NCBI GenBank assembly: GCA_017649745.1
Contig: JAGCGE010000168.1
Span: forward strand, 1-45,896
Origin: Clostridiales bacterium
GTDB taxonomy: Bacteria; Bacillota_A; Clostridia; Saccharofermentanales; Saccharofermentanaceae
DNA: 45,896 nt
Reading direction: 5' to 3'
Below are positions 1 through 45,896 of this stretch, in pieces. The position numbers and the translations under genes were made by a program. The stretch's first letter is position 1; each line of letters starts with the position of its first letter. Below the pieces are notes generated by a model. The model ran no database searches. It worked only from the letters and a program-made list of their open reading frames with translations, and had not been told where the DNA came from.

Positions 1-94
1 CTTTGATATTTCTCCGGGGGAAGAATTGATTGAATGATTCCGGATATTTATCCGGTGGTTCTACTTGTCAAACTTGGGTATTTCTTTTTGTGCC

Positions 95-205
95 CTTTAA
101 TGAGGAACCAGATCATATTCTCGTGGTGGTGCGCGAGGACTCCTTTCAAGTCAAACGGTTTTGCTGCCTTGGCCGTTTAATTCCAGATTTGGTTCCTCTT
201 TAAAG
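95..205 (+). ncRNA. Candidate multi-branched structured RNA or cos-region fold upstream of the terminase genes
   Basis: A long closing stem pairs 95-110 with 190-205, with 15 of 16 positions paired (CTTTAA-T-GAGGAACCA against TGGTTCCTC-T-TTAAAG). Inside lie three abutting hairpins: 118-123/134-139 (core CTCG/CGAG), 138-141/149-152 (GACT/AGTC, sharing two bases with the first) and 153-158/173-178 (AAACGG/CCGTTT). A separate perfect hairpin, CCGGATA-TT-TATCCGG, lies at 40-55. No convincing gene covers 38-262. The position directly before small terminase and HNH genes would suit a cos/packaging site or a regulatory leader RNA. The structure is read from the sequence; the function is inference. 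Confidence 0.45.
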
Positions 206-262
206 TGCATAGAAAGTATATTTAAAGTGCATGAGAACTTACCTGATAAGGAGGGGAAGCGA

Positions 263-607
263 ATGGCTAATCGGGTAAAGTCATATGGAAGTGCGGCTCT
301 TCGCAACCGCGCTCCTGCAATTAGCGTCGAAGATAGGGAAAATCAGATGATTGCAATGGCCGTTTCTACCGCAGAAGAGAAAATGAGGAACGGAACAGCC
401 CCTACAGCAATTGTAGTTCACTATCTTAAGCTTGCAACCGTACAAGCGCAGCTCGAAAAGAAGAAGTTGGAAGCAGAAATTGCATTACTTGAGTCTAAGA
501 AGGCACAGGCCGACTCTTCTGTTCGCCTTGAGGAACTGTATGCTGATGCTATTCGTAGCATGACACAGTACGGAAGCAGTATAAATAGGGAAGATGACGA
601 TGAGTAG
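263..607 (+). CDS. Putative small terminase subunit-like protein
   Basis: A 114-residue, charged, helix-rich protein. The N-terminus is basic, residues 25-60 hold a conserved-looking RENQMIAMAVSTAEEKMRNG segment, and a coiled-coil stretch (QAQLEKKKLEAEIALLESKK) follows. I chose ATG 263 because GATAAGGAGG lies a few bases upstream; a longer frame from TTG 161 has no such site and would run through the structured leader. Proteins of this pattern commonly sit just ahead of HNH and large-terminase genes in Firmicutes phages. The small-terminase role rests on position and helix content, since I see no clear helix-turn-helix. The stop overlaps the next gene. Confidence 0.5.
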   Translation: MANRVKSYGSAALRNRAPAISVEDRENQMIAMAVSTAEEKMRNGTAPTAIVVHYLKLATVQAQLEKKKLEAEIALLESKKAQADSSVRLEELYADAIRSMTQYGSSINREDDDE

Positions 608-1112
608 GCATCGAATACACTTAGGCAAGAGTTATCACGAACTAATTTTGCTTCCGACCTATGAGGAGCGATATGAGTATCTTCGTATAGGTGGCGTAGT
701 AGGCGAAGCTACTTTCGGAGGCGACAGATATTTAAACCAGGTTCTTTATACATCTAAAGAATGGCGTAGTTTTCGTGATGCCGTGATAATACGTGATAAT
801 GGATGCGACATGGCTATGGATGGATACGATATTCTTGACATGATTATTATTCATCACATAAATCCTTTAGATCCAGATGATGTTATCAAACGTAGTCCTT
901 GTATCTTCGATATGGACAACGTAGTAAGTGTTTCACCAAAGACGCATAGGGCTATACATTACGGAAACAAGAGTTTACTCCCACAGGATCCGATTGAAAG
1001 ACGGCCTGGGGATCACTGTGAATGGTTAATAGGCAGCCCGGTTCAAAACATAGTGAAAGGAGAACAACCATATGATGGGTATAATGGAAGAAAGCATCTT
1101 AAATACTATTAA
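594..1112 (+). CDS. HNH endonuclease next to terminase
   Basis: A 172-residue protein with an HNH nuclease core. IIHHINPL (residues about 84-91) gives the paired histidines, and NVVSVSPKTHRAIHYG (about 108-123) supplies the Asn and the final metal-binding His. The zinc-binding cysteine pairs of many HNH proteins are absent. HNH proteins beside terminase assist cos cleavage in HK97-like phages (established knowledge), so this one probably works in packaging rather than as a free homing enzyme. It overlaps the preceding gene by 14 nt and the next by 41 nt. A second possible start is ATG 600. Confidence 0.8.
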   Translation: MTMSRHRIHLGKSYHELILLPTYEERYEYLRIGGVVGEATFGGDRYLNQVLYTSKEWRSFRDAVIIRDNGCDMAMDGYDILDMIIIHHINPLDPDDVIKRSPCIFDMDNVVSVSPKTHRAIHYGNKSLLPQDPIERRPGDHCEWLIGSPVQNIVKGEQPYDGYNGRKHLKYY

Positions 1113-1527
1113 AGATATGCTTGGTGTTAGCAAAGATGACTTTTCTTTCGACACCGATATCATTGTCCATATTAATACGACCCTCATGACGTTGCAGCAG
1201 TATGGGATCAGCCAAAAAGAGGGTTTCCGCATTACTGATGCCTCTCAGACGTGGGGTGAATTTCTTCCTGAAGAGAAGAAAGTCGATGCGACGAAGACCT
1301 ATGTGTGGCTTAAAGTCAAAATGGTTTTTGATCCGCCTCAAAACTCATTTGTCATGTCTGCATATGAAGAAATGGCTAAAGAGCTCGAGTACCGCATTAA
1401 GGAACAGATAGAGGCTTATCCTGGAACTGTTCCGGAAGGTGAGGAAACCTCTGATTCGGATTCAGACAATGGCAATGGTCCTGGCTATATGAGGATGGTA
1501 AGCGAGCGTTCCGGTGGTGATGGCTAA
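1072..1527 (+). CDS. Putative gp6-like head-tail connector (adaptor)
   Basis: A 151-residue protein starting at ATG 1072 behind AAAGGAGA. The N-terminal helix ILNTIKDMLGVSKDD, the segment IIVHINTTLMTLQQYGI and the motif TYVWLKVKMVFDPPQNSFVM, followed by a helix (YEEMAKELEYRI), fit the helical adaptor proteins that bind under the portal. The C-terminus (from about residue 120) is Ser/Asp/Gly-rich and probably disordered. Its place before the large terminase rather than after the portal is less usual. The final A of its stop is the first base of the terminase start. The connector call is family-pattern inference. Confidence 0.6.
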   Translation: MMGIMEESILNTIKDMLGVSKDDFSFDTDIIVHINTTLMTLQQYGISQKEGFRITDASQTWGEFLPEEKKVDATKTYVWLKVKMVFDPPQNSFVMSAYEEMAKELEYRIKEQIEAYPGTVPEGEETSDSDSDNGNGPGYMRMVSERSGGDG

Positions 1528-3272
1528 TGCTATCAAATACGGCAACTCCTGTATACTATGGACAATTTCGACAGGCGGTTCTTAACCGTGAGATTCCGGT
1601 ATGCCAAGAAATTAGTCAGTATATGAACTTGTACGATTATCGTATAGAAGACAAGCGGTACTATTACGATGATCAGGCAATGGAAGGTTTTGAACTGTTT
1701 TGCGAGAATGAATTATGCCTTACAGATGGCTCTCCTTTATGGCTTCTTGATACGTTCAAACTTTGGGCAGAGGATCTGTTAAGTTGGTTTTACTATATCG
1801 AACAAACGGTTCCAAAACCTGATAAGCATGGCCAAATCCATTTTGTAAACAAACGTGTTAGAAAACGATTAATTAATATACAATACCTAATCATTCCAAG
1901 AGGCGCTGCGAAGTCAATGTACGACTTTGTAATACAAGCCTTTTTTCTTTTGGTTTATAAAAAGACAACACATCAGATCACGACAGCTCCGACAATGAAG
2001 CAGGCTGAAGAGGTTCTTTCACCATTCAGAACCTCCATTGCAAGAGCTCGTGGACCAATGATGAAGTTCATGACCGAAGGATCTCTCAATAATACGACTG
2101 GCAGTAAGGCTAATAGAGCTAAGCTTGCTAGCACTAAAAAGGGTATTGAGAATTTCCTTACCAATAGTCTTCTTGAGATTCGGCCAATGTCCATTCCGAA
2201 GCTTCAGGGTACTCGAAACGTGTGTTCTTCTGTTGACGAATGGCTTAGTGGTGAGATTCGTGAAGATGTTATTGGTTGTTTAGCACAGGGCGCTGCAAAA
2301 GGCGCACTTCCGGATTGGGTTATTATTGCAACTTCCTCCGAAGGTACTGTAAGAAATGGGGCGGGCGACGACATCAAAATGGAGTTGGAGACAATTCTTC
2401 GAGGCGAATACGTTAATCCGCATATCAGTATTTGGTATTATAAGCTCGATACAAAAGAAGAAGTCGGCGATCCGAACATGTGGCTTAAAGCCAATCCTAA
2501 CTTAGGAAAGACTGTAAGTTGGGAGACATATCAGCTGGACAAAGAGCGTGCTGAAAGAAATCCGGCAGCAAAGAATGATATCCTTGCAAAACGGTTTAAT
2601 CTTCCTATGGAAGGACACGCCTTCTTCTTTAGGTATAGTGAAACTCTTCCACACGGATATCGAGATTTCTGGGGTGCTCCTTGTGCTTTAGGTATGGATT
2701 TAAGTCAAGGTGATGACTTTTGTGCGTTTACATTCATTTTTCCAATGCGCAACGGTGGTTTTGGCGTAAAAACCAGATGCTATATAACCGAGTTAACGTA
2801 TAGTCGTCTGACAAGCTCTATGCGAAATGAGTATAACAAATTCCTGAACGAGGGTAGCCTGATTATCATGCCAGGAACTGTTATAGATACTATGATGGTA
2901 TACGAGGACATGGAACGTTACATTGTAGCATCTAATTATGACGTTAAAGCTTTAGGCTTTGACCCGTATAATGCTAGAGAATTTGTTGAAAGATGGTGCA
3001 AAGAATACTTTGAGCATGGCGTTGAAAAAGTCATTCAAGGTTCTAAAACGGAAAGTGTGCCACTCGGTGAACTTAAACATCTTGCGGAAGAAAGAATGCT
3101 CTTTTTCGATCAGCAGATGATGAAGTTTACTATGGGTAACTGTATTGTTCTTGAAGATAATAATGGAAATAGAAAACTTAGCAAGGCTAGATATGACCAA
3201 AAGATCGACTCGGTTGCAGCCATGATGGACGCCTATGTTGCGTACAAAATCCATAGAGAAGAATTTGCTTAA
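1527..3272 (+). CDS. terL: Terminase large subunit (packaging ATPase and nuclease)
   Basis: A 581-residue DNA-packaging motor protein. The ATPase half shows a Walker A-type loop, IPRGAAKS (residues 123-130), and a Walker B-type strand with acidic pair, SSVDEWL (234-240). The coupling-type motif IIATSSEG lies at 266-273. The nuclease half begins with ALGMDLSQGDD (387-397), where Asp391 is the expected first metal ligand, and ends with KIDSVAAMMDAY. The length is typical of the family. The start codon overlaps the upstream stop as TAATG, implying translational coupling. Confidence 0.95.
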   Translation: MLSNTATPVYYGQFRQAVLNREIPVCQEISQYMNLYDYRIEDKRYYYDDQAMEGFELFCENELCLTDGSPLWLLDTFKLWAEDLLSWFYYIEQTVPKPDKHGQIHFVNKRVRKRLINIQYLIIPRGAAKSMYDFVIQAFFLLVYKKTTHQITTAPTMKQAEEVLSPFRTSIARARGPMMKFMTEGSLNNTTGSKANRAKLASTKKGIENFLTNSLLEIRPMSIPKLQGTRNVCSSVDEWLSGEIREDVIGCLAQGAAKGALPDWVIIATSSEGTVRNGAGDDIKMELETILRGEYVNPHISIWYYKLDTKEEVGDPNMWLKANPNLGKTVSWETYQLDKERAERNPAAKNDILAKRFNLPMEGHAFFFRYSETLPHGYRDFWGAPCALGMDLSQGDDFCAFTFIFPMRNGGFGVKTRCYITELTYSRLTSSMRNEYNKFLNEGSLIIMPGTVIDTMMVYEDMERYIVASNYDVKALGFDPYNAREFVERWCKEYFEHGVEKVIQGSKTESVPLGELKHLAEERMLFFDQQMMKFTMGNCIVLEDNNGNRKLSKARYDQKIDSVAAMMDAYVAYKIHREEFA

Positions 3273-3283
3273 GGAGGGATTGT

Positions 3284-3802
3284 ATGGGAGCCTATGAACT
3301 TTATTTAGCTCACCATGGTATTAAGGGCCAGAAATGGGGAGTTCGGCGTTATCAGAATGAGGACGGAACCCTCACTGCTGAGGGTAAAGCTCGTTACTTA
3401 AACCCCGATGGTTCGCTAAATGAGCTTGGTAAAAAAGAACTCGGCCGATCCGACAGGAAAGCTATTAAAGAAAATCAGACTAGAGCTCTGGTAAAACAAT
3501 ACAACGATGCTAATAAAAAGATGGAAGAAGCCTATAAAAAGGGCGATGAAGTGTGGGAAAAAGAAGGCGTCCACGCTAAGTATCAAGCCCTTGGTAAAAA
3601 CTGGATTCAGAGAATGAGATCTGTATCTGCAGCTCAAAAAGGTAATGGAACAAAAGAAGCCAACGAATATCTGAAATCCTACAATGCAGCAAGTAAACAC
3701 TATGAAGTTGGTGACGAGTACTGGGTCAAGGCTCAGGATATTTTTGATAAACTCGGCAAGACCGAAATCGGTAGAAAAAAAGCTGTTAAAAAGTATTCGT
3801 AA
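3284..3802 (+). CDS. HHGIxGxKWG-motif phage structural protein, copy 1
   Basis: A 172-residue protein opening with AHHGIKGQKWGVRRYQNEDG and TLTAEGKARY, followed by a long charged, probably helical region. This N-terminal motif recurs in proteins lying between terminase and portal in Firmicutes phages. The biochemical role is unsettled; I infer a minor capsid or portal-associated protein. The strong GGAGG lies 8 nt before the ATG. The next gene carries the same motif, so this pair is an old tandem duplication of the N-terminal domain with different tails. Confidence 0.65.
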   Translation: MGAYELYLAHHGIKGQKWGVRRYQNEDGTLTAEGKARYLNPDGSLNELGKKELGRSDRKAIKENQTRALVKQYNDANKKMEEAYKKGDEVWEKEGVHAKYQALGKNWIQRMRSVSAAQKGNGTKEANEYLKSYNAASKHYEVGDEYWVKAQDIFDKLGKTEIGRKKAVKKYS

Positions 3803-3817
3803 TAGGAGGATGCCATT

Positions 3818-4327
3818 ATGGATAAAAATGAGCATCTTGAACATCATGGCATTCTCGGAATGAAATGGGGCGTCAGAAGATTTCAGAACGAAGATGGCTC
3901 TCTGACGGCTCTTGGAAAAGACAGATACAATGGTGGTATAAATCCTGGATCTCCAGATCCGCCAAAGCACGCAAAAAGTGAATATGTTAAAAGAAGCCAT
4001 CCTAAGAACGCCAAATATGAATATGATTCTGGAAGTAACTCATGGAAAATGAAGGATGCCAGGCATCTTACAGATGAAGAACTAAATCGAAGAAATAGTA
4101 GACTTCAGAGAGAAAAACAATATAAGGATTTGACTGAACCTCCCATTCGTAAAGAAACGAGGCAGGCTTTAAAGAAGATATTTGTAACCACAGCTATTGG
4201 GGTAGCCGCAGGTACTGTTGCCATTAAGTACAAAGATGTTCTTGCCACTGGTGCTGAATGGCTAACTACCGGAGCTGCTAAAGAATTCTTAAAGCATACT
4301 GTTAGAGGGTCTGTATGGGTTTTATAA
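3818..4327 (+). CDS. HHGIxGxKWG-motif phage structural protein, copy 2, with possible membrane segment
   Basis: A 169-residue protein with EHHGILGMKWGVRRFQNEDG and SLTALGKDRY at its N-terminus, matching the preceding gene. The middle (residues about 45-115) is very polar and basic. A hydrophobic helix follows near 124-142 (IFVTTAIGVAAGTVAI), then a second apolar stretch. This tail differs completely from copy 1, so the shared domain is probably a docking tag carried on different effectors. The start follows TAGGAGG. The function is unknown. Confidence 0.6.
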   Translation: MDKNEHLEHHGILGMKWGVRRFQNEDGSLTALGKDRYNGGINPGSPDPPKHAKSEYVKRSHPKNAKYEYDSGSNSWKMKDARHLTDEELNRRNSRLQREKQYKDLTEPPIRKETRQALKKIFVTTAIGVAAGTVAIKYKDVLATGAEWLTTGAAKEFLKHTVRGSVWVL

Positions 4328-4360
4328 TCAAAATAATTTCTTATAAGGAGGTGAAGGTCA

Positions 4361-5695
4361 TTGCTTGAAGAAAAACCGAGTTTCCTGAAACGATTAGCCC
4401 ATGGCTGGAACGCTTTTAGAGAAAAAGATCAGACCACCATGATGAGACGTGATCTCGGTCCAGGATACTTATATAGGCCAGATAGAATTCCGTTAAGAGT
4501 TGGAACAGAGCGTTCAATTGTAGCGGCAATTATTACACGTATAGGAATAGACGTAGCTAGTTTAACATTTAAACATGTCCAATTGGATGCAGACGGCCGG
4601 TATTGCGAAGATCGCGATTCAGGTCTTAATTATTGTCTAAATACAGAAGCCAACCTCGATCAATCAAGCCGAGCATTTATACAGGATCTTGTTGAAAACA
4701 TGTGCGATGAGGGTGTCATTGCAGTGATGCCGGAGGCTACCGATTTAAGCCCCCTCGCAACCGCCGGGTTTGACATCAAAAGTATGCGAGTAGGCAAGAT
4801 CATCGAGTGGTTTCCGGATTCTGTTAAGCTGAAAGTATATGACGTTCGCGATGGACATAAGAAAGAGATAATTCTGCCTAAGCGGTTTGTAACTATTGTT
4901 CAGAATCCTTTGTACGATGTGATGAATGAGCCTAATTCAACGTTGAAAAGGCTTACTCATAAATTGAATCTTCTCGATGTCATTGATGAAAAGACAAGTT
5001 CCGGAAAACTTGATCTGATTATTCATCTTCCTTATGGTGCAAAGACTGATGTTCAAAGGCAGTCTATTAAGCGCAGAAGAAGAGAGATTGAAAGTCAACT
5101 TGAGAATAGTAAGTACGGAATTATCTACACTGATGCCAGTGAGAAGATCACACAGCTGAATCGACCCATCGAAAATCACCTCATGGAGCAAATCGAGTAC
5201 CTGACGAGTATGCTATATAGCCAGTTAGGGATGACGAAGGAAGTCCTTGAGGGGACTGCTGATGAGAAGACGATGCTGAACTATTATAGCCGAACGATCG
5301 AACCTATCGCCAGCGCAATTTGCGATGAAATGAATCGTAAATTCCTGAGCAAAACGGCAAGATCTCAGAACCAAAAGGTCGTGTTCTTCCGTGATCTCAT
5401 CAAATTGGCTCCACTGGATAGTATTATCAATGCCGGTAGAGACTTTACAAGTAGTGAGATCATGACCCCGAACGAGGTACGTCAGTGGATTGGTTTGAAG
5501 CCAGCCTCTGATCCAAGCGCTGATGAATTCAGAAACCGGTACATCAACGCGAGCCCCGGAACGGAGGGAGGGCCACCCGCTGCAGAGGGAACAATTCCTG
5601 ATAATATTGTTGATATTAGTCAGAAGAAAGTGTCCTCTATATCGGAGTCTAATTCCAGGGGGAATCTCGCTAGCGTAAAGGTTTCTGAAATTTAA
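4361..5695 (+). CDS. Phage portal protein
   Basis: A 444-residue portal protein, which forms the dodecameric DNA channel at one capsid vertex. Evidence is the position between terminase and protease/capsid, the N-terminal segment ERSIVAAIITRIGIDVASLT (an HK97-type portal opening), and the central region LTSMLYSQLGMTKEVLEGTA followed by LNYYSRTIEPIASAICDEMN, typical of portal stem and wing. The C-terminus is low-complexity. The start is TTG 4361, 7 nt after AAGGAGGTG; no better ATG is in frame nearby. Confidence 0.9.
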   Translation: MLEEKPSFLKRLAHGWNAFREKDQTTMMRRDLGPGYLYRPDRIPLRVGTERSIVAAIITRIGIDVASLTFKHVQLDADGRYCEDRDSGLNYCLNTEANLDQSSRAFIQDLVENMCDEGVIAVMPEATDLSPLATAGFDIKSMRVGKIIEWFPDSVKLKVYDVRDGHKKEIILPKRFVTIVQNPLYDVMNEPNSTLKRLTHKLNLLDVIDEKTSSGKLDLIIHLPYGAKTDVQRQSIKRRRREIESQLENSKYGIIYTDASEKITQLNRPIENHLMEQIEYLTSMLYSQLGMTKEVLEGTADEKTMLNYYSRTIEPIASAICDEMNRKFLSKTARSQNQKVVFFRDLIKLAPLDSIINAGRDFTSSEIMTPNEVRQWIGLKPASDPSADEFRNRYINASPGTEGGPPAAEGTIPDNIVDISQKKVSSISESNSRGNLASVKVSEI

Positions 5696-5744
5696 TCGGT
5701 ATTGGTGATCAAAATACGGAAGAAAGGACGGAGCAAAATATACT

Positions 5745-7802
5745 ATGAGCAACAAAATCCAGAAATGGGATTTTAGTGGCTGGGCAACCAAGAATGATAT
5801 GCTGTGCAAAGACGGACGAACTATTCGTAAGAACGCTTTCGCAGCCGATGACGGCAAAATTGTTCCTCTTGTTTGGATGCATCAGCACAATGATCCTATG
5901 AATGTTCTTGGTCATGCTTTGCTGGAGAACCGTGAAGAGGGTGTTTACGCCTATTGTTCCTTTAACGATAGCCCATACGGTCAGCAGGGCAAAGAAATCG
6001 TTCGTCATGGTGATGTTGTTAGCCTTAGTATTTGGGCTAATGAACTTGACCAGAATGGTGGAAACGTTCGCCATGGAAGCATCAAAGAAGTCAGTGTAGT
6101 ACTCGCTGGAGCTAATCCGGGTGCCATCATCGACTTCCCGATTCTCGCACATAGCGATGAAGAAGAGTATACAGAAGCATTCATTCGCGTTGATGAGCCT
6201 ATTGAACTTTATAACGAAAGTTCGCTTTCTCATTCCGATGATGAAAATGGCGACAATATTCAGCACGGTGAAGAAGATTCTACATCAGGAGAAGATGACC
6301 CTACGGTAGAAGAAGTTCTCGATACCATGAACGAAGAACAGCTTCAGGCAGTAGAGTTTCTGATCGGAGCAGGTCTTTCTGGAGGAGAGCTTCAGCAGTC
6401 CGATCCTAGTATGGACGGCACAGAAAATACAATCTCCCATGCTGAGGGCGAAGAAGGCGGAAGAACCGTTAACGACATCGTCGAAACAATGACCCCCATG
6501 CAGAAAAAGGTAACACAGTACTTGGTAGCTATGGCTATTCAGAGTAAAGATGGTCAGCAGACCGAAGACAAAACAGCAGAAGCTGCTGTACATTCTGACG
6601 AAGAAGGAGAGGAATTTGTAATGCCTACTAACACTTTCGAAGCTTTCGGTAATGAGAGCAAGGTATCCAAGAACTTCATGAGCCATGCTGATGGTATTGA
6701 AATCATCAAGCTGGCCAAATCCAATGGCGGCATGAGTCTGCGCGCTGCATATGATATCTATGCTGGCGATCACCAGAAAGAACTGATGCATGGTGAAAAC
6801 GATCTGGGCTTTAGGGATATCGCAACTCTGTTCCCTGACTATGCCCTGCTGAATGGTCCGGCTCCTGAAACCCTGACTACTGACCAGGGCTGGATTTCCA
6901 AAGTTCTGAAGAAGGTTCGCAAGAGCCCGAAGAGCCGTCTGCGCGTGCGCTATGCAGATGCCCGTGATATTTCCACCCGTCGCGCCCAGGGTTATGAAAA
7001 GGGAACCCAGAAGCAATTCATGGGCAACCTGTCTCTGCTGGGTCGTACTGTCGATCCTACCACTGTTTACAACCTGGATCATCTGGATCGGGACGATATC
7101 GTTGATATTACCGATTTCAACCTGGTTGACTACATGTATCAGGATCAGAACCGCAACCTGAAGGAAGAAATGGCGCGCCAGATCATGATCGGTGATGGCC
7201 GTAATGGTGATCCCGAGAATGGCAAGCCCATCGATGCCACCAAGATTATTCCGATCTGGGGTGATGATGAGCTGTTCGCCATCCATAAGGTGGTCGATGT
7301 TGCCGCTATGCGTACATCCATGAACGGTACCAACTCCACCGCGAACTTCGGTGATAACTATGTTACCGCTGAGGCCGTGCTGCAGACCATTCTGTATGCT
7401 ATGGAAGAGTACAAGGGATCCGGTTCTCCTGACTTCTACTGCACGCCCCATCTGGTCAACGTTATGCTGCTGGCCCGCGACCTGAACGGCCGTCGTATTT
7501 ATGACAATACGAATGACCTGAAGGCTTCCCTGAATGTTAACGAACTGATCACTGCCGAGCAGTTCACTGGCAAGACCAGGACTGTTGTTGTTAACGGCCA
7601 GGAGGAGACCCGTCGGCTGCTTGGTATTCTGGTTAACCTGGATGACTACACTGTCGGCGCTACCAAGGGCGGTGAAATCACTCATTTCACGGATTTCGAT
7701 ATTCGTTTCAATGAGCACCTGTCCCTGCTGGAAACCCGTTCTTCCGGTATGCTGACCCGCGTTAAGTCTGCTATCATCCTGGAGGAAGTCGTAAACCCTT
7801 AA
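5745..7802 (+). CDS. Prohead protease / scaffold-like linker / major capsid protein fusion
   Basis: A 685-residue fusion. Residues 1-130 are an HK97-type prohead protease (WMHQHNDP with His46/His48, DVVSLSIWA with Ser93/Ser95, EVSVVLAGANPGA). Residues 135-290 form an acidic linker with two related modules (TVEEVLDTMNEEQ at 187-199 and TVNDIVETMTPMQ at 241-253) and repeated H-S/G/A-D/E tetrads, probably the scaffold. Residues from about 293 (MPTNTFEAFG) are an HK97-fold major capsid protein. Codon choice shifts to CTG/CGC/AAC-rich from about 6690, as expected for the most abundant virion protein. The protease presumably cuts itself and the linker away during maturation. The stop lies on a slippery heptamer. 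Confidence 0.85.
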   Translation: MSNKIQKWDFSGWATKNDMLCKDGRTIRKNAFAADDGKIVPLVWMHQHNDPMNVLGHALLENREEGVYAYCSFNDSPYGQQGKEIVRHGDVVSLSIWANELDQNGGNVRHGSIKEVSVVLAGANPGAIIDFPILAHSDEEEYTEAFIRVDEPIELYNESSLSHSDDENGDNIQHGEEDSTSGEDDPTVEEVLDTMNEEQLQAVEFLIGAGLSGGELQQSDPSMDGTENTISHAEGEEGGRTVNDIVETMTPMQKKVTQYLVAMAIQSKDGQQTEDKTAEAAVHSDEEGEEFVMPTNTFEAFGNESKVSKNFMSHADGIEIIKLAKSNGGMSLRAAYDIYAGDHQKELMHGENDLGFRDIATLFPDYALLNGPAPETLTTDQGWISKVLKKVRKSPKSRLRVRYADARDISTRRAQGYEKGTQKQFMGNLSLLGRTVDPTTVYNLDHLDRDDIVDITDFNLVDYMYQDQNRNLKEEMARQIMIGDGRNGDPENGKPIDATKIIPIWGDDELFAIHKVVDVAAMRTSMNGTNSTANFGDNYVTAEAVLQTILYAMEEYKGSGSPDFYCTPHLVNVMLLARDLNGRRIYDNTNDLKASLNVNELITAEQFTGKTRTVVVNGQEETRRLLGILVNLDDYTVGATKGGEITHFTDFDIRFNEHLSLLETRSSGMLTRVKSAIILEEVVNP

Positions 7803-7842
7803 TTGGCTTCACTGTTGAACCGGAAGATGGTGAAGCAACAGT
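7793..7842 (+). promoter_or_regulatory. Putative -1 programmed ribosomal frameshift signal at the capsid stop codon
   Basis: Bases 7793-7799 read A AAC CCT in the capsid frame, a canonical X XXY YYZ heptamer directly followed by the TAA stop at 7800-7802. Two alternative downstream stems are visible: CTTCA 7807-7811 with TGAAG 7831-7835, and ACTGTTG 7811-7817 with CAACAGT 7836-7842. They share only base 7811. Slipping -1 enters exactly the frame of the downstream domain. Capsid frameshifts are established in Lactobacillus phage A2 and Listeria phage PSA; here it is inference from sequence. Confidence 0.75.
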
Positions 7843-8239
7843 CCTGGGAGAAACAGTAAGTGACCTGCAGGAAGACATTACCATCACTAATGGCGGTGTC
7901 TCCGGTCAGCGTAGTGTGATTAATGGTACGCTCCATTATGTCACAGACTTTACTACTTTCTCAGAAGATCCGGAACTTCAGGAAGGCAATTATCTTGCCC
8001 TTCGTGTAGACACAGATGATGTGGATGATGAAATCACTGTCGAGCTCCTCGGCGATAACACCGGAACTCCTGAGACCCTGGATGCTGATCGGAATATCGC
8101 ACTCCGCATCACAAATCCGAGGACTCAGAAGGTTCGTGTAGTTGTCAACCATACGAATATTGACGAAACAGTCAGTACAGAGGAAACGACTCTGAATCTG
8201 TCCGGTCTTATTCTGGAGTCAGCTCCTGACGAACCCTGA
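7799..8239 (+). CDS. Capsid C-terminal decoration-type domain, probably made by -1 frameshift from the capsid gene
   Basis: The frame is open from within the capsid 3' end to the TGA at 8239. Read from 7799 it gives 146 residues, beginning LIGFTVEPEDGEATVLGE and containing SGQRSVINGTLHYVTDFTTF and ELQEGNYLALRV. It is beta-rich, acidic and domain-like throughout, including the part upstream of the first in-frame start-like codon (GTG 7916), which has no ribosome binding site. That continuity argues for translation as an extension of the capsid protein, 831 residues in total. It probably decorates a fraction of capsomers. Independent initiation at 7916 would remove a third of the domain. Confidence 0.7.
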   Translation, partial: LIGFTVEPEDGEATVLGETVSDLQEDITITNGGVSGQRSVINGTLHYVTDFTTFSEDPELQEGNYLALRVDTDDVDDEITVELLGDNTGTPETLDADRNIALRITNPRTQKVRVVVNHTNIDETVSTEETTLNLSGLILESAPDEP

Positions 8240-8250
8240 GGTGAATCAAA

Positions 8251-8604
8251 ATGAAATTCTCCGGCATCATTGGCTTTTGTAAAACAGTAGAGGGAACCGG
8301 AGAATGGGGTAAAGGAAAATGGGAAGACGAGGTTACGGAAAAACCGTACAAAGGTGATATTATCCGTAACCGTCGTCGTTTTCAGGCCAATAGTGAAACT
8401 GTTCATAAAGATACTATAGTTTCGAACACTATAAGCATAACTGCGGATGATTACTTGTATAAGAATTTCGGTACTATAAAATACGTGGAATGGATGGGGC
8501 AGTATTGGGAAGTTTCTGACATAGATGTCGATCGGCCTCGTATTCTCATTTCTTTAGGAGGGATATATAATGGACCGACGGCCCGAAGTTCAGAACATGC
8601 TTGA
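8251..8604 (+). CDS. Putative head closure / head-tail stopper protein
   Basis: A 117-residue protein starting after GAGGTG. It opens MKFSGIIGFCKTVEGTGEWG and contains KPYKGDIIRNRRRFQ, then an ISITADDYLYKNFGTIKYVEW segment and a strand-rich RPRILISLGG ending. The pattern and the slot between capsid and tail terminator match head-closure proteins of siphophages. It overlaps the next gene by 35 nt. The function is inferred from order and general pattern; there is no catalytic motif. Confidence 0.6.
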   Translation: MKFSGIIGFCKTVEGTGEWGKGKWEDEVTEKPYKGDIIRNRRRFQANSETVHKDTIVSNTISITADDYLYKNFGTIKYVEWMGQYWEVSDIDVDRPRILISLGGIYNGPTARSSEHA

Positions 8605-8878
8605 AGCGTTGTTCGACAGTCAGCCACATGTCTATTTCCAGCCTCCTGAAAATTTCGTATTGAAGTACCCGTGTATAGTGTTTTCATTGAACGATATTCC
8701 AACCAAATATGCAAATAATTCCAAATATCTTGATTGGAGAGAGTATCAGTTAACGGTTATTGACAGAGACCCGGATTCTACTCTACGAGAAAAACTAATC
8801 AAGTTGGACCAAACGAAGTTCATCCGACAATATGTTAAGGATGGACTCAACCATTTTATCTTCTCTTTAATCCATTAA
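8570..8878 (+). CDS. Putative tail terminator / tail completion protein
   Basis: A 102-residue protein behind a strong AGGAGGG. It contains KYPCIVFSLNDIPTKYANN and WREYQLTVIDRDPDS, an alternating strand pattern typical of the tail-terminator fold that caps the tail tube. It sits between the head-closure candidate and the major tail protein, the expected position. It starts inside the upstream gene, suggesting coupled translation. Confidence 0.65.
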   Translation: MDRRPEVQNMLEALFDSQPHVYFQPPENFVLKYPCIVFSLNDIPTKYANNSKYLDWREYQLTVIDRDPDSTLREKLIKLDQTKFIRQYVKDGLNHFIFSLIH

Positions 8879-8896
8879 TAAAGGAGGAAAATACTT

Positions 8897-9592
8897 ATGC
8901 CTAAAGCGGTATGGGACCTGGAAGGTCAGAAAGAGTACGAGGTTGGCGTAGACCACTGCATTATCTACAAATACAACTCCACTACTCAGAAGTGGGAAGG
9001 TGTTCCGTGGAATGGTATCACCAATATTACGGAAAAACCTACTGGTGCCGAGGAAACTGAACTGTGGGCAGACAACCTGAAATACGGTTCTCTGCGTGCT
9101 GCTGAAAAGTTCGAAGGAACTGTCGAAGCGTACATGTGGCCCGATGAATTTGAATCCTGTGACGGATATGCTCCTCTGGGCAATTCCGGCAATCAGGCAA
9201 AGATCAAAGTCAGCCAGCAGGCTCGTGAAACGTTCTGCCTGTTCTACAGGAATAAGATCGCGAATGATCTGAATCCTGAAGCTGGTTATCGGTATCATCT
9301 GGTGTATGGCGCGACCTGCTCTCCGAGTGAGAAGTCTCACGACACCGTGAATGACAATCCTGACGTTTCCACCTACAGCTGGGATTTCACGACTATTCCT
9401 GTGAATGTCCCGGATCGTAAGCCGACTGCCCACATCATGTTTGACAGTACGGACTTCGCGTCCTCTGCGGATCAGGCTGTTCTGCAGACCCTGCTGGATA
9501 AACTGGAAGGTACTGATGCTGGTGATGGAAAGACGGATGCTCCGCCCACTATGCCCACTCCTGCTGAACTGAAAACCCTTCTGGCAGCGTAA
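8897..9592 (+). CDS. Major tail protein (tail tube)
   Basis: A 231-residue protein with a perfect AAGGAGG. It opens MPKAVWDLEGQKEYEVGVDH and contains GSLRAAEKFEGTVEAYMWPD, YRYHLVYGATCSPSEKSHDT and the pair FTTIPV / HIMFDS, all characteristic of phi13-type major tail tube proteins. Codons are CTG-, AAC- and GAA-biased like the capsid segment, consistent with very high expression. The last 35 residues are a linker-like Asp/Gly/Pro region. An intrinsic terminator follows at once. Confidence 0.85.
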   Translation: MPKAVWDLEGQKEYEVGVDHCIIYKYNSTTQKWEGVPWNGITNITEKPTGAEETELWADNLKYGSLRAAEKFEGTVEAYMWPDEFESCDGYAPLGNSGNQAKIKVSQQARETFCLFYRNKIANDLNPEAGYRYHLVYGATCSPSEKSHDTVNDNPDVSTYSWDFTTIPVNVPDRKPTAHIMFDSTDFASSADQAVLQTLLDKLEGTDAGDGKTDAPPTMPTPAELKTLLAA

Positions 9593-9605
9593 GAGGTACA
9601 ACCAA

Positions 9606-9638
9606 GGGAGGCTCAGCGTTTGGGCCTCCCTCTTTTTT
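9606..9638 (+). terminator. Intrinsic terminator after the major tail protein
   Basis: A perfect 7-bp GC-rich stem pairs GGGAGGC (9606-9612) with GCCTCCC (9624-9630) around an 11-nt loop and is followed by TCTTTTTT. It lies inside the late operon, so it probably lowers transcription of the chaperones and tape measure relative to capsid and tail tube. Confidence 0.85.
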
Positions 9639-9659
9639 ATTTGAAAGGAGAATATTACC

Positions 9660-10136
9660 ATGATTACAAAAGTTATTCCTTATCATGATCTTGATGGAGA
9701 TCCCAGGGAAGATGAGTTCTATTTCAGTCTGAATGAGGCACAGATTGCAAGACTGAATGGTGAATTTCCTGGTGGGCTTCAGAACTACATTCATCGTGTT
9801 CTGAAGGAAAAGAATGTTAACGAGCTGTTCAGAGTTATTGATACGCTCGTACAGGCGGCGTATGGTGAGCGTATTGGCGATAAGTTCGTCAAGAAAGCTC
9901 CGAATGGTCAGCCGCTTTCTGATTTCTTTGTTAATACAGAAGCCTACGACTTCCTTCTGGCAGAACTGGTAAAGTCTGAAGATAATTTTATTAACTTCTT
10001 TATTGGCTGCCTCGGAACTAAGGCACAGGAGAACGCCAGAAAGAATTATGAGGCCGCTAAGGCTAGTATTGCTGGCGGAGCAACACCGAGTGAAGCGCTA
10101 AAAGTATTGTCCAATCCGACTCCTCCTATGAATTAA
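9660..10136 (+). CDS. Putative tail assembly chaperone (gpG-like)
   Basis: A 158-residue, mostly helical acidic protein immediately after the tail-tube terminator. It contains DEFYFSLNEAQIARLNGEFP, FRVIDTLVQAAYGERI and a hydrophobic TEAYDFLLAELVKSEDNFINFF segment. Its place between major tail protein and tape measure is that of the gpG chaperone, which coats the tape measure during assembly. I found no canonical slippery heptamer near its end, so the second chaperone seems to be translated from its own start here. Confidence 0.7.
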   Translation: MITKVIPYHDLDGDPREDEFYFSLNEAQIARLNGEFPGGLQNYIHRVLKEKNVNELFRVIDTLVQAAYGERIGDKFVKKAPNGQPLSDFFVNTEAYDFLLAELVKSEDNFINFFIGCLGTKAQENARKNYEAAKASIAGGATPSEALKVLSNPTPPMN

Positions 10137-10152
10137 GAGAAGGGGATTGAGA

Positions 10153-10716
10153 ATGCTGCAGCTTGTTATAGAGGATAGATCCCTATACGACGAAAAGAAT
10201 GAAACATTTCTTAAAGTAAAAGGGCAAACCATTCAATTAGAGCATTCTCTAGTATCAGTATCCAAATGGGAATCAAAATGGAAGAAACCTTTCCTAAGCA
10301 CTAAAGAAAAGACACATGAAGAAACACTTGACTATATACGTTGCATGACAATCACACAAGGCGTTGATCCATTACTATACCTGGGTATTACTGATGCTCA
10401 AATAGATATGGTCAACGCTTATATGAATGACCCAATGACGGCCACAGTTTTTGGCCAAGACGAGAGAGATGTTACAAAGTCGAGTCCACGAAATAATAAT
10501 AAGCCTATTACAAATGAGGAAATTTATTATTACATGGATGAATACAGGATTCCACATTCATGCGCCAAATGGCATCTTAATCGTCTGCTAACTCTTATTA
10601 GAGTACATAGTGCCAAGAATAAACCGCAGAAGAAGCAAAAAGTATCTGCTGATGCTAGAGCAGAGCGCAGTAAGGTGAATGCTGCCAGACGAGCTAAATT
10701 GCACTCTCGCGGGTAA
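10153..10716 (+). CDS. Putative second tail assembly chaperone (gpGT-like region)
   Basis: A 187-residue protein from ATG 10153, spaced 7 nt after AGAAGGGG (an in-frame TTG at 10147 is less likely). Recognisable parts are LEHSLVSVSKWESKWKKPFL, ETLDYIRCMTITQGVDP and YLGITDAQIDMVNAYMNDPM; the C-terminal 50 residues are strongly basic (KKQKVSADARAERSKVNAARR). This family regularly occupies the gpT position before the tape measure in Firmicutes phages. It lies 16 nt after the first chaperone's stop, in the +1 frame, which is open only from 10132. Confidence 0.6.
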   Translation: MLQLVIEDRSLYDEKNETFLKVKGQTIQLEHSLVSVSKWESKWKKPFLSTKEKTHEETLDYIRCMTITQGVDPLLYLGITDAQIDMVNAYMNDPMTATVFGQDERDVTKSSPRNNNKPITNEEIYYYMDEYRIPHSCAKWHLNRLLTLIRVHSAKNKPQKKQKVSADARAERSKVNAARRAKLHSRG

Positions 10717-10734
10717 ATAAAGTGAGGTGTTTAA

Positions 10735-11109
10735 ATGATTACGATCAAGCATGAAGGCAGTTTTAATTCTATTGAGAAAATTCTGAATAAGGCTTTGAAA
10801 AGGGATTATTTAAACATCATATCTGAATATGCCGACAAGGGAGTAGCTGAGTTGAAGAAGGCGACACCTTCTGACTCTGGTAAAACGGCCAATTCATGGG
10901 GTTACGAAATTATTGATAAGAAAGGAATTGTTACAGTCTATTTCACTAATGACAATATTGAAAACGGACTGAACATTGCTATCCTTCTTATATATGGCCA
11001 TGGAACGAAAAATGGTTCATATGTACAGGGCAATGATTTCGTAACCCCTGTTATCAACAGGGTGTTTAAAGATCTAGCAGATAAAATGTGGAGGGAGGTT
11101 ACAGAGTAA
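10735..11109 (+). CDS. Putative HK97 gp10-like tail/neck component
   Basis: A 124-residue protein with ADKGVAELKKATPSDSGKTA near residues 35-54 and the glycine-rich GHGTKNGSYVQGNDFVTPVI at 84-103, followed by an amphipathic helix. This layout resembles gp10-like tail completion proteins, which usually lie before the major tail protein; here the gene sits just before the tape measure. The role is inferred from pattern. It ends directly at the next start codon. Confidence 0.55.
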   Translation: MITIKHEGSFNSIEKILNKALKRDYLNIISEYADKGVAELKKATPSDSGKTANSWGYEIIDKKGIVTVYFTNDNIENGLNIAILLIYGHGTKNGSYVQGNDFVTPVINRVFKDLADKMWREVTE

Positions 11110-12420
11110 ATGGCCGCAGATGAAACTCGGATTCTTCGAATGCAATTCGACAATAGCAAATTCGATAGAAGAATTGCTAAGAGTCAGAATAGTCTGGAAA
11201 AGTTTAAGGAAGCTCTGAACTTCGATGAAACCTCCAGAGGATTACAAAATTTTACGAAATCGGCAAATGGACTTGATTTTTCAGGCCTGTTTGATAATAT
11301 CCAGCGTCTGACTGACCGATTCACAGGACTCGGCGACGTTGGAGATTATATTTTACGCAGAATAAGATCTGGATTCGAGTCGGTTGCTATGAGCGCCGAG
11401 GCACTCGTAAAAAGTCTTAGTTCTGCTCAGGTTAAAATTGGTGAGAATAAGTATAGTGCCTTGACCAAGGCAGTTCAAACGATTGTCGCTGGTGGAGAAG
11501 AAACTGAAGAACACGCATACGACGTTATGAGTCGTGTTATGGAATATACCAATCAGACAAGTCATAGTTTTGAAGTTATGGTTGGTCGTATTTCTTCACT
11601 TAACTCCGTCGGTGTTCCTCTTGAAAAAGCAGAGCGTCTGCTTGAGGGATTTGCAAACTCGGCAACTAAAGCTGGCGCTGATGCAGGCAGGGCTGCTACT
11701 GCTATGGAAGTATATTCTAAAGCTATGGGCAGCGTTCTTACTAAGCAGGAATTTGACACGCTCAATCTTACTGCCAAAGTCGTAACCAAAGAATGGCGTG
11801 AGGGAATGATTGAGGCTGGACTGGCTACAAACAATCTGGAACGCAGCACTGATGGTACTATTCGAACGGCCAAGAAATTCGGAAAACAGGTTGAAGTTAC
11901 AGCAGAAACAATCGAAAATACTTTGATGAAAAAATGGGTTACCAGAGATACACTGCAGGCCTTTGGCGAAAAGTATATGTTTGGTGAAACCATTGAAGAT
12001 CTTAAGCATCCTGAAAAAGCTCTAGACAGTTTCGGTAAGACTGCATATTTGACAGGTCAGCGAGCTCTCACCTTGGCTGATGCATTTAATGCAATGAAAG
12101 AATCCGTTTCCTCTGGGTGGATGGAATCTTTCCGCATTATATTCGGTGATCTGACGGATGCCATCGAATTGTTCACCAATATCGCAGATAGAGCTATAGA
12201 GTCACTTGAACGAATCAGTGAAATTAGAAATAACATCTTAAGATCCTGGAGACTTCAGGGCGGAAGAGACAGTCTTATTGACCTTATCCTTGGCGATTAT
12301 GGAAAAGAGACTGCTGAAGGAGCATACGGTTTCCTTGATATTATTGATGATGTTGGAAAACTGATTTACAGAGGCATTGCAGACTTGTTCGGCCTTTTGC
12401 CGACCCGGATGATCGGCTGA
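11110..12420 (+). CDS. Tape measure protein, N-terminal ORF
   Basis: A 436-residue protein opening MAADETRILRMQFDNSKFDR, with coiled-coil and conserved tape-measure segments: IGENKYSALTKAVQTIVAGG, SLNSVGVPLEKAERLLEGFA, GADAGRAATAMEVYSKAMGS and VSSGWMESFRIIFGDL. It stops at TGA 12418-12420, overlapping the ATG of a 1582-residue continuation as TGATG. The N-terminal region carries no independent function I know of, so the two ORFs are probably one tape measure, split by a real frameshift or linked by reinitiation. The start follows GGAGGGAGG. Confidence 0.8.
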   Translation: MAADETRILRMQFDNSKFDRRIAKSQNSLEKFKEALNFDETSRGLQNFTKSANGLDFSGLFDNIQRLTDRFTGLGDVGDYILRRIRSGFESVAMSAEALVKSLSSAQVKIGENKYSALTKAVQTIVAGGEETEEHAYDVMSRVMEYTNQTSHSFEVMVGRISSLNSVGVPLEKAERLLEGFANSATKAGADAGRAATAMEVYSKAMGSVLTKQEFDTLNLTAKVVTKEWREGMIEAGLATNNLERSTDGTIRTAKKFGKQVEVTAETIENTLMKKWVTRDTLQAFGEKYMFGETIEDLKHPEKALDSFGKTAYLTGQRALTLADAFNAMKESVSSGWMESFRIIFGDLTDAIELFTNIADRAIESLERISEIRNNILRSWRLQGGRDSLIDLILGDYGKETAEGAYGFLDIIDDVGKLIYRGIADLFGLLPTRMIG

Positions 12421-15400
12421 TGTTCCAGAACGATCCTGAGTATTTTGCCTCATGGCTTGGCATTAAAGCCGCAGAGATTTCAAAGGGCTTTGAGGATTTT
12501 ATTCAGAGCATCAGAGATTGGTTTGGTGAAACCATCGAAATCGGTGGAAAAACCACAACTCGCCTCGAAGTGCTTCATAGTGTTATTGATGGTCTGGTAG
12601 CCGCTCTTGGACTCGGTCTTCTTGTAATTCAGGGGCTTTATACCTTTGTTACGACACTTGGATCGCAGCTTGAGCCTTCCATTAATAACATTTTAGGGAT
12701 GTTCGGACTTCTTGGAAGCACACTTTACGGCGATGTTTGGGATGCTGCACGAGAAGATACCATTACTCAATTCTTTGAGCAATTGGCAATCACATTTAAG
12801 CCGCTTACTGACGGTATTAATGATATTGTGCAGGCGTTTACTGATCTAATCGGGATTCTCGTCGAAACAGATCAGCAAAACGGAGGAAGTAAGAGCGTAT
12901 TCCAATATATTGGGGATGCACTTAAATGGGTGGCTGGGATTATAAGTGCCGTCGGTACTCCGATTCTTACTTTCCTTAAGAACATCATTCTTGCAGTCAA
13001 AGACTTGTTAACAGGTGCCGATGCTGAGCATGCTGAATCAAAAGGTGTGTTTGGTGCTATTGGTGATCTATTCACAGGAATCTTGTCTGCATTTGGTGAA
13101 GGTGGAGCTGAAACCCTTCATGAACGTCTGCAGAAGGTCGCCGGTTGGTTTAAAGAGGTCAATCTTGGGACCATCCTTAAACTCGTCCTTGGTGGTATTA
13201 TGGTAGCAAAGTTTATTCAGATGATCCATAACACCTCTAAGGCATTTAAGAGAATCGGTGAATTCTTCGAAGATCCTGGTGGAAACTTCAAGCAGGGCTT
13301 TGTCGGAAACTATGAATGGTTCTCCGAGAGGCTATTGAATATCGGTAAGGCTATAGCCACAATCGCTGGTGCTGTTGTAGTACTTGGTTCTTTGCCGACT
13401 AATTCTCTTATTCAGGGAGTCGTTGCTACAGCGGCCATCATGGGTGCAATGTTCTTATTTGTTAAAGCATTTAGCACCGTTAAAGGAACGTTCCTTCAGC
13501 AGATGGCAGTTACCAATACAATCAGAAGCATTGCCAATTCCATGTCCAAACTTTGTATTTCTCTTGGCATTCTCGTAATGGCATTGTCACCGTTAAAAGA
13601 CATGGAGTGGTCGCAATTCGGTAAAATGATGGCCGGATTGGGCGGTGTTCTGCTTCAGCTGATTGCATTCATGATTGTAACATCAAAATTACCGATTGGT
13701 GTAGGACAACTTGGAGGATTCATAGGTTTTGCCCTTTCTATTGGTATTCTTGTAAAGGCAATTCAACCGTTTGCCAATATCAATTGGCCTCAGTATGCTC
13801 AAATGATGGCTGGCCTCGCTGGCGTTCTTCTCGAGCTTATTGGCTTCATGCTTCTTACAAGTTATTTGCCAATAGGTACCGGCCAACTTGGAAAATTTAT
13901 AGGTTTTGCTCTTTCAATCGGCATTCTAGTGCAAGCGATACTTCCGTTCGCCAGTATGAACTGGGAACAGTATGGAAGATCCATGGCAGGCTTAGCTGGA
14001 GTATTACTAGAACTTATAGGTTTTATGCTCCTTACAAGTTATATGCCAATCGGTACTGGTCAGCTTGGAGGGTTCATAAAGTTTGCGCTTTCCATGGCCA
14101 TACTAGTATTAGCAATACAGCCATTTGCCAGTATGAACTGGGATCAGTATGCCAGAGTAATGGCTGGCCTCGGCGGAGTGTTGCTTGAAATTGTAGCCTT
14201 TATGGAACTCTTTAAAGTACTTGGTCTTTCCACAAAGGCATTGAAATTTGATGGAATAATTATATTTACACTAGCCATAGCACTCCTTGTAATGGCAATA
14301 AAGCCGTTTGCAGACATGTCATGGGAGAGCTACGCCAGAGTAATGGCCGGTCTTGGCGGTGTTCTTGCTGAGATTATTCTCTTTATGGAAGCTTTCAAGA
14401 TATTAGGTCTTTCGACAAAAGCATTGAAATTTGATGGAATAACATTGTTTGCCGCGGCTATAGCAATTTTGGTATATGCTATTCAGCCATTTGCTGATAT
14501 GACATGGGACCAGTATGCTACAGTTATGGCAGGTCTTGGTGGAGTACTTGTTGGCGTGATCGCTGCTCTTGCACTGATGAAAGTTGTAACGAAGAGCATG
14601 ACAATGTCCGGTTTTGCTAAGGTGGCTTTATCACTAATTGCTATAGGCATGGTGATGGGCTCCTTTGCAAACGCTCTTTCTAAAGTGAAAGATATGAAAT
14701 GGGAAACCATAATGGCCTTTGCCGTTGGTTTATCAGTCGTTCTTATAGCTTTGGGAGGAGCTCTTGCCCTTACCAGTAAGTTCGGAAGCATCAAAGGCAT
14801 TCTTATACTTGCAGCAGGCCTTGCCGCCATCATTGCAGTTCTGGCCACTCTTGGACCGTGGCTTATGACTAGTCTTGGTCGAGGGCTGGCTGATATGTCT
14901 GGTTATATTGCTACAATGGCAGACATGTTCCAGCTGTTCTCTGATCGTATGGCTGGAGTAAATGACGGTGCTGTAGGTAAAGCTCAGGGCATTGTTGATG
15001 GCATTAAGGCACTAATGGGAAGCATCGGTTCGGTGGGTCAGCTAGTTAGTAATACTTCTGGATTCGCCACCGCGATGTTCAATTTAGGAACCGCGTTTGA
15101 GATCCTCGATACTCATACAGGAAAAGTGAAAGATTCAACGGGTGCTACGGTAATTAATCTTGTAAAGGATCTTGCTGGTTGCGCCGATGATCTTGAGACT
15201 ATTTCTAATATGAAGATCGGCGAACTGGCTTTGAGGTTGAACGATCTTGGCGGTGCTATGATGCTGTATGCAGCTGGTAGTGATTCCATGATCGGAATAG
15301 ACCCCAACCAGACACCAAATATTGAAGCGGCATTAACTCTTCTTAAAGGCATTTCAGAGGCTATGTCCAAAGAAACCGGAGTGTTCTCTATACCGAATAA

Positions 15401-17168
15401 TCTTCCTTCAGAGGGAGAACTTGGTCACTTCGGAAATCAGCTCGCCGCATTAGCAGGAGCATTGATTAAATTTGAAGAGGCAGGCTCTGGAATAGGTCTT
15501 GGTTCGCATAACGCCCTGAAGACTCTTGAATTCTTTAGAGATCTTAAGCGAGATCTGATGGCTTATGATACGTTCAATGATCTGAGCGTAATAGGCGAAT
15601 TAAATAGCGAATTCGAAAGTGCAAGTCTTAATACCAACTCATTGACTACGTTTGGAACAAATATTGAGCAACTTGCTATAGCCCTTGCTACATTTGTAGG
15701 AAAGACTACAACCGTTGATGAAATCACTGGTGAATCAAAATCGATTGATTTCGAAGGCGGAATAGCAGCATTGGAAAGATTTGCCGAGATGCAGAAGAGA
15801 CTTTCGCAGATTAAATTCGGCGGTTGGATCTCCATTCTTCATGGCAATGGTACCAAGCTTAGTGATTTCGGAAATGATATTCAGCTGCTTAGCAGTAATC
15901 TTATGACGTTCTCTAATAAGATCAGCGGACAGGGAGCTGAGGGGACAGCTGGAGTCCAATTTGATGGCGAAAAGACAACAGAAGTCCTCAACATCCTTGA
16001 CAGTATGATAACATTCCTTTCGAACGTAAATACTAAACTTCCTAAACTTGGTGGCTTAAGCAATTTCTTTACGACATTGTTTAGCGGTCGTGAGTATTCG
16101 TTTAAAGATCTTGGCGATCAGGTCGGCCAAATGGGTGAAGGTCTCGGAAAATTTGGAGAAGGCCTTAACACAGGAAACTGGAGCAAGGGATCGGCGGAAG
16201 GTGCTAAAAATGCTCTTGACGCTCTTGATTCTGTACTCGCCATCATGATAAGGCTTGGACAACTGCATGAGCAGAGCAGCATCTACGGCGGTTACTTGTT
16301 TGGAGCAGGAACGGAACTTAACGCATTCCTCGAAGGAATCGTTCTGGATTCTGACAAAGCAGGTATCACGAATCTTGTAGCTATCATGAGTCAAATCAGT
16401 GACGAATTTGCCGAATACGGCGATATTGATGCTTCCAAGATTGAGATGTATAGCACGTTCCTCCAGGCTCTTGCTGCATTAGCGAGTGTGAATCCTGAAT
16501 ACGACTGGAAGGTTGTCGGTATAAATATCGACGCCGGAATCGCAGAAGGTCTTGCACAGGGAACTAATGATGTAACGGCTGCTGCTAAAACTGTAGCCAG
16601 AGCAGCATATGAAGCTGCAATGGAGGAACTGAACGCTCACTCTCCTTCCAGACTGTTTATGGAAGTAGGCGGCTACATCGGCCAGGGAATGGCGATAGGT
16701 ATTCTAGACTCTTCCAATCTCGTTGCCAATGGTATGGAAGATACTACTAAGGTAGCTGTAACCGAAGCTGGAATCATGCTTGCTGCCGTGAGTCAGGCAC
16801 TTGCCGAAGACATGGATTCTCAGCCAACGATAACACCAGTACTCGACTTGTCTAACATTCATTCCGGAATGCGAGACTTCAATAGGAACTTTACTGGTTG
16901 GTCTGTTGGCATTGATGCCGATAGGTCCGCGGCAATGGCATATAGAGCTATGCCAGAATTCTCGAACGGTGCTATAAATCAAAATGGAACCGATTTGAGT
17001 GGAATCAAAGGACAACTGGCTAGCATTGAAACCAGCATGAACGAACTCGGCGAAAGAATAGCTAACATTAAGATCGTTCTCGATACCGGCGTAATGGTTG
17101 GTGAAATGAGCGATGGAGTCGATGAAAACATCGGAATGAAAGAATTCTATTCGTCACGAAACAACTGA
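12420..17168 (+). CDS. Tape measure protein, main ORF with hydrophobic tandem repeats
   Basis: A 1582-residue protein. Residues about 40-340 hold helices with several apolar spans. Residues about 370-760 hold tandem 59-61-residue modules, each opening MAGLxGVL and closing with AIxPFAxMxWxQYA, rich in Gly/Leu/Ile. The C-terminal third ends with ELNAHSPSRLFMEVGGYIGQ, a signature near the C-terminus of siphophage tape measures. It determines tail length and may enter the host membrane during DNA ejection. At about 1.5 angstroms per residue, both ORFs together predict a tail near 300 nm (inference). No ribosome binding site precedes ATG 12420. Confidence 0.9.
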   Translation: MFQNDPEYFASWLGIKAAEISKGFEDFIQSIRDWFGETIEIGGKTTTRLEVLHSVIDGLVAALGLGLLVIQGLYTFVTTLGSQLEPSINNILGMFGLLGSTLYGDVWDAAREDTITQFFEQLAITFKPLTDGINDIVQAFTDLIGILVETDQQNGGSKSVFQYIGDALKWVAGIISAVGTPILTFLKNIILAVKDLLTGADAEHAESKGVFGAIGDLFTGILSAFGEGGAETLHERLQKVAGWFKEVNLGTILKLVLGGIMVAKFIQMIHNTSKAFKRIGEFFEDPGGNFKQGFVGNYEWFSERLLNIGKAIATIAGAVVVLGSLPTNSLIQGVVATAAIMGAMFLFVKAFSTVKGTFLQQMAVTNTIRSIANSMSKLCISLGILVMALSPLKDMEWSQFGKMMAGLGGVLLQLIAFMIVTSKLPIGVGQLGGFIGFALSIGILVKAIQPFANINWPQYAQMMAGLAGVLLELIGFMLLTSYLPIGTGQLGKFIGFALSIGILVQAILPFASMNWEQYGRSMAGLAGVLLELIGFMLLTSYMPIGTGQLGGFIKFALSMAILVLAIQPFASMNWDQYARVMAGLGGVLLEIVAFMELFKVLGLSTKALKFDGIIIFTLAIALLVMAIKPFADMSWESYARVMAGLGGVLAEIILFMEAFKILGLSTKALKFDGITLFAAAIAILVYAIQPFADMTWDQYATVMAGLGGVLVGVIAALALMKVVTKSMTMSGFAKVALSLIAIGMVMGSFANALSKVKDMKWETIMAFAVGLSVVLIALGGALALTSKFGSIKGILILAAGLAAIIAVLATLGPWLMTSLGRGLADMSGYIATMADMFQLFSDRMAGVNDGAVGKAQGIVDGIKALMGSIGSVGQLVSNTSGFATAMFNLGTAFEILDTHTGKVKDSTGATVINLVKDLAGCADDLETISNMKIGELALRLNDLGGAMMLYAAGSDSMIGIDPNQTPNIEAALTLLKGISEAMSKETGVFSIPNNLPSEGELGHFGNQLAALAGALIKFEEAGSGIGLGSHNALKTLEFFRDLKRDLMAYDTFNDLSVIGELNSEFESASLNTNSLTTFGTNIEQLAIALATFVGKTTTVDEITGESKSIDFEGGIAALERFAEMQKRLSQIKFGGWISILHGNGTKLSDFGNDIQLLSSNLMTFSNKISGQGAEGTAGVQFDGEKTTEVLNILDSMITFLSNVNTKLPKLGGLSNFFTTLFSGREYSFKDLGDQVGQMGEGLGKFGEGLNTGNWSKGSAEGAKNALDALDSVLAIMIRLGQLHEQSSIYGGYLFGAGTELNAFLEGIVLDSDKAGITNLVAIMSQISDEFAEYGDIDASKIEMYSTFLQALAALASVNPEYDWKVVGINIDAGIAEGLAQGTNDVTAAAKTVARAAYEAAMEELNAHSPSRLFMEVGGYIGQGMAIGILDSSNLVANGMEDTTKVAVTEAGIMLAAVSQALAEDMDSQPTITPVLDLSNIHSGMRDFNRNFTGWSVGIDADRSAAMAYRAMPEFSNGAINQNGTDLSGIKGQLASIETSMNELGERIANIKIVLDTGVMVGEMSDGVDENIGMKEFYSSRNN
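13629..14708 (+). repeat. Tandem 177- and 183-bp repeats in the tape measure gene
   Basis: Units begin with the codons for MAGL at 13629, 13806, 13983 and 14160 (period 177 bp), then 14343 and 14526 (period 183 bp). The first three share PIGxGQLGxFIxFALS; the fourth and fifth share LGLSTKALKFDGI. Each encodes two apolar segments, suggesting membrane-inserting hairpins. The sixth unit decays towards 14708. Confidence 0.9.
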
Positions 17169-17174
17169 TAGATT

Positions 17175-17222
17175 GACCCTCTAAGATACAATCTAATGTA
17201 AAATAGAGGGTCTTTCTTTTTT
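17175..17222 (+). terminator. Intrinsic terminator after the tape measure
   Basis: A perfect 9-bp stem pairs GACCCTCTA (17175-17183) with TAGAGGGTC (17204-17212), followed by TTTCTTTTTT. It overlaps nothing coding and lies directly before the tail-tip gene's ribosome binding site. Confidence 0.85.
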
Positions 17223-17241
17223 AGAAAGGAGGTTTGATCCC

Positions 17242-20200
17242 GTGTACGATATCTATATGAAAAATTATGTTGATACTAACGGGGTCTACCAGACCTCTCA
17301 CGAGTTTTTAGTTTATTCTGTTCCGATTGTAACAAATAAGGAACGGGCATTTATTGATCCGACCGTGTCTGTTGAAATGGGCAAAGCTGGATCATTTGAA
17401 TTTTCGATCTCCCCTAAAAATCCATATTATAATAGTTGGAAGCAGATGAAAACTATCCTTAGGGTGGTTTATGATGGAAGTACAATTTTTAGGGGAAGAG
17501 TACTAACCATTAGTAAAAATGACATTACTGGAGTCAAGAAAATTCATTGCGAAGGTGATCTGGCTTACTTGCTGGACAGTCAGCATACTCCGGTAAAGCA
17601 AGAAAAAAGGCCTGTAATTTCAATATTTAATTACCTCGAACAGTTAATTGCCGGTCATAATGATCAGATGCTCATTGATGGTGAACAGGATAAGACATAT
17701 GCTCTTGGAGAAGTTCCCGGCAATTACACTAATGCAACGCCTGAAAGTCAGAGAGTTCATACTGATGCTACCTTGAATTTCGGTAGCGACAGTTGGGAAA
17801 ATACGATGACCGCTCTGGACAACCTTGTCAAGCAGTATGGTGGCTATTTGAGAACCAGGTATGTCAGTGAAGTTCAGATACGAATTGACTGGCTTGACAA
17901 TTGGTTTGATGCTAATCCTAACGGGACGAAACAAACCATTCGAGTTCGAGAAAACCTAATTAATCAGGATAGCAGTTCCGAGGTAAATAATATTTTTACA
18001 GCACTGATTCCTCTTGGCTCGTCCCAGAGCGAAGAAGTGAATATAAAAGGGTACAGAACAGACGTTCATGGGAATAATAATTATATTCTTGTTCCACAGA
18101 TCGTTGGACTGTACTCTGATGCACAGCTGAACATTGGTTATCATACAAAATCTGATTACCAGAATGCAATAAATAATTATGGCGTTATATTTAAAACCCA
18201 AAAGTTTGATAACGCAGACACGCAGGAAAAACTGTTCAACTATGCTACAGATTTCATTAAAGAAAATTATGTCGGAGGTTTAACTGGTTTCACAATTGGA
18301 GCAGTTGATATGCATCATGTCAATGGCTCTGTTGTTAAATATCTGGTTGGTGATCGCATCCCAGTTCAGTATCCTGATCATGATAATCGAACTGGGGAAA
18401 CGCCTCCTTTAATTACCAGAACCGTTACTGCGATTGCTATTAAATATGTCCTTCATAATCCTGAAAAGAATGAGTATAGTTTGGGAATACCTAACAACCT
18501 TATTCAAAGAAAATATGGGACAAATAAAAGCAAGAAAGGCAGTAGTGGTGGAGGAAGCAAGAAACAGCAGGAAGATGAAGATATTCGTAAAGCCATGGAT
18601 AATGACAGAAGCGAAGTTGGGGTACTGGCTTGGAACTATGTCATTAATGAAAAGTATAACAATGCCGAGTACCAGAAGCTTCTTCAGGAAGACCCCAATC
18701 TTCAGTATGCTCCTACTGTTTTAAAGTCTACTAAGACTGTTATCAAGGGCGTTCTTCAAAATGATCCAAGATATAAAGAGACGTTCCAGACTATTATTCT
18801 TGATGGTAATACTGGCGAAGTCGGCTTTATGCAAAATCCAGCCCTTGGTGAGATGGCTAAAGCGACTAAATCGTTGCTTATCAATGGTTTCTCCGGCAAG
18901 ATATCCATTAAAGAACTACTGTCATCTGGCCAGCAGACAACTCCTCAAACGTTGATGGAGATGTATAGTGATCCTCAAAAGTTTCTTAACTTCCAAATCT
19001 GGAAGAAGGGAAAACTAAAAGAGAGTCAACAAGCTACCCTTGCTGCTATGATCAGTGGTGAAGATGGCACTATTGCATCCATCATAAATAAGCTAGGACT
19101 TGATGGATCCGGACTGCAGGCTACCATCATTCAAGACGGTCTTACCTCTATGCTTAAATTCTTTAATCCGTTAACAGCATCGAGCCAAAATCCAGAGCAG
19201 ACTGCTGAAATTGATGGCGGTGAAGGAACAGGTAAAATAGGTAAGACTGTAAACAATGAGTGGCAAGTAAAGCTGAACGATACTGTTACTTATGTTGATC
19301 AAGATGGAAATACACAGACATTGAACGGTTTTGTATCAGCTAAAGATTTTAACATTCCAGAAATAGCTAGTTTTAAGACTAAACTGGTTGTTGTAGATAA
19401 TCTTATTGCCAATCGAGCTACAATTGGTCAGTTAAATGCTCAAAAAGCTCGCATTGATACATTATTTACCGATAAACTAAGTGCCAATGATTTGTATGCC
19501 AGCATTGCTGCACTCGATACGGTCAGCGTAAGAGCACTAACGTCCGCTCGTGGAGGTATTAGTGTATATTCTGTAGGAACTACGATGTTCTCTCAAGGCG
19601 GGGTAGACTGCTACCTGCCGAATGCTTTGAACGCCGTTCAAGTGGTGCCTGTCGGAAATACAGGGCAGTACAAGCTGCAATATAAGAAGTTTTCTACAGA
19701 CGATTGGACGGACGCTGGAACTTTTGATCGAGCCGATGGAAACATTACTGGGGCCTGGTCCGGAGGCGTTTTCACAGTAAAAGACTCTAATAACGTTGAG
19801 CGTCTTTCTACTAAAATATGGGCCCTTTTACCAGATTCTGAGTCTCCAGTTACCGTTACAGGCAAAGTAGTTTCCAGAGATTTTAGGGCAATGTATGGTC
19901 CAGATGACGAACATTTATATTCTATCGGTCGTACATACCCTGTTTCAATGGACGCCAGCGATGTCTATGACAACGGTTGGGGAGCAGTTGGTTTAAATAT
20001 TGATACTGCCAATCATAAAATCACCAAAACCACCTCTGCTACGAAAGAAGTGGCCATAACAGCCGGTCAAGGTGGTATTACCTGGGATTCAACCACCAAG
20101 CGTTTCAAATGTAAAGGCGTCGCTTATGCTGCTGGAACTCAAATTGCTGAGTCCGCAACGGAAAGTCTATCTAATATCATCAAATTGGAGTTTGGCGAAT

Positions 20201-21405
20201 TCTCTGGGAGCGGCTCCAGCAAAAAGCGGTCTGTAACAGTTTATAACGGATCGGATGCCACTAATGTAACCTCTGAAATTACAGACTACGGCGACGGATA
20301 TGGTGCTGGTGATAGTGCTGGAAGAAGTGCTATGGGTGTTGGCGTTGATGGCACTAGTATAAAGGCTATCCAGTCAGCAACCAAGAGCATAGCTATAACA
20401 GCAGGACAAGGCGGTATTACATGGGACAGTGATGCCAAGCGTTTCAAATGTAAAGGCGTCGCTTATGCCGCTGGAACACAGATAGCTGAATCCGGAACAG
20501 AAAGCCAGTCTAATGTTATCAAACTTGAATTTGGAGCTTTTTCAGGAAATGGCTCTAGCAGAAAACGTAGTGTGGCTGTCTATAATGGTTCAAGTGCTAT
20601 GGGTATCTCATCTGATATTACAGACTACGGCGACGGATATGGTGCTGGATATTCTGATGGTACTGGATATGGTAAAGGTTTGATGGGCGTCGGTGTCGAT
20701 GGATCAAACATAAAAGCGGTCCAGTCAGCAACCAAGAGCATAGCCATAACGGCTGGTCAAGGCGGCGTTACCTGGGATTCAGATGCCAAGCGCTTCAAAT
20801 GTAAAGGCGTTGCCTATGCTGCCGGATCCCAGATAGCTGAAGCCGCAAATGCAAGTCAGTCTAATGTTATAAAGATTGATCCTGGTACGCTGACGGGAAC
20901 CAACAACAATTTGAAGAGGACTGTTAAAGTTCAAAACGGGTCCACTGATATTCTAACTCAAGAGATCAATGATTACACAGCAGGTTATGATGCGAACCAC
21001 CATTCTTGGCTGGTCGGAGGTTCTGCTGGCACTCGAGAAGTTATCGATTCCGGACCATATAGGGTAACTTGGAAAAATAAAAACGGCGGAGATGAATATA
21101 CATCCACTTGCTGGGAAGCGCCTGGCTGCTGGCTAGATATTGTTACTTATGATTCCTCTGCTGAAACTTTGGGATTTTCTACAACATTAGCTCTTGTTAA
21201 AACCTGGAGTACAGGTAGACGAGATGTTGTAAAAAAATGGAACACCCCAGCTCAGCCATCGCAACGAACCGTTTCTAATGTCTATACGTTAACAACAACT
21301 GCTGGCGGACCTGGATCTGTTCGAGTGAAGTATTCATTATCTGATGGTTCAAAGGGCTCGAAGCAATCGACTGCTATGAGTCAGGCACAATGGGACAACT
21401 TCTAA
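17242..21405 (+). CDS. Tail-tip / tail endopeptidase-like protein (Tal-type) with C-terminal repeats
   Basis: A 1387-residue protein starting at GTG 17242 after AGAAAGGAGG. Residues 1-420 match the baseplate-hub fold of Tal/gp37-type proteins: SFEFSISPKNPYYNSWKQMK, then KKIHCEGDLAYLLDSQHTPV and a VGDRIPVQY motif near 375. A Gly/Ser/Lys linker sits near 433-443 (GSSGGGSKK). A long helical middle follows. From residue about 935 there are three 113-117-residue repeats, then a distinct C-terminal domain. It forms the tail tip and probably touches the cell surface. No peptidase or lysozyme active site is obvious to me. Confidence 0.75.
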   Translation: MYDIYMKNYVDTNGVYQTSHEFLVYSVPIVTNKERAFIDPTVSVEMGKAGSFEFSISPKNPYYNSWKQMKTILRVVYDGSTIFRGRVLTISKNDITGVKKIHCEGDLAYLLDSQHTPVKQEKRPVISIFNYLEQLIAGHNDQMLIDGEQDKTYALGEVPGNYTNATPESQRVHTDATLNFGSDSWENTMTALDNLVKQYGGYLRTRYVSEVQIRIDWLDNWFDANPNGTKQTIRVRENLINQDSSSEVNNIFTALIPLGSSQSEEVNIKGYRTDVHGNNNYILVPQIVGLYSDAQLNIGYHTKSDYQNAINNYGVIFKTQKFDNADTQEKLFNYATDFIKENYVGGLTGFTIGAVDMHHVNGSVVKYLVGDRIPVQYPDHDNRTGETPPLITRTVTAIAIKYVLHNPEKNEYSLGIPNNLIQRKYGTNKSKKGSSGGGSKKQQEDEDIRKAMDNDRSEVGVLAWNYVINEKYNNAEYQKLLQEDPNLQYAPTVLKSTKTVIKGVLQNDPRYKETFQTIILDGNTGEVGFMQNPALGEMAKATKSLLINGFSGKISIKELLSSGQQTTPQTLMEMYSDPQKFLNFQIWKKGKLKESQQATLAAMISGEDGTIASIINKLGLDGSGLQATIIQDGLTSMLKFFNPLTASSQNPEQTAEIDGGEGTGKIGKTVNNEWQVKLNDTVTYVDQDGNTQTLNGFVSAKDFNIPEIASFKTKLVVVDNLIANRATIGQLNAQKARIDTLFTDKLSANDLYASIAALDTVSVRALTSARGGISVYSVGTTMFSQGGVDCYLPNALNAVQVVPVGNTGQYKLQYKKFSTDDWTDAGTFDRADGNITGAWSGGVFTVKDSNNVERLSTKIWALLPDSESPVTVTGKVVSRDFRAMYGPDDEHLYSIGRTYPVSMDASDVYDNGWGAVGLNIDTANHKITKTTSATKEVAITAGQGGITWDSTTKRFKCKGVAYAAGTQIAESATESLSNIIKLEFGEFSGSGSSKKRSVTVYNGSDATNVTSEITDYGDGYGAGDSAGRSAMGVGVDGTSIKAIQSATKSIAITAGQGGITWDSDAKRFKCKGVAYAAGTQIAESGTESQSNVIKLEFGAFSGNGSSRKRSVAVYNGSSAMGISSDITDYGDGYGAGYSDGTGYGKGLMGVGVDGSNIKAVQSATKSIAITAGQGGVTWDSDAKRFKCKGVAYAAGSQIAEAANASQSNVIKIDPGTLTGTNNNLKRTVKVQNGSTDILTQEINDYTAGYDANHHSWLVGGSAGTREVIDSGPYRVTWKNKNGGDEYTSTCWEAPGCWLDIVTYDSSAETLGFSTTLALVKTWSTGRRDVVKKWNTPAQPSQRTVSNVYTLTTTAGGPGSVRVKYSLSDGSKGSKQSTAMSQAQWDNF
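20029..20930 (+). repeat. Three tandem repeats encoding 113-117-residue tail-tip modules
   Basis: Each unit contains ITAGQGGITWDS or a close variant, then RFKCKGVAYAAG and a VIKLEFG-like strand. The equivalent point (ATAACx at the start of the motif) lies at 20056, 20395 and 20746, giving periods of 339 and 351 bp. Both are multiples of three, so the reading frame is kept. Unit three decays after about 20870. These are likely receptor-facing modules prone to recombination. Confidence 0.85.
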
Positions 21406-21427
21406 TACTTGAAAGGAGACTAAGACA

Positions 21428-21775
21428 ATGGAACAAGGCAAGCAACCCGTACAGTTAACTAAAGAACAGATTATCGGAATGGTGATCAAGAATCTTGGAG
21501 ACATCAACTGTCCCATTTCTTTGTATGACCAGATCTCCGTTCCCATTATCAATGCTATTGAAAATCTGTTCGCTGCTCTTGAACTCTGTGGAGCCGAGAA
21601 CAAGAAAATGCATGAGATCCTTGCTGAAAACGAGGCGTACAAGAGTTTGCTGGAATCTCAGAAAGCGACAACTAAAGCTGCCGATGAAGAGACTTGCAAA
21701 GATCAGCTCACAATGGACCTCGAGGAAGTAGAAGAAGCGGAGGAAGTAGAGGAGGAAAATCAAAATGGAACCTAA
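21428..21775 (+). CDS. Hypothetical acidic protein downstream of the tail tip
   Basis: A 115-residue protein with GAAAGGAG upstream. The first 75 residues are helical (KEQIIGMVIKNLGDINCPIS, FAALELCGAENKKMHEIL); the tail is glutamate-rich (DLEEVEEAEEVEEE). I do not recognise the family. The tight spacing after the tail-tip gene and the 11-nt overlap with the next gene suggest a virion or assembly role. Confidence 0.6.
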   Translation: MEQGKQPVQLTKEQIIGMVIKNLGDINCPISLYDQISVPIINAIENLFAALELCGAENKKMHEILAENEAYKSLLESQKATTKAADEETCKDQLTMDLEEVEEAEEVEEENQNGT

Positions 21776-22073
21776 TCAGATACCTTCTCAATATCTTCCG
21801 CCCCCTTTTACTCCAACAATCGAGTTCAAAGATGAAACGGTTCTTAATGCTCGGGGTGGATACAACGATATAGACGACGATCTGTGGATTTGGACGGATG
21901 ACCCTCTGGATTTTGTTGATGCAGTGAGCATCTTTGCCAACGCAGAGAAGACCGATAAAATCGTTATTCATCATTCTGAGATAGAAGAACAGACAATGGA
22001 GCATTATACGAGATTGATGGATGTAAGAGAAGGAGTTAATGGAACTAAAACGATCCGGTTAAAGAAGAGGTGA
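21765..22073 (+). CDS. Hypothetical protein
   Basis: A 102-residue protein starting within the previous gene, with GGAGG 10 nt upstream. It has a Pro-rich N-terminus (QYLPPPFTP), an acidic-aromatic middle (DIDDDLWIWTDDPLDFVDAV) and a basic end. The family is not recognised. It overlaps the sequence before the endolysin start, so the two are probably translated together. Confidence 0.6.
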   Translation: MEPNQIPSQYLPPPFTPTIEFKDETVLNARGGYNDIDDDLWIWTDDPLDFVDAVSIFANAEKTDKIVIHHSEIEEQTMEHYTRLMDVREGVNGTKTIRLKKR

Positions 22074-22078
22074 CAGTT

Positions 22079-22975
22079 ATGATTTCTGCCGCTGCTCTGA
22101 TTGAGAAATTTAGATACGCATTAAACAATAAATGGGGCTATATATGGGGAAAAGCCGGTGAGAAATGGACCGAATCCAAACAGAATGCATTGGTTAAATG
22201 GTTTGTTGATACCTTCGGTGCATTATGGAAAGATAACAAAAAAGCTAAGGAACATGATAAATATCGTGGAGCCCTGAATGGTGCTAAGTGGATTGGCCGT
22301 GTTGTAGCAGACTGCAGCGGCCTTTTCTCTTGGGCTTTTAAACAGCTCGGAGGATATATGTACCACGGCAGTAATACCATGTGGGACAAGTATTGTACCA
22401 GCAAAGGAACGCTTACCAAAAATGGTAGGACAGACGGCCAGCCTTTAAAACCAGCGACTGCTGTATTTACTGGTAATGAGTCTAACAAAGGCCATGTTGG
22501 TTTGTATGTTGGTAACGATACAGTTATAGAAGCTGCCGGTACTAATTCAGGTGTCATTACAACAACAATCACTGGCGGAAAATGGACATACTGGGGAGAA
22601 CTAAAAGGAGTTGATTATGGTGAAGAAGATATGACAAATATGCCAGTCGTCGAACCTTTCAAGCCGACTTTGAAACGAGGTAATAAGGGTAATTATGTTA
22701 AAGAATTGCAAACTGCTCTTAGTAATCGCGGATATGACCTTGGCTCTTATGGTATCGATGGTGACTTTGGTAAGGCAACTGAGGCCGCCGTGAAAGCCTT
22801 CCAGAAAGATAACGGCTTAACGGCTGACGGTATAGTTGGCGAGAAAACATGGGAAGCCCTCAAAACGGCTCCAAATAAACCGGAAACTTACACTGCTCAT
22901 CTTCCTTCATTGAGAAAAGACGAAGCAAATGCTCTTGCCGCAGCTTATCCTGGGGCATGGGTAACTAAGGACTAA
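22079..22975 (+). CDS. Endolysin: NlpC/P60-type peptidase with peptidoglycan-binding domain
   Basis: A 298-residue lysin. The catalytic domain shows VVADCSGLFSWAF with nucleophile Cys79 and NKGHVGLYVGND with His139, the NlpC/P60 cysteine-peptidase layout. Residues about 200-268 form a PG_binding_1 domain (LKRGNKGNYVKELQTALSNR, then AVKAFQKDNGLTADGIVGEK). A short C-terminal segment ends ANALAAAYPGAWVTKD. ATG 22079 follows AAGAGGTG by 7 nt; the GTG at 22070 is less likely. It would cut stem-peptide bonds in the host wall at lysis, with the holin gene about 0.8 kb downstream. Confidence 0.9.
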   Translation: MISAAALIEKFRYALNNKWGYIWGKAGEKWTESKQNALVKWFVDTFGALWKDNKKAKEHDKYRGALNGAKWIGRVVADCSGLFSWAFKQLGGYMYHGSNTMWDKYCTSKGTLTKNGRTDGQPLKPATAVFTGNESNKGHVGLYVGNDTVIEAAGTNSGVITTTITGGKWTYWGELKGVDYGEEDMTNMPVVEPFKPTLKRGNKGNYVKELQTALSNRGYDLGSYGIDGDFGKATEAAVKAFQKDNGLTADGIVGEKTWEALKTAPNKPETYTAHLPSLRKDEANALAAAYPGAWVTKD

Positions 22976-22988
22976 GGAGGTAAAATTC

Positions 22989-23261
22989 ATGCCTATCAAA
23001 CGTAAATTTCAACCTATTGTTCTGAATATGGCTGGCGCTATTGTTACGGATTGCCAGAAACTGCTGGTAAAAGCTGGCAGTACGATCAAGGTTAATGGTG
23101 AGTTCACCATTGGTATGTTCAGCGCCGTTAAAGCCTTCCAGAAAAAGAATGGTCTGCCTGTTACCGGTAAAGTTGATGAGAAGACTATGAAAGCTCTGAT
23201 GGTCTATGCCAAGCCTCAGAGGGTAAAGAAAAGCCCGGCCAAAAAGACCGGAAAGAAATAA
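22989..23261 (+). CDS. Small stand-alone peptidoglycan-binding-like protein
   Basis: A 90-residue protein with AAGGAGG. Residues about 17-72 read as a PG_binding_1 repeat (TDCQKLLVKAGSTIKVNG, then AVKAFQKKNGLPVTGKVDEK), and the end is very basic (KPQRVKKSPAKKTGKK). It lacks any catalytic domain. It resembles the endolysin's binding domain, so it may be a duplicated cell-wall-targeting module that assists lysis or decorates the virion. Codon bias is CTG-rich like the abundant virion proteins, which favours a high-copy product. Confidence 0.7.
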   Translation: MPIKRKFQPIVLNMAGAIVTDCQKLLVKAGSTIKVNGEFTIGMFSAVKAFQKKNGLPVTGKVDEKTMKALMVYAKPQRVKKSPAKKTGKK

Positions 23262-23274
23262 ATCAAAATGGAAG
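23261..23274 (+). repeat. Dispersed 14-mer, copy A
   Basis: Exact AATCAAAATGGAAG overlapping the stop codon of the small peptidoglycan-binding gene. Identical copies occur at 34098 and 36408 and a 13-base copy at 24579; all four lie in non-coding or gene-end sequence. Confidence 0.6.
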
Positions 23275-23294
23275 TTTAAGGAGGCGGGATCAGT

Positions 23295-23744
23295 ATGTAC
23301 ACGTATAGCGGGTCACATTCTATTACGTTCATAAATTCTTCCGGAACGGAAAGAAACACCTGGACGCACTGGCATCTGATCCCAACTCAAAAACCAGTAG
23401 TTCCCATGCCTGAATTTGATAACAATTACATTGAAATTCCTGGCTCTAATGGTTCTCTTGACCTTAGTGATTATCTTACGGGAGGTCCTGTATATAGAGA
23501 CAGATCCGGTTCGTTTGAGTTCTATCTTGTAGATTCAAATATCGATACGGCTATCAATACAATTGCTCAATTCATTCATGGCAAGAAACTGAAATTTGTT
23601 TTATCCGACGACCCTAATTTCTACTATGAAGGTCGAATGGCTCTTAGCGATAAAAGATCTGATGCTGGTTATCCCAGAGTTACGATTTCTTATCGAGTTG
23701 GCCCATATAAGATAAACAGAACTTCTGGAACCCCGCAATTTTAA
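23295..23744 (+). CDS. Distal tail (Dit)-like protein at an unusual position
   Basis: A 149-residue protein with RNTWTHWHLIPTQKPVVPMP followed by NNYIEIPGSNGSLDLSDYLT and VYRDRSGSFEFYLVD, the pattern of the Dit N-terminal tail-ring domain. It ends soon after the ring domain, so it lacks the large carbohydrate-binding insertions of many Dit proteins. Dit normally sits between the tape measure and the tail-tip protein; here it lies between lysis genes, 1.9 kb after the tail tip. AAGGAGG precedes the start. Confidence 0.7.
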   Translation: MYTYSGSHSITFINSSGTERNTWTHWHLIPTQKPVVPMPEFDNNYIEIPGSNGSLDLSDYLTGGPVYRDRSGSFEFYLVDSNIDTAINTIAQFIHGKKLKFVLSDDPNFYYEGRMALSDKRSDAGYPRVTISYRVGPYKINRTSGTPQF

Positions 23745-23761
23745 TTTAGGAGGAAGCAGAA

Positions 23762-24034
23762 ATGAAATTGAATTGGAAAGTCCGGTTTAAGAATAAGGTA
23801 TGGCTGGCAAGTTTTATCAGCCTGATCGTTGGTTTTGTTTACAGCCTTCTGGCTATGTTTGACGTTTATCCGGCAATCACTCAGAATCTGGTTCTGCAAC
23901 TGGCAAATCAGGTTCTGACGTTCCTTGGTCTTATTGGCGTTATCGTCGACCCGACCACTGCTGGAATCGAGGACAGTAATCGTGCTATGACATATATTGA
24001 ACCCTGGAAAGATGAAGTTGATGAGGAGGCATAA
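23762..24034 (+). CDS. Holin, phi-LC3-like
   Basis: A 90-residue protein with a basic N-terminus (MKLNWKVRFKNKVWLAS), two apolar spans (FISLIVGFVYSLLAMF and VLTFLGLIGVIVDPTT) and an acidic tail (PWKDEVDEEA). The N-terminal WKVRFKNKVWLAS and the VDPTTAG between helix two and the tail are hallmarks of phi-LC3-type holins. It permeabilises the membrane at lysis, releasing the NlpC/P60 endolysin. TAGGAGG precedes the start. Confidence 0.9.
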   Translation: MKLNWKVRFKNKVWLASFISLIVGFVYSLLAMFDVYPAITQNLVLQLANQVLTFLGLIGVIVDPTTAGIEDSNRAMTYIEPWKDEVDEEA

Positions 24035-24036
24035 TT

Positions 24037-24369
24037 ATGCAGCTTTGGGACTTCATTGCCAAGTATTGGATTGAGTTTGGTTTTGGCGCTGTACTCACAA
24101 TTCTCGGCGCCCTTTATCGGAAAATGTCAAAGCAGATCCGGGAAGATCGTGAAAAACAGAAAGCCATTGAAGACGGGATGCGCGCTCTTCTGCGTAATGA
24201 GATAATTACAGCTTACAACCAGTACGTGGTTGATAAGAAATATTGTCCGGTATATGGCAAGGAGAACGTTAATGCCATGTATGACGCCTATCATCGTTTA
24301 GGCGGGAACGGAACCATTACACAGCTGAAGCAACAGATTGACGATCTTCCAACCGTTAAACCAGGTTAA
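24037..24369 (+). CDS. Holin-adjacent single-pass membrane protein
   Basis: A 110-residue protein with one N-terminal apolar helix (FGFGAVLTILGALY), a charged coiled-coil (RKMSKQIREDREKQKAIEDG) and a C-terminal domain containing YCPVYGKENVNAMYDAYHRL and GGNGTITQL. This family is regularly found next to holins in Firmicutes phages; its function is unproven and could be an antiholin, a second holin or a virion component. It starts 3 nt after the holin stop, so the two are translated together. Confidence 0.7.
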   Translation: MQLWDFIAKYWIEFGFGAVLTILGALYRKMSKQIREDREKQKAIEDGMRALLRNEIITAYNQYVVDKKYCPVYGKENVNAMYDAYHRLGGNGTITQLKQQIDDLPTVKPG

Positions 24370-24380
24370 CACACTTTCAG

Positions 24381-24404
24381 CCGCCCTACTTTGGGGCGGT
24401 TTTA
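24381..24404 (+). terminator. Intrinsic terminator after the lysis cassette
   Basis: CCGCCC (24381-24386) pairs with GGGCGG (24394-24399) around a 7-nt loop, followed by TTTTA. It separates the lysis genes from the tRNA-like element that starts at 24406. Confidence 0.75.
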
Positions 24405-24405
24405 T

Positions 24406-24573
24406 GCCGATCTACGCCATAAATGGTAGTGCGGCATATTGTTTGAGCTAGACACACCCTCTTTGTGCTTTTCATGGGATGATGCCTCCTTTCTATGATA
24501 AATATGGGCTATCGGTTTGCCTCAACCTTAGTTTGGACAATATGCGATCCGAGTTCGAATCTCGGGGTCGGCA
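24406..24573 (+). tRNA. Interrupted tRNA-like element with about 95-nt insertion in the anticodon loop
   Basis: The 5' end GCCGATC (24406-24412) pairs with GGTCGGC (24566-24572; one G-U). It is followed by TA and a D-arm, CGC / loop with ATGGTAGT / GCG (24415-24433). At the 3' end, CCGAG-TTCGAAT-CTCGG (24549-24565) is a canonical T-arm abutting the acceptor, with discriminator A 24573. Between them GCATATTG (24434-24441) pairs with CAATATGC (24538-24545), an extended anticodon stem enclosing about 95 nt. Removing 24444-24538 would leave the loop TTGTTAA, a GTT (Asn) anticodon, but base 26 and the variable loop would then be short. The boundaries are therefore tentative. CCA is not encoded. 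Confidence 0.6.
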
Positions 24574-24578
24574 ATAAA

Positions 24579-24591
24579 AATCAAAATGGAA
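24579..24591 (+). repeat. Dispersed 14-mer, copy B (13 of 14)
   Basis: AATCAAAATGGAA, 5 nt after the interrupted tRNA. It matches the first 13 bases of the exact copies at 23261, 34098 and 36408. Confidence 0.55.
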
Positions 24592-24610
24592 TAAGGAAGT
24601 GACCACAATT

Positions 24611-26821
24611 ATGGCAAGCAACATTACACATCTTACTATGGAAGAAGGAAAAGTAAGATGGTGTACCAAGGCACTGACCCAGTACGATTATGGACAGCGG
24701 CTTGTGATTGATGGGATTCAGCTTCCATCAAACTATGAAGTATTCTTCAGCAATTCAGAACGATCTGACGCCACGACATCTATAGGTGACTCTACTGGGG
24801 TTGATATTCCGGATTGGGTTCTTGAATCCGGAGAATGTATATTCATATGGGTATTTCTGCATACAGGGGCAGAAGATGGAGAAACAGTTGCTACTGGTGT
24901 AATAAGGGTTAATCCGCGTTCTAAAACAGCTAATGAACCTCCAACCCCCCAGCAATTGGATGTCATTTCGCAGCTTATGGCGGCACTTAATGTAAGTGTA
25001 GCAGAAGCTCAAGCCCTAGCTGCCGACATTCCTGTGCAAATCCAGACTGCTCTTCAGGAAGCCAAGGATTCTGGAGAATTCAATGGTCCTAAAGGTGATC
25101 CTGGAGTTCCAGGTAGGGATGGCGAGCCTGGTCCTAAAGGTGACCCTGGAGAAAAGGGTGATAAAGGCGATCCTGGTGTTCCTGGACAGGATGGAGCACC
25201 TGGTCCTAAGGGCGATAAAGGCGATCCTTTTACCGTTAAGAAAACATTCGCTTCGATCTATGAGATGGAGCATTATGTCCCCGGCCCCGGTGATGTGGTA
25301 ATAAATCCTGGTGACTTTGTAATGATTACTACAACCGTAGAGGACCCAGATAATGCTAAACTCTACATTAAGGGTAACGGAGAGTTCGAATATCATTTCA
25401 TAACCGACTTATCAGGTGCACAGGGCATGAAAGGCGATAAAGGTGATCCTGGAGTGCCAGGTAGGGATGGTGTATGGTCTGATGTCATTAAAGATGGCGT
25501 AGCTTTCGAAGATTCTATTACATCTACTTTCTCCGCACACAAACTTTGGGAAAAGTTCGTTAACAAAGTACATGCTGTAATTACTAATAGTCTGACCATT
25601 GGTGTTAGGCGAGCTGGCTCTACAGTAGGATCACAGTCTGTTGCTGTAGGAGCCCCATATGGAGATCCAAATAAAGGTCCACTAGCTAGCGGTATGAACG
25701 CCGTAGCCATAGGTAACGCTTCAGAAGCAACTGGTGGTGAATCTGCCGCACTTAGTGGCGGAAAGGCTTCAGGACAGGATTCCGTAGCCATGCAGTTGGG
25801 CCAGGCCAGCGGCGTTATGGCATTCGCTGCCGGTTATAATTGTGAGGCAACAAACCGGGGATCTGTTGCACTTGGAGGATATGGAAATAAAGCTAAAGGA
25901 AAACATTCCAGAGCCGAGGGTTATGATAATTTAGTTACAGGAGAGGGAGCTACTGTGAGTGGCAAAGGAAATATAGCCTATGCTAACTATTCTGATGTTA
26001 AGGGATGCTATTGTGCACCGGATCCGTCGTTTGAGTCCGCTCCATTGTTTGAACATAAAATATACTACCCTGGAAATATTATAAAGCATCTCGATCTTGC
26101 TACCGGATTATATATGACTTTATTCAGATGCGTCACTGAAGACGATTGCACTAATAAAGATGACATCAATCTTAACTTCTGGGTAGTAGATGAAGAAATG
26201 ACATTTGCTGAAATCGTCGGAAACGGCACTGGACCAGAAGCTATGCAACGGTCTAATGCTCGCACTTTGGACTGGGAAGGGAATGAACGGCTCAAAGGAA
26301 ATCTATATGTTCAGTCTGGAAAATCTGGAGGGGGCGGCACTCGCGTTGCGATGATAACCGAACTTCCAAGAATTGCCACTATTTCAGAAGTTCGACAGAT
26401 GATGGAAGATTATGATAAAGGAGATGACGATGAAATGCTGGTCGAAGCCAACTGGGGGTATGATCCCTCTTTTTCAACGGGATATTATTTTGAAACCGCA
26501 GATGATGCTGCTGATATTGCGGCGGCGTATATGCAGGGTAAAAATGTAGTATTTAAATTTAATAATAATATGGTTACTGTCGACGGATATAATTCATATC
26601 CAACCAGTTATTCTATTGATGCGCCGGCTTATGTGTCTCTGATAGCATATTATCCGGAACGGACGAGAGGTGGAGTCATTATACCTCAACAGTTCCATGT
26701 TGCAACTCGCTCTAACCAGTGTAGCACCACCATGGGAACGGATCACCTTGATGTAGACTATATTATTTCAGCTTCTGTACATGCCAATGGAAAACTTAGG
26801 TTCGCAATTTACATTGATTAA
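24611..26821 (+). CDS. Tail fibre with collagen-like and YadA-head-like repeats
   Basis: A 736-residue fibre from ATG 24611, 9 nt after AAGGAAGTG. Residues 1-130 form a baseplate-attachment-like domain (YDYGQRLVIDGIQLPSNYEV, then SGECIFIWVFLHTGAEDGET). Collagen-type Gly-X-Y triplets follow at DNA 25087-25232 and again near 25426-25470 (GDPGVPGRDG in both). Residues about 365-465 carry YadA-head-like strand repeats (AVAIGNASEATG, SVALGGYGNKAKG). The remainder is a strand-rich C-terminal domain. It is probably a trimeric host-recognition fibre. The collagen triplets suggest a triple-helical shaft. Confidence 0.8.
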   Translation: MASNITHLTMEEGKVRWCTKALTQYDYGQRLVIDGIQLPSNYEVFFSNSERSDATTSIGDSTGVDIPDWVLESGECIFIWVFLHTGAEDGETVATGVIRVNPRSKTANEPPTPQQLDVISQLMAALNVSVAEAQALAADIPVQIQTALQEAKDSGEFNGPKGDPGVPGRDGEPGPKGDPGEKGDKGDPGVPGQDGAPGPKGDKGDPFTVKKTFASIYEMEHYVPGPGDVVINPGDFVMITTTVEDPDNAKLYIKGNGEFEYHFITDLSGAQGMKGDKGDPGVPGRDGVWSDVIKDGVAFEDSITSTFSAHKLWEKFVNKVHAVITNSLTIGVRRAGSTVGSQSVAVGAPYGDPNKGPLASGMNAVAIGNASEATGGESAALSGGKASGQDSVAMQLGQASGVMAFAAGYNCEATNRGSVALGGYGNKAKGKHSRAEGYDNLVTGEGATVSGKGNIAYANYSDVKGCYCAPDPSFESAPLFEHKIYYPGNIIKHLDLATGLYMTLFRCVTEDDCTNKDDINLNFWVVDEEMTFAEIVGNGTGPEAMQRSNARTLDWEGNERLKGNLYVQSGKSGGGGTRVAMITELPRIATISEVRQMMEDYDKGDDDEMLVEANWGYDPSFSTGYYFETADDAADIAAAYMQGKNVVFKFNNNMVTVDGYNSYPTSYSIDAPAYVSLIAYYPERTRGGVIIPQQFHVATRSNQCSTTMGTDHLDVDYIISASVHANGKLRFAIYID

Positions 26822-26837
26822 AGGTAGGTGAGACTAC

Positions 26838-28937
26838 ATGGCGGTCGATCTTTCTAAAGTCATGGATCTTGCCGATGGCTTGGAAATGTATAAAGACCTC
26901 AGGGGAAGGATTGATGAGGTTCCAACCCCTGAGGATCCTCCTGTTGTTGGATTGCTGATTAACAGCTTGGCGATGCCGATTAACGATAATAAGTTTATTA
27001 ACTTCGGCGTTCAAAATGGCGTTAGACTTGTAATGAACGGCTCCGGCACAGGTTTTAACCTGGAAGCTGATATACAGGATATTCAGGTTGATGGGACTAG
27101 TGTTCTTCAAAATGGAATAGCAAATATTCCTATGGGAAACAGTAGCAGATTAGGCGTATTCAAAATTAGCAACAACGAAGGTGTCGGTGCCTGGAGCAAT
27201 GGATGTCTTAGTATTAACGAAGCATCTTCCGCACAAATAAAAGCCGGGGCAACCGCTGCAAAGCCGATTGTTCCATACAATCAGCACCAATCCGCTTTTT
27301 ATGCTTTAGCCAAAGCGGCCGGAGCAGATATGGCTCAATCCTCGAATCCTGTTGGCACCTATACAGATGCTGCCAAACAAGCCATTCTGAAGATGCTCGG
27401 TCTTGACGGTATCCTGGGCGACTTCGAGAACTCAGCAGTAGCCAGCAAAGCTTATGCTATCGGTGAGACATTTGTCTATAACGGTAAGCGCTATCGTGCC
27501 ACGGCTGCTATTGCCATCAGTGACGTCATTGCTCCTGGGACGAATTGCGAGCTTACACCGATTGATGGACATTATGTCAGGGATACGGATTATGCTGGAA
27601 GTACCGTGCCTGGTATCGTTTGCGTCAGAGATTCATATGGCATACGAATGGATCCAACTTCTCATGCTCTTGTGATACAAAATGCTACTGGAAATCCTGT
27701 TAAGCTCGGCACTGATATTTATAAACCATTGGTCCCGAGCATTCAGCATCAGTCCGTTTTCTTTGGTCTATCAAAGGCGGCTGGCGTAGACCTTGGTAAT
27801 GAAACTGTTACAGTTGGTACATATCCTGCAACAGCTAAAGCAGCTATTCTTGCTATGCTGGGTGCGGTAAAAGATGTTCAAATTAACGGAACAACTATTC
27901 TGACTGACGGCATAGCGAATGTGCCGTTAATGACCACAAGTACACCGGGCGTTGCTATGAAAGGGCCGGGATTATATATAAGTAACGGGACGCTTGGTGT
28001 AAACACTTCATCTTCAAACGATATAAAAGGTGGGTTAACCGGAACATTTACACAAGTTTCAAAACAGCACGAAGCAACCTTTTACGCTCTCGCCAAACTC
28101 GCCGGAGCAGACATGGCACAGTCTTCTAATCCTGTCGGCACATTTACTGATGCAGCTAAAGTTGCTATTCAGAAAATGTTTGGTTTTGATGGCATTTTTG
28201 GTGACTATGAGCTTTCTGCAACGGCTAGTAAAGCTTATGCTGTTGGCGAGACATTTATATTTAATGGTAATCGCTACAGAGCAACTACAGCTATAGCTAT
28301 AAATGACGTTCTTGCTCCTGGAACAAATTGCGTGCTGGATCCAATTGATGAGCATTATGTCAGGGATACGGATATTGCTTCGAGCACAAAGCTAGGGCTT
28401 GTCAAACCCCTTGGTAATGCTGGTGTTTATGTGACATCGCAAGGGAATCTTTGTACAGATAAAGCCACAGCTAATGGAATTAAGGCCGGAAACAATGCTT
28501 ATAATCCCATTGTCCCAGAACTTCAGCACGTATCCTCCTTCTACGCTCTTTCTAAAGCTGCTGGAGTAGACCTCGCAAACATTCAGGATGTTGTGGTTGG
28601 CGTCTATCCTCAGTCTTCTAAAACAGCCATCCAAACTATGCTCGGTATCGAGGCTGATATTCCTCTGGTGGAAACCATAACCGGAGCTACTGCCAGCATC
28701 ACAGGTATGCCGAATGTGCGTTATATTTGTGATACGGCTATTTCTGAGCTCACGATTACGCCTCCTGCATCCGGGTCGATTGTTGTGCGGTTTACTGCTG
28801 GATCTAACTGTATTGTGGCTCTGCCTCAGACTGTGAAGCTGCCTGAATGGTTTGATATTTCCAGTCTCGAAGCAGGAACTACTTATGAAATAATTATTAC
28901 TGATGGAGTGTACGGAGGGGTGATGTCATGGGCTTAA
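26838..28937 (+). CDS. Tail fibre / receptor-binding-type protein with internal duplication
   Basis: A 699-residue protein with an N-terminal MAVDLSKVMDLADGLEMYKD. A module, QHQSAFYALAKAAGADMAQS to YVRDTD, occurs twice (DNA 27282-27593 and 28065-28376), with shorter QHQS / QHVS relatives near 27747 and 28523. It ends with a compact strand-rich domain (SGSIVVRFTAGSNCIVALP). It lies between two other fibre genes and overlaps the next by 10 nt. The serial modules probably build a shaft; the C-terminal domain may be the tip. Confidence 0.75.
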   Translation: MAVDLSKVMDLADGLEMYKDLRGRIDEVPTPEDPPVVGLLINSLAMPINDNKFINFGVQNGVRLVMNGSGTGFNLEADIQDIQVDGTSVLQNGIANIPMGNSSRLGVFKISNNEGVGAWSNGCLSINEASSAQIKAGATAAKPIVPYNQHQSAFYALAKAAGADMAQSSNPVGTYTDAAKQAILKMLGLDGILGDFENSAVASKAYAIGETFVYNGKRYRATAAIAISDVIAPGTNCELTPIDGHYVRDTDYAGSTVPGIVCVRDSYGIRMDPTSHALVIQNATGNPVKLGTDIYKPLVPSIQHQSVFFGLSKAAGVDLGNETVTVGTYPATAKAAILAMLGAVKDVQINGTTILTDGIANVPLMTTSTPGVAMKGPGLYISNGTLGVNTSSSNDIKGGLTGTFTQVSKQHEATFYALAKLAGADMAQSSNPVGTFTDAAKVAIQKMFGFDGIFGDYELSATASKAYAVGETFIFNGNRYRATTAIAINDVLAPGTNCVLDPIDEHYVRDTDIASSTKLGLVKPLGNAGVYVTSQGNLCTDKATANGIKAGNNAYNPIVPELQHVSSFYALSKAAGVDLANIQDVVVGVYPQSSKTAIQTMLGIEADIPLVETITGATASITGMPNVRYICDTAISELTITPPASGSIVVRFTAGSNCIVALPQTVKLPEWFDISSLEAGTTYEIIITDGVYGGVMSWA
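27282..28376 (+). repeat. Duplicated 312-bp module in the fibre gene
   Basis: The copies at 27282-27593 and 28065-28376 encode nearly the same 104 residues (FYALAKxAGADMAQSSNPVG, SKAYAxGETF, APGTNC, HYVRDTD). Many differences are synonymous, so the duplication is not recent. The spacing is 783 bp. Confidence 0.8.
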
Positions 28938-31900
28938 GTCATACAGTGTCCGGAGACATCGCCTCCTTCCGGACTCCTTCAAGAGTGCCGATTGAGTCGC
29001 TGAAGTTCCATTTCCTTCCGAAGCAGGCTGCAGGAACTCCTACGCCCGAGGATCCTATTCCGATTGAAGGATGGACGGGGTTGAATGGATTTGGAGCAAA
29101 TGAAAATTTGATATCGCTTCAAGATTTGACTTTAGTGAACCAAAGCGCAGATATTAATACTATTGTAGACGGCGGCGACTTAAAGTTGACGGTTATAAAA
29201 AACACAACAACTTGGGCTGGCGCATCACAAGATGCATATTATAATGTGCCGCCTGCTTTACGAGGAAAAGAAATATTTATTTGCGTAGAAAGTATCGCTT
29301 TAGAAACTGTAAATAAAGACAATCAGCGTACAACTGTTGTATGTGAATTTCGAGATGTTAATAACGCGTTTATTACAGATCCAACCGTTGTGTCGTATAC
29401 TATTGATGGATCGTCTGCTGTTTTGGGAAGAAAAATAACGGTTCCTTCTAATGCATATATTATGAAATTGTATTTCAGAATTGCACAGAACATACGTGAT
29501 TATGGTGTTTATATTGGCGATTATATAATCTTTCATAATTTTTGCATTAAATATCAAGACAATCATTTAGGATTTAAACAGCAAAATGCTATAAAACTCC
29601 CGATTACTTTTCCATCAAATGGGAAAAATCTGTTTAATAAAAATGATCCCACTTCAATTGTAACGGGCCTTAATGTTGAAAAAGGGTCATTAAGTTATTA
29701 TCATTTTTCTGGATCATCTAATTCGACGGTAGTTTATATTCCATGCGTTCCTGGAAAAACATATACGGTTAGTAAAATAGCAACTGCTAGGTCCGCTGTA
29801 TGTTATCTAAAAAATAACGATATCCCAGCAAACGGCATAGAAGTATTTGGTTATTTAAATTTTAATGATCAAACTTCAAAAACTATAACCGTGGGGAACG
29901 ATGCAACATATCTTGTTGTATATATAACCAATCGCACATATGATGATACTCCTTTACAGACCGTTCTTGACAGTTTGCAAATTGAACTTGGAGATACTGC
30001 AACTTCCTACGAGCCTTATTCGTCCGACAACACATTCTATGGCGGTTATATTGATCCTGTTGCTGGCGATATTGTTGAAACATATAAGAAGATCTTTCTT
30101 AAAGAAAAATCTTGGTATAGGTATACTAGTAATCAGTTTGCCTCAAACATTGGAAAAGTATTAACATCGGCGTCGTTATTTTGTGACTCTTTGCCAATAT
30201 CCACCACTAATGGCTATCCCACGGTAGATAAAAGTATTGGCTTCTATTCTAATGGACAGAGCTATTGTAACATTGTTTTTATAAGATATAACGACTCCGA
30301 TAATGCTCAAGATTTCACAGACTGGCTAAATGGACTTGAGCATGACCCATACATTGTGTATGAGTATAACACTCCAATCCATATTCCTATCCCTGCTGAA
30401 GATCTCAAAGCCTTCCTCGACCATAATAACTTCTGGTCTGATGCCAATGACATCACAGAAGTAACCTATGCGGTGACCGAGTCAAAGGATATTTTAGATG
30501 CCAGAAAGCTCATCATGGATGGGTCGCAACCTCATCTGGAAGACGCATCGGGAACAATTGCTTCGTTCAGCACGGATATAAAAGCCCCTGTTAAGGAACT
30601 GAAAGCATATTTTACTCCTGTGCAGGAAGGTTCTGGAGATGCAAGTCCGCAGAATATTCGTTCAATCGTCGGAAGAAAAGGTGTGAATCTCATGAAAACG
30701 CTCGGAAAGAATCTTCTTAAACCGGGAACATTTTCAAGAGAGACTAATGGCATAACTTTTACGTACAACTCAGATGGGAGTGTGGACATTAGCGGTTCAA
30801 ACCCAAGCGGATATTCATTCATGGGGCTTCCGTCATCGTTTGAGTTTTATTTGCCACCTGGAACTTATACATTATCTGGATCAGCGACAGGAATTACCGT
30901 TTATATTCTCATGAATGGAATTGACATCGAATTCAAATGTTCTCCGAGCATGACTAAGAAAACGGTAACGTTGACTACCGGAGGAATGGCAAAATTACAA
31001 GTTGCTGCCATGGGGACGTTTGACACGACTATATATCCACAGCTTGAACTTGGATCGAGTAAGACGGCATTCGAATCTCCGGAAGATCATGCGATAATTC
31101 CTATTGAGTTCCCAGCAATGCGCAATCTTCTTGACACGTCAACCCATGAAACTGATATCCATATTACAAGAAAAGGTATAACATTTGATTACAATTCAGA
31201 TGGTACTCTTACTGTAAATGGTCAGGTAGAATCTGGGGTGACATCTGGCCCACAATATAGAATAGCTCAATGGACTCAACAGGAAACTGGTGACTATTAT
31301 CTGTGTTGTGGCGCGCCTTATTCGACGGCATATAACGAGACATATGTGTGGGATAATGGACTTTCAGAGCGTCCTAAAAAATGGGACGAAAGCACAGCAA
31401 GTCAATCTGCGGCCTCAAATAGACCACTTTCTGAAGTGCATTTGATTGCTGGTCACACATATTCTATTAATATCCGTATCAATCGCGACCAAGATAAGAC
31501 ATACGTAAATGATAATTTTTATGTAATGCTTCTTAGATCAACGGATACTGACACACATTATGAACCGTATGGCACTGTCTATGGCGGATATGTCGATTTA
31601 GTTCGTAGCAAGATCGTCGCCACACATGCTAAATGTTCTTTTACTTTCGGAACGAGCGGAGCGGATCTTGAAAATGTAACCAGAAGATATTTTGCATTGC
31701 CTATTCAATTTATGCCTGCTAATTATTTACATTATAATGGGCAGGGCGAGCACTATAAGAGAACAATGTGTAATATTGCAAAGTGGGGCTGGGATTATTA
31801 TGGCGATTATGTCCATTATTATATTGAAGGATCTCAATCTTGGGTGTTTTTGCCAATCGGGACACCGAGCGATACCGTTGTTGAACTATGCGCCGAATTA

Positions 31901-32014
31901 GCCACCCCAATTGAATATGATCTTACACCGCAACAGCTTAAAACTTTAAAAGGTCTAAATAATATCTGGTCAGACACCAACGGAAACGTTGATGTTAAAT
32001 ATTGGACTCATTAA
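28928..32014 (+). CDS. Large tail fibre / structural protein with duplicated TASF-type domain
   Basis: A 1028-residue protein behind GGAGGGG. The N-terminal segment DIASFRTPSRVPIESLKFHF recurs in altered form near residue 541 (TIASFSTDIKAPVKELKAYF). Paired carbohydrate-binding-like stretches follow each copy (YTFS-like strands; SYEPYSSDNTFYGGYIDPVA and HYEPYGTVYGGYVDLVR). Each half ends with an LxxFLDHNNFWSDANDIT / LKTLKGLNNIWSDTNGNV motif, so the whole protein is an internal tandem duplication. It is likely the outermost fibre. AT-rich codons around 29100-29900 differ from neighbours, hinting at domain exchange. Confidence 0.75.
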   Translation: MGLSHTVSGDIASFRTPSRVPIESLKFHFLPKQAAGTPTPEDPIPIEGWTGLNGFGANENLISLQDLTLVNQSADINTIVDGGDLKLTVIKNTTTWAGASQDAYYNVPPALRGKEIFICVESIALETVNKDNQRTTVVCEFRDVNNAFITDPTVVSYTIDGSSAVLGRKITVPSNAYIMKLYFRIAQNIRDYGVYIGDYIIFHNFCIKYQDNHLGFKQQNAIKLPITFPSNGKNLFNKNDPTSIVTGLNVEKGSLSYYHFSGSSNSTVVYIPCVPGKTYTVSKIATARSAVCYLKNNDIPANGIEVFGYLNFNDQTSKTITVGNDATYLVVYITNRTYDDTPLQTVLDSLQIELGDTATSYEPYSSDNTFYGGYIDPVAGDIVETYKKIFLKEKSWYRYTSNQFASNIGKVLTSASLFCDSLPISTTNGYPTVDKSIGFYSNGQSYCNIVFIRYNDSDNAQDFTDWLNGLEHDPYIVYEYNTPIHIPIPAEDLKAFLDHNNFWSDANDITEVTYAVTESKDILDARKLIMDGSQPHLEDASGTIASFSTDIKAPVKELKAYFTPVQEGSGDASPQNIRSIVGRKGVNLMKTLGKNLLKPGTFSRETNGITFTYNSDGSVDISGSNPSGYSFMGLPSSFEFYLPPGTYTLSGSATGITVYILMNGIDIEFKCSPSMTKKTVTLTTGGMAKLQVAAMGTFDTTIYPQLELGSSKTAFESPEDHAIIPIEFPAMRNLLDTSTHETDIHITRKGITFDYNSDGTLTVNGQVESGVTSGPQYRIAQWTQQETGDYYLCCGAPYSTAYNETYVWDNGLSERPKKWDESTASQSAASNRPLSEVHLIAGHTYSINIRINRDQDKTYVNDNFYVMLLRSTDTDTHYEPYGTVYGGYVDLVRSKIVATHAKCSFTFGTSGADLENVTRRYFALPIQFMPANYLHYNGQGEHYKRTMCNIAKWGWDYYGDYVHYYIEGSQSWVFLPIGTPSDTVVELCAELATPIEYDLTPQQLKTLKGLNNIWSDTNGNVDVKYWTH

Positions 32015-32034
32015 TTAAAAGGAGGACTATCAAA

Positions 32035-32343
32035 ATGGCAGAATCTACTCTTCACTACTATGCTCAGCGTAGGGTTATCAATGAGGGACAGCCCGTAGCA
32101 CAGCAGAATTCCCTTCAGTTCGGTACCCGCAGGCAGATGGAACGACAGTATTGTCTGTTCCGCGCTAATGCTCTGGAGAACGAAACCCAGGCATATGACA
32201 TTATCCAGATTGAATGGGGTACTATGGAAACCGGCCATGTAGAACGCATGGTTTATATTAAAGAACAGACTCCGGAACCTGCACCTGAAGGAAACGGTGA
32301 AGGTGGAGAGGGAAATCCTGAAACTCCGACAGAAGGAGAGTAA
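32035..32343 (+). CDS. Hypothetical protein after the fibre genes
   Basis: A 102-residue protein. ATG 32035 follows AAAAGGAGG; a longer frame from 32002 is excluded by that site. It contains LHYYAQRRVINEGQPVAQQN and RQYCLFRANALENETQAYDI, then a Pro/Glu/Gly tail (PAPEGNGEGGEG). The family is not recognised. It may be a fibre-associated or chaperone protein by position only. Confidence 0.6.
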   Translation: MAESTLHYYAQRRVINEGQPVAQQNSLQFGTRRQMERQYCLFRANALENETQAYDIIQIEWGTMETGHVERMVYIKEQTPEPAPEGNGEGGEGNPETPTEGE

Positions 32344-32350
32344 CTGATTT

Positions 32351-32665
32351 ATGCAAATTATTTCAGATCTTTCAGACATGATCGAGGAAGAGGTTTCAGA
32401 CGCCGATAAGTATATTAAATGTGCTATCTCTAAAAAGGAAGAGTATCCGGAGCTTGCAAATACTTTCTATAAGCTGTCAGTTGAAGAGCTTGGGCATGCT
32501 ATGGCTCTACATGAACAGGTGACAGCTCTTATTGCTGCTTATAGAAAAGAGCATGGAGAACCTCCGGAAAAGATGATGTGGGTATATGATTACCTGCATA
32601 AGAAGCACATTAATAAACTTAACGGCGTCAAAGCGCTGCAAGGTAGCTTTAAAGAAACTAAGTAA
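32351..32665 (+). CDS. Ferritin-like / rubrerythrin-like four-helix protein
   Basis: A 104-residue helical protein with Glu-rich motifs spaced as in ferritin-like domains: MIEEEVSDADKYIKCAISKK, then FYKLSVEELGHAMALHEQVT with an E-E-x-x-H pattern, then a third helix with YDYLHKKHINK. Such small proteins occur in gut phages without an assigned role. Metal binding is plausible from the Glu/His pattern, but only half of a full di-iron site is clear, so it may dimerise. AAGGAGAG precedes the start. Confidence 0.6.
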   Translation: MQIISDLSDMIEEEVSDADKYIKCAISKKEEYPELANTFYKLSVEELGHAMALHEQVTALIAAYRKEHGEPPEKMMWVYDYLHKKHINKLNGVKALQGSFKETK

Positions 32666-32681
32666 AGGCGGATAATTCGAA

Positions 32682-33191
32682 ATGGGAAACGAAAGTCCTT
32701 ACGATAATCCTTATTTACCGTCCTTTGTGAGACAGCGGCCTAGATTTCAGGATACTAATAATCTTAGGCAAATCTCTTCCTCGATGCTTAATTACGGGCA
32801 GATCAAGCCTGTATCCGGCTTCTCCGGAGCTAGAGAGTACGCGACTAGCGAATTAGCCGCTGGAGCATCCTGCATTGTGGTAGATTCAGATCCTAATCTT
32901 GCCAGAATATATATGACCGCTAAGGATTCAAACGGTCAAATTCTTGTTAGTGGTTTCGATCTTGTTCCGATTGAGGAACCAAAACCTATTACAATGGAGA
33001 GCATCGATAGCAAACTCAATGGTCTCTTAGATAGACTAACTAAACTTGAGGAGAAGTCAGCGAATGATAAACCCGTTTTCAAGCCTGGGAATTATACCTC
33101 CCCAGCAACAGTCGAAAAGTCAGGAACCAATGTCACTACAAAGTCTGGTGACAAACAATCCAAATTTCAGCCAGGTAATGGCGCTGATTAA
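32682..33191 (+). CDS. Hypothetical virion-associated protein
   Basis: A 169-residue protein with a Pro/Tyr-rich N-terminus (NESPYDNPYLPSFVRQRPRF), a beta-like middle (EYATSELAAGASCIVVDSDP, ARIYMTAKDSNGQILVSGFD) and a disordered Lys/Ser/Thr tail after a short coiled coil. The family is not recognised. Its 3' part overlaps the next gene by 128 nt in another frame, and the overlapping portion is the disordered tail. Confidence 0.6.
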   Translation: MGNESPYDNPYLPSFVRQRPRFQDTNNLRQISSSMLNYGQIKPVSGFSGAREYATSELAAGASCIVVDSDPNLARIYMTAKDSNGQILVSGFDLVPIEEPKPITMESIDSKLNGLLDRLTKLEEKSANDKPVFKPGNYTSPATVEKSGTNVTTKSGDKQSKFQPGNGAD

Positions 33192-33297
33192 TCAAAATGG
33201 TGGAAATCCTAAACAGTTATTCTACCAACTTGCTCAACAGAAAGGCGTCGATCCAGAGGAATTTCTAAAACAAGTTTCAGCCATGATACCTCGATAA
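33064..33297 (+). CDS. Small conserved phage protein overlapping its neighbour
   Basis: A 77-residue protein from ATG 33064 (GGAGAAG 7 nt upstream). The C-terminal half is the signature NNPNFSQVMALINQNGGNPK then QLFYQLAQQKGVDPEEFLKQ, a short helical domain I know from many Firmicutes phages without a function. The first 128 nt are shared with the preceding gene in a different frame. The conserved part lies mainly outside the overlap, supporting both as real genes. Confidence 0.7.
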   Translation: MINPFSSLGIIPPQQQSKSQEPMSLQSLVTNNPNFSQVMALINQNGGNPKQLFYQLAQQKGVDPEEFLKQVSAMIPR

Positions 33298-33299
33298 AG

Positions 33300-33346
33300 A
33301 CACTATATATTTTGCGGATGCGCACGCAAATACTATAGTGTTTTTA
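33300..33346 (+). terminator. Intrinsic terminator
   Basis: The outer stem ACACTATA (33300-33307) pairs with TATAGTGT (33334-33341), and the inner stem TTTGCG (33311-33316) pairs with CGCAAA (33325-33330). A TTTTTAT tail follows. It is long and AT-rich outside. Confidence 0.8.
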
Positions 33347-33382
33347 TAACGAAAATCTTATTACTTGGAGGTATTTTGACTT

Positions 33383-33967
33383 ATGGCGGAAGGCGCTCTT
33401 TCTACCGGGGATCTCGCTCTTATGCGTGACAATGAAGGTTTTGGTGGTAATGGTGGTTTCTTCTGGGTATTTGCCCTGCTTATCCTGATGTTTGGTGGAA
33501 ACGGCTTTGGATTCGGTGGCGGTCGTGGTTTTGGACCGGCTCCAGCCACAGCTGACCAGGTTTCTCAAGGCTTCAACAATCAGAATATGCAGCAGATTCT
33601 CCTGTCCAGCGCGAATAACAACTATGAGACTGCTCAGCTGATTAATGCTCAGACCAATGCCCTCATGCAGCAGAATCAGACTTACGAGATCAACGCAATT
33701 CAGGGTTTCAACCAGATTAATCTTGGTATTCAGAACCAGACAAATGTTATTAGTCAGCAGATCCAGGCTCTTCAGGCGAAGATGGATACTTGCTGCTGCG
33801 AAATTAAGACCCAGATGCTGCTGGACAAACTCGCTGAAGCTCAGGCTAAGGCCCTTGCTCTGGAGAACGAACGGAGCAACTATCAGCAGAGTCAGTACCT
33901 GCTTGGTCAGATGGGTCGTTGGGTTGGTTGGGATACCAGCGGCGCACAGCCGGCTTCCGGTAATTAA
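33383..33967 (+). CDS. Glycine-rich membrane-anchored coiled-coil protein with Cys cluster
   Basis: A 194-residue protein. An apolar helix (FFWVFALLILMFG) is flanked by glycine-rich runs (GNGFGFGGGRGFGPA). A Gln/Asn-rich coiled-coil follows, then a MDTCCCEIKTQM cysteine cluster near residue 136 and another helix (AEAQAKALALENERSNYQQS). Such proteins recur in gut phages and are of unknown role; membrane location is inferred. Codon bias is CTG-rich like the virion proteins. It is flanked by terminators on both sides, so it is a single-gene unit. Confidence 0.7.
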   Translation: MAEGALSTGDLALMRDNEGFGGNGGFFWVFALLILMFGGNGFGFGGGRGFGPAPATADQVSQGFNNQNMQQILLSSANNNYETAQLINAQTNALMQQNQTYEINAIQGFNQINLGIQNQTNVISQQIQALQAKMDTCCCEIKTQMLLDKLAEAQAKALALENERSNYQQSQYLLGQMGRWVGWDTSGAQPASGN

Positions 33968-33986
33968 GTTTACCTCTTGACTCTTG

Positions 33987-34020
33987 GCTTGCTAGGCGCA
34001 TATAGCAAGCTTTTCTTTTT
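33987..34020 (+). terminator. Intrinsic terminator
   Basis: A perfect 8-bp stem pairs GCTTGCTA (33987-33994) with TAGCAAGC (34003-34010), loop GGCGCATA, then TTTTCTTTTT. It lies between the glycine-rich protein gene and the tRNA. Confidence 0.9.
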
Positions 34021-34022
34021 AT

Positions 34023-34098
34023 GGTCCGTTAGCTCAAGTGGTCGAGCACCCGGCTCATAACCGGTCGGCTCTAGGTTCAAATCCTAGACGGACCACCA
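34023..34098 (+). tRNA. tRNA with CAT anticodon (Met, or Ile2 if modified)
   Basis: A full cloverleaf: acceptor GGTCCGT (34023-34029) with ACGGACC (34088-34094); D-stem GCTC/GAGC; anticodon loop CTCATAA (34054-34060) giving CAT; T-arm CTAGG-TTCAAAT-CCTAG; and an encoded CCA (34096-34098). The top anticodon pair 27-43 (C-T) is mismatched. An elongator Met or a lysidine-modified Ile2 cannot be told apart by eye. Confidence 0.95.
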
Positions 34099-34111
34099 AT
34101 CAAAATGGAAG
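34098..34111 (+). repeat. Dispersed 14-mer, copy C
   Basis: Exact AATCAAAATGGAAG abutting the tRNA's CCA end. See the copies at 23261 and 36408. Confidence 0.6.
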
Positions 34112-34431
34112 TATCGGAGTAGTCCTTTTACTCATTTTATGCACATACAATTTCATATCGGAATAGGTATAGCCACTAGCATTCCTAAGTCCTTTCTTTT
34201 ACATTATCTATTCCACCATTGGAAAAGTACCAAACCAAAACATCTTATTTTATGAAAGGAGGTAGCTCCTCGTTTCTTCTATAAGAGTTGTTTGGCAGTA
34301 ATAAGCTTAGAAATTTTGTGCATCCTTGTGTATAAATTGAGTAATCGGCGGGAGCAGACAACGAACCAGTGGGGGTTCTGCACTTCCATGAGATGAGAAG
34401 GGGAGCGTAAGGAACAAGCGCTTCTCTTTTT
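34112..34431 (+). ncRNA. Candidate non-coding RNA with terminal hairpin
   Basis: No reading frame over 40 codons with a ribosome binding site is visible in this 320-nt gap after the tRNA. Structure seen: AGGAG-GTAG-CTCCT near 34260; AACC/GGTT nested inside GCAG/CTGC near 34354-34382; and GAGAAG (34395-34400) with CTTCTC (34421-34426), followed by TTTTT, an intrinsic terminator. The unit thus ends cleanly just before the promoter-like element at 34430. It could be a transcript processed from the tRNA, or simply a spacer. Confidence 0.4.
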
Positions 34432-34464
34432 GACTCGCGTGAAAAACATACCTATATATGAAGG
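34430..34464 (+). promoter_or_regulatory. Promoter-like repeat element, copy 1
   Basis: TTGACT (34430-34435), exactly 17 nt, then TATATA (34453-34458): a near-consensus sigma-70/sigma-A-type promoter. The spacer carries CGCGTGAAAAACAT, and the end reads CCTATATATGAAGG. Four relatives occur at 34829, 37915, 41886 and 44849. It sits 27 nt before the next start codon. Confidence 0.7.
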
Positions 34465-34491
34465 AATAATAGATTTGAAAGGAGATTTATT

Positions 34492-34752
34492 ATGGATAAG
34501 AAAATTGATTATGAAAAGAGTTTTAAGAAACTCGTAGAACAAATCAAACTGGAAACGGAATGGTGTAGCGAGGAACTTATCAAGAATCCGTATCCTACTG
34601 AAATGCTTCGCATTGGAGCTACAAGGCAGGAGACTAAGGATTATTATGATAAGGCCTCCAAGAGCCGTTTTTATACTGGAATGATGAGTGCCTATGAGAG
34701 TATTAGGCATCTTGCGAAACAATTGGAAGATGGTGAATTCTGGAAAGAATAA
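34492..34752 (+). CDS. Small hypothetical protein after promoter element 1
   Basis: An 86-residue helical, charged protein (DYEKSFKKLVEQIKLETEWC, then FYTGMMSAYESIRHLAKQLE). I do not recognise it. It has a GAAAGGAG site, the element-1 promoter directly upstream and a terminator directly downstream, so it is a monocistronic unit between the tRNA and the integrase. Confidence 0.6.
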   Translation: MDKKIDYEKSFKKLVEQIKLETEWCSEELIKNPYPTEMLRIGATRQETKDYYDKASKSRFYTGMMSAYESIRHLAKQLEDGEFWKE

Positions 34753-34770
34753 ATATTCCTTCAAAGAATA

Positions 34771-34797
34771 GTCGTGTAAAGTCACGGCTTTTCTTTT
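34771..34797 (+). terminator. Intrinsic terminator
   Basis: GTCGTG (34771-34776) pairs with CACGGC (34783-34788; one G-U) around TAAAGT, followed by TTTTCTTTT. Confidence 0.7.
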
Positions 34798-34828
34798 CGC
34801 CTGAATAACATTCATTTCTCTTTTTGTC

Positions 34829-34858
34829 CGCGTAAAAAACATACTCATTAATGAAAAC
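34829..34858 (+). promoter_or_regulatory. Promoter-like repeat element, copy 2
   Basis: CGCGTAAAAAACAT then ACTCATTAATGA. TTTTTGTC precedes it but gives a poorer -35 than copy 1. The gene at 34878 starts 19 nt after it, and the element's own ATG is in that frame. Confidence 0.6.
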
Positions 34859-34877
34859 TATAAAGGAGGTGCTTATT

Positions 34878-35174
34878 ATGGCACTTAGGGAACTCAACGA
34901 AACTTTTGTTGAACTGCGAAAGGACATGAATCATTTACGGAGCCTGAGGGATGGTCTGCTTATGGTTTACGATCTGTTGAACAAACCGCTTCCTGATGAT
35001 GTCGTGCATATCATTCAGAGCGCTACTAAAGAGAGCGAGGAATGGCGCGAAGGAAGAGATCGGTTCGTTAACCGGGTTGCAAACTTTAAGGATCAGATGA
35101 TCCATATTGGGTTCGGTGAAGAGATGGCCAACGCGGTTGTCAAAGATTTCACGGAATTCTTAAGGAAAAACTAG
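34878..35174 (+). CDS. Small hypothetical helical protein after promoter element 2
   Basis: A 98-residue protein from ATG 34878, 6 nt after AAAGGAGGTG. A longer in-frame start at 34851 falls inside the promoter-like element and lacks a site. It is almost all helical and charged (LRELNETFVELRKDMNHLRS, then EEWREGRDRFVNRVANFKDQ). The family is unknown. It ends at a strong terminator just before the integrase. Confidence 0.6.
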   Translation: MALRELNETFVELRKDMNHLRSLRDGLLMVYDLLNKPLPDDVVHIIQSATKESEEWREGRDRFVNRVANFKDQMIHIGFGEEMANAVVKDFTEFLRKN

Positions 35175-35195
35175 GAACCGACTTATATTTCGGGC

Positions 35196-35234
35196 AAAGA
35201 GGACTTATAAACTGGGTCCTCTTTATTTTTTGAA
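35196..35234 (+). terminator. Intrinsic terminator upstream of the integrase
   Basis: A perfect 9-bp stem pairs AAAGAGGAC (35196-35204) with GTCCTCTTT (35216-35224), followed by ATTTTTTG. It insulates the integrase from upstream transcription. Confidence 0.9.
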
Positions 35235-35248
35235 AGGACGCTGATACA

Positions 35249-36403
35249 ATGAATGAGTCGAACCTTGAAAACGGTATAATTCGCGAAACGGTAAATGGTA
35301 TGAAACGAGTTAAACTCCCAATTCCGGAAGAATACGGTGGTGGATGGGCAACTGGAAGCTCTGTTAAAGATGCCGTAGATAATCTTATAAAACGGATTAA
35401 GGAGAAAATAAATCAACCTAAAGCTAATACTATTACTTTTTCAGAATGCGCTGAGAAATGGTTTGAGCTTAAAAGTTCATCCAATAAAGCGGCCACTACT
35501 ATTGAAAACTATAGAATGTTTTTATGTAGTCGTATTATACCATTCTTCGGCTGTAATGTTGGCATTGATAAAGTAAAACCTTCAGATATACAAGAGTTCT
35601 TTATTGCCTACAAGAATATGTCGAAGTCATTTAATCATCAATGCAAAACTATTCTAAAAGGGATATTTGAGTATGCTTATAGGAACTCGTATATCGACAA
35701 AAATCCTATGCAGTTTACCTATGAAACTAGTAAGAAAACTGGTAAAAAAGTAATATTGCAGGATAATGATCTTATAGACGTAATTCGACAATTGGATTAT
35801 GCATACGATTATGGTGAGCTTAAAGCTATGGACTATTTGTACGGCTGCTTTTTATGTTTCACATCTCTTAGAAGAGGAGAGATCTTAGCATTAAACTGGT
35901 GGGATTTTGACGTTGATAAAAAAGAAATTAATATCTGCAAAAATCTCACATTTCCTAATGGACAGAATAAGGGTAAGTTAACGACACCTAAAGATGATAG
36001 TTACAGAACAGTATATCTCAGTCAAGGTTTATACGAGAGAATACTTAAATGCTACGGTCTTCCTAAAACACACCTTTATAGTCCTGTTTTCTATGGAGAT
36101 GAAGCGCTTACGGATTGTATGCGTCCATACTTAACAAGATCACAGTTTATGTGTATGTGGAAACGCATAAATAAGGTAATCGATCTCAAGGGGGCCACGT
36201 CTCATTCGTTCAGGTCCTCATATGCTTCTATGATGAATGCTCATTGCCCGTCTGCTGATCCGAAGGTTATTCAGTCTCAATTAGGACATAAGACTCCAGA
36301 TCTAGCTATGGAGGTTTATGTTAAGAATAACCAAACTAAGACAAGGCAGGCGGAAAAAGAGCTCGATTCATATTTATGCAAATGGCTTGGAACATCAAAT
36401 TGA
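35249..36403 (+). CDS. int: Tyrosine recombinase integrase
   Basis: A 384-residue integrase. The N-terminal domain is of the AP2-like/core-binding type (EYGGGWATGSSVKDAVDNLI, then the SAM-like core KANTITFSECAEKWFELK). The catalytic domain shows SLRRGEILAL with Arg208, TTPKDDSYRTV with Lys248, SHSFRSSYA with His319 and Arg322, QLGHKTP with His347 and the nucleophile Tyr357 in MEVYVKN. All active-site residues are present. It integrates or excises the phage; the attP candidate lies 130 nt downstream. The start follows GAAAGGACG. It shares its direction with the late genes. Confidence 0.95.
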   Translation: MNESNLENGIIRETVNGMKRVKLPIPEEYGGGWATGSSVKDAVDNLIKRIKEKINQPKANTITFSECAEKWFELKSSSNKAATTIENYRMFLCSRIIPFFGCNVGIDKVKPSDIQEFFIAYKNMSKSFNHQCKTILKGIFEYAYRNSYIDKNPMQFTYETSKKTGKKVILQDNDLIDVIRQLDYAYDYGELKAMDYLYGCFLCFTSLRRGEILALNWWDFDVDKKEINICKNLTFPNGQNKGKLTTPKDDSYRTVYLSQGLYERILKCYGLPKTHLYSPVFYGDEALTDCMRPYLTRSQFMCMWKRINKVIDLKGATSHSFRSSYASMMNAHCPSADPKVIQSQLGHKTPDLAMEVYVKNNQTKTRQAEKELDSYLCKWLGTSN

Positions 36404-36407
36404 GCGC

Positions 36408-36421
36408 AATCAAAATGGAAG
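36408..36421 (+). repeat. Dispersed 14-mer, copy D
   Basis: Exact AATCAAAATGGAAG, 5 nt after the integrase stop. See the copies at 23261 and 34098. Confidence 0.6.
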
Positions 36422-36469
36422 AAAACCTTGTGTATCAATGCCTATAGCTGGATATTTTGAACCTGATAC

Positions 36470-36498
36470 TTGACAGTTTTTGGAATATTGTGTATGAA
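36470..36498 (+). promoter_or_regulatory. Strong promoter-like site between integrase and attP
   Basis: TTGACA (36470-36475), 17 nt, TATGAA (36493-36498). It points into attP and the small-gene operon starting at 36608, so those genes may be expressed in the unintegrated phage. After integration attP is split, so upstream and downstream neighbours would change. Confidence 0.7.
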
Positions 36499-36523
36499 AA
36501 ATGCCCCCGATAAACTCGGAGGC
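36497..36523 (-). terminator. Minus-strand terminator behind the attP tRNA segment
   Basis: On the minus strand GCCTCCGA and TCGGGGGC (36523-36503) form a stem with one mismatch and a GTTTA loop, followed by ATTTTTC. It lies 12 nt after the tRNA-Lys-like segment on that strand, so it could end transcription of the rebuilt host tRNA after integration. Confidence 0.6.
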
Positions 36524-36531
36524 CTTGTACA

Positions 36532-36571
36532 CCATTAGGGACTCGAACCCTAGACACCCTGATTAAGAGAT
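36532..36571 (-). other. Candidate attP: 3' half of tRNA-Lys(CTT)
   Basis: On the minus strand 36569-36536 reads as a tRNA from the anticodon loop onward: CTCTTAATCAGG (loop CTCTTAA, anticodon CTT, 3' stem TCAGG), variable GTGTC, then T-arm TAGGG-TTCGAGT-CCCTA (36552-36536). No 5' half is present. A tRNA 3' part beside an integrase is the classical attP signature. It predicts a host tRNA-Lys(CTT) attB with a crossover core of about 34 nt. The acceptor portion after 36536 cannot be confirmed. Confidence 0.75.
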
Positions 36572-36607
36572 AAAGTGCTTGAATAATTATGCAAGGAGGA
36601 TGAATAA

Positions 36608-36838
36608 ATGAACCCGGACAAATGCAATGAGTGCAGAGACAAGGATAATTGTAGAATACGTGATCTTGGACTTCAGTGGGGCTGCGCTAAAAATGACCTT
36701 TTAAACAAGAAAGACGATACTATAATTAGATTAAAGCAAGCCGTCAATAGTCCGGAATTTTTAGATGCCAAGGACGTAAAGGTGCTCGCTGAAGATACTC
36801 TCTTGGTCATAAGCTGCATGGAAAAGGGGTGGCTGTAA
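36608..36838 (+). CDS. Small hypothetical Cys-containing protein
   Basis: A 76-residue protein with AAGGAGG. The N-terminus has a C-x2-C-x4-C-type spacing (CNECRDKDNC) and a further Cys at residue 26, suggesting a small zinc site; the rest is helical (IIRLKQAVNSPEFLDA). It is the first gene after the 36470 promoter and attP, and opens a run of very small genes with close spacing. Confidence 0.6.
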   Translation: MNPDKCNECRDKDNCRIRDLGLQWGCAKNDLLNKKDDTIIRLKQAVNSPEFLDAKDVKVLAEDTLLVISCMEKGWL

Positions 36839-36970
36839 ATGACCGACATAGACTTTATGTGTGAAATGTGTCATGTTGACGATATTCTTGCAGAAATGAC
36901 AGAAGAAGAAAAATTAGTTTTAATGCTCTTGTTTATAAGAGATATGAAAAAATCAAAGGAGAATGAATAA
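36839..36970 (+). CDS. Very small hypothetical acidic protein
   Basis: A 43-residue frame starting MTDIDFMCEMCHVDDILAEM, with AAGGGG upstream. Its ATG begins one base after the previous stop and it ends one base before the next start. It is acidic and rich in Met, Glu and Asp with one C-x2-C pair. The close packing supports translation; the function is unknown. Confidence 0.5.
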   Translation: MTDIDFMCEMCHVDDILAEMTEEEKLVLMLLFIRDMKKSKENE

Positions 36971-37105
36971 ATGATACCGGATGTTTGTCGGCCGTGTAAG
37001 TTCAAATACCGTTGTAATCAATATAAAAAGAAACGTTGTAAAAAGCTGAATCGGTGGAAGCGGTTTTTGTCGGTTGACATACCGAGAATCATAAAAGGGC
37101 GGTGA
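36971..37105 (+). CDS. Very small basic four-cysteine protein
   Basis: A 44-residue frame beginning MIPDVCRPCKFKYRCNQYKK, with AAGGAG 8 nt upstream. Four cysteines (6, 9, 15, 23) and many Lys/Arg residues suggest a zinc knuckle that binds nucleic acid; this is inference. It follows the previous gene without a gap. Confidence 0.5.
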   Translation: MIPDVCRPCKFKYRCNQYKKKRCKKLNRWKRFLSVDIPRIIKGR

Positions 37106-37111
37106 AATAGT

Positions 37112-37270
37112 ATGGCAAATCCGAAATTTGATAATGACCCCGTCATTCTGGCATTGAGAGAAAGTCATCCAAAACAAGGACCCGATCCGCTTCCTGGAGA
37201 ACCCCTGGATCACTGGGCAGAAAGATATATGGAATATGTTCGAGAGAAATATGGGCTTGAAGGAGATTAA
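37112..37270 (+). CDS. Very small hypothetical protein
   Basis: A 52-residue frame (MANPKFDNDPVILALRESHP ... WAERYMEYVREKYGLEGD) that follows at a 6-nt gap. It is Pro-rich in the middle with an amphipathic C-terminal helix. The family is unknown, and only a weak GGTGAAAT-like site precedes it. Confidence 0.45.
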   Translation: MANPKFDNDPVILALRESHPKQGPDPLPGEPLDHWAERYMEYVREKYGLEGD

Positions 37271-37271
37271 C

Positions 37272-37469
37272 ATGATGAAAAATCATTGTTACAAGATTCT
37301 TATTGAGAGTGACGAACGTGAAGGATACGCTGATGTTTATAATGGCACAACAAGATTAAAGCATTTTGTTGGATTCACGGCTATAACGGAGGCCGATGCT
37401 TATCTTACAAAGATTCTCGATAGAGAATACCCAACGAGAAGAATAAACGGAGGTTTTAGTAAAAAATGA
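37272..37469 (+). CDS. Small hypothetical protein
   Basis: A 65-residue protein (YKILIESDEREGYADVYNGT, then AITEADAYLTKILDREYP), starting at ATG 37272 after GAAGGAGAT; a longer frame from 37236 is unlikely. The strand-turn-strand-helix pattern suggests a small alpha/beta fold. The function is unknown. It overlaps the next, exported, gene by 4 nt. Confidence 0.5.
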   Translation: MMKNHCYKILIESDEREGYADVYNGTTRLKHFVGFTAITEADAYLTKILDREYPTRRINGGFSKK

Positions 37470-37891
37470 AAAAGCTTTTTACACTTCTTACGGTGTGCAT
37501 TTTGATCATGGCATTCTCTACTTCTTATGCCGCCAACCTTGATCTATCTGGATATTCTAATGAAGAGTTAGTTGAAATCTCCAGGCTGATCAATCAGGAA
37601 ATTGTTGATCGCAAAATTGAGAAGTCCGCTCATCTGAGTGGTGGAGTGTACGTTGCGGGTATCGATATTCCAATTGGTGAATACCTGGTTGTTGTCGATA
37701 ATACAAACGGAAGCAGCCAAGTTCCAATCAGATTCCTATCTCGAAATGCCATTCTAAACTCTATTTACGGGAATCTTCAACCAGGATGTGTATATCAGCA
37801 ATATTTTACACTTGAACAGAACGATGAACTGTCTGTCGGCATAGATTTCGACCTGGTAATTAAACCCAGAGGAATGATTCAATTCGAATAG
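37466..37891 (+). CDS. Exported protein with G-x-Y-x-x-G-x-D-I-P domain
   Basis: A 141-residue protein with a clear signal peptide (MKKLFTLLTVCILIMAFS, likely cleavage after SYA near residue 22). The secreted part carries SGGVYVAGIDIPIGEYLVVV, a motif found in exported proteins of gut Firmicutes, followed by a strand-rich region. It may change the host cell surface in lysogens (lysogenic conversion), or act in infection. The start ATG lies within the preceding gene's end. Confidence 0.65.
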   Translation: MKKLFTLLTVCILIMAFSTSYAANLDLSGYSNEELVEISRLINQEIVDRKIEKSAHLSGGVYVAGIDIPIGEYLVVVDNTNGSSQVPIRFLSRNAILNSIYGNLQPGCVYQQYFTLEQNDELSVGIDFDLVIKPRGMIQFE

Positions 37892-37914
37892 AAAGGATAT
37901 TTTCGCGAATTATA

Positions 37915-37945
37915 CGCGTGAAAAACATGCCTATTAATGACAAGG
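37915..37945 (+). promoter_or_regulatory. Promoter-like repeat element, copy 3
   Basis: CGCGTGAAAAACAT then GCCTATTAATGACAAGG. CGCGAATTATACGCG overlaps its 5' end as an imperfect palindrome. No good -35 precedes it. It lies 54 nt before the start of the next gene. Confidence 0.6.
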
Positions 37946-37999
37946 GAGATGTTTATTTACTAAACAAAAACAGTTGTAATTTGAAAGGAGATTTTAGTT

Positions 38000-38194
38000 A
38001 TGTTGACTGCTATCACTGGATTTGTATTCGGAACTGTACCTATGGTCACTGGATATTTGTATCTTGGACACAAGATCGTAATGCCGGTAATCCATGGTAT
38101 TGTTGAAGGAGTCATTGACGGGGTTAAAGACGCTAAACGTGAGCTGAAAGAAATGGAAGAGAAAAAACTGTCTGAGGAACATGTAAAAGGCTAA
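38000..38194 (+). CDS. Small membrane protein after promoter element 3
   Basis: A 64-residue protein (MLTAITGFVFGTVPMVTGYL, then KIVMPVIHGIVEGVIDG) with one or two apolar segments and a charged C-terminal helix (KRELKEMEEKKLSEE). GAAAGGAG precedes the start. The function is unknown. It is a monocistronic unit closed by the terminator at 38210. Confidence 0.6.
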   Translation: MLTAITGFVFGTVPMVTGYLYLGHKIVMPVIHGIVEGVIDGVKDAKRELKEMEEKKLSEEHVKG

Positions 38195-38209
38195 TCTCCT
38201 TGTCGAAAA

Positions 38210-38240
38210 GGTGTGGGCTTAACATAGCTCACATCTTTTT
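38210..38240 (+). terminator. Intrinsic terminator
   Basis: GGTGTGGGC (38210-38218) pairs with GCTCACATC (38227-38235; two G-U pairs) around TTAACATA, followed by TTTTTA. Confidence 0.8.
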
Positions 38241-38274
38241 ATATGTCCATAAATAAAGAAAGAGGTGCAAAACT

Positions 38275-38634
38275 ATGAATTGGACAGTTATCGGGCTGGC
38301 TTTGTTTTGGATCATTGTAGGATGGGTTTCTGTATTGTCGTACATTATATTTAGCGTGGCTATTAAAGCAGCCAACTTGTGGTTCATCAAAAAGGATCAG
38401 GAAGGTGGGAGTGCTTTACTTAATGCCTCGGAAGAAAACGAAGGAGCCTGGATGGAAGCGCTTTCTGACTGGTATGAGCAGCATCCAATATACGTTTACT
38501 GTCCATGGCTTAAGATATTTGCGTGGCCTGGTTTTTTGAAAGTCTGGCTGACGGGGATTGCTCCAATAGTTCAGAGTATGTATAACGACAGACTTCTCCT
38601 GTTAAAACAGAAAGGAGAGAATAATGGCGACTGA
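38275..38634 (+). CDS. Membrane protein of unknown function
   Basis: A 119-residue protein with one long N-terminal membrane span (VIGLALFWIIVGWVSVLSYI), possibly extending into a second, and a second, weaker apolar region near residues 78-100 (VYCPWLKIFAWPGFLKVWLT). AAAGAGG precedes the start. No family is recognised. It overlaps the next gene by 11 nt, so the two probably work together. Confidence 0.6.
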   Translation: MNWTVIGLALFWIIVGWVSVLSYIIFSVAIKAANLWFIKKDQEGGSALLNASEENEGAWMEALSDWYEQHPIYVYCPWLKIFAWPGFLKVWLTGIAPIVQSMYNDRLLLLKQKGENNGD

Positions 38635-39082
38635 ACTATGGGGTGACGATCGACTCCTGGCTACAATACCAGACGATCCTATAACTTATGCCAATAACCA
38701 TATAGAACCGCAAATGATAATTCCGCGACATCTGCGTCCAGAGGAGTTTGATGACGCCGGAATGTTTATTATTCCGAAAGAGATATCGGTAGAGCAGCGA
38801 AAAGGCGGAATTATGCTTACCTGCGATATGAAAGATACTGATATTCTCAGGCAATTTCTTGAGGGCGGTTTTCTTACAGTAAATGAGGTGCGTCGCATTT
38901 ATGATGATGTATCCATTTGCGAAAACGAAAGAAAAGTATGGTTAGAGACTTCTCCGAATCATGAAAAGGCAGATTGGAGAAAATTAGGAGTATTGAAAAA
39001 GCCTATAAAAACCAACTGCAGAAACTGTGGTGCTCCTGTTCCTAGAAATGGAACATGTGAATATTGTGGCACAAATTATTAA
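38624..39082 (+). CDS. Zinc-ribbon protein
   Basis: A 152-residue protein. The C-terminus is a zinc ribbon, CRNCGAPVPRNGTCEYCGTN (C-x2-C ... C-x2-C). The first 110 residues form a mixed fold with PKEISVEQRKGGIMLTCDMK and FLEGGFLTVNEVRRIYDD. It lacks recognisable enzymatic motifs. AAAGGAGA lies inside the previous gene, 8 nt upstream. Confidence 0.6.
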   Translation: MATELWGDDRLLATIPDDPITYANNHIEPQMIIPRHLRPEEFDDAGMFIIPKEISVEQRKGGIMLTCDMKDTDILRQFLEGGFLTVNEVRRIYDDVSICENERKVWLETSPNHEKADWRKLGVLKKPIKTNCRNCGAPVPRNGTCEYCGTNY

Positions 39083-39100
39083 TGAAAGGGGTAAACTCAA

Positions 39101-39271
39101 ATGACAGTCGTGGAGGCAAAAGAAAAAGCAAGGTTGGAAAAGCGGAGTCTCATCAATCTGATTCTGACTTTTCAGGACACATCGCATTCCGGTCATGTTT
39201 ACACACTGGAAGAACTGGAAGGAAAAACTCTGTCCAGGCTTCAGGAAATCTATGACGCAATAAACAAGTAA
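39101..39271 (+). CDS. Small hypothetical helical protein
   Basis: A 56-residue frame starting at ATG 39101 after GAAAGGGG. It is charged and helical (VEAKEKARLEKRSLINLILT) with YTLEELEGKTLSRLQEIYDA at the end. It is consistent in spacing with its neighbours. The function is unknown. Confidence 0.5.
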   Translation: MTVVEAKEKARLEKRSLINLILTFQDTSHSGHVYTLEELEGKTLSRLQEIYDAINK

Positions 39272-39283
39272 CAGGGGGATCAT

Positions 39284-39709
39284 ATGGCAAAGATATTTAT
39301 TGCAGTTGAGAGCGGAACGCAGAATGATAAAATGATCTGCCAAATGGCACAAAAGCCGATGATCAAGAATAGTGAGTTTCTTCCTGGAGCGTTGATTGAT
39401 GTTGAGGGATGGAATTTCTATTGCCTTGATTACGGTGAAGGCATGAAGATCAACGACATCAAGAAGATCGGACAAGCTCTGCAGATTCATAAGAAGGTTT
39501 TCGGTGATAAAGGTGCAATTCATCGCATCATGATTGCCGGAAATAATGTCACCATGGACCGGTTTCTTGAAGAAGCTATCGAGGAAGTCGAAGATGAGGA
39601 AGAGGAAAATGGCGAAGAAGATACCGATGAAGAAAACGATTCCGATAGTGTGGCCATACCCGACGCCGACACTCCGGAACCTGTTGGAGTCAATTCAGGA
39701 ATGCCTTGA
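39284..39709 (+). CDS. Hypothetical acidic-tailed protein
   Basis: A 141-residue protein. Residues 1-105 look globular (KIFIAVESGTQNDKMICQMA, then GALIDVEGWNFYCLDYGEG); residues from about 98 are a run of Glu/Asp (EEVEDEEEENGEEDTDEEND). The acidic tail region overlaps the next gene by 101 nt in another frame. The family is unknown. Confidence 0.6.
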   Translation: MAKIFIAVESGTQNDKMICQMAQKPMIKNSEFLPGALIDVEGWNFYCLDYGEGMKINDIKKIGQALQIHKKVFGDKGAIHRIMIAGNNVTMDRFLEEAIEEVEDEEEENGEEDTDEENDSDSVAIPDADTPEPVGVNSGMP

Positions 39710-39908
39710 GCAGTGCAACGATGTGTCTGAAGAAGATTATATTGTTAATGCTCGATTCGTGTTTCCTAAAAGCCAGATTGTCAATTCTGACACCGGAAGA
39801 GTATATCCTCCAGGTACAGTATTATTGTCGATCATGAGCCATGAAGACACTGAAAATGTAGGTGTACTTACTATTGAACCGAGTCTTCTAAACACTCGTC
39901 CCTGTTGA
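39609..39908 (+). CDS. Hypothetical protein overlapping an acidic tail
   Basis: A 99-residue protein from ATG 39609, preceded by GAGGAAGAGG. It opens with a very basic MAKKIPMKKTIPI, then LLESIQECLEQCNDVSEEDY and a strand-rich region (VFPKSQIVNSDTGRVYPPGT). The overlap gives Glu/Asp repeats in one frame and Lys/Met repeats in the other. The unique 3' part (39710-39908) looks coding. Upstream in-frame starts are possible. Confidence 0.5.
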   Translation: MAKKIPMKKTIPIVWPYPTPTLRNLLESIQECLEQCNDVSEEDYIVNARFVFPKSQIVNSDTGRVYPPGTVLLSIMSHEDTENVGVLTIEPSLLNTRPC

Positions 39909-39918
39909 GGTGAACCGT

Positions 39919-40080
39919 ATGATTATCGATTATATTTTCAATAGGTTGACGGATTTCTTTCGTATCATCTTTATGGTCTTCGTTGGGTTCGTATTAGTTA
40001 GTGCTGTCGCTATCATAATAGCAATAGTGTATACGATATTTGAATCCGTAAAAGACCATAAGAATAAAGGAGAAAAGTAA
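39919..40080 (+). CDS. Small membrane protein
   Basis: A 53-residue frame (MIIDYIFNRLTDFFRIIFMV, then FVGFVLVSAVAIIIAIVYTI) with one long span and a basic end. GAGGTGAA precedes the start. It lies close between neighbours and ends 1 nt before the next start. Confidence 0.55.
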   Translation: MIIDYIFNRLTDFFRIIFMVFVGFVLVSAVAIIIAIVYTIFESVKDHKNKGEK

Positions 40081-40081
40081 A

Positions 40082-40321
40082 ATGGCTTTACAGTACAAAA
40101 TCAAACAAAGGAGCTCCGATCGAGACTTTACGGACGTCAAAGAAATGGGCCAGGCTAACACTGAGCAGAATGCGTATGATATTTTAAAGTCCTACGCTGC
40201 CAGGTGCTCGTGCGTTAATTGGACAATTACCAGTGAAATTATTAAATTTGACGGTGTTGAAGTTTCCGGTGACGGCGAAGTGCTCCACGTTATTGCCTGG
40301 ATTGAAAAAGAGAAAAAATAA
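40082..40321 (+). CDS. Hypothetical protein
   Basis: A 79-residue protein with a strand-rich end (EVLHVIAWIEKEKK) and two cysteines (CSCVNW). AAAGGAGA precedes it, inside the previous gene. The family is unknown. Confidence 0.5.
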   Translation: MALQYKIKQRSSDRDFTDVKEMGQANTEQNAYDILKSYAARCSCVNWTITSEIIKFDGVEVSGDGEVLHVIAWIEKEKK

Positions 40322-40339
40322 TTTTAGGAGGAAACAGAA

Positions 40340-40675
40340 ATGTTGCGGAAATTGAAAAGAGAGATTGCCAAGGGTCGTATGCGTGATATGGGTTTAGATC
40401 ATATCAATCATCGTATGCACGTTCGCAAGAATGATACCCTGGTTAAAGAATGTGTTCTGGCCCTGCAGAAAACCAAGAATGGTCGCCGTCGTCTGATCAA
40501 TATTTATGCCAAGAATCCTCCGATCTGGAAGAGGCTCATAGAAGGCGACCTCAAGAAAGACGGCGATAAAGCTTTTGCTCTCGCCAGTCTTGAACGCGGC
40601 GGTGATCCTTACGGAAGAAAGGCTCATAAGAAGAGCAAACGGATTCTTCGTAAGATCCCTGCTAATGAGGTTTAA
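40340..40675 (+). CDS. Basic hypothetical protein
   Basis: A 111-residue, very basic protein (MLRKLKREIAKGRMRDMGLD ... HKKSKRILRKIPANEV) with TAGGAGG. A nucleic-acid- or ribosome-binding role is possible from charge alone. It ends before a strong terminator and the long purine-rich region. Confidence 0.5.
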   Translation: MLRKLKREIAKGRMRDMGLDHINHRMHVRKNDTLVKECVLALQKTKNGRRRLINIYAKNPPIWKRLIEGDLKKDGDKAFALASLERGGDPYGRKAHKKSKRILRKIPANEV

Positions 40676-40689
40676 TATGTACGGTTAAC

Positions 40690-40726
40690 CGGGAGGATTG
40701 AGATATTTTCGATCCTCCCGTTTTTC
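40690..40726 (+). terminator. Intrinsic terminator
   Basis: A perfect 9-bp stem pairs CGGGAGGAT (40690-40698) with ATCCTCCCG (40712-40720), followed by TTTTTC. It closes the 38275-40675 gene block. Confidence 0.9.
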
Positions 40727-40734
40727 TTTGCTAC

Positions 40735-41215
40735 GGCAGAGAAGAGAACTGTCTTGTATCGGATTAGCCTAGAACAGCATCGTCATGGATTGGCCTCGGA
40801 TCGCTCTGATCAGCGCGGCAGAGGAAAAGAAAGCAGCGCGCCGAAACGGAAAAGCGATGCGAAGATTAGTAACGGATTTGAATGCCACCGTTTTGTACTG
40901 CTTAGGAAATGCGGAGAATGGAATTGCAGTGTGCGGCGGAGGAGTGGCATGGTGTAGAAGTGCGATGCTTGGTCAAGGAAAAGCTTGGACGCGTGACGCT
41001 TCGTAAAGGAAAAGTGAAGAATTGGGCTGTGACGTATATCAAGGAGATGAAAAGGAAAAGCTTGGAAGAGTGACGCTTCGTAAAGGAGGGGAACTGTATA
41101 GTGTTGATGTGAAAAGGAAAAGAGCAGCTGGGCGATGGAGTAGCAAAGAAGAGCCTAGTACCGCATCGGTGTCGCATAGCTTAGTTCAGAACAGCGAGAA
41201 ACTACTAATTTAGAC
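40735..41215 (+). other. Purine-rich, gene-poor repeat region (about 480 bp)
   Basis: No frame here has a convincing ribosome binding site or protein-like composition; the longest plus-strand candidates (40785-41006, 41022-41213) are dominated by Arg/Lys/Ser/Gly codons from GGAAAAG-type repeats. The plus strand is purine-rich, with quasi-periodic GGA, GGAA and GCG motifs and one clear 36-nt direct repeat (next entry). The region lies between a terminator and a gene with a strong ribosome binding site. It could be a cis-acting element, an RNA or a decayed gene. Confidence 0.5.
40975..41087 (+). repeat. 36-nt direct repeat, spacing 77 bp
   Basis: The left halves AAGGAAAAGCTTGGA lie at 40975-40989 and 41052-41066; the right halves GTGACGCTTCGTAAAGGA lie at 40993-41010 and 41070-41087. 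The joining three bases differ (CGC and AGA). A third, partial GAAAAGGAAAAG lies near 41111. Confidence 0.85.
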
Positions 41216-41245
41216 CTAATTTATATCTAAGGAGGAAACAATAAA

Positions 41246-41881
41246 ATGATTAAACTGTGTGTTGAAATTGAATTTCTTGAAGAGGTTCTCGGTACTGCAA
41301 GTGGTGATCCCCAGCTCCATGAATCGTATATCGCCAGCAATGCTCCGGATGCAATGAAGCTTAAAGAAGAGATCGAGGCCATTGGAACGGAGGGCGTATT
41401 TGAGAAATCCATGACGGTATTTTCCCGCAATAAAGATGGCGAACCTATTGTGTGGGACTATCAGTGGAAAGGATATTTTAAAGATGCCTTCAGTAGCCTG
41501 CGCAAACTTCCTGACAGCAAATGCGCCAAGATTAAGGCGTTTAAGAAGGAGATCGACGGCCTGATATTCATCGACGAGCGTCAGATTCCGATTATTTTGC
41601 CTGAAGGTGGTTCTATTGGAGTTTGTCAGCGTCCGTTGCGTGCAAGTACTCCTCAGGGAGAACGGGTGGCATTGGCTTCCAGTGAAACGGTTCCTGCCGG
41701 AAGTAAGATGATATTTACAATCACCATGCTTAGTGACGAGCATGAGGGTGCTGTTATTGAGGCCTTAAGCTATGGTATTCTCCGTGGATTCGGTCAGTGG
41801 CGTAATAGTGGTAAAGGTCGCTTTAAGTGGACCGTTAAAAGCCGTGAACAGACCAGGGGAGCAATTGGATTTGCTTTCTGA
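41246..41881 (+). CDS. Hypothetical protein downstream of the purine-rich region
   Basis: A 211-residue protein with AAGGAGG. It is mixed alpha/beta, with WDYQWKGYFKDAFSSLRKLP, then FIDERQIPIILPEGGSIGVC and a conserved-looking glycine-rich end (EALSYGILRGFGQWRNSGKG). I have a recollection of this family in Firmicutes prophages but no firm function. It lies alone between the purine-rich region and promoter element 4. Confidence 0.6.
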   Translation: MIKLCVEIEFLEEVLGTASGDPQLHESYIASNAPDAMKLKEEIEAIGTEGVFEKSMTVFSRNKDGEPIVWDYQWKGYFKDAFSSLRKLPDSKCAKIKAFKKEIDGLIFIDERQIPIILPEGGSIGVCQRPLRASTPQGERVALASSETVPAGSKMIFTITMLSDEHEGAVIEALSYGILRGFGQWRNSGKGRFKWTVKSREQTRGAIGFAF

Positions 41882-41885
41882 TATT

Positions 41886-41915
41886 CGCGGCGAAAACATT
41901 CCCATATATGATAGG
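41886..41915 (+). promoter_or_regulatory. Promoter-like repeat element, copy 4
   Basis: CGCGGCGAAAACATT then CCCATATATGATAGG; the second half is an imperfect palindrome. It starts 4 nt after the preceding gene's stop. The next start codon is 29 nt downstream. Confidence 0.6.
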
Positions 41916-41944
41916 ATTAAAGCTTATTTGAGAGGAGGAAACCT

Positions 41945-42268
41945 ATGAAAGGTTGGCTTGAAAAGATAAAGAAATGGTTAAAACTAAGACACATTGACTT
42001 TAATACTGAATTGGCTGTTATCGAGGAAGAGATGAAGAAAGTCGATAAAGACAGCGAAGCTTATCAGAAATTACAGGAAGCTCAGAAGAGGGCGCTTGAG
42101 AATAAAAAGCTCGTCAAGAGTATGGCATTCTTTGGCATCCCTCCGGAGAAGGTAATGTTTGCTCTGATTATAATTGCGATCGCTGTGTTCGGCTTCTCGC
42201 TCGATCTTGAATCGCCTAAGGCATTGAAGATTGCACAGTTTGTACTGAACGTATCTAAGAAGGCGTAA
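41945..42268 (+). CDS. Small membrane protein after promoter element 4
   Basis: A 107-residue protein: a charged coiled-coil N-terminal half (LAVIEEEMKKVDKDSEAYQK, then LQEAQKRALENKKL) followed by a membrane span (VMFALIIIAIAVFGFSLDLE). GAGAGGAGG precedes the start. The function is unknown. It is closed by the terminator at 42316, so it is a single-gene unit. Confidence 0.6.
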   Translation: MKGWLEKIKKWLKLRHIDFNTELAVIEEEMKKVDKDSEAYQKLQEAQKRALENKKLVKSMAFFGIPPEKVMFALIIIAIAVFGFSLDLESPKALKIAQFVLNVSKKA

Positions 42269-42315
42269 TCATAAATAAAAACCACAACTAAATAAGTTTT
42301 AATCCATCTTATATA

Positions 42316-42357
42316 AAGGCAGTAGGTCTGAACGAACTTACTGCCTTATATTTTTTC
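42316..42357 (+). terminator. Intrinsic terminator
   Basis: A perfect 9-bp stem pairs AAGGCAGTA (42316-42324) with TACTGCCTT (42339-42347), loop GGTCTGAACGAACT, then ATATTTTTTC. Confidence 0.85.
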
Positions 42358-42389
42358 AATTCATACTAATGAAAGGAAGGACGAGAAAA

Positions 42390-42935
42390 ATGGAACTGAC
42401 TCTGGATCCCAAAGCAGCAAAAATCAACCCCACAGAATCGTTCGACATGATGGCGGATTGTTTCGCCTGGTACAACCAGCTTGTGGCTCTCCTTGAACCG
42501 CTTGGCTTTGTTAACGTGTCGAGCAATTCTCCCCACTCCAAGGATCGGTATCTGGTTAAAGAGGCTGACCAGAGCCTTATCTCCTGGACTGGCAAACCCG
42601 TTGGCAGCTTCCGCATCAGTAACCACTGGAACTGGCGGGCAAACAAAAACAAGTGTGAGAATGTCCGTTATATTCAGTGTTATACCAGAGACATGCCCTG
42701 GGCGCGGAAACGTCGTGACGATGGTGTCGGAACACGGCCTATGATCGGATGTGCTATTGCATTCTTCACCGAAAACAACGAATACAAAGTTGTTTATGGT
42801 GAAAAGTTCGATCGGATGACCAAAACCTGGAGCTACGTAACTGTAACTCCGGAAGAAGCAATCAAACAGTGGCTTGGAATTGATATTAGTGAGCCGCTGA
42901 TTGAAGACCCTACAACAATCAACACTGATATTTAA
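42390..42935 (+). CDS. Hypothetical protein upstream of the zinc ribbon and ThyX
   Basis: A 181-residue protein from ATG 42390 (GAAAGGAAGGA 8 nt upstream; a longer in-frame start at 42369 is less likely). It contains DCFAWYNQLVALLEPLGFVN, then WTGKPVGSFRISNHWNWRAN and PMIGCAIAFFTENNEYKVVY. No family is recognised. Codon use is GC-richer, like the ThyX gene that follows, and the three genes form one close operon. Confidence 0.6.
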   Translation: MELTLDPKAAKINPTESFDMMADCFAWYNQLVALLEPLGFVNVSSNSPHSKDRYLVKEADQSLISWTGKPVGSFRISNHWNWRANKNKCENVRYIQCYTRDMPWARKRRDDGVGTRPMIGCAIAFFTENNEYKVVYGEKFDRMTKTWSYVTVTPEEAIKQWLGIDISEPLIEDPTTINTDI

Positions 42936-42952
42936 CAGGAGGTATAAAACCA

Positions 42953-43210
42953 ATGAGCGCTATCGCTATGAATGAACTTGAAAAGAAAGACCAGGAATTC
43001 ATCGTTTCATCGACACAAACGAAAATAAGTACAAAATGCCGCCGGTGTTCGCATGACAGCGGTCAACTTGTATACCACTGGATTAAAGATGGTGATAGTG
43101 ATATTAAAATGTATCGTGTGCGCTGCGTTAACTGCGGGCATATGACTACCGCACATCGGTCGTCCGACCTGGCGATCAGAGTATGGGCAGCTGAATGGTC
43201 AACCAAATAA
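42953..43210 (+). CDS. Lar-like zinc-ribbon protein
   Basis: An 85-residue zinc ribbon: KCRRCSHDSG, then YRVRCVNCGHMTTAHRSSDL and AIRVWAAEW. The C-x2-C / C-x2-C-G spacing and terminal Trp-containing helix resemble the Lar (restriction alleviation) fold, which protects phage DNA; the call is tentative because many zinc ribbons look alike. CAGGAGG precedes it, and ThyX starts 14 nt after its stop. Confidence 0.5.
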   Translation: MSAIAMNELEKKDQEFIVSSTQTKISTKCRRCSHDSGQLVYHWIKDGDSDIKMYRVRCVNCGHMTTAHRSSDLAIRVWAAEWSTK

Positions 43211-43224
43211 TAGGAGGCAAATGT

Positions 43225-44013
43225 ATGAAACTCGCAAAGGCAGGTTTTGAATACCACATCCCTGTAAATCCCGGACTGGTGATATATTCTATCGAGAAGG
43301 CCGGGCGTAAATGCTATAAGAGCCAGATGTCTGAAAACACCGAAGAGGGCGCCAAGTTCATTAAAGAAGTTCTGATCGCCCATAAGCATGAATCCGTTCT
43401 GGAGCATGCGAGCATTTCCCTGGATATTACGTGCGACACCGGTGTCAGCCACGAACTCGTGAGGCATCGTCTGGCAAGTTTCTCTCAGGAGAGCACCCGT
43501 TATTGTAACTATTCCAAAGACAAATTCGGCCATGAGATTACTGTGATCCGTCCCGTCTGGTTTAACAAAATTACCAACGAGCGGGCCGACGAGATTATAC
43601 GGAACGCGAAGGACGGGTTCAAAAGCACCCTGAAAACTCCTATGACCGACCTGGAACGTGAATTCGTTGCGTGGTATCTCTCCTGTGAGAATTCTGAATG
43701 GGAGTATTTCGAAATGCTGGAAAACGGAGCTTCTCCCCAGCAGGCAAGGGATGTGCTCCCTAAGAGCCTGAAAACCGAGGTCGTAATGACAGCCAACATC
43801 CGCGAGTGGCGTCACATCCTGAAACTGCGCGCGGCCGGGGAAGCTGGTAAACCGCATCCTCAGATGCTTGAAGTTATGGTGCCTGTCCTTAAGGACTTCC
43901 AGCAGAAGCTTCCGGCACTGTTCGAAGATATTGTACCTATGGACATTCCTGATGATGGTTATACCTGGGATCCTCCGATTGATGACGAGGATCTGATTAT
44001 AAAGGAGGACTAA
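43225..44013 (+). CDS. thyX: Flavin-dependent thymidylate synthase ThyX
   Basis: A 262-residue enzyme that makes dTMP from dUMP using FAD/NADPH and methylenetetrahydrofolate. The signature RHRLASFSQESTR (residues 80-92) matches RHRxxSxxxxSxR exactly, and the flanking HKHESVLEHASIS segment (53-65) is also typical. ATG 43225 follows AGGAGG by 7 nt. In phages it supplies thymidine for DNA synthesis and often sits in nucleotide-metabolism or early operons. The C-terminal 25 residues are acidic. Confidence 0.95.
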   Translation: MKLAKAGFEYHIPVNPGLVIYSIEKAGRKCYKSQMSENTEEGAKFIKEVLIAHKHESVLEHASISLDITCDTGVSHELVRHRLASFSQESTRYCNYSKDKFGHEITVIRPVWFNKITNERADEIIRNAKDGFKSTLKTPMTDLEREFVAWYLSCENSEWEYFEMLENGASPQQARDVLPKSLKTEVVMTANIREWRHILKLRAAGEAGKPHPQMLEVMVPVLKDFQQKLPALFEDIVPMDIPDDGYTWDPPIDDEDLIIKED

Positions 44014-44015
44014 TT

Positions 44016-44573
44016 ATGTATCAGAAAATATTGGCCGGAGGCTGTATTGTATTCGGAACAGCTCTGGTAACGTTGAGTTGTATTGCCGTGTCTAAGATTA
44101 ATAAGATCGGCAAGAGATTTGACAAAGGTGTAACTGACATCGAAAGCATCACGGTGAAGGAAATCCAGGACCGCGTTGTTGAAGATGCTGTTCGGAATGC
44201 TGCGGAAGATAAGGTCGGGCAGTATGTGTACAGGGCCCATAAAGAGGTCATGGATATTGCCCGTGATGAGATCCGCAAAGAAGTAACCCCTGCTGTCAAA
44301 GAGGCTAAAGACAGTATCAAAGAGCAGGTAACTACTGAGATTACGGCTCAGGTCGCCAATATTGATATTGACGATATGCGTAAATCCGTGCGTGAAAAGG
44401 CGGAGGGCCAGGTTCTGAGTAAATTCAAAGGTGATCTGAATGATATTCTGGAGAAGTATTCCGGAAATCTGCAGCAGATCAACCAGATTTACTCCAGCGT
44501 CGCTAATGCCCTTGGAAAAGGAGTAAACGGTAACGATTCTTCCCAGAAGCTTACATTTAGCCTGGGCAATTAA
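44016..44573 (+). CDS. Membrane-anchored coiled-coil protein
   Basis: A 185-residue protein: an N-terminal membrane span (AGGCIVFGTALVTLSCIAVS) followed by about 130 residues of amphipathic helix (EVMDIARDEIRKEVTPAVKE, then KDSIKEQVTTEITAQVANID). It begins 2 nt after the ThyX stop and shares its GC-rich codon use. It may remodel the host membrane or anchor a complex; the function is unknown. Confidence 0.6.
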   Translation: MYQKILAGGCIVFGTALVTLSCIAVSKINKIGKRFDKGVTDIESITVKEIQDRVVEDAVRNAAEDKVGQYVYRAHKEVMDIARDEIRKEVTPAVKEAKDSIKEQVTTEITAQVANIDIDDMRKSVREKAEGQVLSKFKGDLNDILEKYSGNLQQINQIYSSVANALGKGVNGNDSSQKLTFSLGN

Positions 44574-44575
44574 TT

Positions 44576-44845
44576 ATGAGCCGTTTAGTCCTCCATCCGC
44601 ATATGATTACGGTAACCCTCATTGCTAAGACAAGCGCTGATGCGTATGGGATAGCATGGATATATTATGAATCTATGCGAGTAGATAAGGCTCCATGGGA
44701 TCTGAATGAATGGCGAAAGTCACTCAAGGGTCCTGTGGAGCTTTACTTTATATTCCCTATGACTACGCGCAGAAATAGGTTTCTTAAAGAAATTGAGAAA
44801 GAGGGTTACAAGTATACGTTGTTCTGTAATCCTAATGGCATTTAA
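44576..44845 (+). CDS. Hypothetical protein
   Basis: An 89-residue protein (HMITVTLIAKTSADAYGIAW, then LKGPVELYFIFPMTTRRNRF) starting 2 nt after the preceding stop. It has a strand-helix-strand pattern with a glycine-rich end. No family is recognised and no clear ribosome binding site, so it is probably translated by coupling. Confidence 0.5.
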   Translation: MSRLVLHPHMITVTLIAKTSADAYGIAWIYYESMRVDKAPWDLNEWRKSLKGPVELYFIFPMTTRRNRFLKEIEKEGYKYTLFCNPNGI

Positions 44846-44848
44846 TAG

Positions 44849-44878
44849 CGCGTAAAAAACACGTCCATATATGATAGG
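44849..44878 (+). promoter_or_regulatory. Promoter-like repeat element, copy 5
   Basis: CGCGTAAAAAACAC then GTCCATATATGATAGG. It begins 3 nt after the preceding stop. The last 13 bases match copy 4 exactly. The next start is 34 nt downstream. Confidence 0.65.
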
Positions 44879-44912
44879 TAAATCTTAAATTATTTAAAGG
44901 AGGAAAACCAAA

Positions 44913-45152
44913 ATGGGCGTTATTGTTGCTAAAGAACTGTTGAAGTTCGGCGTCAAAATTGGCATCAGTTGGATTATACTGAAAAGCATTCAAAAGAAAT
45001 TCGTAAAAGAATTCGGATTTGATCCGGGTGCGATTCTGAAAGACACAATGAAGATGACCAAGGATGTTGCCGAGGCTATGAAACAGGAAACTGGAACGGC
45101 ACCGACAACCAGTCAATTGGATGACACCGGCAAAGTTGTAGAGTTAACCTAA
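44913..45152 (+). CDS. Small hypothetical membrane-associated protein after promoter element 5
   Basis: A 79-residue protein with an amphipathic/apolar N-terminal half (AKELLKFGVKIGISWIILKS) and a helical tail (DTMKMTKDVAEAMKQETGT). AAAGGAGG precedes the start. It is the fifth small gene placed behind this promoter-like element, and ends at the terminator at 45160. Confidence 0.6.
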   Translation: MGVIVAKELLKFGVKIGISWIILKSIQKKFVKEFGFDPGAILKDTMKMTKDVAEAMKQETGTAPTTSQLDDTGKVVELT

Positions 45153-45159
45153 AAGACTG

Positions 45160-45197
45160 AGAGGTCCAGGCTAAAATGCTTGGGCCTCTTTTCTTTT
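45160..45197 (+). terminator. Intrinsic terminator
   Basis: AGAGGTCCAGGC (45160-45171) pairs with GCTTGGGCCTCT (45178-45189), 12 bp with two G-U pairs, followed by TTTCTTTTTT. Confidence 0.9.
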
Positions 45198-45213
45198 TTA
45201 AGGAGGAAGAAAA

Positions 45214-45696
45214 ATGGAAAACAAAATCTTAAAGACAATCGTGTTTATCCTAATCCTTTTCGTCCTTGTATGCTGCTCTTTTGTGGAACTTGAGAGCGCT
45301 AAATCTGAAGGACAAACAGAACTCCTGCGAGTTACGGCGTCACTTTTGAATGGCCGGTCGGCACCTGGAAAGAAGAACCGCATCGAAGCACGGTTTGATA
45401 ACGGTGATATTCTCGAAGCAACCGGCGAATGGAACAAAACACATACGTGGGTTGAAGTCAAAGGCGGTGAAAACGGTACCGTTTGGTGTGACATACGGTA
45501 TCTAAATGCTTTAGAGAAACCCATAACCGTTAAGTATGACGGTACAGGAAAAGTTAAAATTCGGAAAGCTCCGGTTAATGGCCAAATCTCTGGATATCTT
45601 AAACCAGGAAAGAAAATAGAGATTGTCCAGTCTGTTCTTGGCTGGGGTAGATGCAGCAAAGGCTGGATTGACCTTGATTATCTAACAGAGGAGTGA
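45214..45696 (+). CDS. Exported protein with two SH3-like domains
   Basis: A 160-residue protein. The N-terminal apolar segment (ILKTIVFILILFVLVCCSF) is a signal anchor or a lipoprotein-like signal with adjacent cysteines. Two SH3b-type repeats follow (LRVTASLLNGRSAPGKKNRI near residues 38-57, then VKYDGTGKVKIRKAPVNGQI near 109-128), each followed by a Trp/Gly strand. SH3b domains bind cell wall, so it may act at the host surface, for example against superinfection (inference). AAGGAGG precedes the start. Confidence 0.7.
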   Translation: MENKILKTIVFILILFVLVCCSFVELESAKSEGQTELLRVTASLLNGRSAPGKKNRIEARFDNGDILEATGEWNKTHTWVEVKGGENGTVWCDIRYLNALEKPITVKYDGTGKVKIRKAPVNGQISGYLKPGKKIEIVQSVLGWGRCSKGWIDLDYLTEE

Positions 45697-45701
45697 TATT
45701 T

Positions 45702-45842
45702 GTGGGTGCCGATATCAAACACGTTGGAGACCATTATGAATTGATCATTGATGGCGCATTCCATAGTAGTCATGATACAGCATATGACGCTATGGAAGAA
45801 TATGAGCATTATAAAGAAAGTAGAGGAGAAAATAATGAGTGA
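45702..45842 (+). CDS. Very small hypothetical protein
   Basis: A 46-residue frame from GTG 45702 after AGAGGAGTGA. It is rich in His, Asp and Tyr (YELIIDGAFHSSHDTAYDAM) with a charged helix. It overlaps the next gene by 8 nt, as in a translationally coupled pair. The function is unknown. Confidence 0.5.
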   Translation: MGADIKHVGDHYELIIDGAFHSSHDTAYDAMEEYEHYKESRGENNE

Positions 45843-45896
45843 TTGCACCGTAGAAGCCTATAACCTCGCAGATCCCAATTGTGCTGAACTAATGGA
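45835..45896 (+). CDS. Start of a protein cut by the window end
   Basis: ATG 45835 follows AGAGGAGAAA; 20 residues are visible (MSDCTVEAYNLADPNCAELM) before the window ends. Too little remains to identify it. Confidence 0.5.
   Translation, partial: MSDCTVEAYNLADPNCAELM

Follow-up and report, generated by a model that had tools for sequence, protein, structure and literature searches.

C-terminal Ig-like domains occur on different phage proteins, and ribosomal frameshifting supplies a proportion of them, as described in the available part of a review (PMC5009743). The examples given there are the phages A2, T3, and A118/A500, with −1 shifts, and PSA, with a +1 shift, and the in-frame, −1, and +1 versions are suggested to reflect chance landing of the domains (PMC5009743). 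Their "promiscuity and deceit" (Fraser 2006, as cited in PMC5009743)—occurrence on various virion proteins, either frameshifted or in frame—is also seen in the family described here. A −1 frameshifted minor capsid protein of phage K1F has been used for display (PMC13370021).

The locus described here lies in a 45,896-nucleotide stretch of DNA assigned to a Clostridiales bacterium (contig JAGCGE010000168.1), which was analyzed as a whole and is called the window in the following. Among its closest known counterparts is Lactobacillus phage A2, where a −1 shift during translation of the major head gene gives a second capsid component, with an extension counted as Ig-like (PMC5009743). Compared with A2, as known by description, the parent gene of the window is a protease–scaffold–capsid fusion. 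Gene 10 of T3/T7 resembles the window by yielding a second, longer capsid form by frameshifting; unlike the modeled extension of the window, that of T7 is not Ig-like (PMC5009743). The Listeria phages PSA, A118, and A500 resemble the present family by carrying frameshifted capsid and tail genes with either −1 or +1 shifts, including a tail-gene +1 shift at a CCC codon beside the stop, as at loci L069, L070, and L091 (PMC5009743). Compared with these phages, the +1 cases found here are a minority in an otherwise −1 family.

The capsid ORF of the window (5745–7802, plus strand) encodes a 685-residue fusion of protease, scaffold, and major capsid protein, which is the unshifted product (PHROG 3270, E 1.8e-185; Peptidase_S78, E 7.3e-5). 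The prohead serine protease domain comprises residues 14 to 130 (5784–6134, plus strand; PF04586, 23.4 bits, cut-off 21), and the stretch best matching PHROG 3270, residues 227 to 683 (6423–7793, plus strand), includes the major capsid part. As judged by Pfam and PHROG, this is a protease–capsid fusion of the PHROG 3270 type, with an S78-type protease N-terminal to an HK97-fold capsid protein. To our knowledge, gene 10 of T3/T7 carries no protease fusion. The HK97 fold was demonstrated with Foldseek on the relative L023—a homologous natural in-frame fusion—which matches the capsids of phi29, HK97, T5, and GTA. The top PDB match of L023 is the phi29 capsid protein gp8, at just 10 to 11% identity; gp8 features the HK97 fold with a C-terminal Ig-like domain and, as far as we know, no frameshift. 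Proteins similar to this capsid fusion were found in 244 GenBank phage records, with 80% or more of the query covered in 240, and among the 40 records listed many bear the annotation "major capsid and protease fusion protein." The next gene, DUF7253 (8251–8604, plus strand), has its own Shine–Dalgarno sequence, lies outside the cassette discussed below, and sets its 3′ limit. By eye, the open frame past the capsid stop in three relatives lacking the domain (L001, L002, and L004) looks like this DUF7253 gene. The tail protein of the window (8897–9592) belongs to PHROG 2645, and its stop codon and a terminator-like repeat follow directly. An Rfam scan of the window yielded one tRNA and nothing else.

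The 3′ end of the capsid gene reads GTA AAC CCT TAA. It contains the slippery heptamer A AAC CCT (AAACCCT; 7793–7799, plus strand), which is in phase, lies in the overlap of the 0 and −1 frames, and recurs at 21 of 57 nonredundant junctions. The TAA at 7800–7802 (plus strand) ends the unshifted product and is at the same time the first half of a 6-nt spacer (7800–7805). From the slip point, the −1 frame runs over 7799–8239 (plus strand) and is open for 146 codons (7799–8236) up to a TGA stop (8237–8239); it encodes a 146-residue domain, a predicted Ig/Fn3-like β-sandwich, without a good start of its own. The coordinates of capsid ORF, heptamer, and −1 frame given in an earlier note on this DNA are all correct, as is its description of the heptamer as canonical and of the −1 frame as open for 146 codons; its placement of the heptamer one base before the TAA is not, the two being directly adjacent. 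The earlier note had also described the domain as lacking a ribosome-binding site, and this holds: the first ATG, GTG, or TTG is the GTG at 7916 (residue 40), with a 3-nt Shine–Dalgarno match, and a start there would cut the domain as claimed: of the predicted elements, a short helix and the two strands flanking it would be lost. At 17 other gene starts examined in the window, the Shine–Dalgarno match is 4 to 8 nt in 15 and 3 nt in 2. A GGAGG at 7781–7785 (plus strand), 7 nt 5′ of the slip site, is a possible internal Shine–Dalgarno stimulator, a role confounded with the LEE codons that the sequence also provides.

The capsid gene of the window very probably makes two proteins from one start by a −1 frameshift, the longer one carrying the predicted Ig-like domain. 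Most ribosomes would end at the TAA at 7800 and release the 685-residue protease–scaffold–capsid precursor. Some would pause at a hairpin 6 nt downstream and slip back by one base on A AAC CCT, with the Asn and Pro tRNAs re-pairing with AAA and CCC, and would continue to 8239, yielding a form of 831 residues that ends in the predicted Ig-like domain. This domain would then be displayed by a minority of the shell subunits. The slippage, its efficiency, and the presence of the long form in virions we infer; a function of the domain in surface decoration or adhesion is suggested by its fold and by known analogues. Observed directly are the anatomy of the junction, its conservation, the covariation of the hairpin, and the natural in-frame fusions, and the reading of the locus as a frameshift-extended capsid, already put forward in the earlier note, finds support in these fusions, in the slip sites, and in the hairpin comparison described below.

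The 146-residue domain models as an Ig/Fn3-like sandwich in structure prediction. A Pfam scan returned nothing significant for it and weak, scattered matches for 85 aligned members, and a sequence comparison of the window domain with the PDB returned nothing (best E 0.57). A protein search querying the domain portion of L023 (789 residues) found 144 clusters. Among the 120 of these that are listed (478 to 1004 residues), 91 carry Peptidase_S78 (PF04586), and four more carry the HK97-capsid family PF05065 alone; many phages therefore do join the two parts in a single polypeptide. In five of the listed proteins, PF23847 (DUF7211) is present instead, a motif that also occurs in the window ORFs 3284–3802 and 3818–4327. 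For the domain by itself, 26 protein relatives were found, many of which start at varying internal positions; the start of one, P0018, falls within the −1 frame of the capsid C terminus, and its residues K-P-L would fit AAA CCC TTG or a similar sequence, as judged from the protein.

The first relatives were seven IMG/VR loci with related capsids, in six of which the junction was read. L003, with a 60% identical capsid, features GCA AAC CCT CAG TAA, and L006 and L007, with 35% identical capsids, feature GCC CCA AAA GCG TAG; each of these three continues with the homologous domain in the −1 frame, and in L001, L002, and L004 the domain is absent. A search of IMG/VR with the 146-residue domain alone found no relatives, and the alignments A1 and A2 were needed to reach further loci: 6, then 79 among the top 80 of 122 relatives, then 27. 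Six same-contig repeats were removed, together with the three loci lacking the domain and L005, whose locus ends before it. With the best 80 of 122 relatives followed, this gives at least 109 domain loci including the window: 77 in −1, 4 in +1, 24 "fused," and 4 separate. Out-of-frame overlap with the upstream ORF hence occurs at 81 loci, 77 times at −1 and 4 times at +1. The "fused" bin denotes merely that no out-of-frame parent was found, and it includes L117, with seven open codons upstream. Parent classes were set by hand from PHROG matches of representatives, blastp clusters, and sequence. Inspected in this way, the 24 "fused" loci comprise 13 protease–capsid proteins, one protein of another capsid family, and one tail-tube protein; the remainder are four separate genes, four loci without a class, and L118, a long surface protein that is apparently non-phage. 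Of the at least 109 loci, 15 (11 distinct at 95% identity) accordingly have the domain fused in frame to a major head or tail protein, and 13 show other arrangements. Homologues in frame on capsid proteins, for which the earlier note had proposed to search as support for the extension, thus exist in number, both as loci and as protein clusters. The opposite case named there, homologues as separate genes, exists as well and is a minority of eight loci (the four binned as separate and four in which the domain forms the end of a separate ORF); with about 110 to 170 open codons upstream of the domain, these represent a different architecture. In a set of 50,697 GenBank phage records, the domain is present in three, none of them a Lactobacillus phage, and all three are −1 cases: L119 and L121 with G GGG GGT TAA and L120 with T TTA AAA TAA.

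Collapsing parents at 95% identity and merging identical junctions left 57 nonredundant −1 junctions. An in-phase XXXYYYZ heptamer lies at the parent stop in 37 of them, window included: AAACCCT in 21, CCCAAAA and AAATTTT in 5 each, CCCTTTT in 3, and AAACCCA, AAAAAAC, and GGGAAAA in 1 each. Elsewhere in the parent ORFs, such heptamers occupy 52 of 23,204 codon positions (0.22%), a background at which 0.38 would be expected at the 57 stops. In either wrong frame, shifted by one or two bases, no heptamer was found at any of the 57 parent stops. The 20 junctions without a heptamer at the stop feature nothing but C CCT (8) or T TTT (4), G GGG GAA (5), a heptamer further upstream at −22 (2), or none of these (L090). 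Three of the +1 loci, L069, L070, and L091, read ACA CCC TAG, and +1 frameshift sites of the CCC–stop type are known (PMC5009743, PMC4759559, as far as available); the fourth, L085, has a 155-residue parent without a PHROG match. As a separate observation, the same heptamer is found in 26 of 93 pairs of junctions at 55% or more domain identity and in 17 of 190 pairs below 40%; the pairs are not independent, and the trend is only suggestive.

A stimulatory RNA structure typically lies about 5 to 9 nt downstream of a slippery heptamer. In the window, a hairpin of 11 bp (5′ arm 7806–7816, 3′ arm 7826–7836, plus strand) starts 6 nt past the heptamer and thus lies in this range, with a predicted stimulatory role. 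Its folding energy is −13.5 kcal/mol (z −2.65, with 3 of 200 shuffles as good); over the longer stretch 7800–7860, z is just −1.6, with 15 of 200 shuffles as good. The earlier note had described short alternative stems at a workable spacing, and the spacing is confirmed, but one 11-bp hairpin describes the region better. The core of both arms covaries, as judged by two alignments picked by register, A6 and A7, with 28 and 11 rows, 18 of the 57 junctions being in neither. In the 28 junctions sharing the window register, a 7-bp core is 96.9% paired, with double changes at all 7 pairs, compared with 77.8% when partners are shuffled among sequences and 41 to 53% (maximum 53.1%) when the partner is slid by one to three columns. 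The 11 junctions of the second register are 98.9% paired, compared with 85.3% shuffled and at most 48.9% slid, with 5 of 8 pairs doubly changed; in this class, one of five measures, the pair types, is not above the shuffles (221 of 500). RNAalifold, unaided, proposes a 10-bp stem. A pseudoknot, a fold that the earlier note had proposed to check, finds no support: the covariation counts and RNAalifold, which is blind to pseudoknots, both give a plain hairpin. A second pairing, ACTGTTG with CAACAGT, was noticed by eye as a candidate and overlaps the hairpin of the window.

Scored as the best helix within 2 to 10 nt of the slip-site end—a search that itself sets the 4- to 10-nt range of the starts—the best helix begins 4 to 6 nt downstream in 48 of 56 frameshift junctions. 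The scores have a median of 8.4 (4.2 for mononucleotide shuffles) and a mean of 8.05, and 41 of the 56 junctions, compared with 2.9% of shuffles, score 7 or more; five score below 5 (L048, L044, L089, L114, and L006), and five more exactly 5. Since the hairpin arms lie within the codons of the first residues of the domain, protein conservation alone could be suspected. The 15 in-frame head or tail fusions encode the same protein start and therefore serve as a control, and at the matching place in them the hairpin was not found: their scores of 3.0 to 5.4 are like those of mononucleotide shuffles (mean 4.4). The mean over the 23 scored loci of the "fused" bin is 4.3. Off the out-of-frame set, the exceptions are the separate gene L072 with 7.0 and, with a laxer anchor, L072 with 10.4 and the fusion L020 with 7.4. 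In the loci examined, slip signal and hairpin accompany the out-of-frame arrangement.

The overlap of the domain ORF with the capsid stop would also be expected if the domain were a separate protein restarted at or near that stop, either coupled at the AUU at 7802 or from the GUG at 7916. The GGAGG at 7781 fits such a restart, as does an ATG near the stop in 10 of the 57 relatives, for example in the TAATGA of L015 and L017, where restart is possible, and in L094, where the ATG has a 5-nt Shine–Dalgarno match. Against it, no ATG, GTG, or TTG lies near the stop in the window or, within −20 to +21 of the parent stop, in 33 of the 57 junctions; a near start with a Shine–Dalgarno match of at least 4 nt occurs in 1 of 57, and the GTG at 7916, with its 3-nt match, would cost the domain about a quarter of its length. 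Restart also leaves unexplained the in-phase heptamers at 37 of 57 stops and their absence from the wrong frames, the recurrent spacing and hairpin, and the in-frame fusions, and it is very improbable. That the −1 frame is a degraded or misassembled in-frame fusion, because of a sequencing error or a fixed indel, with nothing made from it, could be argued from the frequent occurrence of these two parts as in-frame fusions. The −1 arrangement, however, recurs in 57 nonredundant junctions, whose slip sites are diverse and whose hairpin covaries and is not seen in the in-frame head or tail fusions, and the domain ORF is intact and shares 61 to 83% identity with 12 of the 13 relatives in alignment A1, which makes such a remnant extremely improbable.

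Frameshifting could also be real and the long product a rare by-product or a means of assembly control rather than a surface decoration. The domain, however, is kept on several sequence-distinct capsid groups and on a tail-tube family, is in frame on every subunit in many phages, and in others is encoded downstream of the capsid by a gene of its own. Because of these varied parents, every-subunit fusions, and separate genes, a surface function fits better, and the by-product reading is unlikely. The −1 frameshift that appends an Ig-like domain to a part of the capsid subunits is hence the reading preferred here.

Besides the window, 26 parents were scanned, and a head or tail PHROG was found in 25 and none for L085. 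The parent groups are distinct by sequence. For heads they are PHROG 3270, 10, 267/422/544 (whose matched proteins overlap in part), 212, and 29; for tails it is PHROG 2645, the major tail protein. The parent proteins of L104 and L105 (tail tube) show no blastp match to that of L111 (capsid) at E ≤ 10. By blastn, homology of these loci starts at the first base of the common G GGG GAA and takes in stop, hairpin, and domain over 335 bases (74%, E 4e-58). Likewise, blastp between the parents of L094 and L021 (tail) and that of L095 (capsid) gives no more than brief matches at the level of chance (E of 1.0 or worse), and nucleotide homology starts 6 bases before the common A AAC CCT (71 to 72%, E 5e-51 to 8e-48). 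In the control, the window compared with L095—both capsids—homology runs straight across the junction. The homology break of the tail–capsid pairs lies at the slip site, with the stop codon on the common side. Ungapped upstream identity is no proof of unrelated parents, since the capsids of the window and L095 also give 28%. On a tree of the domain with 84 rows, the parent class has to change 24 times, the minimum being 8; the tree is built on 129 columns, and 36 of its 81 inner branches have below 80% support. Its well-supported branches alone force four changes of the protease–capsid label and two of the tail label.

These comparisons make it probable that slip site, in-frame stop, hairpin, and Ig-like domain form one portable cassette, passed between unrelated capsid and tail genes in phages of gut Clostridia; the gapped comparison of tail with capsid parents raised our confidence slightly. 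Appended at the 3′ end to a gene for a major head or tail-tube protein, such a cassette would provide at once the normal stop and the signal for a decorated product. Convergence on the same slip site after a transfer that started just downstream is a conceivable alternative. Compared with the chance landing of domains suggested in the available part of the review (PMC5009743), the slip site, stop, and hairpin themselves are common to unrelated parents here.

The principle is known from phages A2, T3, and PSA. The earlier note had called the combination unusual and not known as described; novelty in kind is too strong, as frameshifted Ig-like domains of capsid and tail proteins have been reviewed (PMC5009743, available part). 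Among the titles and abstract openings listed from the open-licence literature, none covers the domain family, a frameshift after a protease–capsid fusion, or a moving slip-plus-domain cassette, and the available parts of PMC8008677 and PMC10885494 do not describe the present case. New here are a domain family without a Pfam match, a covarying hairpin embedded in it, and evidence for slip site, stop, hairpin, and domain moving as a unit from tail to capsid genes or the reverse.

The arrangement suggests that a phage could gain a surface domain in one step while sparing some of the subunits. Annotation can miss such domains: P0003, the database protein for the window domain, begins at the internal GTG, and the copy of Flavonifractor phage Chenonceau (L119), whose major head gene ends in G GGG GGT TAA, is annotated as a separate "hypothetical protein." The junctions also offer natural −1 sites that consist of few parts and are ready for use. 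With a covarying hairpin, its lack in the in-frame fusions, and the sharing of the signal between tail and capsid genes, the spread of recoding signals together with their domains becomes testable.

The named isolate Flavonifractor phage Chenonceau (locus L119, region 3033-4360) carries, 3' of its major head gene, a "hypothetical protein" that in our reading is a -1 frameshift extension. The putative slip site at this junction is G GGG GGT TAA and is accompanied by a hairpin, GGGTCTGAC/GTCAGACCC, which was spotted by eye; an identical site occurs in L121, a locus from human faeces.

The proposed frameshift cassette, consisting of slip site, in-frame stop, hairpin, and Ig-like domain, is present in the PHROG 2645 tail family, namely in the related loci L015, L021, L094, L104, and L105. 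The major tail protein of the window (8897-9592) belongs to this phage protein family, and its gene is followed on the 3' side by a terminator-like repeat, GGGAGGC/GCCTCCC, with a T run (9606-9638). A putative non-canonical slip site, G GGG GAA, recurs immediately 5' of the stop in L035, L104, L106, L107, and L111—and is found at the end of tail as well as capsid genes. In L069, L070, and L091, a member of the same Ig-like domain family lies in the +1 frame on a capsid of the PHROG 544 type (assigned by scan for L069 and by similarity for L070 and L091), with ACA CCC TAG at the junction. L085 features a +1 arrangement as well; its parent is a 155-aa ORF, for which a PHROG scan gave no match.

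Two adjoining genes of the window between terminase and portal (3284-3802 and 3818-4327) each match DUF7211. Among the database matches listed, at least five proteins of 800-1004 aa (P0138, P0139, P0140, P0147, and P0148) join the DUF7211 motif to the Ig-like domain.

Further downstream, the window encodes a collagen-like repeat protein (24599-26821) and, after it, a product that matches CBM5/12 weakly (26838-28937); both are perhaps tail-tip or host-binding parts. A tRNA-Met gene with CAT anticodon (34023-34098) lies upstream of an integrase gene. The presence of a phage integrase (35249-36403) and of a Thy1-type thymidylate synthase (43195-44013) suggests that the phage is temperate.
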